A DNA stretch of 64,000 nucleotides from Kutzneria buriramensis (lineage in GTDB: Bacteria > Actinomycetota > Actinomycetes > Mycobacteriales > Pseudonocardiaceae), in contig NZ_QUNO01000019.1 in assembly GCF_003387475.1 (NCBI RefSeq), positions 1 through 64,000 on the forward strand. Direction: 5' to 3'. The notes under the pieces were generated by a model. That model had not been told where the DNA came from. It did not search any database and saw only the letters and a program-made list of their open reading frames with translations. The position numbers and the translations under genes are program-made. Positions 1-64,000 of the stretch are shown piece after piece. How positions within the stretch are numbered: the stretch's first letter is position 1; the number at the start of each line of letters is the position of its first letter.

Positions 1-390
1 CTCTTCACGCAGGCGTTCCACCTGATCCAGCTTCACAACGTGATCAACGGCACGAACCGCTGTCAACATAAGCAAGTTCACCCGACTTAACGAAGTACTA
101 CTAGGCCGCCCCAGGGCGGTTGTCACCCAGAGCGGCCATCGCCGCAACACGCCCCGTGACGCGGTGCAGCGCATCCCTGCACCCCGTCTGGATGGCTGCG
201 ACCAGGCAGCACGTAGGTCACGGTGTTCTGTACGACCACGACAGGACGCCAGGGAAAACCATTTCGACATTCGGGTCCAGCCATTGAGAAGGTGTTTGAG
301 ATCTTCAGGTGGCAAGGCCGAAGCGGCGTCGTCCCGGACGCATGGCCGGTGCGCGACGAGTGACCCCTTTACGCTGCTGTGCCGCGGCAG
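1..390. other. Window edge, no supported gene
   Basis: No convincing gene is visible here. The first plus-strand frame is open from base 1 to a TAA at 88-90 and could be the last 29 codons of a gene beginning outside the window, but the peptide resembles nothing I recognise. Bases 91-380 show no start with a ribosome-binding site and no recognisable domain. Confidence 0.4.
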
Positions 391-686
391 TCTCGCCGGG
401 GCCTACCTCGCCGCGGGAGACCTGGACCGGGCGATCCCGATGTACCAACGGGCCCTCGACGGTCAGCTGCGGGTGCTGGGCGGGGATGACCCCGACACGC
501 TGATCTCCTACAACAACCTCGGCGCCGCGTACGAGGCGGCGGGGGACCTGGAGCGGGCGATCCCGCTGTACCGGCAGACCCTCGACGGGCGTGTGCGGGT
601 GCTCGGCAAGGACGACCCCGCACACGCTGATCTCCCGCGAGAGACTCGCCAGCGCCAACAAGTCGGCGCAACCCGGAGGAGGCTGA
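380..686 (+). pseudogene. TPR (tetratricopeptide) gene remnant, frameshifted
   Basis: Two consecutive TPR_12-type repeats are readable: a YLAAGDLDRAIPMYQRAL unit and a YEAAGDLERAIPLYRQTL unit, each followed by 'RVLGxDDP'. In intact members 'DDP' is followed by H-T-L. Here one extra base near 620 breaks the frame. Removing it restores HTLISRERLASANK and leads to a TGA at 684-686, which looks like the natural stop. The 5' end, probably an NTPase or HTH module, is missing. What is left is the last two repeats of a kinesin-light-chain-like TPR protein. A sequencing error at 620 is possible, but the missing 5' end argues for a real remnant. Confidence 0.7.
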
Positions 687-740
687 CTTCGGGAAGTGCT
701 TCGTCGTCGGCGGTCCACGTGAAGGCGCTGCCATGACGCA

Positions 741-765
741 TTAGTTCGTGCAGTGTTATAACTAA
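741..765. promoter_or_regulatory. Inverted-repeat operator, copy 1 (ROK autoregulation)
   Basis: A 25-bp element with arms TTAGTT (741-746) and AACTAA (760-765). It matches the element at 3987-4011 in 22 of 25 positions, differing only in the three bases at 749-751. It contains TATAAC (757-762), a good -10 hexamer, with ATGACG (733-738) as a weak -35 candidate. The predicted transcript would start at about 769, exactly on the GTG of the ROK gene, suggesting a leaderless message. A repressor bound here would cover the promoter. The operator role is inferred; the repeat is seen directly. Confidence 0.75.
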
Positions 766-768
766 CGC

Positions 769-2025
769 GTGGCGGTGGACAACCTCGATGTCGCGAGCCG
801 GGCCTCGATCCGGCGCACCAACCTCGGCCTGGTCCTCCGCCGCCTGCGCAGCCGCGGCGCCCGGTCCCGGACCCAGCTCGCCGAGGACCTCGGCCTGCCC
901 AAGGCCACGGTCTCCACGCTGGTCAACGAACTCGTCGAGCGCAACCTCGTCCGCGAGGGCGAAGTGCAGCGGGGCGGCAGCGTCGGCCGACCCCGGCAGG
1001 CGGTGGAGCTGCACGGCCGCACGCTCTGTGGGCTCGGCGTGGAGATCAGCGTCGACTACGCGCGCGCGATCGCGCTGGACCTGCGCGGTGAGACGCTGCT
1101 GGACCAGCGCATCACCATCAACGCCCAACGTGACAGCGAGGTGCTGCTCGACGCCGTCGCCGCGCTGATCGCCCGGGCCGTCGAAAGCATGCGCGAGCAG
1201 GGAGTCGAGGTCATCGGCGTCACCGTCGCCACACCGGGTGAGATCGACCGGGACGCGGGCGTCGTGTTGTTCGCCGCCAACATGAACTGGTCTCGGCTGC
1301 CTGTGGTGGCGGGCCTGCGGGCCAGGCTCGCCGCCGATGCCCCGCCCATCGCGGTCGGCAACGACGCGAGGCTCGGCGCCATCGCCGAGCACGCGATCGT
1401 CGGCCCGGTCGGCATCAACGACCTCATCTACATCACCGGCGAGGTCGGCGTCGGCGCCGGCATCATCACCGACGGCCGGCTGATGCTGGGGGCCACCGGA
1501 TTCGCCGGCGAGGTCGGCCACATGCCGCTGGATCCCGAACGGCAGCCGTGCGCCTGCGGCCGGCGCGGCTGCTGGGAGACCATGGTCGGCCTGTCCGCCC
1601 TGCTGCGGCACGCCGCCGATGCCGGCGATCCGGTCCGCGACCCCGACCGCGACCTGGAGATCCGGCTGGCCGAGATCCGGACCCGGGCCGCGGTGGGGGA
1701 CAAGCGCACGCTGGCCGCGCTCGACCGCATCGCCCACGGCCTCGGCCTGGGCATCGGTCTGCTGATCGACGTGCTCAACCCGCAGGCGGTCGTGCTCGGC
1801 GGGTACTTCGCGATCCTCGGCGACCACCTGCTGGCCACCACCCGGCGCGTGGTAGACGAGCATGTCATGGCCCCGCACGCCGGGGGCTGCCAGCTGCTGG
1901 TCTCGACGCTGGGTTTCACCAGCGCCGCGCGCGGCGCCGCCCAGGACGCGCTGGAGCCCGTGTTCCACGACCCGGGCTCGGTGTCGGCGCCGGCGGATCA
2001 GCTTTCGGTCATGCGGAAGTCGTAG
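769..2025 (+). CDS. ROK-family (NagC/XylR type) transcriptional regulator
   Basis: The 418-aa protein has an N-terminal winged helix (about residues 15-75, LRSRGARSRTQLAEDLGLPK) followed by a ROK sugar-kinase-like domain. The ROK zinc motif CACGRRGCWE is intact near residue 262, and the GEVGHMPLD and GLGIGLLIDVLNP segments are typical. Such proteins usually repress sugar genes and release DNA when a sugar or sugar phosphate binds. The GTG start lies three bases after an inverted-repeat operator and has no ribosome-binding site, which suggests leaderless translation. The same operator recurs between the DUF5107 and RICIN genes, so these are the likely targets. The gene converges on DUF5107 and the two ends overlap by 28 bp. 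The inducer is unknown. Confidence 0.9.
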   Translation: MAVDNLDVASRASIRRTNLGLVLRRLRSRGARSRTQLAEDLGLPKATVSTLVNELVERNLVREGEVQRGGSVGRPRQAVELHGRTLCGLGVEISVDYARAIALDLRGETLLDQRITINAQRDSEVLLDAVAALIARAVESMREQGVEVIGVTVATPGEIDRDAGVVLFAANMNWSRLPVVAGLRARLAADAPPIAVGNDARLGAIAEHAIVGPVGINDLIYITGEVGVGAGIITDGRLMLGATGFAGEVGHMPLDPERQPCACGRRGCWETMVGLSALLRHAADAGDPVRDPDRDLEIRLAEIRTRAAVGDKRTLAALDRIAHGLGLGIGLLIDVLNPQAVVLGGYFAILGDHLLATTRRVVDEHVMAPHAGGCQLLVSTLGFTSAARGAAQDALEPVFHDPGSVSAPADQLSVMRKS

Positions 2026-3932
2026 CTGCGGGGCAGGGGATGGGCCGTGCGGGGCAGGGTCGGGTCGCGCCGTTCGTGGTAGGCGAACCAGAGCTGGTCC
2101 AGAGCGTCCTCGCCTTCCCGGAGGTCGGCCACGACGATGCCGGCGCCGATGAGGCGGCCGGCGCGGTCGAGGCTGCCCTCGGCGATGGCCGCCGAGCACT
2201 CGAGCATCTGGATCCGACCGTCCGCCCGCAGGTCCGGCGGCAGCCCGTCGACGAGGGCGAGGGCGTCCCTCAGGCGGTCTGCGGCGAGGAGCGCCTGAAG
2301 CGTCTCGACGGTCAGCGCCCGCAGGGGAGTGGGCAGCATTTCTCCGGCCTGTAGCAGCAAAGACGCGGCGCTGTCGGCGTTCTCGTCGCACACGGCGAGA
2401 TTGCGCAGCGCCCAGGGATTGGCCGTCGCCGCCAGCGAGGCGTGCCACGCGTCGCGAGCGGCGTCGGCCTCGCCCGCGTGCCAACGAGCCACGCCGCGAT
2501 GCAGCCAGGTGAGCCAGTTGTCCCCGGCATGCTCGAGTCGTTGCCGCCAGCCGGGAGTGACCTGATAGGACAGTGGTGCCTCCAGCGGGCCCCGCATGTC
2601 GCCGGTGGCCAACAGGTTCAGCCACGGTTCCTGCTCGTCGCCGGTGGTGTCGAACGGCACTCCCGGCAACTCGAGCGACGGGTCGCCGGTCGCGGAGCGG
2701 TGGAGCCGTTCCAAGGCGCCCCAACCGGATCCGTTGTGCAGCCGCTCGACCGGCGGCTGGTCCAGCCACTGCCGGGCGGCGTCGTGCTCGGCATCGACGA
2801 GGTGGCGGGGGACCAGCTCCTCCAACGCATCCTCGACGGCTGTGCAGGCACTGTCCCAATCGCCGGTCTTGGCGGCGTCGGCGGCGAGTAGGCCGTAGAC
2901 CTCCAGCCACGACCATTGCGCGCCGGGCGGCATCGGCAGGTGTTCCAGTTGGGTACGGGCGAGGCCGGCCTGGATCTCCAGGTACGGCTGGTCGGCCGGC
3001 GACAGCCACTCCTGCCAGCGGCGGCCGCCACCGGCCTGTCCCCACAGGAACAGCTTGCGGCCGCGCAGCCGGTCGGTCGACGCCTGCACCAGACCACTGC
3101 CGCCGGCGTCCAGCGCGGCGATCCAGCGGCGGCGGGGCGGCGCGATGTCGTAGAAGTAGTCGGCGGCGTGCCGGCCGTTCGCCGGGTAGCTGCGATCCAC
3201 GCCGTCGTGGACGGGGATCGGCACGCGCCGGAGCACGCCGTCGTAGGCGAGGTGGTAGGCGGCGTCGGCCGGGGCCAGCACGCGGGTGTCGGGCGTCTCG
3301 GGCACGGCGATGTTGGACCACCAGTAGACGGGGACCTCGTGCGCGTTCGGGTTGATGATCCGCACGTGCACGTGGAGCACGGCGGAGCCCTCCGGCGCGT
3401 ACGCGTCGATCTGGTACACCAACTCCCGGTTTCGCTCGAACTCCCACATGCGCAGCACCTCGACGCCGTCGGGACGCACCACCCGGGCGGCGTGCACGGG
3501 GGCGCAGGTGAGTGGCGTGTGGCCGGTGGTGCCGAGGTTCCACTCGACGCCGCCGGCGAACCAGGCGTTGCGCAGCCCCAGGTTCGCCGGTTGGAGGATC
3601 GGGTTGCGGTGCAACAACTCCCGTCCGGTGGGCAGGTGAACCAGCGACCGCATCCGGCCGCCGAAGTCGAGCATGAACTCGGCGCGGACCACGCCGTTGT
3701 CGACCACGGCCACCGTCAGCTTCCCGTCGGTGAGCTCTCGCGTGTAGCCGTCCTGCACGGTGTAGGGCAGCAGCGTCGCCGGCCGTCCGTACGCGAGGTT
3801 GCGAGCCATGTCGGGGCCGGCAGCCGAGGCGTCGATCAGCGGCGTCACCGGACGGGGCGGGGCCAGCGGCGGCAGCGGGTTGTCCGGACCGAGCGCGGCG
3901 AAGGGCAGCGTCACCGTGTCGAGGTGAACCAC
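1998..3932 (-). CDS. DUF5107 domain protein with C-terminal TPR-like repeats
   Basis: The 644-aa protein has no signal peptide, so it is probably cytoplasmic. The first two thirds match the beta-rich DUF5107 family (GGRMRSLVHLPTGRELLHRNP; 'NAHEVPVYWWSNIAVPE'), which resembles galactose-mutarotase folds of carbohydrate enzymes. The last third is alpha-helical with Trp/Ala-rich TPR-like units (LTWLHRGVARWHAGEADAARDAW; WALRNLAVCDENADSAASLL). GTG at 3932 is chosen because GGAGG lies 7 bases upstream. It diverges from the RICIN protein across the shared ROK-type operator, so the two probably act on the same glycan. No catalytic activity is established for the family as far as I know; a role in glycan degradation is inferred from fold and neighbours. 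Confidence 0.8.
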   Translation of the reverse strand: MVHLDTVTLPFAALGPDNPLPPLAPPRPVTPLIDASAAGPDMARNLAYGRPATLLPYTVQDGYTRELTDGKLTVAVVDNGVVRAEFMLDFGGRMRSLVHLPTGRELLHRNPILQPANLGLRNAWFAGGVEWNLGTTGHTPLTCAPVHAARVVRPDGVEVLRMWEFERNRELVYQIDAYAPEGSAVLHVHVRIINPNAHEVPVYWWSNIAVPETPDTRVLAPADAAYHLAYDGVLRRVPIPVHDGVDRSYPANGRHAADYFYDIAPPRRRWIAALDAGGSGLVQASTDRLRGRKLFLWGQAGGGRRWQEWLSPADQPYLEIQAGLARTQLEHLPMPPGAQWSWLEVYGLLAADAAKTGDWDSACTAVEDALEELVPRHLVDAEHDAARQWLDQPPVERLHNGSGWGALERLHRSATGDPSLELPGVPFDTTGDEQEPWLNLLATGDMRGPLEAPLSYQVTPGWRQRLEHAGDNWLTWLHRGVARWHAGEADAARDAWHASLAATANPWALRNLAVCDENADSAASLLLQAGEMLPTPLRALTVETLQALLAADRLRDALALVDGLPPDLRADGRIQMLECSAAIAEGSLDRAGRLIGAGIVVADLREGEDALDQLWFAYHERRDPTLPRTAHPLPRSYDFRMTES

Positions 3933-3986
3933 GCGGTGCCTCCGGTTGTGATGGGGACGGGCGCGCGAACCTTGCCGCTACCCTAA

Positions 3987-4011
3987 TTAGTTCGACTAGT
4001 GTTATAACTAA
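3987..4011. promoter_or_regulatory. Inverted-repeat operator, copy 2 (divergent promoter)
   Basis: Arms TTAGTT (3987-3992) and AACTAA (4006-4011) with the same 13-bp spacing as the copy at 741-765. The centre GTTATAAC (4001-4008) is itself a palindrome, so TATAAC can be read as a -10 on either strand: towards the RICIN gene (transcript start near 4015) and towards DUF5107 (start near 3994). One bound repressor could silence both. Predicted site for the ROK regulator at 769-2025. Confidence 0.75.
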
Positions 4012-4055
4012 CGCCCCGGGAGTCAAGAGCCGCCCTCATCCCCAGTGGAGTCGCG

Positions 4056-6281
4056 ATGCGCACCCTGCCCGTCATCGCCCGCCGCCCGCGAACAGCCGTC
4101 GGCCTGGCCGTGGCCGTCGCGCTGCTCGGCGCGCCGCCGGCCGCCTCGGCGAGCCCGCCGACCTCCGGCTACACCGTCACCGTCGGGTCCACCAGCTCGT
4201 ACCAGTTCCCGACCGACACCCCGGCGAGCCCGTTCCTCGACAAGGACGGCACGTTCTACTTCCAGCAGTCCGCGTCCCTCTACGGCGCGACGCAGCCCCG
4301 GTACTGGGACTTCTACACCGGCGTCGACTTCGACGGCGCGAGCCGGTCCGCAGCGATCAGCGACGCGGTCAATCCCGCCGAGCCCAGGGACAAGAACAAC
4401 GACACGAGCTGGCGGTGCGACAACAGCCCCACCGGCGTCGCCGCCACCGACCCGCCGGCGGGCTCGTCCTACTCGCACAAGAACTTCTGCGACCTCGTCG
4501 GCGTCTGGGTCGACCCGGACACCGGCAACTGGTACGGCCTGGTGCACAACGAGTTCACTCCGGAGCCGTTCGGCGCCAACTCGTTCTCGCACTACGACGC
4601 GATCGACTACGCCGAGTCGACCGACCAGGGCAAGGTGTGGACCATCAAGGGACACGCCATCACGTCTCCGTACAGCACGGCTCGCGGCGACACCACGGCG
4701 TTCCCGAACGGCACCTTCGACTACGGCGACGGTGACCCGAGGCTCTTCGTCGACCAGGCCTCGGGCTACTTCTACGTCTACTACGCGTCCCGGATCGTGC
4801 CGAAGGCCGGCACCGCCGGCAGCTACGACGGTCTGGCGCACGTCGCCCGCGCGCCGATGTCGTCGAAGATGGCCACCGGATCGTGGCAGAAGTGGTACGA
4901 CGGCGCCTGGTCCCAGCCCGGCGTGGGCGGCCTGGAGAGCAACATGACGCCGGTGACGGCGGCCGCCCCGACCGGTTACACCGCGGTCGACCACGACTAC
5001 AAGCCCACCAACCCGGGTTCGGTGCCGCAGCAGATCACGGCCGGCACGCTGCCGCCGAAGTCGGAACTGTTCGTCATGAACATCGCCTACGACGCCTACC
5101 TCGGCCTGTACATCGGCGAGCCGGAAGTGGCCGACAGCTCGTCCAAACTGCCGCAGCGGTACTACGTGACCGACGACCTGTCCACGCAGAAGTGGTACTA
5201 CATAGGCGATTCCGGCAGCTACGCCTCGAACTCCTGGTACCGCTGGTTCGTCGACGGGGCGAACCGGACGAGCTCCACGATCGTCGGCAAGACCTTCCGC
5301 TCCTACTGCTCCATCGCCTGCGCCGGTTCGGACGGCGAGTACGCGAACGAGACCGTGGACTCGGCGTCTCCGGCCATGCCGCCCGTGGACCTGAGCACGA
5401 CCTACCGGATCAGCAACGGGGCGGGGCGGGTGCTCGCCCAGGTCAGCGGCAGCTCGGCGACCACGTCCGTGCCGGCGTCGACCGGCTCAGACCTGGAGAC
5501 GTGGGCCTTCGCCGCGAACGGCGACGGCTCGTACACGATCACCAACGGCGCCACCGGCCAGGCCCTCGGCGTCGACTCGACGTCGACCGCCAACCGGGCG
5601 TGGGCGACCAAGCCGACGGTCACCGCGATCGGATCCACCGTCGGCCAGCAGTGGTTCATCCTCGCCAACACCTCGGCGACCGGGGCCAAGACGGGGACGT
5701 ATCGGCTGGTCAACCGGTACAGCGGTCTGGTGCTGGGGCTGTCCTCGGATTCGACCCGGCTCGCCGAGACGACGCCCGCCCGGTCCTGGACCAACACCAC
5801 CGGCGATGCCACCGGCGGGTCGCGCACCGCGGCCGAGCAGACCCTGGGCCTCACCGCGGCCGGCGGGACGGCCGTCCTCGACGGCACGCATCGGATCTCG
5901 GTGTCCGGCCAGGGCCTGGACGACCCGAACTGGTCCACCGCGACGGGCACCCAGCTCGTCACGTGGCGGCTCAACGGCGGCTCGAACCAGAACTGGACGT
6001 TCACCCGGCAGACCGACGGCTCGTACACCATCGCCAACGCGTACTCCAAGCTGTGCATGGACGACGAGGGCGGCGGCACGGCCGCCGGCACGCGGGTGAT
6101 CCAGTGGACCTGCACCGGCAACAGCAACCAGCGCTGGACCGCCGCCAAGGCGTCCGGCGGCTACACGCTCACCAACGTCCACAGTGGACTTCTTCTCACC
6201 ACCGCCTCGGCGACCGACGGCGCTTTGGTGACACAGCAGGCGAACACCGGCTCCGTGCTGCAACAGTGGACGATCAACTGA
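4056..6281 (+). CDS. Secreted propeller-like protein with C-terminal RICIN (beta-trefoil) domains
   Basis: The 741-aa protein starts with a Sec signal peptide cut near AASA-SP (residue 33). Residues about 40-440 form a Tyr/Trp/Asp-rich domain (FLDKDGTFYFQQS, WDFYTGVDFDG, HYDAIDYAESTDQGKVW, GDPRLFVDQASGYFYVYYAS) that looks like a five-bladed GH43/GH32-type propeller, but I cannot assign a CAZy family. The rest is two ricin-type trefoil lectin units with QxW-like motifs (GQQWFIL, NQNWTFTRQ, NQRWTAA, LQQWTIN), which bind sugar polymers outside the cell. A GGAG precedes the ATG by about 7 bases. It shares the ROK-type operator with DUF5107. Likely a glycan-degrading enzyme of unknown specificity. 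Confidence 0.75.
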   Translation: MRTLPVIARRPRTAVGLAVAVALLGAPPAASASPPTSGYTVTVGSTSSYQFPTDTPASPFLDKDGTFYFQQSASLYGATQPRYWDFYTGVDFDGASRSAAISDAVNPAEPRDKNNDTSWRCDNSPTGVAATDPPAGSSYSHKNFCDLVGVWVDPDTGNWYGLVHNEFTPEPFGANSFSHYDAIDYAESTDQGKVWTIKGHAITSPYSTARGDTTAFPNGTFDYGDGDPRLFVDQASGYFYVYYASRIVPKAGTAGSYDGLAHVARAPMSSKMATGSWQKWYDGAWSQPGVGGLESNMTPVTAAAPTGYTAVDHDYKPTNPGSVPQQITAGTLPPKSELFVMNIAYDAYLGLYIGEPEVADSSSKLPQRYYVTDDLSTQKWYYIGDSGSYASNSWYRWFVDGANRTSSTIVGKTFRSYCSIACAGSDGEYANETVDSASPAMPPVDLSTTYRISNGAGRVLAQVSGSSATTSVPASTGSDLETWAFAANGDGSYTITNGATGQALGVDSTSTANRAWATKPTVTAIGSTVGQQWFILANTSATGAKTGTYRLVNRYSGLVLGLSSDSTRLAETTPARSWTNTTGDATGGSRTAAEQTLGLTAAGGTAVLDGTHRISVSGQGLDDPNWSTATGTQLVTWRLNGGSNQNWTFTRQTDGSYTIANAYSKLCMDDEGGGTAAGTRVIQWTCTGNSNQRWTAAKASGGYTLTNVHSGLLLTTASATDGALVTQQANTGSVLQQWTIN

Positions 6282-6287
6282 GGACTC

Positions 6288-6315
6288 CGTGCGGGGTGCC
6301 CCGGCACCCCGCACG
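6288..6315 (+). terminator. Stem-loop terminator after the RICIN gene
   Basis: Perfect 13-bp inverted repeat CGTGCGGGGTGCC (6288-6300) / GGCACCCCGCACG (6303-6315), six bases after the stop. There is no T-tract, as is common in actinomycetes. Confidence 0.75.
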
Positions 6316-6386
6316 GCGCCACTAGTCCCGGGCCGATACCCCCACGGCCGCTGCGGCGCGCCGAATCGTGACCGAAAGCTCGGGAA

Positions 6387-6422
6387 GACCGCGGCGGTGC
6401 CGCCGGTGGCACCGCCGCGGTC
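6387..6422 (-). terminator. Stem-loop terminator of the 6429-8873 gene
   Basis: Perfect 15-bp stem (6387-6401 with 6408-6422, arm GACCGCGGCGGTGCC) and a 6-base loop, placed seven bases downstream of the minus-strand stop codon. With the 6288-6315 hairpin it separates two convergent genes. Confidence 0.75.
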
Positions 6423-6428
6423 AGATGC

Positions 6429-8873
6429 TCAGCAGCCGAGGAGGGAGCAGGCCACCGCCGAGGAGTTGCTCGTCCTGGAGGGCGGGGTTCCGGCCGGTGA
6501 GTTCGTCGGTGTGTACGTGGCCGACGCCGTGTTGGTGAACGGCAGCAGCGACACGAGCAGCGACGTCGAGCAGTAGATCTGCCGGCTCTGCCCGGCCGCC
6601 AGGTCGAACGTGCCCGCGGCGGATCGGCACGACGACTCGGCGCTGTCGTTGAGGGTGACGCCGGTGATGCCGACCGGGCCGGCGTCGGTCACCGTGATCC
6701 GCCAGTGCGGGTTGGCCAGCAGCAGGCCGAGCAGACCCGGCGTGGCGTGTTTCGTCCACGGTCCGGGGCCGCCGGGTTGGCAGTTCTGGTCGTCGATGGA
6801 GGCGCAGATCTCCTTGTTGATCGTCACGTTCGGCTGGCAGGCCGCCCCGGGCGCGACGGACAGGCTCACGGTGTTGGAGGTGAGCGCGCCGGTGGCGTCG
6901 TTCCCGGTCGCGGTGTCGGTGGCGGTTGTCGTGGTGCAGGACGGCGAGACGGTGGTCTTGAAGCAGATCTGCGGTGCGTCGCCGTCGAATCCCACCACCA
7001 GGTGCGGCTGGTTGCCGCCGGTGAAGTCGTTGCTGTTGTTCAGCACGAGGTGCGCCGACACGGTGATGCCGGGATGTGCGGCCGGTGAGATCCCCGACAG
7101 GTCCAGGGAACCGTCCGCGGCGAAGGCCGGATGGGTGAACACCGAACCGTTGGCGTCACTGACATCCGCGGTGGACGCGGTCAGGTCGACGTTGGCCAGG
7201 TTCATGTTCTCCAGGCGGGCATTGGTGTAGCCGTGGATGTGCCCGGTGCCGCCGTCGCAGTAGAACGTCGACGGCGTCAGCGTGACGTCCGCCCCGCTGT
7301 GGATGCACGGCGAGTTCGACGTCGTCGGGTCCTCGGAGAAGAGGATGCCGGCGTCACCGAGGCCGAACAGGCAGCGAGTGACCTGGTCGTAGGCGTAGCC
7401 GTAGTCACGGGTGACGCCGCCGTTGGCGGAGGGATGCGTTGCCGGCAGCGGGAAACCCGCGCACGCGGCGGCCGCCGTCCAGTCGTAGCAGACGGTGTCG
7501 CCCGAGCTCGACCCGCCCCAGGTCCCGGTGTAGGTGCGCAGGTGGCCGTCCGGGCCGGTCACCGTCTCCGGGTCGAAAACCAGTTGGTTGGTCAGGGAGT
7601 TGAACACGGTCGGCGCGGTCAGCGGGGCCCCGCCCACCGTGTAGCAGGTCGTGGTCGACGCGGGAGCGCCGGTCGTCGTCGCGCACGCGCCGACGGCGTT
7701 GTTCGCGGTGTCGTAAGCGGTGTAGGCGTTGTACGACGAAGTGCCGGCAGGCCCGATCGCCTGCGGGGTGGCCCAGCCGGCGCAGGCCGTCGCGGTGGCC
7801 GGATCGAAGCAGCCCAGCACCGGCGTGCCGCCGCCCGGCGAGGACGAGGCGAACACCTTGCCGCCGGCCACGGCCATCGACCCCAGGTAGTTGGCGCCGG
7901 AGACGTTGTTGTTGGCCGGCACGACGGCCGCGTACGGCTGGCCGGCACACGGCGACTGGGAGGCGATGTTCAGGCACAGCACCTGGCCGTTGCTGCCGAC
8001 GCCGTAGAGATTGCCGCCGGTGGTGACGAGGCCGGCGAGTCCGTAGGCGCCGCCGGCGCCGGTGCTGATCAGCGGGAAGTACCCGCAGTTGGCCCGCGCG
8101 GCGAGGTCGAGGCAGCCGACGCCCACCGAGGAGGCGGTGACCGCGGCGTAGTAGACGACGCCGGGGCGGCCGGGGTCCTGGACGTACTGCGGGGTCAGGG
8201 TGCTGGCGATGTCGCCGGTGGAGCCGGAGCCGAACGGCCCGGTCGCGGTGTTGACCGGCCGTGGCCAGGGGCCGCCGGCGCACGGCGCGCCGGCCGTCAG
8301 GTCGGTGCAGACCAGCTTGGGGGCCGAGGCGAACAGGTGGTGGTACATGTTCCACGCCTCGACCGTGCCGTTGGCCTGGCGGTAGATGATCGGGGTGTAG
8401 CCGTCACCGCCGGTAGGGGTCGCGGTCGGCTTCACCGGCGCTAGCAGGATGTTCGCCAGGTTGGTGCCGCCCTGCCGGGCACCGGGATTGGTCGCCCGCA
8501 CGGCCACCGTGGCGGCGCCGGGGTCGGTGGTTTGGAAGTTCGTGCCGTCTGTGGACCAGGACGGCGTCCAGCCCGGCGGCACCTGGAGCGAGCCCGGCAC
8601 GTAGGTCTGCGTGGCGCCGGCGCCGGTGATCGGATCGGTGATCGTCGCCGCCGACGGCCCGGCCGGGCCGTTGTCGGCGTAGCTCAGCACCCAGTTGAGG
8701 GTGTCCGCATGGTTGACCGGGTTCGCGCCCGGGTTCGTCACGTCCTGGACGCTCTTGGTCAGCACGGAGGTCGCCGCCGGTGCAGCCGTGATGGGGGCCG
8801 CCACGCCGGCCGCGACCGCCGCGGCCACCACGCCGATGGTCAATGTCCTACGCAGGTGATTTCTTCGATGCAT
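6429..8873 (-). CDS. Secreted DUF11-type protein with repeated Cys-pair blades
   Basis: The 814-aa protein (ATG at 8873, with GGGAG upstream) begins with a signal peptide (TLTIGVVAAAVAAGVAAPITA). A DUF11-like 'TKSVQDVTNPGANPVNHADTL' domain follows, typical of surface proteins. Residues about 170-530 contain at least five units with a paired-cysteine signature, Cys-x-D/N-7 to 8 residues-Cys-A-G-x-P (VCTDLTAGAPCAGGP, GCLDLAARANCGYFP, LCLNIASQSPCAGQP, GCFDPATATACAGWA, VCYDWTAAAACAGFP). They look like propeller blades each closed by a disulfide. The C-terminus is another DUF11-like domain and has no LPXTG motif. Function unknown; a released or loosely attached cell-surface protein is likely. No operon partner. 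Confidence 0.75.
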   Translation of the reverse strand: MHRRNHLRRTLTIGVVAAAVAAGVAAPITAAPAATSVLTKSVQDVTNPGANPVNHADTLNWVLSYADNGPAGPSAATITDPITGAGATQTYVPGSLQVPPGWTPSWSTDGTNFQTTDPGAATVAVRATNPGARQGGTNLANILLAPVKPTATPTGGDGYTPIIYRQANGTVEAWNMYHHLFASAPKLVCTDLTAGAPCAGGPWPRPVNTATGPFGSGSTGDIASTLTPQYVQDPGRPGVVYYAAVTASSVGVGCLDLAARANCGYFPLISTGAGGAYGLAGLVTTGGNLYGVGSNGQVLCLNIASQSPCAGQPYAAVVPANNNVSGANYLGSMAVAGGKVFASSSPGGGTPVLGCFDPATATACAGWATPQAIGPAGTSSYNAYTAYDTANNAVGACATTTGAPASTTTCYTVGGAPLTAPTVFNSLTNQLVFDPETVTGPDGHLRTYTGTWGGSSSGDTVCYDWTAAAACAGFPLPATHPSANGGVTRDYGYAYDQVTRCLFGLGDAGILFSEDPTTSNSPCIHSGADVTLTPSTFYCDGGTGHIHGYTNARLENMNLANVDLTASTADVSDANGSVFTHPAFAADGSLDLSGISPAAHPGITVSAHLVLNNSNDFTGGNQPHLVVGFDGDAPQICFKTTVSPSCTTTTATDTATGNDATGALTSNTVSLSVAPGAACQPNVTINKEICASIDDQNCQPGGPGPWTKHATPGLLGLLLANPHWRITVTDAGPVGITGVTLNDSAESSCRSAAGTFDLAAGQSRQIYCSTSLLVSLLPFTNTASATYTPTNSPAGTPPSRTSNSSAVACSLLGC

Positions 8874-8936
8874 GCTCTCCCTCGTCCCCAAATGGACCGT
8901 CGCGGAGAATTCCACGCCCGTATGAACCGGAGCCTA

Positions 8937-8948
8937 GGAACCGGTTCC
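8937..8948. promoter_or_regulatory. Perfect 12-bp palindrome upstream of the DUF11 gene
   Basis: GGAACCGGTTCC lies 64 bases upstream of the start at 8873, in the 264-bp gap that otherwise shows no gene or stem-loop. It could be a regulator site, but a 12-bp GC-rich palindrome can occur by chance. Confidence 0.25.
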
Positions 8949-9137
8949 GGGTCGGGCAATGAGGGTCGCCGGGACGCCGTCGCCCGCTGGCCTGATTGCG
9001 TAAGGGCAGGCGTGGATAGGGAGACTCTGGGCACGAGTGCATGCCGCACCCCTGGGCGGAACGGGTCATCCGATGGGCCGAACGGTTTGCTGGTCGGCTT
9101 TGTGAACTCAAATGGATTAGGTCTGCCCGAAAATCGG

Positions 9138-9926
9138 TCACATTGGTGGAACGAGAGTGAAGTAGCGATCGAGCACCGCGCGGGTTCCCACCACACCGAG
9201 AAGTTCGTCCGGGCCGATCCGGTGCCAGAGGAACAGCATCAGGTCCGATGCCGTGCCGACCAGTTCGACGTGGCGGGGCTCGGTGCGGTCGATGAGGCGG
9301 ACTGTGTCGCCGTCGAACTGCACCGTCCAGATGTCCGCGCCGTCGGTCCGGCGGAAGCGGATCCGCTCACCCAGTCCGGGCGGGGCCTGCGTGCGGGCTC
9401 GCCGAAACGGCGCCATGACCGTGAAGTTCTGCTCGATGGCGTCCGCGGCGAGGTCGCCGTCGACCGGCTGGGCCGCTTCGAGCGCGTTCTCGGCGTCCCA
9501 GCGGTGGACGGCCGCCTCGATGGTCTGCATCCGTGCCCAGAATCCGACGGTCTGCTCCCACGACCACGTCCACACCGGCTCCTCCGGGTCGCGGCCGCCG
9601 AACAGCGATTCGAGCGTCGCCGCTCCTTCCGCGAACCAGTCGATCAAGCTCGTCGGCACCGGTTCCCGATTCGGCGCCTGCTCCGGCACGGGCCAACCGC
9701 GCGTGTCCCCCGGGAGGCCGAGGAGGGTGCGGTCGCTCGGGTCCGGCGGTGTGGTGAGCCGCTGCCCGATGATGTGGATCACGTATCGGTGCACGCAGCC
9801 CAGGTGCACCAGCAGGTCCGACATCGACCAGCCGGGGCAGGACGGGACCAGGGGAGCGTCGGCCGCCCGGCGCATCGCGTCCTCGAGGGCCGTGATCTCA
9901 CGCCGAAAGTGGGGGACGTAGTCCAT
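9138..9926 (-). CDS. Maleylpyruvate isomerase family (mycothiol-dependent, DinB-like) protein
   Basis: The 262-aa protein carries the MDMPI N-terminal four-helix domain at residues 5-150. A 'CPGWSMSDLLVHLGCVHRY' segment supplies the conserved histidine of the metal site. A short MDMPI C-terminal beta domain follows (RRTDGADIWTVQFDGDTVRLI). Family members use mycothiol, the actinobacterial thiol, for isomerisation or conjugation of small molecules, but most paralogs, probably this one included, have no assigned substrate. The ATG at 9926 is clear. The DUF3626 gene ends 24 bases upstream on the same strand, so the two may be co-transcribed. Confidence 0.8.
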   Translation of the reverse strand: MDYVPHFRREITALEDAMRRAADAPLVPSCPGWSMSDLLVHLGCVHRYVIHIIGQRLTTPPDPSDRTLLGLPGDTRGWPVPEQAPNREPVPTSLIDWFAEGAATLESLFGGRDPEEPVWTWSWEQTVGFWARMQTIEAAVHRWDAENALEAAQPVDGDLAADAIEQNFTVMAPFRRARTQAPPGLGERIRFRRTDGADIWTVQFDGDTVRLIDRTEPRHVELVGTASDLMLFLWHRIGPDELLGVVGTRAVLDRYFTLVPPM

Positions 9927-9950
9927 GGCGTCACTCTGCCAGTACGGCGC

Positions 9951-10805
9951 CTACCCGTTCGCCTCGGCGTGCTGCCCGAACCTGACCACGTAGTGCCAGA
10001 CCCGTTTGAGGGCCTGCTCGTCGTGGCGGCCGGTGCGAGACGCGTCGCCGATGACGCGCGGATCGAGGCGACCGTCGCGGGCGAGAGCGGTGCCGAGGCG
10101 CACGACTTCGTGCCCGCGGTACTCCGGGTGTCGCCGCAGCTCGTCCGTCGTCAGGGTGAACCCGCCGTGCCATTCGATCGGGCACGCCAAGCGCCTGGCC
10201 GCTGTCTCGGTGGAGGTGTCTCGGTAGCACGGGTCGAGGACCAGCGCCTCCACGTCACGGCCGAGGTCGAGCACGCCGTGCACGTGGGCCTCGATGTAGT
10301 CGTCGAGCCGGTCCCTGTCGTCCGCCTCCGCCATCGCGATCAGCGTCGACAGTCTCGACGCCACGCCGAAGCGCGCCGGCTCGAAGACGCTGTCCGGGTA
10401 GCAGAACGTGGAAGCGGCCAGGGTGTGACCGGCCAGGCGCAGATGGGCCGAGCCGAAGCGCGGCGAGCCGCCCACCGCGCGGCGACGGAAGTTGAGCGAT
10501 CCGTACTTCGGCCGTTCCGCCGCCGTCGCGTCGTCGTAGGCGCCGGCGAAGATCCGGCTCTCCCATCGCCAGCGGTCGCCGCCGGGGTGTGCGGTCAGAC
10601 CCCCATTGCTGGTACCGGTTTCGAACTGCGACCGGTAAACACCGTCGCGGGCCATCAGGTCCAGGATCGGCACGCCGGCCACGAGCCGATCGGGATGGAA
10701 ATGCAGCGTAACTCGCACCGACGGATTCACCGGTTCGCCTGTGGACAGCGACGTCACATGGGCGATGGCCCGTTCGGCCGGTTGCTGCATTCCCGCAGTA
10801 TCCAC
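9951..10805 (-). CDS. DUF3626 domain-containing protein
   Basis: The 284-aa protein matches DUF3626 over its whole length: HFHPDR near the N-terminus, GVYRSQFETGTSNGG, 'YGSLN' and a late WHGGFTLTTDELRRHPEYRG block. The first start is GTG at 10805; an in-frame ATG at 10790 is an alternative. There is no signal peptide or membrane segment. The family is common in actinomycetes and has no known biochemical role as far as I know. The conserved His, Asp and Arg residues hint at an enzyme or nucleotide-related fold, but that is only a guess. Probably co-transcribed with the MDMPI-type gene downstream. Confidence 0.75.
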   Translation of the reverse strand: MDTAGMQQPAERAIAHVTSLSTGEPVNPSVRVTLHFHPDRLVAGVPILDLMARDGVYRSQFETGTSNGGLTAHPGGDRWRWESRIFAGAYDDATAAERPKYGSLNFRRRAVGGSPRFGSAHLRLAGHTLAASTFCYPDSVFEPARFGVASRLSTLIAMAEADDRDRLDDYIEAHVHGVLDLGRDVEALVLDPCYRDTSTETAARRLACPIEWHGGFTLTTDELRRHPEYRGHEVVRLGTALARDGRLDPRVIGDASRTGRHDEQALKRVWHYVVRFGQHAEANG

Positions 10806-10911
10806 GATGTGGCGGTCCGTGCCGTGTTTCGTTCGCCGGTGTCGTGAACCTTTTCTGCTCGCACGGCGTAGTCACCCCCACGATCGCCGCGGGCCGAGTC
10901 TGGGGAGTGAT

Positions 10912-12051
10912 ATGACGGTCGCCAGCCAACCAAGCCTCGTGCTCGTCGGGAGGTATCGACTCGACGCCCCACTGGGGCAGCGAAGTGATGGTTGGTTCTG
11001 TCGGGCACACGACCTCGTCCAGGACGAAGCCGTCATGGTCAAGATGTTCAGGTCGACGGTGGACGAGCCGGCCGCGCGGGCGTTCGCCGCGCGGGCCAAG
11101 GCGCTGGTCGGCCTGCGGCACGACCATCTGATGACGCTGTCCGACGGGGGCATCGCCGACGGCCACCCCTACCTGGTGCTGGAGACGGTCGAGGGGTTCG
11201 AACTGCTCGACGCCAAGCCCGGACGGCCGTTGTCCGCACCGGACACCGCCGTTCTCGGCGCCGGGCTGGCGGATGCGTTGGCCCACATGCACGAGAAGGG
11301 CGTCGTCCACGGCGATCTGACGCCGGCCAGCGTGGTGACCGACGCGAACGGCCAGCGCCGTCTGGTGGGCTTCGGATTCGGCCGCGACCAGGACGGCGAG
11401 GCCCCGGCCGACGTTCGCGCGCTGGGGCTCGTGCTGGCGCGGTGCGTGGATCCGATCCCGGGGCCGCTGGCCCGGGTGCTGTCCGCGATGACGAGTGCGA
11501 ACCCGGCGCGACGTCCCAGCGCGGCCGAATGCGCTCGATCGCTCCGGCGGGTGGCGCACACGCTGGAATCCGGACGGTGGTCGCCGACGGCGGCGGTGCC
11601 CCGCGGCTGGGTGGCCGGGCTTGCCGCCGCCGGCGTGCTGGTGACCGGCGCGGTGGTCGCGTTCGGTCCCATGCGCATGTCCCAAGAGGCCGAGCCGCCG
11701 GTGGCCGTGGCCGTGCCGACGATGACGTCGCAGCTCCCGCCGCCCGACACGACCACCACCGCGATACCTGCGCAGCCTCCGTCCTATCCGCCGTCGGCGC
11801 CGAGCCATTCCTCGACCACGAGGCGTCCGCCGACAACGAGCGCGCGCCCCACCGCGCGCCCGAATCCGCCGATAGCCACGCAACCGACCACCACCAGCCC
11901 CGATCCGACCACGTTCAGCGCCGATCCCACGACCACGGCCCCGACGACCACGGACGATGCGCCCCCCGGCCTGGAGAAGAAGCCGTTCCACCTGCCGCCC
12001 GGGTTGCTCAAGAAGCTGCTCTGGTGGGAATGGGACGGCTGGGGCTGGTGA
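10912..12051 (+). CDS. Membrane-anchored protein kinase homolog, probable pseudokinase
   Basis: The 379-aa protein (ATG 10912, GGGGAG 6-8 bases upstream) has a kinase-like domain (1-220), one membrane segment (about 227-248, WVAGLAAAGVLVTGAVVAF) and a Pro/Thr/Ser-rich external tail with TTTT and PTT runs, the PknB-type layout. Key residues are altered. The glycine loop is degenerate (LGQRSDGWFC). Lys44 (VMVK) is kept. HRDLKPxN reads HGDLTPAS (133-140), losing the Arg, Lys and metal-binding Asn. DFG reads GFG (153-155), losing the Mg-binding Asp. The activation segment is very short. It is therefore probably a pseudokinase that scaffolds or senses through the tail. There are no obvious operon partners. 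Confidence 0.8.
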   Translation: MTVASQPSLVLVGRYRLDAPLGQRSDGWFCRAHDLVQDEAVMVKMFRSTVDEPAARAFAARAKALVGLRHDHLMTLSDGGIADGHPYLVLETVEGFELLDAKPGRPLSAPDTAVLGAGLADALAHMHEKGVVHGDLTPASVVTDANGQRRLVGFGFGRDQDGEAPADVRALGLVLARCVDPIPGPLARVLSAMTSANPARRPSAAECARSLRRVAHTLESGRWSPTAAVPRGWVAGLAAAGVLVTGAVVAFGPMRMSQEAEPPVAVAVPTMTSQLPPPDTTTTAIPAQPPSYPPSAPSHSSTTRRPPTTSARPTARPNPPIATQPTTTSPDPTTFSADPTTTAPTTTDDAPPGLEKKPFHLPPGLLKKLLWWEWDGWGW

Positions 12052-12069
12052 TCCGTCCGTGAGAACCGC

Positions 12070-12957
12070 TCAGGACAGTGCCGCGGGCCATTCCCACTGG
12101 ATCCCCAGCACCCCGGCGGTCATGTCGGCCGCCGTGAGATGCACGGAGTGATGGCCGCTCAGCCGCAGGTCGGTGAGGCGGTGGCTCTCGGCGTACAGGT
12201 CGGCCCGGAGGTAGCCGTTGACGTGGCTGGGCAGCGCCATCGGGTGGAAACGCACCTCCAGCAGGTAGTTGCCCTCCATCCGGCGGAACCCGTGCGCGAA
12301 GTCCGACCGGGCCTCGGCGGTCGGGTCGGCGAGCTCGACCTCGAAGATCCACGTCTCGCCGAGCCGCAGCGGCTGCCCGAACAGCAGCTCCGCCACCATG
12401 ACGTGGCCCTCGCGGTGGCGCAGGAGCCGGCCGGTGTGGCAGTTGCGGGTCGGGCGGACGGTGACCCGGTCGATGTCGCCGGTGGGCACGCCGAAGTACC
12501 GCACCAGTAGCCGCTCCACCCCGTCCTTACGCGCCCGGACCAGGCTGCGAATCGTCACGAGCGACGGGCAACGGTGCTCGTCGACGGTGACGATGTGCTC
12601 GGTGGTGAGGGTGTCCAGCTCCCACGCGCGCGAACCGGGCAGCTGGTCCAGGAGCTCGCTGATCGGGCCGCTGGACTCGTCGATGCCCTGCCGCGGCAGG
12701 AAGGGCGTGGCGGTGCGGCCGGCCAGCAGGTCGGTGAGCGTGCGGCTGGGCAGCCCCAGGATCTCCTCCAGGGCGCCGATCGCCCGCAGCGAGTTGGCCT
12801 GCTGCGGCCACGCCCGCCCGTGCTGCCAGTCGCTGAGGCTCGCGATGCCGACCTGGATGCCCCGTTCGGCCAGCCGGGCGCGCAACCGCTGCAACGGCAG
12901 TCCCCGCTGCCGGATCGCGTCGCGCAACACCACGTGGAACGGTCCGGACATCGCCAT
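12070..12957 (-). CDS. XRE-type helix-turn-helix regulator
   Basis: The 295-aa protein has an N-terminal lambda-repressor-like HTH (about residues 8-70: LRDAIRQRGLPLQRLRARL, 'VGIASLSDWQHGRAWPQ'). A longer C-terminal sensor-like region follows, with conserved Trp/Arg/His and a jelly-roll-like feel (EGNYLLEVRFHPMALPSHV). ATG at 12957, or the second ATG two codons later. It diverges from the GH92 mannosidase. Two palindromes with the same half-site CCGAA lie between them, so it probably controls itself and that enzyme. The effector is unknown. Its end is 18 bases from the convergent end of the pseudokinase gene. Confidence 0.8.
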   Translation of the reverse strand: MAMSGPFHVVLRDAIRQRGLPLQRLRARLAERGIQVGIASLSDWQHGRAWPQQANSLRAIGALEEILGLPSRTLTDLLAGRTATPFLPRQGIDESSGPISELLDQLPGSRAWELDTLTTEHIVTVDEHRCPSLVTIRSLVRARKDGVERLLVRYFGVPTGDIDRVTVRPTRNCHTGRLLRHREGHVMVAELLFGQPLRLGETWIFEVELADPTAEARSDFAHGFRRMEGNYLLEVRFHPMALPSHVNGYLRADLYAESHRLTDLRLSGHHSVHLTAADMTAGVLGIQWEWPAALS

Positions 12958-12963
12958 CCCTCG

Positions 12964-13030
12964 CCGAATTCGGACAACCCTAGCGCCGCCGCGCCGCCGG
13001 GCACAGCCGCCCGGGCCGAAATTTCGGCCC
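12964..13030. promoter_or_regulatory. Two CCGAA-type palindromes between XRE regulator and GH92
   Basis: An 18-bp perfect palindrome, GGGCCGAAATTTCGGCCC, spans 13013-13030, and a 10-bp one, CCGAATTCGG, spans 12964-12973 just upstream of the XRE start. Both contain the half-site CCGAA. They lie in the 204-bp divergent intergenic region and are the best candidates for XRE operators. A chance 18-bp palindrome in so short a region is unlikely (about 4^-9 per position). Confidence 0.6.
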
Positions 13031-13161
13031 TGTCGCAGCGCCCGGGCCGGTGCCGATGCTCGGTGACGGCAACGTTGTCAGGCTCCCCGCCCAGCCGCCG
13101 CACTGAGCGTCCCTGCCCCCGGCCGGCTCGGTTCGCCCGGCCGTGATGACGAGGAGATGTC

Positions 13162-15999
13162 ATGGACTTCGCCCGATTCCGACGGCGCGCTCGCGCCGCG
13201 TTGTCGATCTCACTGGCGGCCGGTGTCGCACTGGCGGCAGCCGGCGTCGCCACGCCGGCTGCCGCCGCGGCGGTCAGCGACCCGGCCGGCGCCGTGAACA
13301 CCCTCATCGGCGCCAGCAACAGCGGCGAGACCTTCCCCGGCGCCGACACGCCGTTCGGCATGGTGCAGTGGAGCCCGGAGAACACCGCGGGCAACCAGAC
13401 CCGCACCCCGCAGCCCGGCGGCTACGACTACGGCGTGACCCGGGTGCGCAGCTTCAGCCTCACCCACATGTCCGGCACCGGCTGCGCGGGCGGCTCCGGC
13501 GACATCCCGATCCTGCCGTTCCCGGGGACGGTGTCCTCGTCGCCGAGCTCGGATCGCAGCGACGCCACCTACGCCAGCGGCTTCTCCCACGCCAACGAGA
13601 CCGGCACCGCCGGCTACTACCGGGTCGGCCTCGACTCCGGCGTCAACGTCGAACTCTCCGCGACCGCCCGCAGCGGCGCCGGACGCTTCACCTACCCCGC
13701 CGGGAAAACCGCCTCGCTGCTGGTCCGCACCTCCAACTCGGAGGTCGGCAGCAGCGCCGCCCAGACCACCATCGACGCCGGCAATCGTGTGATCAGCGGA
13801 TCGGTCACGAGCGGGAACTTCTGCGGTTACATCAACAACGTCGATCGGCGCAGCTACTACACGCTGTACTTCTATGCCGCCTTCGACAAGCCGTTCAGCG
13901 CCACCGGAACCTGGCAGGACGGCACCCGCACGGCGGGCGGCACCAGCGTCAGCGGCGCAACCACCTACGGCACGGACGGCTGGCCGGTCGCCGGCAAGGG
14001 TTCCGGCGGCTACGTCACGTTCGACACCAGCCAGGGCCAGACCGTGAGCATGCGGGTCGGCATCTCCTACGTCAGCCTCGCCAACGCCAAGGCCAACGTC
14101 GACACCGAGAATCCGGCCGGGACCTCCTTCGACACCGTGCGGCAACAGGCCCACGACGCGTGGAACACGGAGCTGAGCCGGATCGAGATCACCGGCGGCA
14201 GCGCGGCCCAGCAGACGACCTTCTACTCCGCCCTCTACCACTCCCTGTTGCACCCCAACGTGTTCAGCGACACCAACGGCCAGTACACGGGCATGGACGA
14301 GAAGGTGCACACGGTCTCCGGCGCACAACACGCGCAGTACGCCAACTTCTCGGGCTGGGACGTGTATCGCGACCAGGTTCAGCTGGTTACCCTGCTGCGA
14401 CCCGACATCGGCTCGGACATCGCCCAGTCGCTCTACAACCAGGCCAGCCAGAACAACGGCATCTGGGACCGCTGGACCCACAACCAGGGCGGTACCCACG
14501 TCATGACCGGCGACCCCGGGCACGCCGCGGTGTCGAGCATCTACGCCTTCGGCGGCACGAACTTCGACGCGTCAGGGGCACTGTCCTCCATGGTGCACGC
14601 CGCCACCACCGTGACCGCCGCCGACCAGAGCGACGACGGCTGGAACGTGATGGTCGTCGGCGAGCGGCCGTCGTTGGACAAGTACCTGTCGATCGGCTAC
14701 GTCCCGTCGGACGGGCACGCCTGGGGTGGCGCGGGGGAGACCCTCGAGGACGTGTCCGCCGACTTCGGCATCTCCCAGCTGGCGCAACGGCTCGGCAACC
14801 CGAGCGTCGGCGACCAGTTCCTGGCGCGGGCCCAGAACTGGAAGAACGTCTTCAACCCGGCCACCGGCTACATCCAGCAGCGCGACTCGTCGGGAGCCTG
14901 GCAGCCCTTCGACCCGGCCAGCGACGACGGTTTCGCCGAGGGCACCGCCGCCCAGTACACTTGGATGGTTCCCTTCAACGCCAAGGGTCTGTTCACCAAG
15001 GTGGGCGGCAGCACCGCGGCCGCCGGCCGGCTGGACGGCTTCTTCCACAACGCCGACGGCAGCTGGGCACTGTCCAGTTCGGACGGTACGCACTCGGACC
15101 TGAGCAACGAGCCGTCGATCGGCACGCCGTGGCTGTACGACTTCGCCGGCCAGCCGTACAAGACCCAGCTGACGGTGCGTCAGGTCGTCAACACCCTGTG
15201 GACCACCGGCCCGGGAGGCATTCCCGGCCAGGACGACCTCGGGGCGATGTCGTCGTGGTACGTCTTCGCGGCCATCGGTGTGTACCCGCTGGCCCCGGGC
15301 CGGGCCGACCTGCTGCTGGCCAGCCCGCTGTTCAGCCAGGTCGTGGTGCACCGCGGCAACGGCGTCACGCTCACCCTCAACGCCACCGGCGCCGCGACCG
15401 GCGCCCCGTACATCCAGAGCCTGCGGCTCAACGGAACCACCTCGACGAAGCCCTGGCTGCCCGAGTCGGTGGTCAGCAGCGGCGGGACCGTCGACATGAC
15501 GCTCGGCACGGCCGCCAACACCTCGTGGGGCAGCGCGGCGGCCGACGCCCCGCCGTCGTTCGACACCGGCTCGACGTCGGCGACCGACGTGGCCCTGAAC
15601 AAGCCCGCCACCGCCGACTCCTCGTGCAACAGCAACGAGGGCCCGGCCAAGGCCGTCAACGGCAGCGTGTCCGGCGGCACCAGCGACAAGTGGTGTTCGA
15701 CCGGCGCGACCAAGTGGTGGCAGGTCGACCTCGGCGGCGCCGTCCCCGTCAAGACCGTCACCGTCCAGCACGCCGGCGCCGGCGGGGAAAGCACCAGCTG
15801 GAACACCCGTGACTACGACGTTCAGGCGTCCAGCGACGGCACGTCGTGGACGACCATCGTCCAGGCGCGGGGGAACACCGCCAACGTCACCACGCACTCG
15901 GTGAACGTCACCGCCCGATTCCTCCGACTGAACGTGCTGACGCCCGAGCAGGGCAGCGGCGGTGCCGCCCGCATCTACGAGTTCGAGGCCTACAGCTGA
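13162..15999 (+). CDS. Secreted GH92 alpha-mannosidase with C-terminal F5/8 type C domain
   Basis: The 945-aa protein has a signal peptide ending near AAAA (residue 37). It then shows GH92 hallmarks: NTLIGASNSGETFPGADTPFG, 'TGCAGGSGDIP', a GGAGETLEDVSADFGI block, and GIPGQDDLGAMSSWY, which carries the paired Asp thought to act as general base in this calcium-dependent exo-mannosidase family. Most members cut alpha-1,2-mannose, but linkage cannot be told from sequence. The last 140 residues form a discoidin/CBM32-like domain (DVALNKPATADSSCNSN; KWWQVDLGG). GAGGAG precedes the ATG. It is exported to trim mannans or fungal and yeast glycoproteins and is probably regulated by the divergent XRE protein. 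Confidence 0.93.
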   Translation: MDFARFRRRARAALSISLAAGVALAAAGVATPAAAAAVSDPAGAVNTLIGASNSGETFPGADTPFGMVQWSPENTAGNQTRTPQPGGYDYGVTRVRSFSLTHMSGTGCAGGSGDIPILPFPGTVSSSPSSDRSDATYASGFSHANETGTAGYYRVGLDSGVNVELSATARSGAGRFTYPAGKTASLLVRTSNSEVGSSAAQTTIDAGNRVISGSVTSGNFCGYINNVDRRSYYTLYFYAAFDKPFSATGTWQDGTRTAGGTSVSGATTYGTDGWPVAGKGSGGYVTFDTSQGQTVSMRVGISYVSLANAKANVDTENPAGTSFDTVRQQAHDAWNTELSRIEITGGSAAQQTTFYSALYHSLLHPNVFSDTNGQYTGMDEKVHTVSGAQHAQYANFSGWDVYRDQVQLVTLLRPDIGSDIAQSLYNQASQNNGIWDRWTHNQGGTHVMTGDPGHAAVSSIYAFGGTNFDASGALSSMVHAATTVTAADQSDDGWNVMVVGERPSLDKYLSIGYVPSDGHAWGGAGETLEDVSADFGISQLAQRLGNPSVGDQFLARAQNWKNVFNPATGYIQQRDSSGAWQPFDPASDDGFAEGTAAQYTWMVPFNAKGLFTKVGGSTAAAGRLDGFFHNADGSWALSSSDGTHSDLSNEPSIGTPWLYDFAGQPYKTQLTVRQVVNTLWTTGPGGIPGQDDLGAMSSWYVFAAIGVYPLAPGRADLLLASPLFSQVVVHRGNGVTLTLNATGAATGAPYIQSLRLNGTTSTKPWLPESVVSSGGTVDMTLGTAANTSWGSAAADAPPSFDTGSTSATDVALNKPATADSSCNSNEGPAKAVNGSVSGGTSDKWCSTGATKWWQVDLGGAVPVKTVTVQHAGAGGESTSWNTRDYDVQASSDGTSWTTIVQARGNTANVTTHSVNVTARFLRLNVLTPEQGSGGAARIYEFEAYS

Positions 16000-16003
16000 C
16001 CTC

Positions 16004-16040
16004 CAGCCCGCCGTGCGGTCCCGTGCCGCACGGCGGGCTG
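16004..16040 (+). terminator. Stem-loop terminator after GH92
   Basis: Perfect 15-bp stem CAGCCCGCCGTGCGG (16004-16018) / CCGCACGGCGGGCTG (16026-16040) with a 7-base loop, starting five bases after the stop codon. Confidence 0.8.
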
Positions 16041-16143
16041 CCGGCGTTTCGGAGTTGCGTTTGGCCTCGTCGTAGGACGGGAACTCGAGGATCTCCGCGA
16101 AGTGGTCGGCGTCATGGTGGTCGCGCCCGACCCGGATGTGGCC
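16041..16143 (-). pseudogene. Remnant of a small conserved protein
   Basis: Between the GH92 terminator and the SGNH gene the minus strand reads GHIRVGRDHHDADHFAEILE followed by FPSYDEAKRNSETP. This looks like the end of a small actinobacterial protein (the 'EFPSYEEAMRNS' type, close to monooxygenase-like dimeric barrels). No start or stop codon fits and both ends are cut, so it is a degraded fragment. The assignment rests on memory of the motif only. Confidence 0.45.
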
Positions 16144-16154
16144 TTTGGTCGATA

Positions 16155-16183
16155 TTGACCAGACATCGGAGCTTTCCTACGGT
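16155..16183 (+). promoter_or_regulatory. Possible promoter of the SGNH hydrolase gene
   Basis: TTGACC (16155-16160) and TACGGT (16178-16183) are separated by 17 bases, giving a predicted start near 16190, about 30 bases before the ATG. The -35 sits in a short inverted repeat TGGTC-N6-GACCA (16146-16161). The -10 is weak. Confidence 0.3.
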
Positions 16184-16220
16184 GGGGTGGCCGCCGCGCG
16201 AGCCAGAGGGGACGTGTGTG

Positions 16221-17429
16221 ATGTTCGGATCCGGGCTGCGCCGCAGCATGCTGGTGGCCGCGGCGGTCGCTGGTGTCGTGGCATTCGGTGGTCAGGCGAC
16301 CGCGTCGACGTCCTGGGTGACGGCGTGGGCTGCGGGTCAGCAGTCCACCACCACGCTGATCCCACCTCCGATGTTTGGTAACCAGACCCTCCGCCTGATC
16401 GTGCACTCGCGCGCCGACGGCAAGGCCGTGCGGATCCGGCTGTCCAACACCTTCGGGGACCGGCCGGTGACGTTCGGCCGGGCCACCGTGGGCCTGAGCG
16501 CGGGCGGTGGGGCCGTGGCGGCGGGCACGCTGCGCGCGATCACCTTCGGCCGGGCGGCTTCGGTCACGGTGCCGGTCGGCCACGAGGTGGCGAGCGACCC
16601 CGTGCCGCTGCGGGTGTCGGCCGGTGCGGATCTCGCGGTGAGTGTGTACCTGCCGACGGACACCGGCCCGGCGACCTACCACCGGGCGGCGTTCCAGACC
16701 AACTACGTGTCGACGGCCGGCGACCACACCGCCGATCCGACCGCCACGAGCTTCACCACGACGGCCGGGCACTGGTTCTTCCTGGACTCGGTCGCCGTCA
16801 CCGGCACCTCCGACGTCGGCACTGTGGTCGCCCTGGGCGACTCCATCACCGACGGTTCCGGATCCTCCGGCGGCAACCACCGTTGGCCCGACGTGCTGGC
16901 CGACCGCGTCGCCGCTACGCCGGGCGGCCACCTTTCCGTGGCGGACGAGGGGATCGCCGGCAACAAGGTGCTCACCGACGACCCGGTGAGCGGCCAGAGC
17001 GTGCTGCATCGCCTGGATCGCGACGTGCTGTCCCAGCCCGGCGTGCGGACGGTGATCATGCTGGAGGGCATCAACGACCTGCGCAGCACGACGCCGCCGG
17101 CCACGGCGGAGCAGATCATCGCCGGCTACCGGCAGGTCATCGCGCGGGTCCATGCCCGCGGCGCGCGAATTCTCGGCGCCACCATCACCTCGGTGGCCGG
17201 CAGCGCCCGCTACGACGCGAACATGGAACGTCAGCGCCAGGCCGTCAACGAGTGGATCCGGACGAGCGGCGCGTTCGACGGCGTGGTCGACTTCGCCACG
17301 GCCGTCGCCGATCCGGCGGATCCGCTGCGCCTGCGGCCGGCGTACGACAGCGGCGATCACCTCCATCCCGACAACGCCGGCTACCAGGCGATGGGCCGGG
17401 CCGTCGACCTCAAGCTGCTCAGCCGGTAG
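16221..17429 (+). CDS. Secreted SGNH/GDSL-family hydrolase
   Basis: The 402-aa protein (ATG with GAGGGGA 8 bases upstream) has a signal peptide ending near ATAS. An N-terminal beta-sandwich follows (about 35-190; VRIRLSNTFGDRPVTFGRATV), and then an SGNH domain. GDSITDG carries the nucleophile Ser, 'EGINDLR' is block III, and DHLHPDNAGYQAMG holds the catalytic Asp and His. Such two-domain proteins act as extracellular esterases or lipases, often on acetylated polysaccharides. It sits among secreted glycosidases, so de-esterification of plant or fungal polymers is reasonable, but the substrate cannot be read. Its end overlaps the convergent propeller gene by 11 bp. Confidence 0.88.
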   Translation: MFGSGLRRSMLVAAAVAGVVAFGGQATASTSWVTAWAAGQQSTTTLIPPPMFGNQTLRLIVHSRADGKAVRIRLSNTFGDRPVTFGRATVGLSAGGGAVAAGTLRAITFGRAASVTVPVGHEVASDPVPLRVSAGADLAVSVYLPTDTGPATYHRAAFQTNYVSTAGDHTADPTATSFTTTAGHWFFLDSVAVTGTSDVGTVVALGDSITDGSGSSGGNHRWPDVLADRVAATPGGHLSVADEGIAGNKVLTDDPVSGQSVLHRLDRDVLSQPGVRTVIMLEGINDLRSTTPPATAEQIIAGYRQVIARVHARGARILGATITSVAGSARYDANMERQRQAVNEWIRTSGAFDGVVDFATAVADPADPLRLRPAYDSGDHLHPDNAGYQAMGRAVDLKLLSR

Positions 17430-18537
17430 TGGTCTCGATCAGGGTCGCGAACTGCGGGGTGCCGCCGGTCGCGAAGCCCGCCGCCCACAACGGTTGTCCC
17501 GCACCGGCCCCGGCCACGGCGTTCAGCGCGTTGGAGCCCGGTCCGGGATTGGCGGAGGGCACGATCTGCCAGCCGGTGCCGTCCCAGTGCAGCGCCAGCG
17601 TCTGGTCGGTGGTGAAGCCCTGGAGGGTCTGGCCGACCGCCCACACGTCGTCGCGGCCCAGGGCGATCACGCCGTCGAGCGTGTCCTGGGCGCTGTTCGC
17701 GCTGATCGACGGGCTGGGCACCAGCGTCCACGACTTGCCGTCCCAGTGCTCGGTGACGGTCTGGTTGAGGTTCTGCTCGCCGACGGCCCAGACGTCGGTG
17801 GAGCTCACGGCGGACACGGAGTGCAGGACGCTGTCGAAGCCGGTGACGGGTTGCGGCACCTGCGACCACGAGGTGCCGTCCCAGTGCTGGATGACCGGAG
17901 TGGGGTGGCGGGCGCCGTTGGAGCCGACGACCCACACGTCGTTGGCGGCGACGGCGGCGATGCCCAGCAGCCGCGCGACGGGCAGGGCGCTCAAGGTGAC
18001 GGTCCAGGACACGCCGTTCCAGTGTTCGATGGTCGAGCCGCCGACCGCCCAGACATCGGTTGCCGAAACAATGGCCAGCGCGGTCAGTCGGGTGTTGGCG
18101 GGCTCGCCGCCGGGCGACGGGACACGTGCCCAGGAGATGCCGTTCCAGTGCTCGATCATGCTCTGGGCTATGTTGGCGGGGCCGGCCGCGTTGGTGTCCT
18201 CGCCGACCGCCCAGCCATCGGTTGCCGCACGGAAGGCGATGGCGTGCAACCGGGTGTCGTCGACGGCCGGCACGGGCGCGGTGGGCACGATGGCCCACTT
18301 GCCGCCGACGAGGTGTTCGGCCAGCGCGTGGAAGGTCAGCGTGCCGGCCGGCCGCGTGAACCCGACCGTCCAGGCGTCGCCGGAAGTCGTTGTGGAGACA
18401 CCATCCAGTTGGTTGAAGTCCGAGCCGGCGACGTTCGGGCTCGGCACCGGCTGAAGACCGGCGGCCGCCTCCGCGCTCGTGCCGGTCACGAGCACGGCGG
18501 CGGCCGCCATGGCGACAGCGCCAACGAGTGTTCTCAT
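17419..18537 (-). CDS. Secreted beta-propeller protein with 'WAVG' repeats
   Basis: The 372-aa protein (ATG 18537; an in-frame GTG two codons upstream is possible) starts with a signal peptide (VGAVAMAAAAVLVTGTSAEAAAG). The remainder is six or seven near-regular repeats of about 50 residues with the pattern D-V/A-WAVG-x(12-20)-I-x-H-W-x-G-x-S-W-x-x-V-P-S-P. Examples are DVWAVGGSTIEHWNGVSW and 'DVWAVGEQNLNQTVTEHWDG'. They should close into a propeller of Kelch or sialidase-like shape. Actinomycetes carry several such proteins and their role is unknown. No catalytic residues are evident, so binding to a surface or polymer is the simplest idea. Confidence 0.75.
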   Translation of the reverse strand: MRTLVGAVAMAAAAVLVTGTSAEAAAGLQPVPSPNVAGSDFNQLDGVSTTTSGDAWTVGFTRPAGTLTFHALAEHLVGGKWAIVPTAPVPAVDDTRLHAIAFRAATDGWAVGEDTNAAGPANIAQSMIEHWNGISWARVPSPGGEPANTRLTALAIVSATDVWAVGGSTIEHWNGVSWTVTLSALPVARLLGIAAVAANDVWVVGSNGARHPTPVIQHWDGTSWSQVPQPVTGFDSVLHSVSAVSSTDVWAVGEQNLNQTVTEHWDGKSWTLVPSPSISANSAQDTLDGVIALGRDDVWAVGQTLQGFTTDQTLALHWDGTGWQIVPSANPGPGSNALNAVAGAGAGQPLWAAGFATGGTPQFATLIETTTG

Positions 18538-18615
18538 GCCCACAGTCTTGCGGCGTCGCAGGGCGTCCGGGCCCGCTCGAAGGGCTAGACCCCCTTGCGC
18601 TCGCTCGAAAGGCGG

Positions 18616-19053
18616 TCAGTCGCGGACCAGCTGCGTGGTGCAGAACGCGCAACGACGGGCGTCGGCGGGGATGGAGCTGAGACATTCCGGGCAGTCGCGT
18701 TTGGGTGTGCCCGGGTCGGTGTCGGGCTTGAAGTGCGCCATCAGCCGGTTCACGGGCAGCACCACGAAGTAGTACACCGCCGCCGCGACCAGGACGAAGG
18801 TCACCACGGCGGTGAGGAAGGCGCCGTAGGGGAACAGCACGCCGGCGATGCGGAAGCCGTCGTTGCTGAAGTCGCCGGACGCGCCGACCGCCACGCCGAC
18901 CACCGGGGTGAGGAACGCGCGGACGAAGCCGTTGACCACCGAGGTGAACGCGGCGCCGACGACGATGCCGACGGCCAGGTCCACGACGTTGCCGCGCAGG
19001 AGGAAGTTGCGGAACCCTCGCATTCTCGGCAGGTGGATCCGGTCGGTCCTCAT
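18616..19053 (-). CDS. mscL: Large-conductance mechanosensitive channel with C-terminal zinc-ribbon-like tail
   Basis: The 145-aa protein is a clear MscL. An amphipathic N-terminal helix MRGFRNFLLRGNVVDLAVGI leads into TM1 (about 23-47) and TM2 (about 72-100). It opens under membrane tension to release solutes during osmotic downshock. ATG 19053 has AGGAG upstream; another ATG lies ten codons downstream. Unusually, the usual C-terminal helical bundle is replaced by or followed by a CPEC-N10-CAFC motif (Cys121, 124, 135, 138), which looks like a zinc ribbon in the cytoplasm. No operon partner is obvious; GH54 ends 113 bases upstream, behind a terminator. Confidence 0.93.
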   Translation of the reverse strand: MRTDRIHLPRMRGFRNFLLRGNVVDLAVGIVVGAAFTSVVNGFVRAFLTPVVGVAVGASGDFSNDGFRIAGVLFPYGAFLTAVVTFVLVAAAVYYFVVLPVNRLMAHFKPDTDPGTPKRDCPECLSSIPADARRCAFCTTQLVRD

Positions 19054-19108
19054 CGCCACTCCTTCCCGATGCCCACGGCAGCAACGACATCGGGTACCCG
19101 CCGCCGAA

Positions 19109-19146
19109 GCCGAACCCACTACGCCGGTCGGCGTAGTGGGTTCGGC
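19109..19146 (-). terminator. Stem-loop terminator of GH54
   Basis: Perfect 17-bp stem GCCGAACCCACTACGCC (19109-19125) / 19130-19146 with a 4-base loop, 20 bases downstream of the GH54 stop. Confidence 0.8.
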
Positions 19147-19166
19147 CGGGCTGACGGAGCGACGTG

Positions 19167-20678
19167 TCAGTGGGTGATGAGGTCGAACTCCTCCCACGGG
19201 CCGACCGCCGTGCGGTTGGCGATCAGCGCCGACGCCCCGGCGTTCTCCGCCGTCACGAGGTGCTGGTTGTTGTACGCGCGCAAGGTCACGCTCCCGTCCG
19301 GGTTGTGGATCAGGTAGAACGTCTCCCACGGCCCGGGCCCGCCGCGGTTGGCGATCAGCGGCGCGGATCCGTTGCTCTCCGCGGTGACCCACTGGTTGTC
19401 GGAGTGCGCCCGGAGGTTGACGGTGCCGTCGGTCTTGGTGAACATGTCGAAGGTTTCCGCCGTGCCGATCGAGGTGGCGTCGGCGATCAGTGAGGTGGTG
19501 CTGTTCGCCGCGTCGACGTACTCCCCGTTGGCGTGGGCCCGGAAGCTCACCACTGACGTGCTGGTCTTGAACGTGGTGGTGTTGTTGGCGTATCCGGCGG
19601 CGACAAGATCGGCCTGCACCGCGTTCTCGGTGGCGTCGGAGGGAAAACCGGCGGTGACGGCGCCTTCGAAGAACTCGCCGGTGCCCATCGGGCTGTTGTC
19701 GCCGCCGGTGCCCAGCTCGATGGCGGGCTGGACCTTCATCGGGTTGTAGCCGTTCGGGAGGGCGCCGGAATACGCGGTCGTCACGCCACCGGACTGGCCG
19801 TTGCCGTACTTGAGGGTGAAGTTGGTGGTGCCGTTGTTCTTCTCCCACGCCGACACGAACATGCCGGTCTCGCTGGTGATGTTCGACGGGTTGCGGCCGT
19901 TGTCGCTGAAGTACATGCCGTTCTCGAGGTCGCCCCCGACCCAGGGGCCGGGGCCGGTGCAGCCGCCGACCCAGCACGCGGAGCCGTAGTAGATCGCGTT
20001 CATGGTCGCGTTGCCGTCGTCGGAGTCGTTGGTCTCGGCCGACCCGAAGTCGAAGCAGCAGGAATCGCTGGTGAGCATGGACGAGGTCATCATGTACATG
20101 CCCTCGGGCTGCGAGCCGGTGGGCACGTTCTTGACGGCGTTGTTGCGGTATCCGGTGCCGATGTTGTTGATCAGCACCCCGTACGCCGGCTGGCCGCCGA
20201 TCGTCACCGGCAGCGCCATCGCGTTCGCGCCGATGTCCGCGCCGTTCGGGCCGGGCCCGTTGAGGCCGCCGGAGCAGCCCGAACACGAGGTGCCGGGGGA
20301 GATGGGCAGGTTGTTGGCGTTGGCGGTCTGGTCGTAGAGCAGGGTGATGGTGCAGGTCGTGCCGGAGCAGAAGGAGACCTGCGGCGTGGAGTTGACCACG
20401 CCGCCGGTCGACTGCAAGCCGATGTTCAACGTGCCGTTGTCCGAGGCGCGCTGGATCCGGTAGAGCGGGCCGTTGTACGACGCGAACAGCGCACGGGTGG
20501 TGCTGTACGCCGCCTCGCAGGGCGTGCCGCCGGAAGCGTAGATGTCACAGGATTTCTGCGTTGCCGCGGCGGAAGCCGGAGCTGCCGCGATGCCGACAGC
20601 CGGCACGGCGAGCGCCACTGCCAGCAGCAGCGCGGCCAGCAGCCGCGGGCGCCGTCGGCGTACGGGTAGGGCGGGCAC
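19167..20678 (-). CDS. abfB: Secreted GH54 alpha-L-arabinofuranosidase with fascin-like C-terminal domain
   Basis: The 503-aa protein (GTG 20678, GGAGG 7 bases upstream) has a signal peptide ending near ASAA. The GH54 catalytic domain (about 42-375) keeps CDIYASGGTPCEAAYSTTRAL at its start and the vicinal disulfide CC at 207-208. GGDLENG holds nucleophile Glu252 and GGDNS acid/base Asp327, matching the fungal AbfB active site. The C-terminal 125 residues are not the usual arabinose-binding CBM42. They are three repeats of a fascin-like trefoil (VSFRAHANGEYVDAANSTTS, VNLRAHSDNQWVTAESNG, VTLRAYNNQHLVTAENAG). It releases arabinofuranose from arabinoxylan or arabinan. It follows the GH87 gene by 48 bases, so the two may form an operon. 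Confidence 0.92.
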   Translation of the reverse strand: MPALPVRRRRPRLLAALLLAVALAVPAVGIAAAPASAAATQKSCDIYASGGTPCEAAYSTTRALFASYNGPLYRIQRASDNGTLNIGLQSTGGVVNSTPQVSFCSGTTCTITLLYDQTANANNLPISPGTSCSGCSGGLNGPGPNGADIGANAMALPVTIGGQPAYGVLINNIGTGYRNNAVKNVPTGSQPEGMYMMTSSMLTSDSCCFDFGSAETNDSDDGNATMNAIYYGSACWVGGCTGPGPWVGGDLENGMYFSDNGRNPSNITSETGMFVSAWEKNNGTTNFTLKYGNGQSGGVTTAYSGALPNGYNPMKVQPAIELGTGGDNSPMGTGEFFEGAVTAGFPSDATENAVQADLVAAGYANNTTTFKTSTSVVSFRAHANGEYVDAANSTTSLIADATSIGTAETFDMFTKTDGTVNLRAHSDNQWVTAESNGSAPLIANRGGPGPWETFYLIHNPDGSVTLRAYNNQHLVTAENAGASALIANRTAVGPWEEFDLITH

Positions 20679-20726
20679 GAAAACCTCCGTCGTCGATGTC
20701 GGGGTGATCGGGACAGCGCTTGGCGG

Positions 20727-23700
20727 TCAGGTGTTCCAGACCTGCAACTCCGACACCTGGCCCGCGGGCCAGCCGGTGTTGGCGGTGATGTTCACCCGCA
20801 CGTACCGTGTGCTGGCGGCCGGGAAGGTGATGGTCACCGAGTTGTTGCCGGCGGGATCGAAGGTGTAGCTCGCGGACCCCACCAGGGTGGTGAAGGTGCT
20901 GCCGTCGGTGCTGCCCGACAGCGACAGCGTCTGGCTGCGCGCACCCCACGCCGCCGGCAGTTGCAGCACGACGCGGCTGACGCCGGTGGTTGCCCCGAGG
21001 TCGACCTGCACCCATTGCGGGAACGCGTTGTTCGCGCTTTCCCAGTACGTGCTCTGGTCGCCGTCGGTCGCGTTGCCGGACCCGTAGTTCTGGGTGTGGC
21101 TGGACTCGCTCGTCGGCTTGCCCGCCGCCAGGTTCGTGTTGCCGCCGGCCCCGGTGCCGGTGAGCGCGACGGTGGTGGGACTGTTGCCGGCATTGCTGGT
21201 GACGGTAAGCGTGCCGGTGCGGGTGCCGGAAGCGGCCGGGGTGAAGGTGAGGCTGACGGTGCACGAGGCGCCGGCCGCGACCGAGGCGCCACAGGCGTTG
21301 GTCTGCCGGAAGTCACCGGACGTGGTGATGCCGGAGATGGCCGCGGCGGCCGTGCCGCTGTTGGTCAGCGTCACCGTCTGGGCGCCGCTGGTGGTGTTGA
21401 CGGCCTGGCTGGCGAAGGTCAGTGACGACGGGGCGGCGGTCAGCGTGGCCGGAGAGCCGCCGCCGCTAGGGAAGACCTCGAAGTCCGACAGTTGGCCGGC
21501 GGGCCAGCCGGTGTTGGCGGTGATGTTCACCCGCACGTACCGCGCGGTGGCGGCCGGGAAGGTGATGGTGACGGTGTTGTTGTTGGCGTTCGGGTCGAAG
21601 GTGTAGCCGGCCGAGCCGACGACGGTGGCAAAGGTGGAGCCGTCGGTGGAGCCGAGTACCGACAGCGTCTCGGTGCGGGCGCCCCACGCCGTCGACGGCG
21701 GCAGCTTGAGGATCACCTTGCCCACACCGTAGTTCTGGCCGAGGTCGACCTGGGCCCACTGCGGGAACGAGCCGTTCGCGCTCTCCCAGTACGTCGACGC
21801 GTCGGCGTCGGTGAGGTTGGCCGGCGCGAACTGGCCGTTGCTCGAACTCGCCGAGGCCGGTCGGCCGGCGGCGATGTTGGTGCTGCTGTCGATGCCGAGC
21901 CCGGACAACGCGATGCTGGAGGGATTGTTGTTGGCGTTGCTGGTGATGGTGACCGTGCCGGCGCGGGTGCCGCCGGTTGTGGGCTTGAACGACACCGTCA
22001 CGGCGCAGGAGCCGCCGACGGCGATCGTGGTGCAGTTGTTGGTCTGGCTGAAGTCCCCGGTGATCGAGACGCCGGATACGGTGGCGGTCGTGGTGCCGGT
22101 GTTCGTCACGGTGACGGTCTGCGCCGTCGCCGTGGAGCCGACAACCGTGCCGGCGAACGACAGGCTTGCCGGGTTCGAGCCGAGAACCGGTCCGGGCGCG
22201 GTGCCGGTGCCCGAGAGGCCCACTGTGTTGGTGACGCCACCCGCGTTGACGGTCAGGGTGCCCGTTCGGCTGCCGGTCGCGGTCGGCTTGAAGGTCACGC
22301 CGACCGTGCACGAACCGTTCGCCGGAATCGACGATCCGCAGGTGTTGGTCTGCGCGAAGTCACCGTTGATCGAGATGGACGAGACCGAAGCTGCCGCGTT
22401 GGTGGGGTTGGAAACCGTGACCGATTGCGCGGGACTGGTCGAACCCGTTGCCACTGCGCCGAAGTTCAGCGCGCTAGGCGACGCGGTGACGCCCGAGGGC
22501 GGGTACGGCGGGAAGACCGGGGTCGGGTTGTCGCCCGCGCACTGCGTCGGGGTGATGCCGGAGTTGCCGCCGTTGTCGGCGATCGTGAAGCCGCCGCCCT
22601 CGCAGCTGTAGCTCGGCGGGTTCTGCGCGACGCCGGTGGCGACCACGTTGGTCGCCGACGCGGTGCCGCCGGTCTGCTCCTGCAAGGCGAAGGTGCCGGC
22701 GCCGGCGATGGTGACGTTGTTGAGGTTGACGCCGCTGACCGTGCCCTCGACCCACTGGATCGCCTCGTACGGGCTCTGCTCGATCAGCGCGTTGGTGACG
22801 TTGATCGGACCGGCGATCGCGCCCTGGCTGCCGTCGAACCACAGCGAGCCGACCCCGAACTGCCAGTTCGGGTCGAGGCTGCCGTTGCGGATCAAGGTGT
22901 TGTTCTGGATGGTGGTCGTGCCGACCGGTGTGGACGTGAAGCGCTGGCCGACGTGGATGCCGCCGCCCTGCGTGATGCCGCTGTCCTGCACCAGGTTTCC
23001 GCTCACGGTGTTGTCGTGTCCGCCGTAGATCGCGATTCCGTTGGCGAGCATCTGCAACTGCACGGTGTTGTTGGAGATGGTGTCGTTGGCGTCCGCGCCG
23101 ATGCCGGAGTCGGCCCAGGTCGCGATGCCGTCGTCGCCGGTGTTGCGGATGTCGCTGTTGGTCACCGTCGAACCGGTGACGCCGCCGTGGAAGTTGACGC
23201 CGTCGGCGGTGGTGTCGCGGATCCGCATGCCGGAGAACGTCAGCCCGCTCATCGGCCCGTCCATCCACGCGCCGACCTTCATGTGGTCGATCCACACGTT
23301 GCTCACACCGGAGTTGCTCAGTGCGCCGCCGATGCCGTTGACCTGGCAGCTGTCGCAGCGGTCCTGGACGTCGCCGAAGATCGCGAAGTTCTGCAGGTGC
23401 ACGCCTGCGCTCGGCGACGGCGCGGAGTTGCCGTAGAAGCCCGGCGCGGCGCCGGTGACCGTGGAGTACCACATGCCGGCGCCAGCGATGGTCACGTTGT
23501 TCACGGCGATGTGGCCCGGGATGTTGTACGTGCCCGGCGGAATCCACACCGTGCCGCCCGCGCCCGCGGCGCTGATCGCGGCGTTGAACGCGCCCGTGGC
23601 GTCGGCCCCACCGGAGGGATCCGCGCCCTCGCTGGTCACCGACACCGAGCCGGCCGGCTGGCTCGCCGCCGGGCCGACCTGTTCGAAGTCGGCGAAGTCG

Positions 23701-24269
23701 ATCGTGTAGGAGGACGCGGTGTCCTCACTGTCGACCTGGAGCGTGAACGTGGTGCCGGCCGGGTAGGTCGTGGTGAACAGCCGGTGGGTCTCGTCGTAGA
23801 AGTGGTGCGGGTTGCTGCCGGGCGTGTTGGTGAACGGATAGCTGCCGTAGAACCAGCTGTAGGCGTTGGTCAGCGTGAAGTCGTTCTGCTTGGCGCCGTT
23901 GACGTACAGCGACAGCGGCGCGGTGTAGACCGAGCCGCTGCCGGTGTCCGGGATGCTGTACCGAAAGTCGATGGAGTTCGTGGCGACGGGCGTGGTGAAG
24001 GTGACGTACTTGCCGGTGCCCTGGAGCGTGACGGCCTTGCGGTACGAGGCCTCGTCGGCGAGTTGGCCCTGGGTGTAGCTGGGGCCGATCACGGTCCCGT
24101 TGGTGGCGGAGTTCTCCGCTTGCAGCTCGACATAGGGCAGTGCGGCTCCGGAACCGCCGGTCGCGGTCGCGGCGGACACCGCTGGCGCGGCGACCGCGCC
24201 GGCGACGGCGAGGGCGGCGCCCGTGGCTAAAACGGTGGTGTGTCGGAGAATTCTCGTGAAACGGACCAT
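20727..24269 (-). CDS. Secreted GH87-type alpha-1,3-glucanase (mutanase/mycodextranase)
   Basis: The 1180-aa protein starts at ATG 24269 (a longer frame to 24476 lacks a signal). After the signal peptide come a CBM35-like domain (about 40-210) and a right-handed parallel beta-helix (about 215-600). The helix has the EGADPSGGADATGAFNAAI start and the NTGDDGIATWAD active-site region of GH87, in which Asp residues act. Next are two ASH-like immunoglobulin domains (FGAVATGSTSPAQSVTVSNP), a discoidin domain, a third Ig domain and a second discoidin domain. GH87 enzymes cut alpha-1,3-glucan of fungal walls or mixed nigeran. The tail modules probably bind glucan. It is divergent from GH27 across palindromes. 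Confidence 0.85.
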   Translation of the reverse strand: MVRFTRILRHTTVLATGAALAVAGAVAAPAVSAATATGGSGAALPYVELQAENSATNGTVIGPSYTQGQLADEASYRKAVTLQGTGKYVTFTTPVATNSIDFRYSIPDTGSGSVYTAPLSLYVNGAKQNDFTLTNAYSWFYGSYPFTNTPGSNPHHFYDETHRLFTTTYPAGTTFTLQVDSEDTASSYTIDFADFEQVGPAASQPAGSVSVTSEGADPSGGADATGAFNAAISAAGAGGTVWIPPGTYNIPGHIAVNNVTIAGAGMWYSTVTGAAPGFYGNSAPSPSAGVHLQNFAIFGDVQDRCDSCQVNGIGGALSNSGVSNVWIDHMKVGAWMDGPMSGLTFSGMRIRDTTADGVNFHGGVTGSTVTNSDIRNTGDDGIATWADSGIGADANDTISNNTVQLQMLANGIAIYGGHDNTVSGNLVQDSGITQGGGIHVGQRFTSTPVGTTTIQNNTLIRNGSLDPNWQFGVGSLWFDGSQGAIAGPINVTNALIEQSPYEAIQWVEGTVSGVNLNNVTIAGAGTFALQEQTGGTASATNVVATGVAQNPPSYSCEGGGFTIADNGGNSGITPTQCAGDNPTPVFPPYPPSGVTASPSALNFGAVATGSTSPAQSVTVSNPTNAAASVSSISINGDFAQTNTCGSSIPANGSCTVGVTFKPTATGSRTGTLTVNAGGVTNTVGLSGTGTAPGPVLGSNPASLSFAGTVVGSTATAQTVTVTNTGTTTATVSGVSITGDFSQTNNCTTIAVGGSCAVTVSFKPTTGGTRAGTVTITSNANNNPSSIALSGLGIDSSTNIAAGRPASASSSNGQFAPANLTDADASTYWESANGSFPQWAQVDLGQNYGVGKVILKLPPSTAWGARTETLSVLGSTDGSTFATVVGSAGYTFDPNANNNTVTITFPAATARYVRVNITANTGWPAGQLSDFEVFPSGGGSPATLTAAPSSLTFASQAVNTTSGAQTVTLTNSGTAAAAISGITTSGDFRQTNACGASVAAGASCTVSLTFTPAASGTRTGTLTVTSNAGNSPTTVALTGTGAGGNTNLAAGKPTSESSHTQNYGSGNATDGDQSTYWESANNAFPQWVQVDLGATTGVSRVVLQLPAAWGARSQTLSLSGSTDGSTFTTLVGSASYTFDPAGNNSVTITFPAASTRYVRVNITANTGWPAGQVSELQVWNT
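20764..21542. repeat. Internal direct repeat encoding the two discoidin domains of GH87
   Basis: The DNA for the two (Ig + discoidin) modules is duplicated. A 44-bp stretch is identical at 20764-20807 and 21499-21542, and flanking bases are highly similar. This points to recent tandem duplication or gene conversion, and could collapse in short-read assemblies. Confidence 0.8.
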
Positions 24270-24371
24270 GGGGCGCTCACTCTCGGCAGGGAGTGCTGGA
24301 CAACGTCGTCGACAGCTCGACATGAGCGGTTTTGGGCAGAACAGGGGCAGGTGCTCTGGACCGTAATCCGG

Positions 24372-24396
24372 TCGACATATATCTGCAATATGTCGA
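24372..24396. promoter_or_regulatory. Inverted repeat, candidate operator of GH87/GH54 and GH27
   Basis: Perfect 9-bp arms TCGACATAT (24372-24380) and ATATGTCGA (24388-24396) around a 7-base centre, about 100 bases upstream of the GH87 start. The 25-bp dyad has the size expected for a dimeric repressor such as GntR, LacI or ROK types. No regulator gene is adjacent. Confidence 0.6.
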
Positions 24397-24401
24397 ACAT
24401 T

Positions 24402-24423
24402 CACACGTAAGTGGTTACATGTG
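24402..24423. promoter_or_regulatory. Second inverted repeat in the GH87/GH27 intergenic region
   Basis: CACACGTAA (24402-24410) and TTACATGTG (24415-24423) pair in 8 of 9 positions around GTGG. It lies six bases beyond the TCGACATAT repeat and may be a second operator. Confidence 0.45.
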
Positions 24424-24636
24424 AAAGCAAGCGGTCGGCTTGTCGTGATCGAACGTCGGACGGATGAATCAAACAACAGTGAACAGTCACGAAATCGGCT
24501 CTTGCGATTGCCCTGTTCGTGGGGCTAAGAAGGTGGTTGCCTGGTTGTTTCCGTTCGGTTACGAGCGGTATTTCAACATGACCGCCCATGACAGAACAGC
24601 GCTGGGTTCCCTGCAACCTGGACGGAAGGCGATCCA

Positions 24637-26802
24637 TTGGGCATCAGATGGGCGCCACGGAACGACGCGAGACGCCGCCGTGGACCGACCGCACTCACCG
24701 CCGCACTGCTCGTCGCCGGTCTGACGACAGTGGTGCCGCTGGCCACCGCCCCCGCCGCGAACGCCCTGGCCAACGGCCTGGCCACGACCCCGCAGCTGGG
24801 CTGGAACGACTGGAACGCGTTCGGCTGCGACGTCAGCGCGGCGCTGGTCGAGCAGACCGCGGACGCCATGGTGGCCAACGGCATGCAGAAGGCCGGCTAC
24901 CGGTACGTCAATATCGACGACTGCTGGCTGGAGAAGCAGCGCGACGCCGGCGGCAACCTCGTGCCGGACCCGGCGAAGTTCCCCGCAGGCATCAAGGCGG
25001 TCGCGGACTACGTGCACGCCAAGGGGCTGAAGCTCGGCATCTACGAGGACGCCGGCACCGCCACCTGCGCCGGCTATCCCGGCAGCCTCGGCCACGAGAA
25101 GCAGGACGCCGCCTCGTTCGCCAGTTGGGGCGTCGACTACCTCAAGTACGACAACTGCAACAACGCCGGCAGCAGCACCACCCAGCAGTACGTCGACCGG
25201 TACGCCGCGATGCGCGACGCGCTGGCCGCGACCGGCCGCCCGATCCTCTACAGCCTGTGCGAATGGGGCGTGAACCAGCCCTGGACCTGGGGGCCGCAGG
25301 TCGGCAACTCCTGGCGCACCACCGGCGACATCAGCGACGGCTACGGCAGCATGCTGTCGATCTTCCAGCAGAACGTGTGGCTCTACCCGTACTCCGGGCC
25401 GGGCGCCTGGAACGACCCGGACATGCTCGAGGTCGGCAACGGGCACATGACCACCGCGGAGTACCGGTCCGAGTTCAGCCTGTGGGCGGCCATGAACGCG
25501 CCGCTGATCGCCGGCACCGACCTGCGGCACATCAGCGCGGCCGACCTGGCCACCTACACCAACGCCGACGTCATCGCCGTCGACCAGGACCCGCTGGCCA
25601 AGCAGGCCGTTCCGGTGGCGGTCGGCGGGAATCCGGCCGGGAACAACGGTTTGTGGGTGCTGTCCAAGCCGCTGGCCGGCGGCGACCGCGCGGTGGTGCT
25701 GTTCAACTCGACCGGGAGCACCGCCACCATTTCCGCCACGGCGGCCGAGGTCGGCCTGTCCAAGGCGAGCGACTACCAGCTGCGGGACCTGTGGGCGCAC
25801 ACCGCCACCGAGACGGCCGGCGCCATCACGGCCAGCGTTCCGGCGCACGGCGTCGTGATGTACCGGGCGTCGAGCAAGGTCGGCGCGAACGTCGGTCCCA
25901 ACGTCACCCTGAACGAGAGCGACCTGTCCGGCGCGACGCCCGGAAAGCCCACTGCCGTAACGGAATCCTTCACCAACAACGGCCGGACCGCAGTGAGGCA
26001 GGCCGATCTGGCGCTGACCGCGCCGGCCGGTTGGTCGGTCACGGCCAACGGTTCGACCCGGTTCACCAACGTCGGCACCGGCAAGACCGTCACCGCGACG
26101 TTCACGGTGACGCCCCCGACTCCGACGACACCCATCGAGACGGACACGATCACCGCGACCGCCAAATACTCATGGCGGGACCGGACCGACACCGTGTCCA
26201 CCAGCCGGCAGGCCCAGCTCGTCTCGCCGGTGCAGGCCCCGTATTCGACGTACTCGTCGGCGACCGACGCGCCCGCGCAGTTCGGTCAGGTCGGCAGCGA
26301 CTTCGCGATCTCCGGCGCCGGCCAGGACGTGTGGTCCGGCAACGACAACTACTCGGCGATCTATCGCTCCGGCGCCGTCGGCAACGCCGCCACGGTGGAA
26401 ACCCAGGTCACCTCGACCAGCGCGTTCGGCGGTTACGCCAAGGCCGGTATCATGGTCCGCAACGGGATGACCACCGCCGGCTCCGGGCCGGAAGGCGTGA
26501 TCCTCTACGTCTCCCCGTCCGGTGGCATCCAGATGGAGTGGAACAGCGACGGCAATCCGTACATCGACTCCGTCACCCCGGGCAACGGCACCATCCCCGA
26601 GACGGTTCCGGTGCACCTGAGGCTGGTCCGTTCCGGTGCGACCTACACCGGTTACTACTCCACGGACGGTCAGAACTGGACCACCGTGGGCACCGCGACC
26701 GTGCCGGGTCAGGCCGCGACCCAGGACGCCGGGCTGTTCGTGGTGTCGGCCTCGTCCGGCTCGCCGGCGCTCATCGGCTACCACGGTTTCACGATCGCCT
26801 GA
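24637..26802 (+). CDS. Secreted GH27 alpha-galactosidase with C-terminal beta-sandwich domains
   Basis: The 721-aa protein is read from TTG 24637, which has GGAAGG about 7 bases upstream and gives a proper signal peptide (ALTAALLVAGLTTVVPLATA). The GH27 (beta/alpha)8 barrel shows TPQLGWNDWNAFGCDV, YVNIDDCW, nucleophile Asp172 in YLKYDNCN, acid/base Asp231 in SWRTTGDI, and WNDPDMLEVGNG. An antiparallel beta domain follows, then an NEW3/NPCBM-associated domain (SFTNNGRTAVRQADLALTAP), and a last jelly-roll (AQFGQVGSDFAISGAGQDVW) of DUF1349/LamG type. It cleaves terminal alpha-galactose from galactomannan or raffinose-type sugars outside the cell. It is divergent from GH87, so it may be co-induced. 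Confidence 0.93.
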   Translation: MGIRWAPRNDARRRRGPTALTAALLVAGLTTVVPLATAPAANALANGLATTPQLGWNDWNAFGCDVSAALVEQTADAMVANGMQKAGYRYVNIDDCWLEKQRDAGGNLVPDPAKFPAGIKAVADYVHAKGLKLGIYEDAGTATCAGYPGSLGHEKQDAASFASWGVDYLKYDNCNNAGSSTTQQYVDRYAAMRDALAATGRPILYSLCEWGVNQPWTWGPQVGNSWRTTGDISDGYGSMLSIFQQNVWLYPYSGPGAWNDPDMLEVGNGHMTTAEYRSEFSLWAAMNAPLIAGTDLRHISAADLATYTNADVIAVDQDPLAKQAVPVAVGGNPAGNNGLWVLSKPLAGGDRAVVLFNSTGSTATISATAAEVGLSKASDYQLRDLWAHTATETAGAITASVPAHGVVMYRASSKVGANVGPNVTLNESDLSGATPGKPTAVTESFTNNGRTAVRQADLALTAPAGWSVTANGSTRFTNVGTGKTVTATFTVTPPTPTTPIETDTITATAKYSWRDRTDTVSTSRQAQLVSPVQAPYSTYSSATDAPAQFGQVGSDFAISGAGQDVWSGNDNYSAIYRSGAVGNAATVETQVTSTSAFGGYAKAGIMVRNGMTTAGSGPEGVILYVSPSGGIQMEWNSDGNPYIDSVTPGNGTIPETVPVHLRLVRSGATYTGYYSTDGQNWTTVGTATVPGQAATQDAGLFVVSASSGSPALIGYHGFTIA

Positions 26803-26811
26803 CGGCGGCAG

Positions 26812-26849
26812 GTGAGTGGCTCGCCTGGGCTTCCAGGTGAGCCACTCAC
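26812..26849. terminator. Bidirectional stem-loop terminator
   Basis: A 17-bp stem (26812-26828 with 26833-26849, one G-T wobble) and loop GCTT lie between the convergent GH27 and cupin genes. It can serve both strands. Confidence 0.85.
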
Positions 26850-26853
26850 GCGG

Positions 26854-27366
26854 TCAGACCCAGTACGTGTCGTGCGCCGCGAAGAACTCGGCCATCTCCT
26901 CGTCGGACGGGCGCTGCCCGGTGGCCGCGATCTCGGCGAGGCCCTCGAAGTACTTCTCGCGGGGCGCGCCGGGGGAGAACAGGATCAGCATCGAGGCCGG
27001 CTGCTCGGACCGGTTGCGGAAGCCGTGCACGCCGCCCTCGGGCACGAAGCAGAAGTCGCCCGGCCGCGCCTCCTTCCAGTCCGTGCCGTCGAAGATCTGG
27101 ATCGCGCCCTCGAGGACGAAGAACGACTCGGAGAGCGTCCGGTGGAAATGCGGCGCGGGGCCGGCGTTGGCGGCGGACATGTTCCAGCGGTAGAGCCCGT
27201 AATCGCCGCGGGTGGTGGCCCCGGTGGCCAGGTAGTCGCACGAGCCGCCGTTGGTCTGCTCGATGTCGTGCGGCGCGTCCTGCGGACGCCAGCGCGCGCT
27301 CTTCTCACCCTGCTCGCCGTCGTAGCGGGCGGCCGGGTAGTCGTGCGGCGGCAGGAAGAAACTCAT
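26854..27366 (-). CDS. Cupin-domain protein
   Basis: The 170-aa protein has one conserved cupin barrel: GPAPHFHRTLSESFFVLEG (motif 1, metal-binding His/His/Glu) and PGDFCFVPEGGVHGFRN (motif 2, last His). A metal-dependent small-molecule binding or dioxygenase role is possible, but the substrate is unknown. ATG 27366 has AAAGG about 10 bases upstream; a TTG three codons earlier is less likely. It starts 24 bases after the end of the ArsR-rhodanese gene on the same strand, so both are probably expressed from one promoter and controlled by that regulator. Confidence 0.82.
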   Translation of the reverse strand: MSFFLPPHDYPAARYDGEQGEKSARWRPQDAPHDIEQTNGGSCDYLATGATTRGDYGLYRWNMSAANAGPAPHFHRTLSESFFVLEGAIQIFDGTDWKEARPGDFCFVPEGGVHGFRNRSEQPASMLILFSPGAPREKYFEGLAEIAATGQRPSDEEMAEFFAAHDTYWV

Positions 27367-27390
27367 GTGCGACAAGCCTTTCGTGGATGA

Positions 27391-28071
27391 TCAAGCGGTC
27401 TGTCGGCGATGGCCGGCGCGAGCCCAGGCGGTCCAGCCACCGTGCAGGATCCGGGCCGTGTGGCCCGCCTCGGTCATGAGCCGGACGGCCCTCGGCGAGC
27501 TGACGCAGTACGGGCCCTGGCAGTAGGCCACGATCATGTCGTGGCCCCCCAGTTCCTGGACCCGTTCTGCCATCTCCCTTATGGGCACGGAGAGGGCGCC
27601 GGGGATGTGGCCGCGGGCGTAGTCGGCCTCCGTGCGCACATCGATCACGGTGACGTTGCCGTCGGCCAGCAGTTCGGCGAGACGGTCAGCGGTCACCGGC
27701 TCCAGCTGATCGCCGGTGCCGAGGTGCGCGGTCACCTGTTCCCGCAGCTCGGCCGCCGTGTCCAGGGCGAAGTCGTGTAGCTGGCCCAGGAACATCGACA
27801 CCGCTTCGCTCGCGATCCGGTAGTGGATGCGCGTCCCGTCCCGTCGCGACTGGACGAGGTGCGCGGCGCGCAGCTGCTGGAGCTGCGCGGAGGTGTTCTT
27901 GACCGGCAGCCCCGCCGTCGCCGCGAGTTCGTCGACCGTCAGCTCGCCGGACTCCAGCACGTCGAGCAGGCGCAGCCGCACCGGACTGGCGAGGGCCTTG
28001 CCGAGGCGGGCCAGCTCGGCGTAGATCGGCTCCTCGGGAAAGCCGGAGCGGGCCCGGTCCTCTGCGCTCAT
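27391..28071 (-). CDS. ArsR-type regulator fused to a rhodanese domain
   Basis: The 226-aa protein has an ArsR winged helix (about 8-95: GKALASPVRLRLLDVLESGE, 'LPVKNTSAQLQQLRAAHLVQ') and a C-terminal rhodanese domain (about 125-220) with active Cys in AYCQGPYCV and DVRTEADYARGHIPGALSVP. Fusions of this kind usually sense thiol, persulfide or oxidative signals rather than metals; the effector here is not shown. ATG 28071 sits inside an inverted repeat, which argues for autorepression. The downstream cupin is the likely co-regulated gene. Confidence 0.88.
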   Translation of the reverse strand: MSAEDRARSGFPEEPIYAELARLGKALASPVRLRLLDVLESGELTVDELAATAGLPVKNTSAQLQQLRAAHLVQSRRDGTRIHYRIASEAVSMFLGQLHDFALDTAAELREQVTAHLGTGDQLEPVTADRLAELLADGNVTVIDVRTEADYARGHIPGALSVPIREMAERVQELGGHDMIVAYCQGPYCVSSPRAVRLMTEAGHTARILHGGWTAWARAGHRRQTA

Positions 28072-28094
28072 ATTCCAACGATCGCACGAATATG
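28069..28094. promoter_or_regulatory. ArsR-type operator overlapping the arsR-rhodanese start codon
   Basis: Perfect 7-bp arms CATATTC (28069-28075) and GAATATG (28088-28094) around a 12-base centre. The ATATTC/GAATAT core is characteristic of ArsR/SmtB-family operators. The first arm contains the ATG of the regulator (minus strand), and the site is nine bases from the end of the Enzyme I gene. Confidence 0.7.
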
Positions 28095-28102
28095 GGAGTT
28101 GG

Positions 28103-29683
28103 TCAATCGGCGAGCTGCCGGATGTGGGCGCGGACCTCGTCCACGGCACTGGGGGCGACCGAGAGGATGTCGCAGCCGAGGGCGACCAGCAGCGGGATCA
28201 CCTCGGCGTCGGCGGCGGCGTCCCCGCACACCGAGACCAACAACTGGCGCCGGTGCGCGGCGGTCACCACCTCGCCGATGGCGGCCTGCACGTCGGGGTG
28301 GGCCGCCATGGCCGGCGTGGCGGCGGGGTCGCGCCGGTCCAGGCCGAGTACCTGGCAGGTCAGGTCGTTGCTGCCGATGGACAGGAAGTCCGCCGCAGCG
28401 GCGATGGAGTCGATGTCGGCCACCGCCTCGGGCAGTTCGATCATCGCGCCGAGCGGGGGCGGGGCCACGCCGACATCGACGGCCGCCTTGGCGAGCAGGT
28501 CGCGGCAGACGGCCAGTTCGTCGGCGGAGGCGACCATCGGGATCATGATCCGCAGGTCGGTGGCCGCGCCGGCGGTGAGGATCGCCCGGAACTGGTCGGC
28601 GAAGGCGTCCGGCTCGGCGAGCATGAGGGGCAGCCCCCGGCCGATCCGCCCGCCCTCGCCGGCCAGGAACGGCGGCAGCTTGTCGTCGGCGAAGTCGAGG
28701 GTCCGCACGGTGACCGGCTGGTGGGCCAGCCGCCGGAAGACCGGCACCAGGGCAGCGGTGTGCTGGGCGTAGCTGGGCCAGCTGCGGGCGTCCAGGAACG
28801 GGAGTTCGGTGCGCAGCAGGCCCACGCCCTCGGCGCGGGCGGTGAGCGCGGCCTGCGCGTCGCTCGGGGTCGCGATGTTGGCGCGCAACACGATTCGGCG
28901 TCCGCCGCGGGTCACGCTGGGCAGGTCGCGTTCGGCGACCAGCTTCGCCTTGCGCGTCCGGGCGGACTCCATCGTCGTCAGCGCGGTCTGCCTCTCCTCG
29001 GCGTCGGGAGTGACGACCAGCGCCGCCCGCTGCGCGTCGACCAGCACCTCGACGCCGTCGGGGCACCGCAGAGCCGCCTCGTCGATCCCCAGCAGCAGGG
29101 GGATTCCCAGGGAGCGGGCGACGATCGAGGCATGCGAGTTGGGGCCGCCGACCACGGACGCGGCGGCCACCACCGGGGCGTGCGGTTCGAGCAGGTCGGC
29201 AGCGCCGATCTCGTGCGCCAGCAGCACAAGGGGGCCGTCCACGTCGTTGTCGTCGTCCCCGTGCAGCCAGGCGAGGGCGCGGCGGCCGATCTGGCGAACA
29301 TCGGTGGCACGCTCGGCGAGCATCGGGTCGTCCAGGGACGCCAGCATGGTGGCGTAGCTGTCGACGGCGCGTTTGATGGCGACAGTGGTGGGGCTGCCCT
29401 GCTCGGCGTTGCCGATCGCGAGGGCGCGCAGATCGTTGTCCGCGGCGATGTGCCCGGCGACCTCCATGATGTCGGCCTGCTCGGATTGCCCCTGCGCGCG
29501 AAGGGATTCCGCCAGCTCCCGCATGCGGCGGGTGACGGCGTCGAAGGCTTCCGTTATCTGCCCGACCGGATCGTCGAGGCGGCGGTGCGGCAGCGTCTGG
29601 GCATGGGGGCGGTCGGTGCGGAAGGCAACGCCCAACGCCGTTCCCGGCGACGCCGTGGTTCCACTGTAGACGGTCCGGCTCAT
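28103..29683 (-). CDS. ptsI: PEP-protein phosphotransferase (Enzyme I of the PTS)
   Basis: The 526-aa protein (about 570 in E. coli) takes phosphate from PEP on His184 in GGPNSHASIVARSLGIPLLLG and passes it to HPr. The C-terminal PEP-binding barrel shows EGVGLLRTELPFLD, GAMIELPEAV and the late active cysteine in SVCGDAAAD. It starts with ATG 29683, overlapping the dhaL stop by four bases (ATGA), so translation is coupled. Its position in the dha operon indicates that it feeds the DhaM/DhaL relay. It could also serve other PTS permeases of the cell. Confidence 0.92.
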   Translation of the reverse strand: MSRTVYSGTTASPGTALGVAFRTDRPHAQTLPHRRLDDPVGQITEAFDAVTRRMRELAESLRAQGQSEQADIMEVAGHIAADNDLRALAIGNAEQGSPTTVAIKRAVDSYATMLASLDDPMLAERATDVRQIGRRALAWLHGDDDNDVDGPLVLLAHEIGAADLLEPHAPVVAAASVVGGPNSHASIVARSLGIPLLLGIDEAALRCPDGVEVLVDAQRAALVVTPDAEERQTALTTMESARTRKAKLVAERDLPSVTRGGRRIVLRANIATPSDAQAALTARAEGVGLLRTELPFLDARSWPSYAQHTAALVPVFRRLAHQPVTVRTLDFADDKLPPFLAGEGGRIGRGLPLMLAEPDAFADQFRAILTAGAATDLRIMIPMVASADELAVCRDLLAKAAVDVGVAPPPLGAMIELPEAVADIDSIAAAADFLSIGSNDLTCQVLGLDRRDPAATPAMAAHPDVQAAIGEVVTAAHRRQLLVSVCGDAAADAEVIPLLVALGCDILSVAPSAVDEVRAHIRQLAD

Positions 29684-30303
29684 CGCACCGTCACCTCGGC
29701 GAGGGCGCGGAAGATGAGCGCCGTGGACGTCGCGCCCGGGTCCTGGTGGCCGACGCTGCGGGGCCCGAGGTAGGAGGCGCGGCCCTTCCGGGCCTGCATG
29801 GTGGTCGTGGCGCGGGCCCCGGCTTCGGCGGCCTCCGCGGCGTGGGCCGCCGCGGCGGCGAGGCCGCCGCCTTCCCACAGTTCCTGCTCGAACGCGGCGA
29901 CCGCCGGGGTGTAGGCGTCCACAATGGTCTTGTCCCCGGGCACCGCCGCGCCGAGCCGCTTGACGGCCGTGAGCCCTTCGGTCAGCGCCGACAGGACCTG
30001 TTCGGCGCCGGCGTCCGGTCCGGCCAGCGCCCTGCCGATCGCGCGGAACGCGCTGCCGTACAACGGTCCCGCCGCGCCGCCGACGCTCGAGATGAGCGTG
30101 GCGCCGGTGCGGACCAGGACGTCGCCCGGCGTCTCGAGCGGGGTGTCGGCCAGCGCGTCCAGGCAGGCGCTGAACCCGCGGCGCATGTTCGCGCCGTGGT
30201 CGGCGTCGCCGATGGCCGAGTCCAACTGGGTCAACTGGTCGGTGTGCTCGTCGATTGCGGCGGCGATGGCCTGTACCCAAGCCCGGGCGAGTGCGGCGTC
30301 CAC
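29680..30303 (-). CDS. dhaL: Dihydroxyacetone kinase, ADP-binding subunit DhaL
   Basis: The 207-aa all-helical protein holds ADP permanently and moves phosphate from DhaM to dihydroxyacetone bound on DhaK. It has the Mg-nucleotide motif SAIGDADHGANMRRGF and the ISSVGGAAGPLYGSAF and GDKTIVDAY blocks. GTG 30303 has GGAG 7 bases upstream. Its stop overlaps the ptsI start. A strong hairpin separates it from dhaK. Confidence 0.93.
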   Translation of the reverse strand: MDAALARAWVQAIAAAIDEHTDQLTQLDSAIGDADHGANMRRGFSACLDALADTPLETPGDVLVRTGATLISSVGGAAGPLYGSAFRAIGRALAGPDAGAEQVLSALTEGLTAVKRLGAAVPGDKTIVDAYTPAVAAFEQELWEGGGLAAAAAHAAEAAEAGARATTTMQARKGRASYLGPRSVGHQDPGATSTALIFRALAEVTVR

Positions 30304-30341
30304 CAGGTACTCCTTCGAACCGGTGATGTGTGGTGATGGAT

Positions 30342-30384
30342 GGGCGTGCCCGCGCGCGCCTGTGGCACACGCGCGGGCACGCCC
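30342..30384 (-). other. Intercistronic stem-loop between dhaK and dhaL
   Basis: Perfect 14-bp arms GGGCGTGCCCGCGC (30342-30355) and 30371-30384 with a 15-base loop, in the 95-bp gap of the operon. It could be a partial terminator or an mRNA stabiliser that lets DhaK be made in excess of DhaL and Enzyme I. Confidence 0.6.
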
Positions 30385-30398
30385 GGTCGGTGGGCGGG

Positions 30399-31397
30399 TC
30401 AGCAGCCCCAGCGCAGGGCCGGAGTGCGCACCGGCGCGTCCCACAGCGCCAGCATCTGCTCGTCGGCCCGGCACACCGTGATGGACACCCCGGCCATCTC
30501 CAGGCTGGTGACGTAGTTGCCCACCAGGGTGCGGGCGACGGTGATTCCCTTGTCCGCCAACACCGCGGACACCTCGCCGAACACGAGGTACAGCTCGAGC
30601 AGCGGGGTGCCGCCCAGCCCGTTGACCATCACGATGGTCCGGTCGGCGGGGTCGAGCGGCTGGTCGGACAGGATGGCGTCCATCGCGGTCGCCACGATCT
30701 CCTTGGCGCCGGCCAGTTTCTCCCGCCGCCGGCCGGGTTCGCCGTGGATGCCGACGCCGACCTCGATCTCGTCGTCGGGCAGGTCGAACCCGGGCCGGCC
30801 GGACGCCGGCGTGGTGCAGGCGGTGAGCGCGACCGCGAACGACCTGGAGGCCGCGTTCACCCGCCGGGCGATCTCGGCGACGCCGTCGAGGTCGGCGCCC
30901 TCCTCGGCGTGGGCGCCGGCGATCTTCTCCACGAACACGGTCGCCCCGGTGCCGCGGCGGCCGGCGGTGTAGGTGGAGTCCTGCACGGCCACGTCGTCGT
31001 CGACCAGGACCGTGCGCACCGCGATGCCCTCGTCGCCGGCCAGCTCGGCGGCCATCTGGAAGTTCATCACGTCGCCGGTGTAGTTCTTGACGATGTGCAC
31101 GACGCCGGCCCCGCGGTCGGCGGCCCTGGTGGCGGCCAGGATCTGGTCGGGCACGGGGGAGGTGAACACCTCGCCGGGACAGGCGGCGTCGAGCATGCCG
31201 GCGCCGACGAAGCCGCCGTGCAGCGGCTCGTGGCCGGAGCCGCCGCCGGAGATCAGTCCGACCTTGGCCCGGTGCGGGCCGTGCGCGCGGGTGATGATCC
31301 TCTGGTCGAGGTCGACGGACAGGTCGGGATGAGCGGCGGCCAGACCGGCGAGCGCGTCGGCGAGCACCGTGTCCGGGCTGTTGAGGAACTTCTTCAC
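30399..31397 (-). CDS. dhaK: Dihydroxyacetone kinase, substrate-binding subunit DhaK
   Basis: The 332-aa protein binds dihydroxyacetone covalently as a hemiaminal to His218 in VGIHGEPG. GLISGGGSGHEPLHGGFVG and NYTGDVMNFQMA are typical of the DhaK fold. ATG 31397 overlaps the stop of the upstream aquaporin gene (ATGA), so the two are coupled. Phosphate comes from DhaL. The product, dihydroxyacetone phosphate, enters glycolysis. Confidence 0.95.
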   Translation of the reverse strand: MKKFLNSPDTVLADALAGLAAAHPDLSVDLDQRIITRAHGPHRAKVGLISGGGSGHEPLHGGFVGAGMLDAACPGEVFTSPVPDQILAATRAADRGAGVVHIVKNYTGDVMNFQMAAELAGDEGIAVRTVLVDDDVAVQDSTYTAGRRGTGATVFVEKIAGAHAEEGADLDGVAEIARRVNAASRSFAVALTACTTPASGRPGFDLPDDEIEVGVGIHGEPGRRREKLAGAKEIVATAMDAILSDQPLDPADRTIVMVNGLGGTPLLELYLVFGEVSAVLADKGITVARTLVGNYVTSLEMAGVSITVCRADEQMLALWDAPVRTPALRWGC

Positions 31398-32152
31398 GAC
31401 ACCGCCACCTCACTCGCGATGCTGCCCTCGGTCACGGTCGCCGCCCGGCGGCGCCGGTTGAGGGCGGTGTAGGCCAGGCCGGCGGCGACCGCCCCGGCGA
31501 ACTCGGCGATCAGGTACACCGGCAGCTGTTCCCAGTGGACGGTGCCGCCGAACAGCTGGCCGACGAGCATCGGGCCGAGGGTGCGGGCCGGGTTGATCGA
31601 CGCGCCGGTGGCCGGCGCGACCGGGATGATGACGGCGAAGACGGCGAGGCCGATGGCCAGGCCGGCGAAGCCGCCCGGGGCCCGGCGGTCGATCGCGCCG
31701 AACACCACGAACGCCAGCAGGAACGTGCCGATCGCCTCGGCCAGGAAGGCCTGGCCGACGCCGACGGTGGGGGCGTAGCCGGCGATGCCGAGCCCGACCG
31801 TGACCGCCTTGCCGCCGAGCACGCCGACGATGGCCAGGGCGCCGACGACGGCGCCGAGTGCTTGTGCCGCAAGGTATCCGGGCACCTGCCGCCACGGCAT
31901 GCGCCCGGTGGCGGCCAGCGCGACGGTGATCGCGGGGTTGATCTGGCAGCCGGAGATGTGGCCGATCGCGTAGACCAGGGCGACCACGGCCATCGCGAAG
32001 GCGAACGAGATGACGCCCAGTTGGGCCATCGTGAACGGCGCGTCGCCGCCCACGATCAGGGTCGCCGGCACCGAGCCGACGCCGATGAAGACCAGCGTCG
32101 CGGTGCCGATCAGTTCGGCGAGAAGTTTTTGCAGGTAGGAGTTGTCGTCCAT
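31394..32152 (-). CDS. MIP-family channel (aquaglyceroporin, glycerol/DHA uptake)
   Basis: The 252-aa protein has six predicted membrane segments plus both half-helices with NPA boxes: CQINPAITVALAATGR and SINPARTLGPMLVG. It is the first gene of the dha operon and is translationally coupled to dhaK, so it most probably admits glycerol or dihydroxyacetone. The SxNPAR context after the second box also occurs in water channels, so selectivity is not certain. One copy of the predicted IclR-type operator lies about 90-110 bases upstream. Confidence 0.88.
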   Translation of the reverse strand: MDDNSYLQKLLAELIGTATLVFIGVGSVPATLIVGGDAPFTMAQLGVISFAFAMAVVALVYAIGHISGCQINPAITVALAATGRMPWRQVPGYLAAQALGAVVGALAIVGVLGGKAVTVGLGIAGYAPTVGVGQAFLAEAIGTFLLAFVVFGAIDRRAPGGFAGLAIGLAVFAVIIPVAPATGASINPARTLGPMLVGQLFGGTVHWEQLPVYLIAEFAGAVAAGLAYTALNRRRRAATVTEGSIASEVAVS

Positions 32153-32243
32153 GACATGCGTCCGTCGGCAGCGGCGCCGGCGGACGTCTCACCTCCTCCG
32201 CGCGAGGGGCGGAACGGGGCGAACTCGGCGTACCGTGTTCGTC

Positions 32244-32263
32244 ATTGCTGAACAGGATTCCGA
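32244..32263. promoter_or_regulatory. Predicted IclR operator, copy 1 (aquaporin-dhaKL-ptsI promoter)
   Basis: ATTGCTGAACAGGATTCCGA is found here and, with two changes, at 33106-33125. Both copies lie upstream of dha genes and nowhere else that I noticed in the window. This is the likely binding site of the adjacent IclR protein. Confidence 0.7.
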
Positions 32264-32310
32264 GAAATTAGGCGCGCGGAAGAACCCTGTCAAGAGGGTG
32301 GGAACGGCCC

Positions 32311-33087
32311 TCAGGCGCCGCGCCTCGCCGGGGTGCGGGCGGCGCCCAGGTCGCGGGACAGCATCCGGGCGGTCTCGCGGACCATCACCGCCAGCTCCTG
32401 GCGGGCCGGGTCGGCCAGCACGCGCTCCACCGGGCCGACCACGCCGATGGCCCCCACGACCTCGGCGGACCGGTCGAACACCGGCGCCGCGATGCCGGCG
32501 TCGCCCAGCGTGGACTCCTGGTCCTCCACCCCGTAGCCGGTGGTCGCGACCTGGTCCAGCTGCGCCGCCAGCTCGGCCGGGTCGGTGATGCTGGTGCCGG
32601 TCAGCACCGGCAGCTCGCCGGCGAGCAGGCGGTCGCGGTCGGCGGCGGGCCCGAACGCCACGATCGCCTTGCCCAGGGCGCAGGTGCTCCACGGGATGCT
32701 CGCGCCGACCTCGTGGATCTGCAGGGAGCCCTCCGGGCGGAAGGCGTGGTGCACGACCAGCACGTGGTCGCCGGTGAGCACCGCGACCCACACCGCCTCG
32801 CCGCTGCGCTTGGCCAGCGAGTCGGCCCAGGTCAGCGAGCGGGTGCGCAGCTCGTGGGTGTCCAGGTAGGCGTTGCCCAGCTGGAGCAGGCCGGGGCCGA
32901 GCCGGTACTTGCCGGTCTCGCTGTCCTGCGCCACCAGGCCCTCCGCCTCCAGCGTGCGCAGCAGCGCGTGCACCGTCGGCTTGGCCACGCCGATCCGGTC
33001 GGCCAGCTCGGTCACGCCCAGGCGGGGGCCACCGTGCGACAGCTCCCGCAGGATGGCCGACGCCCTGCGTACCGACTGAACCAGCAT
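32311..33087 (-). CDS. IclR-family transcriptional regulator of the dha locus
   Basis: The 258-aa protein has a winged helix (about 1-60; VRRASAILRELSHGGPRLGV, ADRIGVAKPTVHALLRTLEA) and an IclR effector domain (about 75-245; ASIPWSTCALGKAIVAFGP, GYGVEDQESTLGDAGIAAPV). ATG 33087 is chosen so that the repeat at 33106-33125 stays upstream; a longer frame to 33135 would run through it. It lies between the two dha transcription units and diverges from dhaM, so it very probably controls both, with glycerol, dihydroxyacetone or a phosphate derivative as candidate signal. Confidence 0.88.
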   Translation of the reverse strand: MLVQSVRRASAILRELSHGGPRLGVTELADRIGVAKPTVHALLRTLEAEGLVAQDSETGKYRLGPGLLQLGNAYLDTHELRTRSLTWADSLAKRSGEAVWVAVLTGDHVLVVHHAFRPEGSLQIHEVGASIPWSTCALGKAIVAFGPAADRDRLLAGELPVLTGTSITDPAELAAQLDQVATTGYGVEDQESTLGDAGIAAPVFDRSAEVVGAIGVVGPVERVLADPARQELAVMVRETARMLSRDLGAARTPARRGA

Positions 33088-33105
33088 CTGCAACCCCGAT
33101 TCGGT

Positions 33106-33125
33106 ATTGCTGAACAGCGTTCCGA
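33106..33125. promoter_or_regulatory. Predicted IclR operator, copy 2 (iclR/dhaM divergent promoter)
   Basis: ATTGCTGAACAGCGTTCCGA matches the 32244-32263 copy in 18 of 20 bases. Right after it, TATCTA (33126-33131) is a plausible -10 for dhaM with a transcript start near 33138, that is, at the start codon. A bound IclR would overlap this promoter. Confidence 0.7.
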
Positions 33126-33137
33126 TATCTAGCATCC

Positions 33138-33536
33138 GTGTTCATGACCGGACCAGTCGGGATCGTACTCGTGTCACACAGCGCCGGGCTCGCCGACGGG
33201 CTGCGTGACCTGCTCGGGCAGATCGGCTCGGACGCCGTGCCCGTGGTGGCCGCCGGCGGCACCGCCGACGGCCGGATCGGGACCAGCTACGACCTGGTCA
33301 CCGAGGCCATCGACAAGGCGGACCGGGGCGCCGGCGTGGTCGTGCTGCCCGACCTGGGCAGTTCCGTGCTCACCACGCGGACCGTCCTCGAGGACCACCC
33401 CCGGGCCGACACCGTCGTCGTCGACGCCCCGTTCGTCGAAGGCGCCGTCGCGGCCGCCGTCACCGCCGCCGCCGGCGGCGACCTCAACGCCGTCGTCTCA
33501 GCCGCCCAGGAGGCCCGCGATGTCCCCAAGCTCTGA
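33138..33536 (+). CDS. dhaM: DhaM phosphotransfer subunit (EIIA-type)
   Basis: The 132-aa protein is a single EIIA-Man-like domain. Phospho-acceptor His14 is in IVLVSHSAGLADGL, and the GTSYDLVTEAIDKADRGAGVVVLPDLGSS segment is typical of DhaM. It takes phosphate from HPr and re-phosphorylates the ADP on DhaL. GTG 33138 has no ribosome-binding site and coincides with the predicted transcript start (leaderless); ATG 33144 is the alternative. Some DhaM proteins carry HPr and EI fused at the C-terminus. Here HPr and EI are separate genes in the same locus. Confidence 0.92.
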   Translation: MFMTGPVGIVLVSHSAGLADGLRDLLGQIGSDAVPVVAAGGTADGRIGTSYDLVTEAIDKADRGAGVVVLPDLGSSVLTTRTVLEDHPRADTVVVDAPFVEGAVAAAVTAAAGGDLNAVVSAAQEARDVPKL

Positions 33537-33786
33537 CGTCCACACCACCGTCGTCCTGCCGGCCAACCTGCACGCCCGCCCCGCCGGCAAGCTCGCCCAG
33601 GCCGCCGCGCAGTTCACCAGCACCATCCGGATCGAACACGCCGGCCGCGCCATCAACCCCACCGGCGTGCTGTCGGTGATGAGCCTCGGCGCCACCGCCG
33701 GCTCCACCGTCACCATCTCCGCGTACGGGCCCGACGCCGACACCGCCGTCACATCCCTGGCCCACATCCTCGCCACCGCCGAGTAG
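33520..33786 (+). CDS. ptsH: HPr family phosphocarrier
   Basis: The 88-aa protein carries the active His18 in PANLHARPAGKLAQAA and the Ser-containing GVLSVMSLGATAGSTV segment of HPr. It relays phosphate from Enzyme I to DhaM and possibly to sugar PTS permeases. ATG 33520 has AGGAGG upstream and lies inside the end of dhaM (17-base overlap), so expression is coupled. Confidence 0.94.
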   Translation: MSPSSDVHTTVVLPANLHARPAGKLAQAAAQFTSTIRIEHAGRAINPTGVLSVMSLGATAGSTVTISAYGPDADTAVTSLAHILATAE

Positions 33787-33854
33787 CGACGGTCCCGCGT
33801 GTGATTTGTCGACGGTGTAACCGACCGATGAGCCCGTATCGCTAGGCTGCGCCG

Positions 33855-34403
33855 GTGCCAGCCGCACCACGCCCCGTCGACCCCGTGCTCCGCGCGCTGC
33901 GGGGCTGCCTGCTGGCCGGCACCTCGACCGCCCTGACGGTCACCGCGCACGCCGCGGCCGGCGGCGGTATCCCCGATCTGGGCCTGTTCCTGCTGCCGAC
34001 GGTGCTGCTGGCCGGCGCGGGAACGCTGCTCGCCGAGCGGGTCCGCGGGCGTGGCGTCATGTTCGCGGTCCTGGGCGGCACCCAGCTCGCGGTCCACAGC
34101 CTGCTGGCGATGCACGCCACCAGCTATGAGATGTTCCTGGCCGGCCACGCGGTGGCCGGGCCGGTGCCGATGACGATCGCGCACGTTCTGGCCACCGCCG
34201 TCCTCGCGGTCGTCCTCACCCACGCCGACGCGGTGCTGGCCGCCGTCGCCGACGTGCTCTCGACGGTGGTGCCGCGCCCGGTTCCGGCGCTGCCGGCCTG
34301 GGCTCCGGTCGCCGTGCCGGTGACGGCGCCGTGCCCGGGCACCGAGGTCATGCTCCTGCTGCGGCGGGTCCGGTCCCGCCGCGGACCCCCGTCCGACTCC
34401 TGA
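33855..34403 (+). CDS. Multi-pass membrane protein upstream of YcnI
   Basis: The 182-aa protein has four or five predicted membrane segments with several His residues near them (VTAHAAAGGGIPDLGLFLLP, AVHSLLAMHATSYEMFLAGH, VLTHADAVLAAVA), a pattern seen in small proteins encoded beside YcnI copper genes. A role in copper handling is suggested by context only. GTG 33855 has no ribosome-binding site, but TAGGCT (33843-33848) could be a -10 with a leaderless start. The YcnI gene follows after 40 bases on the same strand. Confidence 0.65.
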   Translation: MPAAPRPVDPVLRALRGCLLAGTSTALTVTAHAAAGGGIPDLGLFLLPTVLLAGAGTLLAERVRGRGVMFAVLGGTQLAVHSLLAMHATSYEMFLAGHAVAGPVPMTIAHVLATAVLAVVLTHADAVLAAVADVLSTVVPRPVPALPAWAPVAVPVTAPCPGTEVMLLLRRVRSRRGPPSDS

Positions 34404-34443
34404 ATCCCCTTTCACCCCACCGTACTGACAGGAGTCAGGAGCC

Positions 34444-35160
34444 ATGTCACTTCGTTCACCCTCGCGCGCGCTGACACGGGTCGGCGCGGTCGCGACCGTC
34501 ACGCTCGCCACCGCTCTGCTGACCGCCGGCATCGCCGCCGCGCACGTGGAAACCGATCCGGGCCAGGCCACCAAGGGCGACGAGTCCGTCGTCACCTTCC
34601 GCGTGCCCAACGAGGAGGACTCGGCCGGCGTCGTCAAGCTGGAGGTCAGCTTCCCGCTCGACCATCCCGTGCCGGAGGCGAACACGACGCCGATGCCCGG
34701 CTGGACGGCCGCCGTCACCATGACGACGCTGCCCAAGGCGGTGCACCAGAACAACTCCGACGTCAAGAACGCCGTGCAGACCGTGACCTGGACCGCCGAC
34801 CCCGGCACCCAGATCAAGCCCGGCGAGTTCCTGCGGTTCGCGGTGCTGGCCGGTCCGCTGCCCGACAACACCGACAAGCTGACGTTCAAGGCGTTGCAGA
34901 CCTACAGCAACGGCGACGTGGTGCGGTGGATCGACCCGCCGGCCGCGAACGGCGCGCCGGAGCCCGAGCACCCCGCGCCGACGCTCACCCTGGTCTCCGA
35001 CGAGGCCGATGCCGGCGCGGCCAAGCCTGCCCCCGTCGCCACGTCCTCCTCGGACGACACGGCCCGCTGGCTGGGCGGCGCAGGTCTGGGAGTCGGCATC
35101 CTCGGGCTCGCCCTCGGGATCGTCATCGCCGCGCGTGGCCGGCGCGGCACGAAGGACTAG
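34444..35160 (+). CDS. YcnI-family (DUF1775) copper-binding membrane-anchored protein
   Basis: The 238-aa protein has a signal peptide cut before HVETDPGQATKGDESVVTFR, so the mature N-terminus would be His, the copper-brace residue of YcnI. The cupredoxin-like DUF1775 domain (about 35-180) contains conserved Trp residues (PMPGWTAAVTM). A Pro/Ala-rich stretch and a C-terminal membrane helix (LGGAGLGVGILGLALGIVIAARG) follow with Arg/Lys at the end, so the protein stays on the outer face of the membrane. Family members bind Cu(II), probably as a metallochaperone. It is transcribed with the upstream His-containing membrane protein. Confidence 0.88.
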   Translation: MSLRSPSRALTRVGAVATVTLATALLTAGIAAAHVETDPGQATKGDESVVTFRVPNEEDSAGVVKLEVSFPLDHPVPEANTTPMPGWTAAVTMTTLPKAVHQNNSDVKNAVQTVTWTADPGTQIKPGEFLRFAVLAGPLPDNTDKLTFKALQTYSNGDVVRWIDPPAANGAPEPEHPAPTLTLVSDEADAGAAKPAPVATSSSDDTARWLGGAGLGVGILGLALGIVIAARGRRGTKD

Positions 35161-35169
35161 CGGCTGTCG

Positions 35170-35203
35170 GGGGCGGGACGCCGAGGCCGCGGCGTCCCGC
35201 CCC
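35170..35203 (+). terminator. Stem-loop terminator after ycnI
   Basis: Perfect 13-bp stem GGGGCGGGACGCC (35170-35182) / GGCGTCCCGCCCC (35191-35203) with an 8-base loop, ten bases after the stop. Confidence 0.8.
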
Positions 35204-35337
35204 TCTCGTCACGCAGCGGAGGCCGGTGATTTCGCCGATGCCGGCGGTGGGGCCGCGCCGCCAGCCTTCCGGTCGAAGATCCCGGATCGCCGCCGGCACC
35301 GAGGCCGTCGCCGTGTCCGGGGCCGGAAGGAAGCCCC

Positions 35338-36204
35338 ATGCAGCCACAGCAGAAGGCACGGCGGTGGTTCACCCGATCGTCGGCGGTGCTGGCGGTCGTC
35401 CTGGCGCTGGCGGCCGGCGGCCTGGCCGCCACCGCCGCACCCGCCTACGCCGACCAGGTCGGCCAGGCCCCCACCGCGGCGAACATCACCGGTGACGGCA
35501 GCTTCGCCACGGCGTCCGCCCCGATCACCAACCAGACCGGGTTCGGCGGCGGCACCGTCTACTACCCGACGGCGGCCGGCACGTATCCGGTGGTCGCCGT
35601 CGTTCCCGGATTCGTGTCCACCTGGAGCCAGATCAGCTGGCTCGGCCCGCGGGTGGCGTCCTGGGGCTTCGTCGTCGTGGGCGCCGACACCACCAGCGGG
35701 TTCGACAGCCCGTCGCAGCGCGCCGACGAGTTGCTCGCGGCGTTGAACTGGGCGGTGAACTCCGCGCCGGCGGCCGTGCGGGGCAAGGTCGACGGCACGC
35801 GCCGGGGCGTGGCCGGCTGGTCCATGGGCGGCGGCGGGACCCTTGAGGCGCTGGCCAAGGACACGACCGGCACGGTGAAGGCCGGGGTGCCACTGGCGCC
35901 GTGGGACATCGGGCAGGACTTCAGCAAGGTCACCAAGCCGGTGTTCATCGTGGGGGCGCAGAACGACACCATCGCGCCGCCCGCCCAGCACGCCGTCCCG
36001 TTCTACAACGCGGCTGCCGGACCGAAGTCCTATCTGGAACTCGCCGGCGCCGACCACTTCTTCCCGACCACCGCCAACCCCACGGTGTCCAGGGCGATGG
36101 TGTCCTGGCTGAAGCGCTTCGTCAGCTCCGACGACCGGTTCACTCCGTTCACCTGCGGGTTCGCCGGCGCGGCGGTGTCGGCCTTCCGGAGCACGGCCTG
36201 CTAG
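35338..36204 (+). CDS. Secreted cutinase/PET-hydrolase-type polyesterase
   Basis: The 288-aa protein (ATG with GGAAGG upstream) has a signal peptide ending near AYA-DQ (39). The alpha/beta-hydrolase fold matches actinobacterial cutinases of the Thermobifida/LCC group: 'ISWLGPRVASWGFVVVGADT', QRADELLAALNWAV and GWSMGGGGTLEAL. The triad is Ser162 (GWSMGG), Asp210 (GAQNDTIAP) and His240 (GADHFFP). The oxyanion turn is PGFVST with Met163, the subsite Trp is in PLAPW (189), and Cys273-Cys288 would form the usual C-terminal disulfide. Natural substrates are cutin-like polyesters or triglycerides. Hydrolysis of polyethylene terephthalate is possible but unproven. Confidence 0.88.
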   Translation: MQPQQKARRWFTRSSAVLAVVLALAAGGLAATAAPAYADQVGQAPTAANITGDGSFATASAPITNQTGFGGGTVYYPTAAGTYPVVAVVPGFVSTWSQISWLGPRVASWGFVVVGADTTSGFDSPSQRADELLAALNWAVNSAPAAVRGKVDGTRRGVAGWSMGGGGTLEALAKDTTGTVKAGVPLAPWDIGQDFSKVTKPVFIVGAQNDTIAPPAQHAVPFYNAAAGPKSYLELAGADHFFPTTANPTVSRAMVSWLKRFVSSDDRFTPFTCGFAGAAVSAFRSTAC

Positions 36205-38912
36205 CCCATCAGCTTCGCCAGTTCCACCCGTGACCGCACGCCCAGCTTCGCGAAGATGGCGCGCAGGTGGTGATCCACTGTCCTGGCGCTGATGAGCAGC
36301 TGCGCAGCCACCTCCCGGTTGGTCGCCCCGTCGGCGACCAACCGGGCGATGCGGGCCTGGTGCGGGGTCAGCGCCCCGTCGACGGCCGCGGGACGGGTCC
36401 GGGTGGTCCGGGTGGGGTGGCCGGCGGCGCGGAGCTCGCCGGCGGCCTGCTCGGCCCAGCATGTGGCGTCGAATCGCTCGAAGGTGGTGAGGGCGTCGTG
36501 CAGGAGATCCCTTGCCCGCTTGGGTTTGCGACGTCGACGCAGCAACTGACCGAACAGCAGTCCCGTGCGGGCGCGGTCGAATGCGTTGGCGCTCAAGGCA
36601 TGCAGCCGCATCGCTTCGTGGAAACGCGCTTCGGCCTCGGCCGGGTTGTCCGTCAGCAGCGCGTGGCACCGCGCCGACAGCGCCAGCCAGTACGGGTTGC
36701 GGGTGCTGTCGGCCCACGAGTCGTACACCCTGAGCGCTCTGGCGGCGAGTGATCGCCGCCCACACCGCGCGGCGGCCTCGACCAGGTGCGGCGTGGTGTG
36801 GATCTGGAGTATGAGGTGCCCTCGGCTGTCGTGGTCGGCGATGACGTCGCGCAGGTGGTCCACGGCGTGGGCGTAGCGGCCCTCGGCGAGGTCGAGCGCG
36901 GCCAGTGCCCAGATCCGGTACGCCGTGGCCCGCCTGGTGCCCCGGCCCGCGGCCTGACGCAGCCGCAGCAGGCACGTCCGCTTGTCACCGATCATCCCGG
37001 CGACCGCGCCGAGCTGGGCGAGGTAGTTGCCGGTCATCGTGTCCTGGCCGCTGTCCTGCGCCAGTCGCAGCCCGTCCAGGGTGGTCGTCACGTCGTCGAA
37101 CCTGCCGAGCACGAACTCGGCCAGCGACGTTGCGTCCAGGGCCTGGGCCAGTGCCAGCGGGTCACCGGTGGTCTCCGCGATCCGCATCGCGCGGCCGGCG
37201 AGCTGGTGCGCCCGCTGCTCGTCGCCACGGAAGAGCGCGGCCATGCTCGTCCGGCTCAGCATGTCGCTGTCGTCGAGCGTGGTGGCCAGGGCGAGCAGAC
37301 GACGCGACGATGTGGTCGCTCGGCTCTGGTGTCCCTGGAAGGTCTCCGACAACGTCTCGAAGTAGTCGAACATCGATTGGACCACGGGCGTTTCCCGAGG
37401 ACGGCGCAACGCCAGGGCCTGACGGGCGATCTCCGGATACCGCTCGTGGCCGCCCGACTGGTACAGGGCCTCGCCGGCCCGCATCAGCGCCGCGATCGCG
37501 AGCCGCCGGTCGCGGGTGGCCAGGTCCTTCGCGGCGGCGAGGAACATCCGGCTGGCGGCGGCGGGCTCGCCCGTCCGCATCTCGATCTCGCCGGCCAGGA
37601 CCCGGGACCGAGCCCGAACGTCCACCGGTGACGCGGGGATCCGCCGGAGCAGGGTTGCCGCCCGGCTCGGTTCGCCGGCGAGCCAGGCGTGGTGGGCCGC
37701 CGCCAGGAAGCGGGTCGCGTCGCCGCTCAGTTCGGCGGCTCGTTCCAGGGCACGGGAGGAGGTGGCGTACCGGCCGGTCTCCGCGGTCGCGACCCGCTCC
37801 AGTTCGGCGGCCAGCCGGACGTCCGGGCCGTCAGTGGCGGCGGCCCGATGCAGCACCTGGCGTAACGGATCCGTCCGCGGGTCGAGCGCCCGCGCGAGGC
37901 AGCGGTGCGCCGCTCTCCGTTGCGTGAGCGGCGCTTCGTGGTAGGCGACCGAGCGGAGAAGCGGCTGCAGGAAGACCACCGCCCGTCCCTGCACGTGAAC
38001 CATTCCGGCCGCCTCCGCGGGTTCCAGCGCGGCAATGTCGAGGCCGCTGAGATTGGCCGCGCGCACCAGGGTTTCGACGTCCGCCTCGTCGTCGGCCGCG
38101 GCGAGCAGCACCAGCCAGCGGGCGTCGGCCGGGAGCCGGTCCAGTCGTGCTTGGTAGTCGCGGCGCAGAAGACTGTTCGGGGGCAGCGTTTGTGGCGCCG
38201 GCTGCTCACCTCGAAGCTGACCCGGTGTGAGCGCGTCGGCCAATTCGAGCAGCGCCTGGGGATTGCCGCAGGCGATGTCGGTCAACGCCGGCAACAGGGT
38301 CGGCGTGCCGACGACCGTACGGAGCAGTTCGATGCTCGCCTGCCGGCCGAGCGGGGCGAGCCGGAGGGCCGTCAGACCGGCCAGGCTCGCATTGTCTCTA
38401 TGTTCGTCGCGGCGGGCGAAAAGCATGCCGATTCGTTCGGATCTCAGCCTTCTGGCGACAAAGCCCAGCGCGTCGAGGGAGGGCTCATCGATCCACTGCG
38501 CGTCGTCCACAACGCACAACCACGGACATTCGCCGGCCGCCGCCCGGAACAGCTCCAGCACCTGGACCCGCGACCACAGCCCCGGATCCTCTTTCGCCGC
38601 AAGGGATCGCGCCAACTCGGCCGCCCGGTCCGCCAGCATGCCCGGCAGATGCGCGGCCAGCAGGTGAAGCACCTGGTGCAGGGCCGCGAACTCGATACCT
38701 GTCTCGGCCTCGTGTCCGCTGACTGACACCAGTCGGACACCCACTGCCTCGGCCGTCGCGAACCGGATGAGCGCGCTCTTGCCGATGCCCGCCTCGCCGT
38801 GCAGGACCAGAGCCGAGCCTTCACCGCGCGCAATACCGGCCAGCCAACCGATCAGCCTGTCGCATTCGTTGTCCCGACCGGACAACGTCTTCGGCGTCGA
38901 CACGGCCACCAT
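36201..38912 (-). CDS. LAL-type (large ATP-binding) LuxR-family regulator
   Basis: The 903-aa protein (ATG 38912; an in-frame start at 38951 is possible) has an N-terminal AAA ATPase with Walker A GEAGIGKSA near residue 34 and Walker B-like LCVVDDAQW. A long helical TPR-like middle and a C-terminal LuxR helix-turn-helix follow (LTPHQARIARLVADGATNRE, ISARTVDHHLRAIFAKLG). LAL proteins are pathway-specific activators of secondary metabolism or carbon use, and ATP turnover sets their state. No target is evident. Its stop codon shares CTAG with the convergent esterase gene. Confidence 0.9.
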   Translation of the reverse strand: MVAVSTPKTLSGRDNECDRLIGWLAGIARGEGSALVLHGEAGIGKSALIRFATAEAVGVRLVSVSGHEAETGIEFAALHQVLHLLAAHLPGMLADRAAELARSLAAKEDPGLWSRVQVLELFRAAAGECPWLCVVDDAQWIDEPSLDALGFVARRLRSERIGMLFARRDEHRDNASLAGLTALRLAPLGRQASIELLRTVVGTPTLLPALTDIACGNPQALLELADALTPGQLRGEQPAPQTLPPNSLLRRDYQARLDRLPADARWLVLLAAADDEADVETLVRAANLSGLDIAALEPAEAAGMVHVQGRAVVFLQPLLRSVAYHEAPLTQRRAAHRCLARALDPRTDPLRQVLHRAAATDGPDVRLAAELERVATAETGRYATSSRALERAAELSGDATRFLAAAHHAWLAGEPSRAATLLRRIPASPVDVRARSRVLAGEIEMRTGEPAAASRMFLAAAKDLATRDRRLAIAALMRAGEALYQSGGHERYPEIARQALALRRPRETPVVQSMFDYFETLSETFQGHQSRATTSSRRLLALATTLDDSDMLSRTSMAALFRGDEQRAHQLAGRAMRIAETTGDPLALAQALDATSLAEFVLGRFDDVTTTLDGLRLAQDSGQDTMTGNYLAQLGAVAGMIGDKRTCLLRLRQAAGRGTRRATAYRIWALAALDLAEGRYAHAVDHLRDVIADHDSRGHLILQIHTTPHLVEAAARCGRRSLAARALRVYDSWADSTRNPYWLALSARCHALLTDNPAEAEARFHEAMRLHALSANAFDRARTGLLFGQLLRRRRKPKRARDLLHDALTTFERFDATCWAEQAAGELRAAGHPTRTTRTRPAAVDGALTPHQARIARLVADGATNREVAAQLLISARTVDHHLRAIFAKLGVRSRVELAKLMG

Positions 38913-38984
38913 GATTGGCAACGTACACAGCGCGCCGCGCCGCAACAGCACGCCGACCGGGTGACCAGATGGGTATTCGACGAA

Positions 38985-39026
38985 TTCGACCCGGCCGGTG
39001 GTGGATCCACCATCAGCCGGGTCGAA
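38985..39026 (-). terminator. Nested stem-loop downstream of the GH75 gene
   Basis: Outer perfect arms TTCGACCCGGC (38985-38995) / GCCGGGTCGAA (39016-39026) enclose a 14-bp palindrome TGGTGGATCCACCA (38999-39012). It is placed between the GH75 stop (39108) and the LAL start (38912) and probably ends GH75 transcription. Confidence 0.6.
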
Positions 39027-39107
39027 CCGGACCTACCTGAATGCGATTACCACCATGTTCACCGCCGCCGACGAACTGCTGGTGATCGCGTTCAGCCTCG
39101 CATGGAC

Positions 39108-39911
39108 TTACAGGTGCATGCTCGCGCCGAGGGTGTCCAGGGCCTTCTGGACCATGGCCTGGGCGTTGGCGTTGAGGTTGGCGTTGGAGCCGTTGACGAC
39201 CCACTGCGAGCCGGACAGGATCACGACGGTCACGCCGTTGTCGACGCCGCCGCTGGTGCCGCTGCTGTTGATGCCGAGCAGCGCGGCTGCCTTGACCGAC
39301 GCCTCGCCCAGCTCGCGCGAGTCGTTCTGGGAGGTGGTCTGGTCGTTACCGGTCTGCGTGTCGCCGAAGATCGCGCCGATGACCTTGCTCTTGTAGAACA
39401 TCAGTGCGAACTGCCGGCCCTTGATGCCGTGCTCCTTGTAGAAGAAGTGCGGGCACGGGCTCTTGCGGTCCCAGCAGTCGTCGCCCAGGACGTAGAACGG
39501 CACGTGGTGCGCAGCGAGCTGCTTGCCGTTGCTGTCCTGGAACGTCGTCTGGTCCTGGTGGTCCGGATCCGAGTCGGGGTCGCTGCCGTCGTCGTCCACG
39601 GCCAGGCTGGAGCTGTATGCGTAGACGCCCGAGGTCACCTGGTAGACGTTGACGTTCTGGGCCCGCGTCATGGTGTTGATGTGGGGCTTGGTGTTGACCT
39701 TGTTCGCGGTCGTGCTGTTCTTTTTCACGCCGGCCAGCACCTGGGCCGCCGTGAACGACGCCGGAGCGTTCGGGGACTGAGCGGCCTCGGCCGAGTCGCC
39801 GACCGTGGTGGCAGTGTTCACGGTGGCGGCGGCGGACCTGACAGCGAGCGGCGTGGCAAGCGCCATGGCCGCAGCGGCTACCACCGCTATGCGCGTGCGG
39901 GCTGATGACAT
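39108..39911 (-). CDS. Secreted GH75-type chitosanase
   Basis: The 267-aa protein (ATG 39911, GGAGG about 8 bases upstream) has a signal peptide (VVAAAAMALATPLAV). Its catalytic region resembles the GH75 family: the DDDGSDPDSDPDHQDQTTFQ block with many acidic residues, HHVPFYVLGDDCWD, IGAIFGDTQTGND and SRELGEASVKAAALLGI. The Asp of the first block and the Glu of 'GEAS' are the expected acid/base pair. GH75 enzymes split chitosan, an acetylation-poor fungal wall polymer. A palindrome at 39931-39949 sits directly upstream, in the promoter. No sugar-binding module is present. Confidence 0.8.
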   Translation of the reverse strand: MSSARTRIAVVAAAAMALATPLAVRSAAATVNTATTVGDSAEAAQSPNAPASFTAAQVLAGVKKNSTTANKVNTKPHINTMTRAQNVNVYQVTSGVYAYSSSLAVDDDGSDPDSDPDHQDQTTFQDSNGKQLAAHHVPFYVLGDDCWDRKSPCPHFFYKEHGIKGRQFALMFYKSKVIGAIFGDTQTGNDQTTSQNDSRELGEASVKAAALLGINSSGTSGGVDNGVTVVILSGSQWVVNGSNANLNANAQAMVQKALDTLGASMHL

Positions 39912-39930
39912 GTGCAGGGCCTCCACAATC

Positions 39931-39949
39931 GTTAGGAAGGTTTCCTAAC
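39931..39949. promoter_or_regulatory. Palindromic operator upstream of the GH75 gene
   Basis: GTTAGGAA (39931-39938) and TTCCTAAC (39942-39949) form a perfect dyad with a 3-base centre, 20 bases before the ATG. From memory it resembles the TTAGGAAA/TTTCCTAA boxes reported before streptomycete chitosanase genes (CsnR-type); I could not check this. A related imperfect repeat, CAAACTTT (39986-39993) / AAAATTTG (39997-40004), lies 37 bases further upstream. Confidence 0.65.
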
Positions 39950-40022
39950 GCATTAGAGCACCAGTGGCGACCCGTGTCACGTGATCAAACTTTAGGAAAA
40001 TTTGAGGTGGGCGGCGATCCGG

Positions 40023-40367
40023 TCACGCGCCGAGGCTGGTCCTCGCCAGCTCGCGCAGCTCATCGTCGGTGACATCGGCGGCGTCCTCGGGACGCAGCCG
40101 GATGGTCCCCTTGGCCGCCCGCGCGCCGGGGTGGCGGTCGAGGAACCCCTCGTCCCGCCACCCGTAGAGCGACACACCGTGCTTCCACACGCCGATGTGC
40201 AGCCGCCGCTTGCCGACGCGGAACGTCGGCATGCCGTAGGAGAGGACGACCTCGGCGTCGGGCCGGGCCTCGAGCACGAGCCGGTGGACGCGGTCGAACA
40301 GCGCCCGGTGCTGGGCCGGGATGGCCTCGATGTAGTCCTGCACGGTCGCCGGCGCCACGATCGTCAT
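40023..40367 (-). CDS. DUF1801 (YdhG-like) protein
   Basis: The 114-aa protein (ATG 40367; a longer frame to 40394 is possible) has the DUF1801 profile: TVQDYIEAIPAQHRALFDRV, PDAEVVLSYGMPTFRVGKRR and HIGVWKHGVSLYG, then a C-terminal KGTIRLRPED. It is a small cytoplasmic alpha/beta protein of the YdhG/YjbR-type fold group with no known biochemical role. GAGG lies 6 bases before the start. It is a single-gene unit divergent from the LacI gene. Confidence 0.8.
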   Translation of the reverse strand: MTIVAPATVQDYIEAIPAQHRALFDRVHRLVLEARPDAEVVLSYGMPTFRVGKRRLHIGVWKHGVSLYGWRDEGFLDRHPGARAAKGTIRLRPEDAADVTDDELRELARTSLGA

Positions 40368-40542
40368 GGTGGCCTCGGGGAACTGGTCTCGCAATCGCAG
40401 CCGCAGCCGAGGGTTCCATCGCCTCGCGGACTGGCAGCAACCGGAAGAGGCTTCGTCGAGGTCGCCGTGAGTCGATGGCTGCTCGGCGCCTGCCGACCCT
40501 TGACGGGTGAACTACCGGCCTGCATACGCGCTTAACCTCAAG

Positions 40543-40554
40543 TTAATCGATTAA
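40543..40554. promoter_or_regulatory. LacI-type operator upstream of the fructan locus
   Basis: TTAATCGATTAA is a perfect 12-bp palindrome with the central CG typical of LacI-family sites, 31 bases upstream of the LacI start. With flanking bases it reads GTTAATCGATTAAAC (40542-40556). It probably mediates autoregulation and control of the whole cluster. Confidence 0.65.
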
Positions 40555-40585
40555 ACAGCCGGGAGCCCGGAAGGAGGGCGCCGCG

Positions 40586-41620
40586 ATGGCCAGAGTCCGG
40601 ATGTCCGACGTGGCGGCCCGTGCCGGGGTCTCGACGGCGACGGTGTCGATGGTCCTCAACGGGGTGAACAGCACGCGCATCTCCCCACAGACCCAGCAGC
40701 GGGTGCGCGAGGCGGCCGAGGCGGTCGGCTACGAGCCGAACTCCGTGGCCCGAAGCCTCAGAACCCAGCAGACGCGGCTGGTCGGCCTGATCTCTGACAC
40801 GATCGCGACCACGCCGTTCGCCGGGCGGATGCTGGCCGGGGCCAACGACGTTGCGCGCGAACACGGGCGCCTGGTGATCCTGACCGACACCGAGGGCGAT
40901 GTCGGGGCCGAGCGGCAGGCGCTGCAGGCACTGAGCGGGCAGCAGGTCGACGCCATGATCTACGCGTGCATGTGGCACCGCGTGGTCGAGGTGCCGGAGG
41001 GGCTGCCCGAGGACGCGGTCCTGCTCGACTGCGCGCCGGCGTCGGCGGACCGGGCCGCGGTCGTTCCGGACGAGCGGGCGGGCGGGATGGCGGCGGTACG
41101 CGAGCTGGTGGCCGCCGGGCACCGCCGGATCGCGTTCCTGGACGCGGAGGAACGGTTCGATCTCGTCGCCTCACGGCTGCGGCACGAGGGGTATCTCCAG
41201 GTCCTCGCCGAGGCGGGGATCGAGCCGGATCCCTTCCTGCACGCCAGGGCCGAGCCGGTGGCGGGCGGCGGACGGGAAGCGGCCCGGCGGCTGCTGGACC
41301 TGCCGGCGAGCCGGCGCCCCACGGCGATGTTCTGCTTCAACGACCGCATGGCGATGGGCGCCTACGCGGCCGCGCACCAGCGCGGCCTGTCGGTTCCCGG
41401 CGATCTGTCCGTCGTCGGCTACGACGACCAGCAGCTGGTCGCGGCCGAGCTCGATCCGCCGCTGACGACGGTCGCGCTCCCGCACTACGAGATGGGCCGG
41501 TGGGCGATGGAGGTCGCCCTCGGACTGCGCCGGGCGGACCCGGCGGCCCCGCATCTCATGCCGTGCCCGATCGTTCGACGGGCCTCGGTGGGCCCGCCGC
41601 CGGCCCAGTTTGGCGACTGA
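40586..41620 (+). CDS. LacI-family repressor of the fructan locus
   Basis: The 344-aa protein has a LacI headpiece (residues 4-57: MSDVAARAGVSTATVSMVLN, hinge 'YEPNSVARSLRTQ') and a periplasmic-binding-like sugar domain (about 62-335; HRRIAFLDAEERFDL, FCFNDRMAMGAYAAAHQRGL, SVVGYDDQQLVA). GGAAGGAGGG precedes the ATG. It is the first gene of a same-strand series leading into an ABC importer and two GH32 enzymes. The natural inducer is probably a fructo-oligosaccharide, sucrose or fructose. A palindrome lies at its promoter, and an inverted repeat ATGGCAG-N6-CTGCCAT (41646-41665) precedes the next gene. Confidence 0.9.
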   Translation: MARVRMSDVAARAGVSTATVSMVLNGVNSTRISPQTQQRVREAAEAVGYEPNSVARSLRTQQTRLVGLISDTIATTPFAGRMLAGANDVAREHGRLVILTDTEGDVGAERQALQALSGQQVDAMIYACMWHRVVEVPEGLPEDAVLLDCAPASADRAAVVPDERAGGMAAVRELVAAGHRRIAFLDAEERFDLVASRLRHEGYLQVLAEAGIEPDPFLHARAEPVAGGGREAARRLLDLPASRRPTAMFCFNDRMAMGAYAAAHQRGLSVPGDLSVVGYDDQQLVAAELDPPLTTVALPHYEMGRWAMEVALGLRRADPAAPHLMPCPIVRRASVGPPPAQFGD

Positions 41621-41713
41621 ACCGGCGGCGGATCTCTGCACTCACATGGCAGTTGGCGCTGCCATCCAGCACGGAGGCGACGGCCGGTCGCGCTCCGAGA
41701 AAGAGACTCCACG

Positions 41714-42994
41714 GTGAAGCGCAAGTCCCTCTCGATCATAGTAGCGGCCGGCCTGTCCGCGGCGCTCGCGCTCGGCGGCTGCGCCCGCGCGAGCCAGGAC
41801 TCGGCCGGAGCCCCCGGCGAGATCACGATGTGGACGCACTCGGCCGGCAATCCCGGCGAGTTGGCTGTGTACAAGCAGATCATCGCCGACTTCAACGCAT
41901 CCCAGCACCAGTACAAGATCGTCCAACAGAACTTCCCGCAGGGCTCCTACAACGACGCGATCACCGCGGCGGCCGCCGCGCACAAGCTGCCCTGTCTGCT
42001 GGACATGGACGGCCCGGTGATGCCGAACTGGGCCTGGGCGGGCTACCTCCAGCCGCTGGGCCTACCGGACAGCCTGATCAACTCCCTGCTGCCCACCACC
42101 GTCGGCCGCTACAGGAACACCGTCTACTCGGCCGGCTACTGGGACGCGGCGCTGTCGATCTTCGCCCGCAGGTCGGTGCTGGACAAGAACAACATCAGGA
42201 TCCCCACCGTCGACAAGCCGTGGACGCTGGACGAGTTCGACGCGGCCGTCACCACCCTGAAGGCGAACGGCTACGCCACTCCGCTGGACCTGGGCGCCGC
42301 CGACACGGGGGAGTGGTGGTCGTACGCGTACTCGCCGATGCTCCAGAGCGCCGGCGGCGACCTGATCAACCGCGGCACGATGAAGTCCGCCGACGGCGCG
42401 CTGAACGGCCCGGACGCGGTGACGTTCTTCACCTGGTTCCAGCAGGCGTTCACGAACAAGTGGGCTGACAACTCCGGCCCGGTCGGCAACCAGCGCTTCA
42501 TCGACAACAAGGTGGCGCTGAGCTATACCGGCGTGTGGAATGCCAAGGATGCGCTGGCCGCCGTCGGCGGCGACCTGCTGATCCTGCCCCCGGTGGACTT
42601 CGGCAAGGGGCCGAAGATCGGCGGCGGCTCCTGGCAGTGGGGCATCTCGGCGGGCTGCCCGAACGCCGACGGGGCCCGCGCGTACCTGAAGTTCAGCTTC
42701 CAGGACTCCTACCTCACGGCCTTCGCCGACAGCCAGGTCGTCATCCCGAGCACCGCCTCGGCCGCGGCGGCGTCGAAGTACTTCAGCGACACCGGCGCGT
42801 TGCACCAGTTCGCGGTGCTGTCGCAGAAGTTCGCGCTGGCCCGGCCGGCCACGCCCGGCTACCCGGTGATCTCCTCGACCTTCGAGAAGGCGGCCAAGGA
42901 CATCATGAACGGCGCCGAGGTGAAGTCCACGCTGGACACCGCCGTGCAGGCGATCGACACCGACATCAAGTCGCAGAACAACTACGGCTTCTAG
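41714..42994 (+). CDS. ABC sugar transporter, substrate-binding lipoprotein
   Basis: The 426-aa protein (GTG start) has a lipoprotein signal with lipobox ALGGC, so Cys near residue 23 is lipid-modified and the protein is held at the outer membrane face. It has a family 1 extracellular solute-binding fold: EITMWTHSAGNPGELAVYKQ, 'AWAGYLQPLG', KVALSYTGVWNAKDALAAVG. Together with two permeases downstream and fructan hydrolases it most likely binds fructo-oligosaccharides. No ATPase gene is in the cluster. Confidence 0.9.
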   Translation: MKRKSLSIIVAAGLSAALALGGCARASQDSAGAPGEITMWTHSAGNPGELAVYKQIIADFNASQHQYKIVQQNFPQGSYNDAITAAAAAHKLPCLLDMDGPVMPNWAWAGYLQPLGLPDSLINSLLPTTVGRYRNTVYSAGYWDAALSIFARRSVLDKNNIRIPTVDKPWTLDEFDAAVTTLKANGYATPLDLGAADTGEWWSYAYSPMLQSAGGDLINRGTMKSADGALNGPDAVTFFTWFQQAFTNKWADNSGPVGNQRFIDNKVALSYTGVWNAKDALAAVGGDLLILPPVDFGKGPKIGGGSWQWGISAGCPNADGARAYLKFSFQDSYLTAFADSQVVIPSTASAAAASKYFSDTGALHQFAVLSQKFALARPATPGYPVISSTFEKAAKDIMNGAEVKSTLDTAVQAIDTDIKSQNNYGF

Positions 42995-43004
42995 ACCGTC
43001 CTTC

Positions 43005-43030
43005 CCCGCCCGGCGGCGACGCCGGGCGGG
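43005..43030 (+). other. Intercistronic stem-loop after the binding-protein gene
   Basis: Perfect 10-bp stem CCCGCCCGGC (43005-43014) / GCCGGGCGGG (43021-43030) with a 6-base loop, between the binding protein and the first permease. Such hairpins let cells make more binding protein than permease. Confidence 0.65.
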
Positions 43031-43051
43031 CCGAGAGGGAAGGCTCCTCCC

Positions 43052-44005
43052 ATGACGGCGATCTCCCCGCCGGACACCCGCGCGGTCGGCGCGGCCGCGA
43101 GTTCCTTCCCGCGCCGCAGGATCCGCGCCGACCTGCGCTCCGAACGCCGGGCCGGCTGGGCCATGGTCGCCCCCGCCGTGCTGCTGCTGGCGGCGTTCCT
43201 GATCGTCCCGGTGCTCCTCGGCTTCGTCCTGTCGTTCACCAACGCCCGGCTGGTCTCGCCGGAACCGGTCGGCTTCGCCGGCCTCGACAACTTCGTCCGG
43301 GCGTTCACCGCCGACCCGACCTTCGTCCGCTCGCTGCTGAACACGTTCTGCTTCGCCGCCGTCGTGGTGCCGGTGCAGGCCGGGTTCGGGCTGGTGCTGG
43401 CCATCCTGGTGAACCAGAAGATCCGTGGCGCGGTCGCGTTCCGGGTCATCTTCTTCATCCCGGTGGTGACCTCGATCGTCGTGGTGTCGATCCTGTGGAA
43501 GTTCATGTACCAGCGGGACGGGCTGGTCAACTCGTTCATCGACTCGATCACCTTCGGCGCCTGGCGGGGCACCGCCTGGCTGGACAACCCGAGCACCGCG
43601 CTGGCCGCGATCATCGTGTTGTCCGTCTGGCAGGCGGTCGGCTTCCACATGCTGATCTGGCTGTCCGGGCTCCAGACCATCCCCGAGGAGCTGTACGAGG
43701 CTGCGCGCATCGACGGCGCCGGCGCCTGGCGGCAGTTCCGCGACGTGACGTGGCCGTGCCTACGCCCGACCCGGGTGTTCGTGCTGATCACCATCACCAT
43801 CGCCGCGCTCGGCCTGTTCGTGCAGGTCGACGTGATGACCCAGGGCGGCCCCGTGGACGCCACCTCGACGCTGGTCTACCACGCCGTCCGGATGGGCTAC
43901 CACCAGCAGCAGATCGGCTACGGCTCGGCGCTGTCGCTGGTGTTCTTCGTGCTGGTGCTCGTCGTCGCGCTGGTGCAGCGCTTCCTGACCCGAGACAAGG
44001 ACTGA
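43052..44005 (+). CDS. ABC sugar transporter permease 1 (MalF type)
   Basis: The 317-aa protein has six membrane segments and the cytoplasmic EAA loop PEELYEAARIDGAGAWRQFR that contacts the ATPase. The N-terminus is a short Arg-rich cytoplasmic part (RRRIRADLRSERRAGW). GGAAGG lies about 10 bases upstream. The second permease starts 3 bases after its stop, a coupled pair that forms the heterodimeric channel of a carbohydrate importer (CUT1 class). Confidence 0.93.
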   Translation: MTAISPPDTRAVGAAASSFPRRRIRADLRSERRAGWAMVAPAVLLLAAFLIVPVLLGFVLSFTNARLVSPEPVGFAGLDNFVRAFTADPTFVRSLLNTFCFAAVVVPVQAGFGLVLAILVNQKIRGAVAFRVIFFIPVVTSIVVVSILWKFMYQRDGLVNSFIDSITFGAWRGTAWLDNPSTALAAIIVLSVWQAVGFHMLIWLSGLQTIPEELYEAARIDGAGAWRQFRDVTWPCLRPTRVFVLITITIAALGLFVQVDVMTQGGPVDATSTLVYHAVRMGYHQQQIGYGSALSLVFFVLVLVVALVQRFLTRDKD

Positions 44006-44008
44006 GCC

Positions 44009-44914
44009 ATGGCCGCACACGTGGTCGAGGCGGGTGAGCGGGTGCTGCGCCGCCGCCGGCGCGTCTGGATCTACCTCGTGCTGGTCGGACTCGCCGTGTT
44101 CTTCCTGTTCCCACTGGTGTTCATGTTCGTCTCCAGCCTCAAGCCCGACGGCCAGATCCTGTCCGACCTCGGCGGTTGGCGGGCGTTCCTGCCGCTGGGC
44201 GACATCAGCCTGCGCAACTACGCCGGGGTGTTCGACCGGGTCCCGGTCGGACGGTTCCTGCTCAACTCGGTGATCGTCACGGTGGCGATCGTCGGCGCCG
44301 GGCTGGTGGTGAACTCCATGGCCGGCTTCGCGATCTCCCGGCTGCGCTGGACCGGCCGGGGCGTCGTGCTCAGCGTCGTCATCGCCACGCTGATCGTGCC
44401 GTTCGAGACCATCGCGGTGCCGATGGTCTACTGGGTCTCGCAGCTGCCGACCCTGGTGTTCCAGCACGGTCAGGTCGAGTACGACTTCGGTTGGCTGGAC
44501 TCCTATCAGGTGCAGATCATCCCGTTCATCGCCAACGGCTTCTCGATATTCCTGTTCGCCCAGTACTTCTCGACCATCCCGACCGCGATCGACGAGGCGG
44601 CCCGGATCGACGGCGCGGGCTGGTTCACCATCTACCGCAGGATCGCCGTGCCGCTGTCCGGGCCGGCGTTCGCCACCGTCGCCATCCTCACGTTCCTGCC
44701 GGCCTGGAACCAGTACCTGTGGCCGAGCATGGTCGTGCAGGACGAGAACCTGCGGCCGGTCATGGTCGGCATGCAGTACTTCTTCCAGGACAACACCGCC
44801 TGGGGCGAAGTCATGGCGTACACCTCGATGATCACGCTGCCGGTGCTCGTGGTGTTCCTCGCCTTCCAACGCGCTTTCGTCAGCAGCGTCGCCGCCAGCG
44901 GCGTCAAGGGATAA
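44009..44914 (+). CDS. ABC sugar transporter permease 2 (MalG type)
   Basis: The 301-aa protein has six membrane segments and the EAA loop PTAIDEAARIDGAGWFTIYR, the partner of the permease just upstream. An FFLFPLVFMFVSSLKPDGQI start is typical of MalG-like subunits. The ATPase is probably the shared MsiK-type protein encoded elsewhere, as in many actinomycete CUT1 importers. Confidence 0.93.
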   Translation: MAAHVVEAGERVLRRRRRVWIYLVLVGLAVFFLFPLVFMFVSSLKPDGQILSDLGGWRAFLPLGDISLRNYAGVFDRVPVGRFLLNSVIVTVAIVGAGLVVNSMAGFAISRLRWTGRGVVLSVVIATLIVPFETIAVPMVYWVSQLPTLVFQHGQVEYDFGWLDSYQVQIIPFIANGFSIFLFAQYFSTIPTAIDEAARIDGAGWFTIYRRIAVPLSGPAFATVAILTFLPAWNQYLWPSMVVQDENLRPVMVGMQYFFQDNTAWGEVMAYTSMITLPVLVVFLAFQRAFVSSVAASGVKG

Positions 44915-45000
44915 CGCCCCGCACCTTCTCGACGTGATCACCGTCGCCGGGCGCCGGTGTCGGTTCGCCGTGCCTGCCGACCTTTCCGAAAGGCTCGTGG

Positions 45001-45951
45001 ATGTTCTCGCTGCCCGATTCCTGGGTCTGGGACTTCTGGTTCGCCGACGACGGCGACCGGTATCACCTGTTCTTCCTGTACGCCTCGCGCGCCCTGCACG
45101 ACCCCGAGGCCCGTCACTACCGCGCGTCGATCGGCCACGCGGTCTCGACCGACCTGGCCGACTGGACCCGGATCGAGGACGCCCTGGTGCGGGCGGACGC
45201 CCCGGCGTTCGACGACCTGGCGACGTGGACGGGTTCGGTGGTGCGGCACCCGGACGGGACCTGGTTCCTGTTCTACACCGGCGCGGCGGCCGCCCCGGAC
45301 GGCAAGAACGTCCAGCGGATCGGCTACGCCACGTCCCAGGACCTGGTGACCTGGCAACGGAATCCGGAGAATCCCGTGCTGGCCGCCGATTCCCGCTGGT
45401 ACGAGACGCTGGACGTCGGCGTCTGGCACGATGAGGCCTTCCGTGACCCCTGGGTGTTCGCCGACCCGAACGGGGACGGCTGGCACATGCTCATCACCGC
45501 CCGCGCCACCGCCGGCGAGCCGTTCGAGCGCGGCGTCGTGGGCCATGCGGTCTCGGCCGATCTGCGGAGCTGGGAACCGCGCCCGCCGCTGACGGCCCCC
45601 GGACCGCGGGGATTCGGGCAGCTGGAGGTCACCCAGGTCGAGGTGGTCGACGGCCGGCCGATCCTGGTGTTCTCCTGCCTGGCCGAGCACGCCTCGGTGG
45701 ACCGGCGGGCGACGGGCACGACCGGTGGCATCTGGGCCGCCCCGGCGGGCGGTCCGCTCGGGCCGTTCGACATCGCGGCGGCCGAGCCCGTCACCGACGA
45801 CCGCTTCTACAGCGGACGGCTGATCCGCCGCCGGTCCGACGACCGCTGGGTGCTGGTCGCCTTCCACCACCGCGGCGAAGACGGCTTCGTCGGTGTCATC
45901 AGCGATCCCATGCCGGTGGCGTGGGACGGCAAACGCCTCAGTGTTGTGTAG
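45001..45951 (+). CDS. Cytoplasmic GH32-like beta-fructosidase
   Basis: The 316-aa protein has no signal peptide and consists only of the five-bladed propeller of clan GH-J. The nucleophile region is SWVWDFWFADDGDRYHLFF (Asp11 replacing the usual WMNDPNG context). The FRDP stabiliser motif carries Asp149, and GQLEVTQVEV supplies the probable acid/base Glu209. It lacks the C-terminal beta-sandwich of normal GH32 enzymes, so it is a short subtype that probably hydrolyses imported sucrose or fructo-oligosaccharides. AAAGG lies upstream of ATG 45001. Position after the permeases supports an intracellular step. Confidence 0.82.
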   Translation: MFSLPDSWVWDFWFADDGDRYHLFFLYASRALHDPEARHYRASIGHAVSTDLADWTRIEDALVRADAPAFDDLATWTGSVVRHPDGTWFLFYTGAAAAPDGKNVQRIGYATSQDLVTWQRNPENPVLAADSRWYETLDVGVWHDEAFRDPWVFADPNGDGWHMLITARATAGEPFERGVVGHAVSADLRSWEPRPPLTAPGPRGFGQLEVTQVEVVDGRPILVFSCLAEHASVDRRATGTTGGIWAAPAGGPLGPFDIAAAEPVTDDRFYSGRLIRRRSDDRWVLVAFHHRGEDGFVGVISDPMPVAWDGKRLSVV

Positions 45952-45975
45952 TTCTCCTCAGTTCCGGAGGTTGGC

Positions 45976-47982
45976 ATGAGCTCAAAGACGAGCGGGCCTC
46001 GACTATTGCGGACGGTGCTCGTGGTCGCCCTCGCGGCGACCGTGGTGGCCACGGGCGTGTTCGGTCCCGGCGGCGCCACTGCGGCGTCGTCGGCGACCAC
46101 GTATCGCGCCCAGTACCACTTCACGGTGCCCGACCACTGGAAGAATGATCCCCAGCGGCCGGTCTACGTCGACGGTAAGTACAACTACTACTACCTGTAC
46201 GACGCCGACTATCCGACCCAGGTCGGCACCGCCTGGCGGCTCGCGACGAGCACCGACGGGGTCGCCTTCGCCGATCAGGGCGTCGCCGCGCCGAAGAAGA
46301 CGAACGCGAACTACGACCTCTGGTCCGGGTCGACGGTCGTGGACACCAGGAACACGGCCGGTTTCGGCACCGGCGCGGTGGTCCAACTGGTCACGCAGAT
46401 GGACCACCCGAGCGCCGCGCAGATCGCGAACGGCTCCGGGCCGCAGGCGCAGTTCCTGTGGTACTCGATCGACGGCGGCCGGACGTTCCGGCCCTACGGC
46501 GACACGCCGGTGATCCCCAACGGCGGCCGCGGCGCCTTCCGGGACCCGAAGGTCGTCTGGGACGCCGCGCGCGGCCGGTGGGTCGCGGCGATCACCGAAG
46601 GCGACCGGATCGGGTTGTTCACCTCGCCGGACCTGAAGACGTGGACGCAACGGTCGGACTTCGTGACCAGCTACGGCACGCTGGAATGCCCGGACCTGTT
46701 CCAGATCCGCGCCGATGACGGCACCACGCACTGGGTGCTGGGCCTGAGCGCCAACGGGATGTCGGCTGGGATGCCCAATACCTACGCGTACTGGACCGGT
46801 TCCTTCGACGGGGCCAAGTTCACCGCCGACTCGGCCACGCCGCAGTGGCTGGACCAGGGCTTCGACTGGTACGCCGGCGTCACGTGGGAGGATCCGGCCG
46901 CGCCGCTGGACCGGCGGTTCGGGATGGCGTGGATGAACAACTGGGCGTACGCGGACACCACGCCGACCTGGGCCGCGGACGGCTTCAACGGCACCGACTC
47001 GATCGTCCGGCGGATCACCCTGAAGCGCTACGCGGACAGGTACGCGCTGGCCTCTCGGCCGACGCCCGCCCTGGCCTCCCGCACCGCCTCCGTGACCAAC
47101 CTCGGCACCATCCAGGTCAACGGCGGCCCGGTGCCGCTGGCCTACCACGGCACCGCGTACGAGCTGGACACCGACGTCAGCTGGACCCAACTGGACAACA
47201 TCGGGTTGCAGCTGCGGGCGTCCGCCGACGGGACGCGCCATGCCGACGTCGGCATCTACCACGACTACAGCTACCTGAACCGGCGGCAGACCGGCGAGCC
47301 CGACACCTCCGGGGCGCGGGGCGAGAGCCACGCGCCGTGGAATCCGGCCAAGACCAGCGCGCACCTGCGGATCCTGGTCGACCGCACCACGATCGAGGTG
47401 TTCGTGGACGACGGGCGGTACGTGCATTCCAGCGAGGTGTTCGCCGACCCGTCCGACACCGGCATCAACCTCTACACCAGCGGCGGCAGCGGCACGTTCG
47501 CCAACACCACGATCACCGAGTTCCAGAACCTGGCTCAGCGCCCGGCCGAGCTGATCTCCGGGTTCGAAGGCACTTCCTACGACCCGGGCTGGACCACCAC
47601 CGGCAGCCTCGCGGGCACCGGGCCGTCGGTCGAGCACCTGCCCGGCATGGTCGGCAATGCCGTGCTGGACACGTCCGCCGGCGGCGGCGACCCGGCCACC
47701 GGCACGATCACCTCACCGACGTTCACCCTGGGCCGCAACCGCCTGCACTTCCTGGTCGCCGGCGGAAACCATCCGCACGGCCGGCACGGGGAGACCTCGA
47801 TCAACCTGGTCGTGAACGGCGCCGTGGTGCGGACGGCGACCGGCGACGACACCGGGGTGCTCAAACCCGTCGACTGGGATGTCAGCCAACTCCAGGGGCA
47901 GAGCGCCCAGGTGCAGGTCATCGACCAGGCGACCGGCAGGTGGGGGCACATCGTGGTCGACCAGGTGCTGCTGAGCGACTGA
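45976..47982 (+). CDS. Secreted GH32 levanase/inulinase with C-terminal beta-sandwich
   Basis: The 668-aa protein (GGAGG before ATG) has a signal peptide ending near ATAAS. The GH32 catalytic propeller shows HWKNDPQRPVY (nucleophile Asp58), AFRDPKVV (Asp190) and LECPDLFQI (acid/base Glu237). The GH32 C-terminal beta-sandwich follows, then a further domain (about 515-668) of CBM66-like type (GFEGTSYDPGWTTTGSLAGT ... RWGHIVVDQVLLS) that may hold levan or inulin. It releases fructose or fructo-oligosaccharides outside the cell for the ABC importer encoded upstream. A Rho-independent terminator with a T-tract follows. Confidence 0.93.
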   Translation: MSSKTSGPRLLRTVLVVALAATVVATGVFGPGGATAASSATTYRAQYHFTVPDHWKNDPQRPVYVDGKYNYYYLYDADYPTQVGTAWRLATSTDGVAFADQGVAAPKKTNANYDLWSGSTVVDTRNTAGFGTGAVVQLVTQMDHPSAAQIANGSGPQAQFLWYSIDGGRTFRPYGDTPVIPNGGRGAFRDPKVVWDAARGRWVAAITEGDRIGLFTSPDLKTWTQRSDFVTSYGTLECPDLFQIRADDGTTHWVLGLSANGMSAGMPNTYAYWTGSFDGAKFTADSATPQWLDQGFDWYAGVTWEDPAAPLDRRFGMAWMNNWAYADTTPTWAADGFNGTDSIVRRITLKRYADRYALASRPTPALASRTASVTNLGTIQVNGGPVPLAYHGTAYELDTDVSWTQLDNIGLQLRASADGTRHADVGIYHDYSYLNRRQTGEPDTSGARGESHAPWNPAKTSAHLRILVDRTTIEVFVDDGRYVHSSEVFADPSDTGINLYTSGGSGTFANTTITEFQNLAQRPAELISGFEGTSYDPGWTTTGSLAGTGPSVEHLPGMVGNAVLDTSAGGGDPATGTITSPTFTLGRNRLHFLVAGGNHPHGRHGETSINLVVNGAVVRTATGDDTGVLKPVDWDVSQLQGQSAQVQVIDQATGRWGHIVVDQVLLSD

Positions 47983-47990
47983 GCGGAGCG

Positions 47991-48034
47991 ACTGGTGCGA
48001 GGACAGGGCTTTTCGTCCTCGCACCAGTTTTTTT
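47991..48034 (+). terminator. Rho-independent terminator of the fructan operon
   Basis: Perfect 14-bp stem ACTGGTGCGAGGAC (47991-48004) / 48015-48028, 10-base loop and a run of seven T including the last stem base. It is the only terminator with a clear T-tract in the window. Confidence 0.93.
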
Positions 48035-48455
48035 ATGCCCCGATCCGGGCGGGATCGCATTTTCGGGCGAACGAGTTCCTGTTGGGTCGAATTCGCCTTC
48101 GGCGGCCTCCCGGTCGCGTGCCGGCACGCGGCGAACACGCGAAAAGAGGCCTGGGCCCGCAGCCGGATCCGGCGTCGGAGCGGCGATGCTCCTCGCGGCG
48201 TCGGCGGCCCGCCGAGCGGACGCCACCGGGAAAGACGTGCTGGTCACCATGCGAACGCCAGGCGAACGTCAAGCTGTCGTCATGGAGGTTTCGATCCGCG
48301 GCCGACAGGATGTTGTCCAACGGCAGGCGGAGAGCAGGGACCCATTGCCTCTCGCCGGCAAAAGGAGACAACCCGGCTCGTCGCCTGATTTACGTCGGCA
48401 GGAAGTGGCCGCGGAAGTCGGGTACTGCCCCCATTTTCAGAACGAAGGTGACCAC
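48035..48455. other. Intergenic leader before the secreted-protein cluster
   Basis: About 420 bases without a gene. A weak inverted repeat GCGATCCC/GGATCGGG-like lies near 48044-48059. I looked for a ydaO-type c-di-AMP riboswitch, which often precedes cell-wall hydrolase genes in actinomycetes, and did not find its conserved core. The region presumably holds the promoter and a long leader of the 48456 gene. Confidence 0.4.
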
Positions 48456-48896
48456 ATGTCCAGAATCGCCAAGATGGCCGCCGTCGCGGCCCTCTCCGTG
48501 CCCGTCCTCATCGGCGCCGCCGGAACCGCGCAGGCCTCGACCCCGTCCGGCTGCTCCAGCGTCACCCAGATCGGCAGCACCGCGTACCTCACCGTCGGCG
48601 GCCAGACCATGGCCTCGGTGAAGCAGTACAAGGGCTGCGGCAAGAACTACGCCTACCTGTATGTCTGGGAGGGCTACCGGTCCACCCACAGCAGCTGGAA
48701 CGCGTGCACGTCCATCGTCACCAACGGCGGACACACCCTCGAGGACGAGAGCTGCGGCAACAGCGGCAACCCCGTCGAGATCTGGTCCTTCGGCGCCTCG
48801 ACCCTGTCGCAGTGCACCCAGGCTCTGGGATGGAACGGCCTCGGCGACTGGCCCGACCCCGGGGACGCCACCGCCAAGACCGACGTCCGCTGCTGA
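48456..48896 (+). CDS. Small secreted Cys-containing protein, paralog 1
   Basis: The 146-aa protein (AAGG upstream of the ATG) has a signal peptide ending near AQAS. The mature 118 residues contain six cysteines and the pattern C-S-x-V-x-Q-I-G-S-T...S-x-KQY...C-x-K-N-Y-A-Y-x-YVWEGYRSTH. The following gene encodes a relative with the same core (GSTK, SIKQY, NFAYAYVWQSFRNSH). Similar small secreted proteins occur widely in actinomycetes without known role. Disulfides, possible inhibitor or wall-binding function. It heads a run of four secreted proteins on the plus strand. Confidence 0.75.
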   Translation: MSRIAKMAAVAALSVPVLIGAAGTAQASTPSGCSSVTQIGSTAYLTVGGQTMASVKQYKGCGKNYAYLYVWEGYRSTHSSWNACTSIVTNGGHTLEDESCGNSGNPVEIWSFGASTLSQCTQALGWNGLGDWPDPGDATAKTDVRC

Positions 48897-48919
48897 CCTC
48901 CACACAGGAACGAGAAGCC

Positions 48920-49384
48920 ATGCAGCGTTCGATTCCGCGCGTCGCCGGCGGACTGGCCGCGCTCGCCCTCGCCGTGACGCCGATGATCGCGGCGGCCGCA
49001 CCGGCCTCCGCGACCACGATCAGCTCCTGCTCCGACGCGTACCAGGTGGGCAGCACCAAGGTGGTGCCCGACGAGCACGGGCAGTCGGCCATGTCCATCA
49101 AGCAGTACTGGTCGCCGCGCTGTCAGGAGAACTTCGCCTACGCCTACGTCTGGCAGTCCTTCCGCAACAGCCACCCCGGCACCTGGACCATCTCGCTGGG
49201 TGAGATCTGGGTGCAGTCGCCCGGCGTGGAGACGAACCCCGTTTCCATGAGCTACACCGACACCCGGCAGGCGGAGGCCTGGTCGCCCGGCTTCGCCGGT
49301 GGTGGCCGCTGCACCTACGCCGAGGCCGCCCTCCTCTACGGCTCCTACGCCACCGACGGTCGCACCGACCAGCGGTGCGGCTGA
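48920..49384 (+). CDS. Small secreted Cys-containing protein, paralog 2
   Basis: The 154-aa protein has a signal peptide ending near ASAT and 122 mature residues with four cysteines (CSDAYQVGSTKV, RCQENFAYAYVWQSF, RCTYAEAAL, RCG-end). It aligns with the preceding protein over the GST-x-SxKQY-x-N-x-AYxYVW core, so the two arose by duplication, although their C-terminal halves have diverged. It starts 23 bases after paralog 1, so they are one transcript. Function unknown. Confidence 0.75.
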   Translation: MQRSIPRVAGGLAALALAVTPMIAAAAPASATTISSCSDAYQVGSTKVVPDEHGQSAMSIKQYWSPRCQENFAYAYVWQSFRNSHPGTWTISLGEIWVQSPGVETNPVSMSYTDTRQAEAWSPGFAGGGRCTYAEAALLYGSYATDGRTDQRCG

Positions 49385-49406
49385 CAAGAACGGACAGAAA
49401 CACCGC

Positions 49407-50279
49407 ATGAAGACGATGACGATGACCCGGCGCGCCCTCACGGGGGTGCTCGCGACCTTCGCCGTCCTGGGCTCCCTGGGGCTGAGCGCGACGCAGGCGT
49501 CAGCCGTGACGCCGCACGCGGCCCAGACCGCCGCGCTGCCCGTCGTTGACATGGAAGCCGTCGTCAAGGCGGCCCAGATCGACCCTCGGCGCGCCGACAA
49601 CACGTTGACCCCGGGCGCCAAGGACTCCGTGCTGGCCGTCGAGCAGGCGCTCCAGGCCCGCAACCTGCTGGACGCCCGCTGGGTCGACGGCTACTTCGGC
49701 ACCACGACCATCACGGCGTACGCGGCCTTCCAGCGTTCGCTCGGGTACACCGGTCTGGCCGCGAACGGGCTGCCCGGCGCGACCTCGCTGACCGCGCTCG
49801 GGCAGGGCCGGTTCACCGTCACCCGCGTGATCGGGCCGGGCGCGAAGCTCCAGCGCGACGGGTACACCATCAACACCCGCACCCAGGCGATGCTCACCGA
49901 GACCGAACGCCTGCTGGGCTTCAAGCTGGTGCTGTCGCAGGGTTCCTACAACCCCGGCGGCGACCCGACCTCGGCCGGCACCCACGACGGCGGCGGTGTC
50001 GTGGACATCAACATCGACGGCATGTCCGCCACCACCCGCACCGCCGTCGCCAAGGCACTGCGCCAGGTCGGCTTCGCGGCCTGGGTCCGCAACCCGACGC
50101 AGGGCGACTGGCCGTGGCACATCCACGCGGCGGCGATCAGCGACACCGACCTGTCGACCCAGGCCCAGAACCAGACCGGTGACTACTACCTGGGCTTCAA
50201 CGGCCTGGCCAACCACGGCGCCGACGACGGGCCCCGGATCCCGATCCAGACGTGGGAGGAGTACCAGCGCACGCACTGA
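49407..50279 (+). CDS. Secreted peptidoglycan-binding/M15-type peptidase
   Basis: The 290-aa protein has a signal peptide ending near ASAV. A peptidoglycan-binding domain (about 62-132: VEQALQARNLLDARWVDGYF, ITAYAAFQRSLGYTG) precedes an M15 zinc peptidase-like domain. The conserved zinc and catalytic residues are His193 and Asp200 in GTHDGGGVVDI and the WHIH pair (His238, His240). M15_3-type enzymes cut peptide cross-bridges or D-Ala ends of cell-wall peptides. It starts 22 bases after paralog 2, so it belongs to the same unit. Confidence 0.82.
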   Translation: MKTMTMTRRALTGVLATFAVLGSLGLSATQASAVTPHAAQTAALPVVDMEAVVKAAQIDPRRADNTLTPGAKDSVLAVEQALQARNLLDARWVDGYFGTTTITAYAAFQRSLGYTGLAANGLPGATSLTALGQGRFTVTRVIGPGAKLQRDGYTINTRTQAMLTETERLLGFKLVLSQGSYNPGGDPTSAGTHDGGGVVDINIDGMSATTRTAVAKALRQVGFAAWVRNPTQGDWPWHIHAAAISDTDLSTQAQNQTGDYYLGFNGLANHGADDGPRIPIQTWEEYQRTH

Positions 50280-50324
50280 CCGGACGACACCACGATCACT
50301 GACACTTCACGGAAAAGGGACACT

Positions 50325-51146
50325 GTGAAAAACGCACGCATGATGGTCACCGTCGCCGGCGCCGCGCTGGCCCTGGTCGCCCCCCTCCTGGCCGCCACCG
50401 CCTCGCCCGCGTTCGCCGCGAGCCGGGACGGGTCCTGCGACAGCGGAGAGTTCTGCTACTACTACAACAGCAACGAGGCCGGCTCGGTCTCCGACTTCAC
50501 CGGCTCGATCAGCGACCTCGGCGCGACCCAGCCGACCTGCTACGAGTTCAAGGGCGCCGGCGCCGGCCAGGGCCTGTGCGTGAAGAACAACGCGGCGTCG
50601 GTGTGGAACCGCACCGGGTACACGGTTCGGGTCTACTTCAACAGCGACTTCGGCGGCCACAGCCAGGACTTCGCGCCCGGCGCGAAGGGCAACCTCGACG
50701 CCACGCTGAAGAACAACAACGCCAGCCACCAGTTCATCACCGGTGGCGGCGGCGGCTCGCAGACCCCCGTCAACGACTACGACGGCAACGCCCGCGGCTT
50801 CGCGCAGGACAACTGCACCGCCTTCGCGGCGTACCGGATCGCCAGCCGGCTCGGCGTCTCCAACTTCAGCAACTCCTACGGCGGCGTCACCTGGGGCGAC
50901 GCCGGCAACTGGGACAACGCCGCCCGCGCCGTCGGCGTCCGGGTCGACACCACCCCGACCGTCGGCTCCATCGCCGTCAACGACGTCCACAAGGTCGGCC
51001 ACGTCGCCTACGTCAACGCGGTCCACTCCGACGGCTCGTTCGACGTCGAGGAGTACAACTGGAACAACCCGCTCGCCTATGGCACCCGCAAGAACGTGCA
51101 CGTGAGCAGCGCCCAGGCCGACTTCCAGTGGATGCTCCACTTCTGA
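50325..51146 (+). CDS. Secreted I36-like plus CHAP amidase/endopeptidase protein
   Basis: The 273-aa protein (GTG with GGAAAAGGGA upstream) has a signal peptide ending at AFA. A small peptidase-inhibitor I36-like domain follows (about 34-135: DGSCDSGEFCYYYNSNEAG, VRVYFNSDFGGHSQDF), then a Gly-rich linker and a CHAP domain (about 148-270). The CHAP catalytic Cys164 is in DNCTAFAAYRIA and His226 in VGHVAYVNAV, with the YNWNN segment. CHAP enzymes cut amide bonds of peptidoglycan, and I36 domains inhibit metallopeptidases. It may protect or act on walls of competitors or the producer. Last gene of the four-protein unit. Confidence 0.85.
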   Translation: MKNARMMVTVAGAALALVAPLLAATASPAFAASRDGSCDSGEFCYYYNSNEAGSVSDFTGSISDLGATQPTCYEFKGAGAGQGLCVKNNAASVWNRTGYTVRVYFNSDFGGHSQDFAPGAKGNLDATLKNNNASHQFITGGGGGSQTPVNDYDGNARGFAQDNCTAFAAYRIASRLGVSNFSNSYGGVTWGDAGNWDNAARAVGVRVDTTPTVGSIAVNDVHKVGHVAYVNAVHSDGSFDVEEYNWNNPLAYGTRKNVHVSSAQADFQWMLHF

Positions 51147-51163
51147 TCGGCAGGTGAACCGCC

Positions 51164-51198
51164 CTCGGGGCGCCGGTGGTCCGCACCGGCGCCCCGAG
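51164..51198 (+). terminator. Stem-loop terminator of the secreted-protein unit
   Basis: Perfect 15-bp stem CTCGGGGCGCCGGTG (51164-51178) / CACCGGCGCCCCGAG (51184-51198) with a 5-base loop, 17 bases after the I36-CHAP stop. Confidence 0.85.
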
Positions 51199-51235
51199 CG
51201 GCTCGCCCTCCCCGCTGGACGGGAGGCGGTTGAAC

Positions 51236-51279
51236 CGGCACAGGCCTCTGACCGACAATGGTCCGACTGGCCTGTGCCG
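51236..51279. repeat. Inverted repeat upstream of the NB-ARC regulator
   Basis: Perfect 11-bp arms CGGCACAGGCC (51236-51246) and GGCCTGTGCCG (51269-51279), separated by 22 bases, ending 30 bases before the start codon. It may be an operator or a 5' leader stem-loop. Confidence 0.6.
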
Positions 51280-51309
51280 TTTCGGCGGCTGACCGTTCCA
51301 GGGGGAGGA

Positions 51310-53592
51310 ATGGGCGGTAACGCCTTCGGCGAGCTTCTGCGCGACTGCCGGCTGTCGGTCGGCTGGACGCAGGACGAACTGGCCAGCCGGTCAGGGGTGT
51401 CCGCCCACTCGATCAGCGTGCTGGAGGCGGGGCGGCGACAGCCCCGGCTCTCCTCGGTGAGCCAGCTCGCCGAGGCCCTCGGACTCGACCCGGGCCGCCG
51501 TGAACAGCTGCTCGCGGCGGCGCGCACGGTCGCCACCCCGGCCGCGCTGATCCCGTCCCCGGAACCGGCCCCGCCGGCCGCCGCCCGGTCGAACGTGGCC
51601 GCACCCCGGCAGCTGCCGGCCGCGGTGGCCGGCTTCACCGGCCGGGCGTCCCAGCTCAAGGAGCTCACCAGCCTGCTGGATCGCAACGGCGCCGTGGTGA
51701 TCTCGACGATCAGCGGCACCGCGGGCGTCGGGAAGACGGCCCTGGCCGTGCACTGGTCGCACGAGGTCGCGGACCGGTTTCCCGACGGGCAGCTCTACGT
51801 CAACCTGCGGGGTTTCGACTCCAGCGGCCAGCCGGTCCAGCCCGCCGAGGCGATCCGGGGCTTCCTCGACGCGCTCGGCGTGCCGGCCCAGCAGATCCCG
51901 ACCGGCCTGGCCGAGCAGGCGGCGCTGTACCGATCCCAGCTGGCCGACCGCCGGATACTGGTGGTGCTGGACAATGCCCGCGACGCCGGCCAGGTCCGGC
52001 CGCTGCTGCCGGGCTCGGCCCAGTGCGTGACCGTCGTCACCAGCCGCGACCACCTCGGCGGCCTGATCGTCAGCGAGGGGGCGCAGGCCATCCCCCTGGA
52101 CCTGATGACCGCCGCCGAGGCCTACGACCTGCTGGCGAGCCGGCTGGGTCCGGAGCGGCTGGCCGCCGAACCGCGGGCCGTCAGCGACCTGATCGAGCTG
52201 TGCGCGAGCCTGCCGCTGGCGCTGAGCATCGTTGCCGCGCGAGCCACCCTCACTCCCACGCTGTCGCTGACCGAGCTGGCCGGCCAGCTGCGCGACGTCC
52301 GGGATCGGTTGCACGCCCTGGACATCGGCGACACCAGCGTGAACCTCAGCGCGGTGTTCTCCTGGTCGTACCGGACGCTGAGCGCCGGGGCGGCGCGGAT
52401 GTTCCGGCTGCTGAGCCTGCACCCGGGCCCGGTGATCTCGCTGTCGGCCGCCGCGAGCCTCGTCGGAACCGGCCGCGGCGACGCCCGCGCTGCTCTGGCC
52501 GAGCTGACCAGGGCGCAGCTGCTCACCGAACCCGGCGGCGGCCGGTTCGCCTACCACGACCTGCTGCGGGCGTACTCGGAAGGCCAGGCCGGCCAGGAGG
52601 AGAGCGAGCCGGCGCGCCGTGCCGCGATGCACCGCATGCTCGATCACTACCTCCACACGGCGCACGCCGCGGCGCTGCTGCTCAACCCGCCCAACGACCA
52701 GCTGTCCCTGGCCGAACTCCAGCCGGGCACGTACGTCGACGAACTCGCCGACGACGAGCAGGCATGGCAGTGGTTCACGACCGAGAGCCCGGTGTTCGCG
52801 GGAGCCATCGACCGCGCCGCCGGCGCCGGCTTCGACACCCACGCCTGGCAACTCGCCTGTAGCGTGGCCAGCTTCTGTATCCGTGCCGGGCAGTGGACGC
52901 AGATGGTCACGACCCACCTCGTCGCGGTCGCCGCGGCCGAACGCGCCGGCGAACCGCACGGACAGACGTGGTCCCTGCGGGAACTGGGCCGGGCGTACAT
53001 CCGCCTCGGCCGGTATCCCGACGCGCGCACCAGCCTGCTCCGCGCCCTCGAACTGGACGAGCGGCTCGGCGACCTGAGCGGTCAGGCACGCACCTACAAC
53101 AACCTCGGCATCGTGGCGCACGCGCAGGGCGACCACGCGGAGGCGCTGGAGCACGGCAAGACCGCCTACGCGTTGTTCCACGCGGCCGGACACCGGGCAG
53201 GCCAGGCCGACGCGCTGAACGCGATCGGCTGGATGCAGACGCAGCTGGGCCAGCACGCCGAGGCGCTGGACTCCTGCGGGCAAGCGCTCGAACTGCACCG
53301 CGCGGTCGGCAGTCGGCACGGCGAGGCCGACACGTGGGACAGCCTCGGCTACGCCCACCACAACCTCGGCGAGCACCAGCGGGCCGTCGCCTGCTACCAC
53401 AACGCCCTGGACCTGTACGAGAAGCTGGGCGCTCGCCATCCGCAGGCCGACACCCTGATGCGCCTCGGCGAGACGTACCAGGACGCGGGTGACTTCACCG
53501 CCGCCCATCAGGTCTGGCAGCGAGCTCTGCCCATCCTCGATGGTCTGCACCACCCCGACGCGGACGTCGTCCGCGCGCTGCTGGCGGAGTAG
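51310..53592 (+). CDS. XRE-NB-ARC-TPR regulator (AfsR/SARP-like STAND protein without SARP domain)
   Basis: The 760-aa protein has an XRE helix-turn-helix (about 5-65: LLRDCRLSVGWTQDELASRS, VSAHSISVLEAGRRQPRLSS) and an NB-ARC ATPase (about 110-400) with P-loop SGTAGVGKTALA near 136. LVVLDNARDAGQVRPLLPGS and the VVTSRDHLGGL sensor are also present, followed by a C-terminal series of TPRs (TYNNLGIVAHAQGDHAEALEH, DALNAIGWMQTQLGQHAEAL, TWDSLGYAHHNLGEHQRAVA). STAND switches of this type control secondary metabolism or development. ATG 51310 sits only one base after a GGGGGAGGA tract, an unusually close ribosome-binding site. Its end overlaps the convergent DUF692 gene by 98 bp. Confidence 0.88.
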   Translation: MGGNAFGELLRDCRLSVGWTQDELASRSGVSAHSISVLEAGRRQPRLSSVSQLAEALGLDPGRREQLLAAARTVATPAALIPSPEPAPPAAARSNVAAPRQLPAAVAGFTGRASQLKELTSLLDRNGAVVISTISGTAGVGKTALAVHWSHEVADRFPDGQLYVNLRGFDSSGQPVQPAEAIRGFLDALGVPAQQIPTGLAEQAALYRSQLADRRILVVLDNARDAGQVRPLLPGSAQCVTVVTSRDHLGGLIVSEGAQAIPLDLMTAAEAYDLLASRLGPERLAAEPRAVSDLIELCASLPLALSIVAARATLTPTLSLTELAGQLRDVRDRLHALDIGDTSVNLSAVFSWSYRTLSAGAARMFRLLSLHPGPVISLSAAASLVGTGRGDARAALAELTRAQLLTEPGGGRFAYHDLLRAYSEGQAGQEESEPARRAAMHRMLDHYLHTAHAAALLLNPPNDQLSLAELQPGTYVDELADDEQAWQWFTTESPVFAGAIDRAAGAGFDTHAWQLACSVASFCIRAGQWTQMVTTHLVAVAAAERAGEPHGQTWSLRELGRAYIRLGRYPDARTSLLRALELDERLGDLSGQARTYNNLGIVAHAQGDHAEALEHGKTAYALFHAAGHRAGQADALNAIGWMQTQLGQHAEALDSCGQALELHRAVGSRHGEADTWDSLGYAHHNLGEHQRAVACYHNALDLYEKLGARHPQADTLMRLGETYQDAGDFTAAHQVWQRALPILDGLHHPDADVVRALLAE

Positions 53593-54763
53593 CCAGATAG
53601 GACAGGAAGGCGGCGACGTCGGCGGACGCGCCGCCGGGCGGTTTGGGCCGGGATTCGGCGTAGTCGGCGAACAGCGGGCCGAGGCGGTCGCCGAGCTCGG
53701 CGGCGACGGCGGGCGCGTGGCGGGCGACCGCGTGGGATCGCTTGCGGACCAACGCGGATCGGGCGACGCCGAGTCGGTCGGCGTCGAAGCGCGGTGGCGG
53801 CTCGGTCAGCCCTACCAACGCTTCGGCCAGCAGGGACTGCATCGCCGCCAGGTCGCGCCGAAGGGCCGGTGCGACGGACGGGCCCGGCCGGTGGGGTGAT
53901 CGCACCGGGTGGTGCGGCATGGTGGCGCGTGGCGCGCCGGCGGTGGGTGGTTCTCGACCGACGGCGGTCCTGATGGCGGCCAGTTCGGCGGAAAGTGTTG
54001 CCGCGGCGGGAAAGTTGCCGTCGCGCTCCAGCATCACCGCCGGCAATGCCGTGCGGTGGGCGAGTTCGGTCAGCAGCGTCAGGATCGGCTCGGACACCGG
54101 CGAGGTGTGCGTGTCGTGCCACACCCCGTCCCGTAACTCGCCGCCGGCCACGTGCACGTACGCGATCCGGTCCAGCGGCAGCGCGTCCAGCGCGGCGATC
54201 GGATCGGCGCCGAAGTTGATGGCGGAGCTGACCAGGTTCGCGACGTCCAGCAGCAGCCGTGCGCCGGTGTGGTCGAGGATCTCGGCGAGGAACTGGGCCT
54301 CGGTCAGCTCGTCGTCCGGCCACGCCACCACGGCGGCGATGTTCTCCAGGGCCACTGGCACGCCGAGGAAGTCCTGCGCGATGCGGACGTTCTCGGAGAT
54401 CACGTCCACACTGGCGGGAGTGCGGGGTACCGGCAGCAGGTGCCCGGCCTCGCGGCCGTCCGCGCGGACGAACGCGATGTGCTCGCTGACCAGAGGGGCG
54501 TCCAGCGCGGCCGCGCAAGCCCCGAGATGGGCGAGGCGGCCCGGTGCGGGCCGCTGTGCACCACCGAGTGACAGGGAGACACCATGCGGCACAACGGGAA
54601 TTCCTCGTGCCCGCAGGAGGCGGAGCGATTCGGGAAGGCGTTGGGGCCGAATGCCTTCCGCGATCACCTCGACGAATTCCACTCCTGGCAGCCGTTCGAT
54701 GGTGAGGTCGATCTCCGGCCGCCAGCCGATGCCGACGGCCGGCCCGGGGCTGGGTGTCGTCAT
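53495..54763 (-). CDS. DUF692 / MNIO iron-dependent oxidase, RiPP-type tailoring enzyme
   Basis: The 422-aa protein has a TIM-barrel DUF692 domain (about 8-285). The residues expected to bind the multinuclear iron centre are present: His60 (PHGVSLSLGG), His95 (VSEHIAFV), Glu140 (ALENIAAV), Asp173/Asn176 (LLLDVANLV), His204 (YVHVAGGE), Asp217/His219 (WHDTHTSPV) and Glu246 (MLERDGNFP). Characterised MNIO enzymes (MbnB, TglH and others) oxidise cysteines of peptides into oxazolones, thiooxazoles or related groups. A helical C-terminal region (about 315-390), possibly a fused partner domain, and an Arg-rich tail follow. ATG 54763 overlaps the stop of the upstream Cys-tail membrane protein (ATGA), so both are made together. 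Confidence 0.88.
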   Translation of the reverse strand: MTTPSPGPAVGIGWRPEIDLTIERLPGVEFVEVIAEGIRPQRLPESLRLLRARGIPVVPHGVSLSLGGAQRPAPGRLAHLGACAAALDAPLVSEHIAFVRADGREAGHLLPVPRTPASVDVISENVRIAQDFLGVPVALENIAAVVAWPDDELTEAQFLAEILDHTGARLLLDVANLVSSAINFGADPIAALDALPLDRIAYVHVAGGELRDGVWHDTHTSPVSEPILTLLTELAHRTALPAVMLERDGNFPAAATLSAELAAIRTAVGREPPTAGAPRATMPHHPVRSPHRPGPSVAPALRRDLAAMQSLLAEALVGLTEPPPRFDADRLGVARSALVRKRSHAVARHAPAVAAELGDRLGPLFADYAESRPKPPGGASADVAAFLSYLATPPAARGRRPRRGGADHRGWAELAARPDGRR

Positions 54764-55620
54764 CCGCCGCATCCGCCCCCGCAGCCACCACCACATCCGC
54801 CGCCGCAACCGTCACCGCCGTCACCGCCGGTTCCGCTGGCCGGGCCGGTCATCAACGCCTGGCGCAGGTCGAGGTCCGGGACGGCCCCGAGGCCGAGTAC
54901 CGCGATCGCCAGCAGTCCCGGCGACGAGGCCGTGAGATAGTCGGCCTGCGGTGACGCGGCGTACTCGTGGTCCGCACGTGCGAGGCGCAGGTACCGGCGG
55001 CCGCCGGCCGAGGGGCGTTCTGTGATGACCAGCTCGATGACCACCATGGCCAGGACCGCGAACCCGCTGACGATGAGCAGGAAGACCAGGAAGCCGACGG
55101 GCCGGTCCAGGAGGGCGCCGTTGATCGCCCGCACCAGCCCGATGACCCACACCGCGACGGGCAGCAGCAAGGCCAGCCGGTACGGCAGCAGGCGCCAGCC
55201 CGTGACCAGCAGCCCGCTGGACAGCAGTTCATCACGGATCGCACGGATCGACGGGGCGTCGCGCAGTTCCCGGCGCACCGCTGCCGACCGCTGTCCGGCC
55301 GTGCCCACCGAGCGGTGAACCGCCAACTCGATCAGGTCGCGCACGGTGGCATCGGCCGCCGCGCTGAGTTCGCCCGTCCGGTTGACCAGAAGTGAGCCGC
55401 GGAGGGCGAGTGCGGCGATCGCGGTGTCCACCACCCGATCGGATCCGTCGGCCAGATAGGCGGCTCGATACGCGTCCAGTCGGACATCGGCACCGAGCGC
55501 GCTCGAGCCGGGCCGGTACAGCGGCGGCACAACAGTGTAGTTCAGGACCACCGCGACGACGAAACCCACTATGTAGAGCCAGATGAACTCAGGTCCGGAG
55601 ATTCCCCACGGATCACCCAT
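54760..55620 (-). CDS. TIGR04222-type membrane protein with C-terminal (CGGG)3CGG tail, candidate RiPP precursor
   Basis: The 286-aa protein has three predicted membrane segments (about 11-31, 145-170, 173-200) and an internal helical domain (SDRVVDTAIAALALRGSLLV; VHRSVGTAGQRSAAVRRELR). A soluble part ends in GTGGDGGDG followed by four cysteines at 272, 276, 280 and 284 at exact four-residue spacing. The repeat codons differ (TGC/TGT; GGC, GGA, GGT, GGG), so selection acts on the protein. The domain resembles TIGR04222, which I recall as a family found near DUF692. The DUF692 enzyme is the next gene with a four-base overlap. The tail is therefore the likely substrate, which would be held at the membrane. 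Confidence 0.82.
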   Translation of the reverse strand: MGDPWGISGPEFIWLYIVGFVVAVVLNYTVVPPLYRPGSSALGADVRLDAYRAAYLADGSDRVVDTAIAALALRGSLLVNRTGELSAAADATVRDLIELAVHRSVGTAGQRSAAVRRELRDAPSIRAIRDELLSSGLLVTGWRLLPYRLALLLPVAVWVIGLVRAINGALLDRPVGFLVFLLIVSGFAVLAMVVIELVITERPSAGGRRYLRLARADHEYAASPQADYLTASSPGLLAIAVLGLGAVPDLDLRQALMTGPASGTGGDGGDGCGGGCGGGCGGGCGG

Positions 55621-55647
55621 GTCCTCACCCCACGTCGAGCTCGATGA

Positions 55648-55680
55648 CCACTGTGGACGGTCGGGATGCGTCCACAGTGG
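55648..55680. repeat. Inverted repeat between the 55697 gene and the TIGR04222 gene
   Basis: Perfect 11-bp arms CCACTGTGGAC (55648-55658) and GTCCACAGTGG (55670-55680) with an 11-base centre, 28 bases upstream of the TIGR04222 start. It could end the upstream gene or act as operator or attenuator of the DUF692 pair. Confidence 0.6.
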
Positions 55681-55696
55681 AGTTGTTGCGGCCCGG

Positions 55697-56119
55697 TCAG
55701 TCCCGGAAGGGGCCGTACTCGTACCAGTTCCGCACGTCGCTCTTGTTCAGCATGCCGATGACGGCGATGCCGACCCCGATGCCGATGAACCCGGTCAACG
55801 AGCCGGCGACCAGGTTGACGACACCGCTCAGGATGAGGAGCGCCTGGATGGTGATGACGGTGGGCCGGACCCAGGGCTGTGGGCGCACGGTGCAGGCGAT
55901 GCACAGCACCAGCAGCACGGCCAGTGCCAGGCTGAGGTAGCCGACGAGGTAGTCCAGGCCCGTGCCGCTGCCGCCGTCCTGGCTCAGGCTGGAGACGACC
56001 ACCCAACCGACGAATCCGTTGCCGAGCACTTGCAGGACCAGGACGGCCAGCACGCCTCGGAGACGGCCGGGCATGGACACGCGGTGCGCGTCTGCTGGTT
56101 CACCGGCGAGTTGACTCAT
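55697..56119 (-). CDS. Small four-helix membrane protein
   Basis: The 140-aa protein (ATG 56119, GGAGTGG upstream) has four predicted membrane segments (GVLAVLVLQVLGNGFVGWVV, LVGYLSLALAVLLVLCIACT, VITIQALLILSGVVNLVAGS, GFIGIGVGIAVIGMLN) and ends in a short polar tail (RNWYEYGPFRD). It is a typical actinobacterial membrane protein of unknown role. It is on the same strand as the TIGR04222/DUF692 pair, 76 bases upstream, but a hairpin lies between, so it may or may not belong to that system. It diverges from the kinase-WD40 gene. Confidence 0.6.
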   Translation of the reverse strand: MSQLAGEPADAHRVSMPGRLRGVLAVLVLQVLGNGFVGWVVVSSLSQDGGSGTGLDYLVGYLSLALAVLLVLCIACTVRPQPWVRPTVITIQALLILSGVVNLVAGSLTGFIGIGVGIAVIGMLNKSDVRNWYEYGPFRD

Positions 56120-56288
56120 GGCGCCACTCCTTCGTGATTCCCGTTTCGTCGTCATGTTCGGGGCGGCCGTCGATCGCGGGCTAGTGGAAACTTCCGGCGC
56201 TGTCGCGGCCGAGTGGCCGTCGGCAGCGCGGCTGATCACGGGTACTCTGTGCCCCCGGATTTGCGCCGACGGTCTGGTGGGGTGGGCG

Positions 56289-59200
56289 ATGGTGTCCGGT
56301 GCGGGGAGCTCGGCGGGGACGTCCGAATCAGCGGAGTTCGGGCCGTATCGCCTGGTGGCACTGATCGGCCGGGGTGGCATGGGGCTGGTCCATCGGGCCC
56401 ACGACACCAGGCACGACCGGACCGTCGCGCTCAAGCGGCTGCCGGTGTCGGCGGCCGAGCACGAGTTCCGCAACAGGTTCCGGCGCGAGGCCCGGATCGT
56501 GGCGAACCTACAGCACCCGAACGTGGTCCCGGTCAACGACTTCGGCGAGATCGACGGGCAGCTGTTCCTGGACATGATGCTGGTGCAGGGGACCGATCTG
56601 CGCCGCGCGCTGGGCGCCGGGACGATCGGTCCGGAGCAGGCGCTGCTCGTGCTCACTCAGGTGGCCCAGGCGCTGGACGCGGCGCACGCGAACGGGTTGG
56701 TCCATCGGGACGTCAAGCCGTCCAATGTCCTGATCGACGGCGACGGGCACGCCTATCTGGCCGATTTCGGCATCGCCAGGGACATGGCGGCGGAGGCGAC
56801 CGCGCTGACCGGGTCGGGCGAATTGATCGGCTCATGGGACTACATGGCGCCGGAGCGGCTGTCCGGCGGCCCGGTCGACGGCCGGGCGGACCAGTATTCG
56901 CTGGCGTGTGTGCTGTTCGAGTGCCTGACCGGGCGGTTGCCGCACCCTGAAGTCGACCCGGCGGCCAAGGTGGCCGCACACCTGCTGCGGCCGCCGCCGG
57001 CGCCGTCGGTGTTCGCCCCGACCGTCACTCCGGAACTGGACGCGGTGGTGCTGCGTGGTCTGTCGAAGGATCCCGCGCGCCGCTTCCCGTCCGTGACCGA
57101 GCTGATGGCTGCCGCGCAGTCCGCGGCGTACGCGGGCGAGACGCGGCGAGAGGCAGCCCCGACGCTGGCCGGACCGGCGGCGCGGGAACGTGACCAGAGT
57201 CGGCTGGTACGGGCGATTCTGCGGTCCACGGCCGTGCGCGAGCCGACGCCGCCGGCACCGGACGCCGATCCGCCGCCCTGTCCATACCCCGGGTTGCGCG
57301 AGTTCGGCAGCGCGGACGCGGCGTGGTTCCACGGTCGCGCGCACGTGGTCACGGATCTGTTGGTGCGCTTGGCCGAACAGCTCGACACCGGGGAACCGGT
57401 GGTGCTGTTCGGCGCGTCCGGCGCTGGCAAGTCGTCGGTGCTGCTCGCCGGTCTGCTGCCCGCGTTGGCCAGCGCGGACGCGCCGGAACACGCCGCGTGG
57501 CCGCAGATCGTGCTGACCCCGGGCGCCGACCCGATCGGCAGCCTGGCCGCCGCCCTCGCCGCACGGACCGCCGTCGACGCCACCGAATGGATCCGGGTGA
57601 TCCGGGAGGAGCCGTCCCGGCTCGGCGCGATGTGCGCCCAGGCCGTCGGGGACGACGCGGTCCACCCGGTGATCGTGGTCGACCAGTTCGAGGAACTGTT
57701 CACCCACGGCGCCCCGGAGCCGGACCGGCTGGCGTTCGCCACGGCGGTCGCCAGCGCGCGTCCGGTGCTGGTCGTGCTGGCGGTGCGGGCGGATCTGGTC
57801 GAACGCTGCATCGAACTGGCCCCACTGGTGCCGGCGCTGAACTCGCCGGTGCTGTTGGGGCCCATGGACGTCGTCGCGTTGCGACAGGTGATCGTGGCGC
57901 CGGCTCGGGACGTCGGCGTGGACGTCGAGCCGGGCCTGCCCGAGCGGCTGATCGCCGACCTGGGGGTGCGGGGCGAGTCCGGCTACGACCCCGGCGCGCT
58001 GCCCCGGCTGGCGCACGTCCTGCGGGAGACCTGGAACCGCAGCGACGGCCGGACCCTGACGGTGGCCGCGTACCGGGAAGCGGGCGGCATCGACGGGTCG
58101 GTGGCCCGCACGGCCGAGGAGATCTACACCCAGCTGGACCCGGCCGCCCGGGCGGCGTTGCGGTCGATGGTGCTGCGGCTGGCGACCGTGTCCGACGACG
58201 GCGGTGTCGTGCGACGCCGTGTGGACCCGGGCGATCTCGTTGCCGCGGAAGGACATCCGGCGGTGCTGGACCGGCTGATCGCGGCCCGGCTGGTGACGGT
58301 GGACGAGTCCGGGGCACGGTTGGCCCACGAGGCGCTGTTGTCGGCGTGGCCGCGGCTGCGGGACTGGATCGACGAGGACCGCGCCGGGCTGAGCCAGTAC
58401 CGCCGGTTCGGCGAGGCCGTCCGGGCCTGGACGGAGTCCGGCGAGCAGGCCGACGACCTCTACCGCGGAGTGCGGCTGGCCACGCTGAACGCCTGGCTGG
58501 AGTCGACCGGCGACCGGATGCGGCTGCCGACCGCCGAGCACGACTTCCTGGCCAGGTCGAACGCGGCCGAGCGGACCGGCATCGCGGCGGCTCGACGGCG
58601 GACCCGGCGACTGCGCGTGCTGGTGGCGGCGTTGTCGGTGCTGCTGGTCGTCGCGTCGGTGGCGATCGTCGTGGCCACCCGGCTGCGCCAGGACGCGCTG
58701 GATCAGAGCCAGCTCAGCCTGTCCCGGCAGCTGGCCGCGGAGTCGGCCCTGGCCAGGGGCGTCGATCCGGTGGGGGAGGGGCTGACCGCGCTCAGCGCCT
58801 GGCAGGCCGGACAGACGGTCGAGGCGCGCAGCGCGTTGCTGAACGCCCAGCAGGACAACTTCCGAGGGGAGCTCCTGGGCCACACGGCCATCGCGACCTC
58901 GGTCGCGGTCAGCGCCAACGGGCGGATCGCGGCCAGCGGCAGCCAGGACGGCACACTGCGGCTGTGGGACGTCCCGAACCGACGCGCCCTGGCCACCCTG
59001 GCCACCGGCGGCGGGTGGTACCACTCGGTCTCGCTGTCCGCCGACGGCCGGCTGCTGGCCGCGCTCGACATCGATCAGCGGTCGGCGAGCCTGTGGGACG
59101 TCGCCCGCCGCGTGAAGGTGTTCACCGCTCCCGACAAGTCCTCCGGCACGGCGGTCTCGCCCGACGGCCGGATGTTCGCCGTCTCGACCGAGGGCGGCCT

Positions 59201-60767
59201 GGTGATCCGCGACACGAGTTCGTTCGCACAACTCGCCGTGCTCCCGGTGGGAGCGTCGACCGTCGTGAGGTTCGGCCCGGACAGTCGGATGATCGCCGTG
59301 GACGACGCCAACCACGACATCGACGTGTACCGGCTGTCCGACGCGACGTTACTCGCCACCCTCACCGGGGCCACCAGCCTCATCACGTCGCTCGACTTCG
59401 ACCGGACCGGCTCCCTGTTGGTCAGCAGCACGTCCTCGGGGCCGGTTCTACTGTGGAACACCAGTAGCTGGACCCAACAGCGGACACTTCAGATGCCGGA
59501 CGGTTCGGTCGCGGTCACGGCGCGGCTGTCCCCGGACGGCCAGTTGGTCGTGGCCGGCGGTGAGGGGACCGACGTGCAGGTGTGGGACGCCGGCACCGGC
59601 CAGCTGCTGCAGGCCCTGCCGCTGCCGACCCAGACGGGCATGGTCGCCCTCGCGCTGAGCGGCGACGGGCACACCCTGTTGGGCGCCAGCGAGAGCGGCC
59701 CGGTCATCGTGTGGTCGCTGGGCCGGACGACGCTCGCGTCCGAGGACGGCGCCGTCACCGCGGTGGCGTTCCAGCCCCACGGTCGACTCCTGGCGACCGG
59801 CACCGGCGCCGGTTCGGTCCGCCTGTGGGACACCACCACCGATGACCTGGTTCGGAACCTGCCGACCCACCAGAGCGCCGTGCTGTCCATCGCGTTCAGC
59901 CCGGACGGCCGCGAACTCGCGACGGCCGACGACAGCGGAACCCTGATCCTCCGGGACTCGGCGACCGGCGCCGAGCTCCACCGGTACGCCGGGTCCGGCG
60001 GCGGTTTCCACAGCCTCGCGTTCAGCCCGGACGGCACGACGATCGCGGTGGCCGTCCGGGCGTCGGACAGCGGCACGCCGGATGACAACGAAGTGCTGCT
60101 GCTCAAGGCGGTGGATCTGACCGTGCGCGCACGGCACGCCACCGCCCAGGAACCGCACAACAGCGTGCCCAACGCGAAAGCCGCCGGCAGCAACGACCCG
60201 AACGAGGTCGCGTTCAGCCCGGACGGCCGCACGCTGGCGGTCGCGTTGTCCGGGGGCCGGATCGGGCTGTGGAACATGGTCCATCCGGACGCCGCGTGGA
60301 CCACGCTTGGTGGGCACGACGACATCGCCGACACTGTGGCGTTCAGTCCGGACGGCACGATCCTGGCGTCCGCCGGCGCGGACCGGATGGTGCGACTGTG
60401 GCGGGTGTCGGACGGCCAGCAGATCGGCACTCTCACCAGTGCCGTCGTGGTGCGCAAGGTCGCGTTCGACCCGGACGGCACGATCCTGGCCGCCGTCGGT
60501 GAGGACTCCGTGGTGCGCATCTGGGACGTGCGCACCCGCCAACCGGTCGACCAACTCGACCGGAGCAGGGACACCCTCAACGATGTCGCGTTCGACGCGA
60601 CCGGGCAGCGGGTGGCCAGCGCGAGCGTGGACGGCGCCACCCGGATCTGGGACCTGAACCCGGACGACGCCGTGCGGACGATGTGCGGTCTGGTCGACCG
60701 CGCCACACTGACGCAGCGGTGGCAGGCCCTCGGACCGGACCATGGGGCTGCGCCCACGTGCCCGTGA
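56289..60767 (+). CDS. Ser/Thr kinase - nSTAND1 NTPase - WD40 repeat protein
   Basis: The 1492-aa protein combines three parts. The active-looking PknB-type kinase (about 20-275) has IGRGGMGLV, Lys49, HRDVKPSN (Asp141, Asn146) and DFGIAR (Asp159). An nSTAND1-type NTPase (about 330-770) has P-loop GASGAGKSS at 375-383 and 'VIVVDQFEELF'. A membrane segment (about 776-798, VLVAALSVLLVVASVAIVVA) and about 12-14 WD40 blades (about 860-1480, for example VAFSPDGTILASAGADRMVR) complete it. The WD40 sensor would lie outside or at the membrane, depending on topology. Such proteins are proposed receptors for stress or invader signals, and some are linked to conflict systems. An FHA-like protein follows. 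Confidence 0.9.
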   Translation: MVSGAGSSAGTSESAEFGPYRLVALIGRGGMGLVHRAHDTRHDRTVALKRLPVSAAEHEFRNRFRREARIVANLQHPNVVPVNDFGEIDGQLFLDMMLVQGTDLRRALGAGTIGPEQALLVLTQVAQALDAAHANGLVHRDVKPSNVLIDGDGHAYLADFGIARDMAAEATALTGSGELIGSWDYMAPERLSGGPVDGRADQYSLACVLFECLTGRLPHPEVDPAAKVAAHLLRPPPAPSVFAPTVTPELDAVVLRGLSKDPARRFPSVTELMAAAQSAAYAGETRREAAPTLAGPAARERDQSRLVRAILRSTAVREPTPPAPDADPPPCPYPGLREFGSADAAWFHGRAHVVTDLLVRLAEQLDTGEPVVLFGASGAGKSSVLLAGLLPALASADAPEHAAWPQIVLTPGADPIGSLAAALAARTAVDATEWIRVIREEPSRLGAMCAQAVGDDAVHPVIVVDQFEELFTHGAPEPDRLAFATAVASARPVLVVLAVRADLVERCIELAPLVPALNSPVLLGPMDVVALRQVIVAPARDVGVDVEPGLPERLIADLGVRGESGYDPGALPRLAHVLRETWNRSDGRTLTVAAYREAGGIDGSVARTAEEIYTQLDPAARAALRSMVLRLATVSDDGGVVRRRVDPGDLVAAEGHPAVLDRLIAARLVTVDESGARLAHEALLSAWPRLRDWIDEDRAGLSQYRRFGEAVRAWTESGEQADDLYRGVRLATLNAWLESTGDRMRLPTAEHDFLARSNAAERTGIAAARRRTRRLRVLVAALSVLLVVASVAIVVATRLRQDALDQSQLSLSRQLAAESALARGVDPVGEGLTALSAWQAGQTVEARSALLNAQQDNFRGELLGHTAIATSVAVSANGRIAASGSQDGTLRLWDVPNRRALATLATGGGWYHSVSLSADGRLLAALDIDQRSASLWDVARRVKVFTAPDKSSGTAVSPDGRMFAVSTEGGLVIRDTSSFAQLAVLPVGASTVVRFGPDSRMIAVDDANHDIDVYRLSDATLLATLTGATSLITSLDFDRTGSLLVSSTSSGPVLLWNTSSWTQQRTLQMPDGSVAVTARLSPDGQLVVAGGEGTDVQVWDAGTGQLLQALPLPTQTGMVALALSGDGHTLLGASESGPVIVWSLGRTTLASEDGAVTAVAFQPHGRLLATGTGAGSVRLWDTTTDDLVRNLPTHQSAVLSIAFSPDGRELATADDSGTLILRDSATGAELHRYAGSGGGFHSLAFSPDGTTIAVAVRASDSGTPDDNEVLLLKAVDLTVRARHATAQEPHNSVPNAKAAGSNDPNEVAFSPDGRTLAVALSGGRIGLWNMVHPDAAWTTLGGHDDIADTVAFSPDGTILASAGADRMVRLWRVSDGQQIGTLTSAVVVRKVAFDPDGTILAAVGEDSVVRIWDVRTRQPVDQLDRSRDTLNDVAFDATGQRVASASVDGATRIWDLNPDDAVRTMCGLVDRATLTQRWQALGPDHGAAPTCP

Positions 60768-60781
60768 ACGCGAGGATGGCC

Positions 60782-61597
60782 ATGACAGCCGAACCCCTGG
60801 TGACGGTTCAGGGCGCCGGTCTGCCGGTCGTGGTGTTGCGACCGGGGGAGACGTTGCTGTTCGGGCGCGCCCCGCAGGCTTCCCCCGCGCCGGGTCGGGT
60901 GGTGCTGGCGCTGCCGGACTGCGCGCCGCACGTGTCCCGGGATCTCGGTGAACTGGTCGTCGGGACCGGCACGGTGACGCTGCGTTGGTTGGGGGCGGGC
61001 GAGGCGCAGTTGTCCAGCCTGTTCGACGCCCCGGGCGGCGCTCGCCGCGTGACCATGACGCGGTCCATGACCGCGTTGCTGGACGACGGCGAGAACCAGC
61101 TGATGGTGTTGCTGGGCCGGCAGGATCCCGACGGCCGCCTGACCGACCGGTTGCTGGCCATCGACATCGTGCGCCCCCGGCCCGACGAGCCGGGTCGGCC
61201 GGCGGCGCCCGGTGGGTCGGACGCGACCACCGAGGGGCCGAGGTTGGAGCGGTTCGGCCGGGACTGGTTCGTGGCGCTCGCGTTGACCGAGCCGTGGCTC
61301 ACCGGTCAGGACGACTATCCGCGGCCGCCGTCGAACCGCGAGATCCACGAGCGGATCCTGCACTGGCGCGGCCATGCCTGGAACCTGCACCGGCCGCAGC
61401 GGGTGGACGAGGCCATCCGCACCATCTCCGCGCTCGCGTTCGGGGTCCGCAACGATCCTTACGGGTCCGAGCATCCCGGGCGACTGCAGAACGTCCGGTT
61501 CATGGTCGCGCGCCGGGCCGCGGAGCTGCGCCTGGTCACCCAGGCGGATCTGGCCGAGGTGGAACGCGCGGCGCGGGACCGCGACCCGTCGCCGTGA
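60782..61597 (+). CDS. FHA-like domain protein coupled to the kinase
   Basis: The 271-aa protein (ATG with GAGG 6 bases upstream) begins with an FHA-like fold (about 5-115): LRPGETLLFGRAPQ (Gly-Arg), a VSRD (Ser-Arg) motif, and a final TALLDDGENQLMVLLG strand. A helical C-terminal region follows (NREIHERILHWRGHAWNLHR). FHA domains bind phosphothreonine, so it is a natural substrate or reader of the upstream kinase. An in-frame GTG at 60764 overlaps the kinase stop (GTGA) and is another possible start, which would make translational coupling explicit. Confidence 0.75.
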   Translation: MTAEPLVTVQGAGLPVVVLRPGETLLFGRAPQASPAPGRVVLALPDCAPHVSRDLGELVVGTGTVTLRWLGAGEAQLSSLFDAPGGARRVTMTRSMTALLDDGENQLMVLLGRQDPDGRLTDRLLAIDIVRPRPDEPGRPAAPGGSDATTEGPRLERFGRDWFVALALTEPWLTGQDDYPRPPSNREIHERILHWRGHAWNLHRPQRVDEAIRTISALAFGVRNDPYGSEHPGRLQNVRFMVARRAAELRLVTQADLAEVERAARDRDPSP

Positions 61598-61606
61598 TCC
61601 GTCCGG

Positions 61607-61637
61607 GGGGCCGGGAGCGCGGCGCGCTCCCGGCCCC
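61607..61637. terminator. Bidirectional stem-loop between FHA-like and LLM genes
   Basis: Perfect 14-bp stem GGGGCCGGGAGCGC (61607-61620) / GCGCTCCCGGCCCC (61624-61637) with a 3-base loop, between two convergent genes. Confidence 0.85.
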
Positions 61638-61641
61638 GTCC

Positions 61642-62556
61642 TCAGTTCGGCAGTTCCTCGATGAGCGCCCCGGCGCGGTCCACGATCTCCGTGCCGGTGG
61701 TGCCGTTGACCACGTACAGAATCACCTCGTCGGCACCGACCGCCGTCAACGCGGCGATGTCGTCGGCGAGTTGGGCCGGGCTGCCCTGGTAGGGAGTGCG
61801 GTCGCCGGGGATGTCGTGGTCGGCCACGTACACCTGGATCAGCGGCACCAGGCGCAGGGCGGCGGCGTCGCGGCCGTGGCCCTCGGCGAGCTGGCGGATG
61901 TGCTGCCAGGTCTGGCCGATCGCCTCGGGCGGCAGACCGGACGGGATCCAGCCGTCGGCCTTGCGGGCGATGCGGTCCAGCGCCGCCGGCGCGGAGCCGC
62001 CGCCGACCAGGATCGGGATGGTGCCGACAGGCTTCGGTGACACCAGGGCGTTGTCCACCACGGTTCGGGTGTCCTGGTAGGACACCGGGTTCGGGCCCCA
62101 CAGGGTCCGGCAGGCATCGATGGTGGCTTCGAGGTCGCGGCCGCGGTGGCGGATCTCCGCGCCGTGCGAACGGTACTCGTCCGAGGACCAGCCGGCGCCG
62201 AAGCCGGCGACCACCCGGCCGCCGCTGAGCTGGTCGATGGTGGCCAGCGTGCGGGCCAGCCGCAGCGGCTGGTGCAGGGGCGCGACCAGCACGCAGGTGC
62301 CGAGCTCGACCGTCTGGGTGACCGCCGCGGCCGCGGTCAGCACCGTGAGCGGCTCGGCGTTGAACTGGTAGCCGTCGTTCCAGGCCAGCCCCGGCACGCC
62401 GTACATGCCGTCGTTGGGTTGCAACGGGAACAGCACGCGTTCGTACACCCACAGGCTGTGGTAGCCGAGGCGTTCGGCCTCGCGGGCGACCGTGGTGATG
62501 TCGTGTCGGAGATCGGCTTTGCTGCCCTGCGGCAGGGACAGCCCGTATGTGGTCAC
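61642..62556 (-). CDS. LLM-class (luciferase-like, F420-type) oxidoreductase
   Basis: The 304-aa protein (GTG 62556; the frame extends further upstream without a suitable start) is a bacterial-luciferase-like TIM barrel: TTYGLSLPQGSKADLRHDIT, RLGYHSLWVYERVLFP, VELGTCVLVAPLHQPLRLAR, GRVVAGFGAGWSSDEYRSHG and PIPILVGGG-type phosphate region (IPILVGGGSAPAALDRIAR). In actinomycetes this subgroup usually uses F420 rather than FMN. The substrate is unknown. Single-gene unit, convergent with the FHA-like gene and divergent from the Rhs-type gene. Confidence 0.87.
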   Translation of the reverse strand: MTTYGLSLPQGSKADLRHDITTVAREAERLGYHSLWVYERVLFPLQPNDGMYGVPGLAWNDGYQFNAEPLTVLTAAAAVTQTVELGTCVLVAPLHQPLRLARTLATIDQLSGGRVVAGFGAGWSSDEYRSHGAEIRHRGRDLEATIDACRTLWGPNPVSYQDTRTVVDNALVSPKPVGTIPILVGGGSAPAALDRIARKADGWIPSGLPPEAIGQTWQHIRQLAEGHGRDAAALRLVPLIQVYVADHDIPGDRTPYQGSPAQLADDIAALTAVGADEVILYVVNGTTGTEIVDRAGALIEELPN

Positions 62557-62716
62557 GTCGACATCATGCCCGGCGCCGACATCCGAAGGACGCCGAGCCG
62601 GTCGTTCAAGGTGCATGCAAGGTTTCTGCAAGGTGGTTCGGGCTAGGGTCTGCCCGCGGTGAGACGGCTGTCCAGCGGGCCGTCCGCAGGCCGTGTCACA
62701 GGGGGGAGAACCTGTC

Positions 62717-64000
62717 GTGCTGCGCTTTTCGCATGCCCTTTGGACCCGAAGGGTCAGGGCTGTGCCGCTGATCGTGGTCGCGGCGCTGCTGGTCGGCGGG
62801 GTGGACGCGGCCGCCGCACCGCCCCACGCGGCGGTGGCGCCGAAGCCGATCAACGCTCGTGACGTCGGCCTGCTCCCGTCCGCGCCGACGGCCCCGGTCG
62901 CGCCGCAGGCGCCGTCGAAGGCCGATTTCACGGCACAGAGCCGGTTGGACGGCGGGGCCGGGTCGCACTTCGATCCGCAGCGGTCGAAGCCGGTGTTGCG
63001 GTCGATGTTCAGCACCGAGTACGTCAATCCGGACGGCACGCACTCGGTGCGGCAGTCGACCCAGCCGCTGAACGTGCAGGACGAAGCCGGTCACTGGCAA
63101 GCGATCCAGACGGCGCTGACCACGGACACGACGACGCGCCGTGCCGGCACGGACCACCACCCGCTGAGCCCGTCGCTGGCGACCAAGGCCAACGACGCCA
63201 CCGTCCTGAAGGTCGCGTCCGGCGGCCACACCGCGGGCTTGGCGCTCGACCAGGCCGCGCCGTCCACCGCAACGGTGAAGGGCGACTCGGTCACCTACGC
63301 CGACGTCGCGGCCGGCACGGACCTGGACTACGAGGTCACGCCGGGCGCGGTCAAGGAGACCATCAAGCTCAAGCGGGCGCCGGCTGACGGGCGTTCGTCG
63401 TGGCGGTTCAAGCTCACCACCGGCGGTCTGACCCCGAAGCTCGAGTCCAACGGCTCGATCACCCTGGCCGACCAGGCCGGCGCGGCGAAGATCGTGCTGC
63501 CGCCGATCGAGACCTGGGACTCCGCGGGCAAGGGCGAGACGGCGCCGGCGATGACGGGCGGCGCCTACGCCCTGGACCGGGCGGGCTCGGACTGGTGGCT
63601 GACCGTCAAGGTCGACCCGAAGTGGCTGCGCGATCCGAAGCGGGTGTACCCGGTCTTCGTCGACCCGACGGTCACCTACGGCGTGCAGTACTCCTTCGCG
63701 TTCCGGTCGGACGGCTACAACTGCAACGACTGCGGCCTGCGGATCGGCAACAGCCAGGCCAACGGCGACACCTACAACCGCTCGGTGGCGCACTTCGACT
63801 ACTCGCCGCTGTGGGGCAAGACGGTCGTCGGCGCGACTGTGGACGTCACCCGCAACACGAGCGTGAACGGCTCGGTCAGGACCTGGAACGCGAACCTGAC
63901 CCACGCGTCGGACAACAACTTCGACGGCGTCGGCGACTACCTGGTCAGCGCCCTGGTCGGCGACGTCGGCACGTTCTCCGGCCCGGCACTGACGAACTTC
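62717..64000 (+). CDS. Rhs/wall-associated-type secreted protein, 5' part (runs off the window)
   Basis: Open for 428 codons from GTG 62717 (GGGGGGAG 8 bases upstream) to the end of the window. A signal peptide (VPLIVVAALLVGGVDAAAA) precedes a region I recognise from the N-termini of actinobacterial RHS-repeat or polymorphic-toxin proteins (SMFSTEYVNPDGTHSVRQST, QPLNVQDEAGHWQAIQTALT). YPVFVDPTVTY and a start of a DNRLRE-like beta domain (AHFDYSPLWGKTVVGATVDV) follow. If complete, the gene would continue for several kb with YD repeats and a variable C-terminal toxin or enzyme, and perhaps an immunity gene. Those parts are outside the window, so the toxin role is inferred. Confidence 0.7.
   Translation, partial: MLRFSHALWTRRVRAVPLIVVAALLVGGVDAAAAPPHAAVAPKPINARDVGLLPSAPTAPVAPQAPSKADFTAQSRLDGGAGSHFDPQRSKPVLRSMFSTEYVNPDGTHSVRQSTQPLNVQDEAGHWQAIQTALTTDTTTRRAGTDHHPLSPSLATKANDATVLKVASGGHTAGLALDQAAPSTATVKGDSVTYADVAAGTDLDYEVTPGAVKETIKLKRAPADGRSSWRFKLTTGGLTPKLESNGSITLADQAGAAKIVLPPIETWDSAGKGETAPAMTGGAYALDRAGSDWWLTVKVDPKWLRDPKRVYPVFVDPTVTYGVQYSFAFRSDGYNCNDCGLRIGNSQANGDTYNRSVAHFDYSPLWGKTVVGATVDVTRNTSVNGSVRTWNANLTHASDNNFDGVGDYLVSALVGDVGTFSGPALTNF

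Follow-up and report, generated by a model that had tools for sequence, protein, structure and literature searches.

A TIGR04222 membrane protein with a Cys/Gly tail, encoded beside an MNIO with a fused partner domain, as a candidate protein-tail modification system in Kutzneria buriramensis

Gene clusters in which a TIGR04222 membrane protein with a C-terminal Cys/Gly segment lies beside an MNIO (DUF692) enzyme have been described by Antoine et al. (2025; PMC12452194), mostly in Actinomycetota and with an unknown product. In the available excerpts of that paper, the TIGR04222 family is treated as lacking signal peptides, the tail is placed in the periplasm from AlphaFold models and predicted topology, and many of the clusters seem to be without a partner gene. 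A bacteriocin cluster from Pseudonocardia has also been noted to include a TIGR04222-domain peptide, named there as a putative ribosomal peptide (PMC5183585, as excerpted), and the accessible portions of PMC12710340 and PMC4991794 contain nothing on a TIGR04222-MNIO system. Among the literature matches listed, none reports a fusion of MNIO and partner or places the tail on another carrier.

We analyzed the first 64,000 nucleotides of contig NZ_QUNO01000019.1 (the window), in which a TIGR04222 gene with a C-proximal Cys segment adjoins an MNIO gene, the arrangement that defines the subset of Antoine et al. (Table 1). An earlier note on this DNA had known of no described product for the pairing; that reading as an undescribed pairing is rejected, as the pairing is in print (PMC12452194, in the excerpts available) and only its product is unknown. 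The best reading of the locus as a whole, which we regard as evenly balanced, is that an MNIO-partner fusion oxidizes the Cys-Gly tail into a membrane-held copper-binding array.

Table 1. Positions of the proposed features within the window
Feature	Position	Strand	Basis
MNIO (DUF692) enzyme with C-terminal partner domain, 422 aa	53495-54763	-	PF05114; translation
Partner domain fused to MNIO, approximate limits	53585-53860	-	sequence match; profile; alignment A2
MNIO TIM-barrel domain, nine conserved iron-ligand residues	53963-54736	-	PF05114; alignments
ATGA overlap of TIGR04222 stop and MNIO start	54760-54763	-	sequence; translations
TIGR04222 membrane protein, 286 aa, proposed tail carrier	54760-55620	-	ORF; NCBIfam TIGR04222, 114.8 bits
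Cys/Gly tail (CGGG)3CGG, residues 272-286, proposed MNIO substrate	54763-54807	-	translation
Weak fourth hydrophobic segment, residues 229-247	54880-54936	-	Kyte-Doolittle peak 1.79; insertion score 1.9
TM3, residues 177-195, then basic stretch with 5 K/R in 20 residues	55036-55092	-	Kyte-Doolittle peak 3.05; charges
TM2, residues 149-167	55120-55176	-	Kyte-Doolittle peak 2.07
TM1, residues 13-31, no K/R ahead	55528-55584	-	Kyte-Doolittle peak 2.24; charges

The membrane protein exceeds the NCBIfam TIGR04222 cut-off of 43 bits by a wide margin and its C-terminus reads GDG-(CGGG)3-CGG. Residues 272, 276, 280, and 284 are all of its cysteines, and residues 272 to 286 are exclusively Cys and Gly, so the translation confirms the four cysteines at exact four-residue spacing in a Gly background that the earlier note had reported. 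The synonymous variation it had seen among the repeats is also present: the three complete CGGG units show nine pairwise differences, every one at a third codon position, and the array is therefore not a fresh tandem duplication of DNA. Within the window, the pattern (CG2-4)3C occurs in one of the 518 stop-to-stop frames of at least 60 aa, namely the tail alone. Cysteine spacing in the tails of relatives is mostly 3 to 10, the exact four-residue spacing being a local trait, and tail cysteines are usually followed by Gly (178/208 and 302/333 cases). A second operon in the same genome also pairs TIGR04222 with an MNIO, and its Cys/Gly tail is different. When the TIGR04222 profile was searched against the PDB, low-complexity matches to the tail appeared from E 0.0018, and the loop gave weak CRP-type matches from E 0.018 and MarR-type matches at about 0.7, which are suggestive only.

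The adjacent gene matches PF05114 at 259 bits (gathering cut-off, 25) and starts with the ATG at 54763; reference sequences for the MNIO that end at 54769 have two extra residues. The iron ligands of TglH are H71, H107, E151, D184, N187, H216, D229, H231, and E258 (PMC10880893, as excerpted). The TglH alignment places eight of these at H95, E140, D173, N176, H204, D217, H219, and E246, and H71, which falls outside that alignment, is equated with H60, which aligns to a His of 3bww. All nine positions are invariant across 20 aligned relatives, and the DUF692 gene with a four-base overlap and a full set of iron ligands stands as first described. Among NCBIfam models the bufferin and HvfB maturases score highest, both below their equivalog cut-offs (NF050167, 184 versus 310 bits; NF003818, 156 versus 360 bits), and the enzyme is under every one of the five such cut-offs listed.

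Overlooked in the earlier note is a C-terminal extension of the MNIO of about 150 residues. The second operon encodes a stand-alone 110-aa ORF (L002:162-494, minus strand) that matches this extension with 41% identity over 92 residues (E 5e-16), and on sequence grounds the extension is a partner domain. With a profile of the partner, we found it at 61 of 62 surveyed MNIO loci, 33 times fused and 28 times separate; these loci are the 69 MNIO matches above 100 bits less 7 that had no fetched region. Row G237, at one point labelled separate, has no partner. Among named loci, which are the best 80 of 561 and not a random sample, 77 likewise have it, and two of the three misses are cut by contig ends. 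Pfam and NCBIfam searches of the extension gave no result; specifically, there was no Pfam DUF2063 match at E 5, and genome G000 yielded none at E 0.001. In being without a DUF2063 signature and placed after the MNIO, the partner resembles the PME-type 2 class. A weak likeness to DUF2063 was seen with hhalign, which scored it at 25.5 over 89 columns with a probability of only 15%, the controls reaching at most 16.1 for 60 shuffles and 21.3 for 28 unrelated families. The partner profile had no significant match among PDB sequences (best E 0.16).

The co-occurrence check proposed in the earlier note was run on 296 class genomes with 96 TIGR04222 hits, three second fragments of the same proteins being left out, and an MNIO was counted as adjacent if it lay within 2.5 kb on the same strand. 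A Cys tail and an MNIO were both present at 38 hits, a Cys tail only at 6, an MNIO only at 17, and neither at 35 (Fisher 1.1e-7); without genus g24 the table reads 29/6/2/28 (Fisher 2.7e-10). Thus 38 of the 55 MNIO-adjacent proteins carry the tail (29/31 outside g24), compared with 6 of the 41 others, so it is not the case that most homologues beside an MNIO lack it; conversely, 38 of 44 Cys tails adjoin an MNIO. Two of the six tails lacking an MNIO, a frame artefact (G183) and a protein at a contig end (G079), were kept in these counts. The 15 MNIO-adjacent copies in g24 without a Cys tail all belong to one clade. Since most named loci with this layout come from Streptomyces, we refer to the genus as Streptomyces-like. 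In G181, the MNIO neighbors a TIGR04222 protein with a Gly/Ser tail devoid of Cys. There are only five phylogenetically independent pairs (83 of the 96 hits), too few to give a sign test any power (median p 0.25). A strict rule identifies a Cys-tailed TIGR04222 protein at 54 of the 80 named loci, again the best 80 of 561. The survey supports the tail and the MNIO as a linked pair, and the tail is likely to be the substrate of the MNIO.

Cys/Gly tails beside an MNIO and partner recur on at least three kinds of carrier. At eight loci the tail is on a one-helix protein without TIGR04222, and at two it is on a soluble-looking protein, also without TIGR04222, that has no strong hydrophobic segment. 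A Pfam search with six of the one-helix or soluble carriers returned a single match, at E 0.17 and under its cut-off.

In the 15 proteins of alignment A3 with three segments, mean K+R counts are 0.07 at the N-terminus, 3.7 after TM1, 0.6 in the TM2-TM3 loop, and 4.1 after TM3; the charge counts cover Cys-tailed proteins with exactly three segments (15/38 and 15/41, in sets that overlap in species), and the window protein itself falls in the four-segment group. All eight one-helix carriers have 4 to 7 K/R on the tail side and 0 or 1 on the other. From these charges we lean toward a three-helix, N-out topology with a cytosolic tail, and the surface display suggested in the earlier note is not supported; our confidence is reduced because the window protein has a weak fourth segment, which keeps an outside location possible.

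The main alternative, proposed by Antoine et al. and in our judgement somewhat unlikely, is that modification precedes or accompanies insertion, after which the tail is displayed outside the cytoplasm. Their prediction, in the excerpts of PMC12452194, comes from the models and topology mentioned above, and residues 229 to 247 could form a fourth helix: if this segment spans the membrane, the tail is outside. Its insertion score of 1.9 compares with 1.5 for TM2, on an approximate scale. At a lax cut-off, the window protein and 35 others have four segments (22/38 among the Cys-tailed proteins of A3 and 14/41 in the survey), and in 22 of 78 proteins the fourth stretch reaches 1.6. Against this, the median insertion score of the fourth stretch over 83 proteins is 4.5 on the same approximate scale, compared with -0.35, 1.0, and 0.1 for TM1 to TM3. 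In the 36 four-segment proteins K+R averages 3.9 before the fourth segment versus 1.8 and 2.1 after it, and is higher before it in 27, an asymmetry that fits a cytosolic start of the segment without settling whether it spans. The charges of the one-helix carriers and the existence of a carrier without a strong hydrophobic segment also argue against an outside tail, and surface display is weakened, though not rejected, by the charges and insertion scores together.

On the best reading, the operon would make a membrane-tethered Cys-Gly array together with its modifying enzyme. The three-helix N-out carrier would leave the tail in the cytosol, and the MNIO could therefore reach it without an export step, with the DUF2063-like domain perhaps rendering the enzyme self-sufficient. 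Judging from known MNIO chemistry, Cys-Gly units would be oxidized most likely to 5-thiooxazoles or to oxazolone/thioamides, as in bufferins, fontiphorin, and methanobactins, and the membrane would thereby gain a copper-binding patch. TIGR04222 itself would act as an anchor, perhaps also as a recognition element, that is exchanged for other carriers in relatives. Copper binding by the modified tail is suggested by analogy and is tentative, falling a little short of an even chance.

A different outcome of the same pairing, which we consider unlikely, is other MNIO chemistry, such as macrocyclization, carbon excision, or the cross-linking of carriers to one another, the role then being redox or structural in place of copper binding. 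Characterized MNIOs are chemically diverse, as the accessible parts of the literature describe them, the enzyme is below all five equivalog cut-offs, and among the 30 commonest neighbor families, which were read by eye and not annotated, no copper gene was recognized. Its best NCBIfam relatives are nonetheless the bufferin and HvfB maturases, and most tail cysteines sit in Cys-Gly units. Less probable still is that the tail binds metal or redox agents through plain unmodified cysteines while the MNIO acts on another product. MNIOs can act on residues other than Cys (PMC12452194, in its available excerpts), four class-survey tails have no adjacent MNIO although their genomes hold one elsewhere, and only 9 of the 24 MNIO loci in g24 have a Cys/Gly tail nearby, which leaves 15 with none. 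Outside g24, however, a tail is in reach at 34 of 38 MNIO loci, two false tails (L163 and L113, 2 of the 9 rows of tails on other carriers) having been discounted on reading, and no other candidate common to all loci was recognized by eye among the same 30 families. Low-complexity drift in a G+C-rich genome with a coincidental neighborhood is scarcely credible and is rejected: Gly/Ser/Asp-rich tails without Cys do occur in TIGR04222 proteins lacking an adjacent MNIO, but the class survey links tail and MNIO across many genera, the repeat units differ at third positions only, and the pattern is rare in the window.

Beyond modification of the tail by the fusion enzyme, a broader and tentative reading, less likely than not, is available: the Cys-Gly tail may be a module grafted onto cytosol-facing carriers, on which a self-contained MNIO-partner fusion makes permanent, uncleaved metal-binding groups. 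The system would then be one of protein-tail modification and not a leader-peptide RiPP, with three-helix TIGR04222 proteins, one-helix anchors, and soluble proteins as carriers. If so, MNIOs would build permanent modified-Cys arrays on membrane-held proteins as well as acting on secreted peptides, and the single-chain fusion would give a two-gene system of enzyme and tail. This would bear on a question raised in the excerpted text of PMC12452194, namely how TIGR04222 clusters that lack a partner gene could work: in our surveys the partner is nearly always present, and often fused.

Several characterized systems resemble parts of this locus. With the TglHI and MbnBC complexes, the window MNIO shares the iron-ligand residues of TglH; in TglHI the partner contributes to the catalytic pocket (PMC10880893, as excerpted). 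In both complexes, however, the partner and the MNIO are different chains, and TglI contains an RRE domain, whereas we recognized no RRE-like part here. Bufferins, fontiphorin, and oxazolin (captophorins) share a related MNIO, repeated Cys-Gly units, and copper handling as a possible role. Fontiphorin and oxazolin have EGKCG repeats, and such repeats are converted to 5-thiooxazole by related MNIOs (PMC13097082, in the part available); the Cys-Gly context of the tails resembles them. Captophorin precursors have Sec signal peptides and PME-type 1 partners, whereas the proposed substrate here is the tail of a membrane protein. PME-type 2 partners, as the excerpts of PMC12452194 present them, are likewise short, without a DUF2063 signature, and encoded after the MNIO, and the second operon's 110-aa protein is close in length to their example A (115 residues); the window partner differs in being fused to the MNIO C-terminus, a fusion not found in those excerpts. 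Relative to the TIGR04222-MNIO clusters in the same excerpts, where the tail is placed in the periplasm and the partner often seems to be missing, the window locus has a fused partner and charges that favor a cytosolic tail. To the published pairing, the analysis would thus add the fused partner, the linkage of tail and MNIO, the cytosol-favoring charges, and carriers other than TIGR04222.

The window encodes a TIGR04222 membrane protein whose only cysteines (residues 272, 276, 280, and 284) lie within its pure Cys/Gly end, or tail, and an MNIO (DUF692) iron enzyme. Profile scores, coordinates, and alignments bear out the earlier note's description of a Cys-tailed TIGR04222 protein with a four-base-overlapping MNIO gene and an iron-ligand set. 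The window MNIO has the TglH ligands listed in the accessible part of PMC10880893, eight placed by aligning it with TglH and one more, H60, through the alignment to 3bww, and all nine are invariant across 20 relatives. The synonymous variation noted in the repeat is also seen, with 9/9 differences among the three complete CGGG units falling at third codon positions. The pairing is already in print: in the sections of PMC12452194 (Antoine et al. 2025) available to us, TIGR04222 proteins make up ∼40% of Cys proteins that lack a signal peptide and whose genes immediately precede an MNIO gene, with Ser/Gly-rich, Cys-bearing C-termini assigned to the periplasm, and subsets are called likely MNIO substrates, with no product assigned. 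We confirm the window pair as an instance of this published, uncharacterized pairing. Three additions, not found in the literature searched as far as its text was accessible, are a partner domain, fused to the MNIO here and encoded at almost all of the loci surveyed; charge patterns favoring a cytosolic tail; and movement of the tail from one carrier to another.

Features of the gene pair and flanking ORFs in the window
Feature	Position	Strand	Details
AfsR-like regulator ORF (named by eye)	51154-53592	plus	3' end overlaps MNIO 3' end by 98 bases (53495-53592)
MNIO gene, 422 aa	53495-54763	minus	PF05114, 259 bits
ATGA overlap	54760-54763	minus	TIGR04222 stop / MNIO start
TIGR04222 protein, 286 aa	54760-55620	minus	TIGR04222, 114.8 bits (cut-off 43)
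1549-aa ORF	56118-60767		by eye, Ser/Thr protein kinase + WD40-type repeats

Searches of Pfam and NCBIfam gave no family match for the C-terminal extension (∼150 residues) of the window MNIO. A second TIGR04222-MNIO pair in the same genome (contig C3, L002) has a third ORF of 110 aa that shares 41% identity with this extension across 92 residues (E 5e-16), and these two sequences seeded an iterated profile for a putative partner, a domain or protein that would help the MNIO. The partner is present at 61 of the 62 class-survey MNIO loci examined (from 69 MNIO hits >100 bits), fused in 33 and as a separate ORF close downstream in 28. Among the named loci (the best 80 of 561), 36 have a fused and 41 a separate partner. 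No partner was found at the other three: two end <200 bases from the MNIO domain, and L204 truly lacks one nearby. On a 142-row MNIO tree, in which one partnerless row is labeled separate, the fused/separate state requires 11 changes, five of them forced by supported branches, and the window enzyme clusters with three fused enzymes of Mycolicibacterium/Mycobacterium (78% identity). The accessible text of PMC12452194 reports at least 10% of TIGR04222 clusters with PME-type 2 partners, a short class lacking the DUF2063 signature, and many clusters apparently without a partner gene. Profile comparison of the partner with DUF2063 domains scores 25.5 over 89 columns with a probability of just 15% (60 shuffles, ≤16.1; 28 unrelated neighbor families, ≤21.3), and we read the window extension, from its sequence, as a putative PME-type 2 partner. 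Elsewhere in this genome (L005; contig C7, 430893-434174), an ORF (1111-2046, minus) encodes the C-terminal half of an MNIO with its partner domain, closely similar to the window enzyme, in frame behind the apparent start (by eye) of an ornithine/lysine N-hydroxylase; it resembles either a truncated copy or a join made in assembly.

Cys tails and MNIO genes are associated among TIGR04222 proteins, the co-occurrence that the earlier note had proposed checking. In a class survey of 296 genomes, counting an MNIO within 2.5 kb, the 96 TIGR04222 hits comprise 38 with tail and MNIO, 6 with a Cys tail only, 17 with MNIO only, and 35 with neither (Fisher 1.1e-7, kinship ignored); without the Streptomyces-like genus g24 these numbers are 29, 6, 2, and 28 (Fisher 2.7e-10). 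Fifteen of the 17 Cys-less MNIO neighbors represent one g24 clade, which counts against a tight tail/MNIO rule, and Cys/Gly tails are near 9/24 MNIO loci in g24 and 34/38 elsewhere, discounting two false tails. Of the six tails lacking an MNIO neighbor, one reflects a frame artifact and another sits at the edge of its contig; the genomes of the remaining four encode an MNIO at a different locus. Allowing for relatedness, only five independent pairs remain on supported branches, too few for statistical power, with 2.5 concordant on average and none opposite (p 0.25). At L130 (G038, 5645519-5646535, plus), a TIGR04222 frame has a weak partner-profile match (21.7 bits) instead of a Cys tail and no adjoining MNIO, and near tree relatives have both tail and MNIO; this may be a deletion removing tail and enzyme together. 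Five g24 loci (L088, L052, L045, L153, and L152) have MNIO-partner fusions with no Cys/Gly tail nearby, then a ∼260-340-aa frame ending Pro/Ser-rich; these frames are apparently one family, by eye like a 27-loci neighbor family, and a Cys-less TIGR04222 protein also follows in 3/5.

A TIGR04222 gene is missing from some MNIO loci. At six survey loci (L155, L156, L157, L159, L160, and L164) and two further loci (L262 and L271), the protein that bears the tail is short and has a single predicted membrane helix, several of these eight proteins being so closely related that independent cases are fewer. The carriers at L158 and L260, which share 46% identity, lack any strongly hydrophobic segment, with peaks of 1.39 and 1.26, respectively. 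Six one-helix or soluble-looking carriers were searched, with no Pfam matches above cut-off.

Charge counts cover the TIGR04222 proteins for which precisely three membrane segments (TM1-3) are predicted, being 15/38 Cys-tailed rows of our TIGR04222 alignment (A3) and 15/41 survey rows; the window protein is outside these 30. Mean K+R (A3 and survey sets, respectively) is 0.07 and 0.0 before TM1, 3.7 and 3.2 after TM1, 0.6 and 0.7 in the TM2-TM3 loop, and 4.1 and 5.1 after TM3; the post-TM1/post-TM3 sides exceed the N-terminus/TM2-TM3 loop in 29/30 proteins and are equal in one. This distribution indicates an N-out orientation, with the C-terminal region starting in the cytosol. One-helix carriers have K/R on the tail side in 8/8. 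The window protein is among 36 with a weak fourth segment passing a lax cut-off; its K+R counts are 0 (before TM1), 2 (after TM1), 1 (TM2-TM3 loop), 5 (after TM3), and 1 (after the fourth segment). On an insertion scale, its fourth segment scores 1.9 vs 1.5 for TM2; in a set of 83 proteins, fourth segments score poorly (median 4.5 vs -0.35, 1.0, and 0.1 for TM1-3). Taken together, these data favor a cytosolic tail, contrary to the periplasm assigned in the available text of PMC12452194 and to the surface display suggested earlier, although the window protein, with its weak fourth segment, may yet have its tail outside. A3 profile positions 23-157 (TM1-TM2 loop) give weak winged-helix regulator matches (CRP type from E 0.018, MarR type ∼0.7), which would fit a cytosolic loop.

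With gene order, ligand residues, partner domain, and tail recurrence established, we infer that a cytosolic MNIO-partner fusion would oxidize the tail cysteines, and the product could be a membrane-held copper-binding array. Copper is a guess, because no copper gene was recognized by eye among the 30 commonest neighbor families. Cys is followed by Gly in 178/208 and 302/333 cases in two counts of tails. The best-scoring models for the window MNIO, below cut-off, are bufferin and HvfB maturases. According to the accessible part of PMC13097082, EGKCG repeats become 5-thiooxazoles through the action of related MNIOs, yielding products that bind copper.
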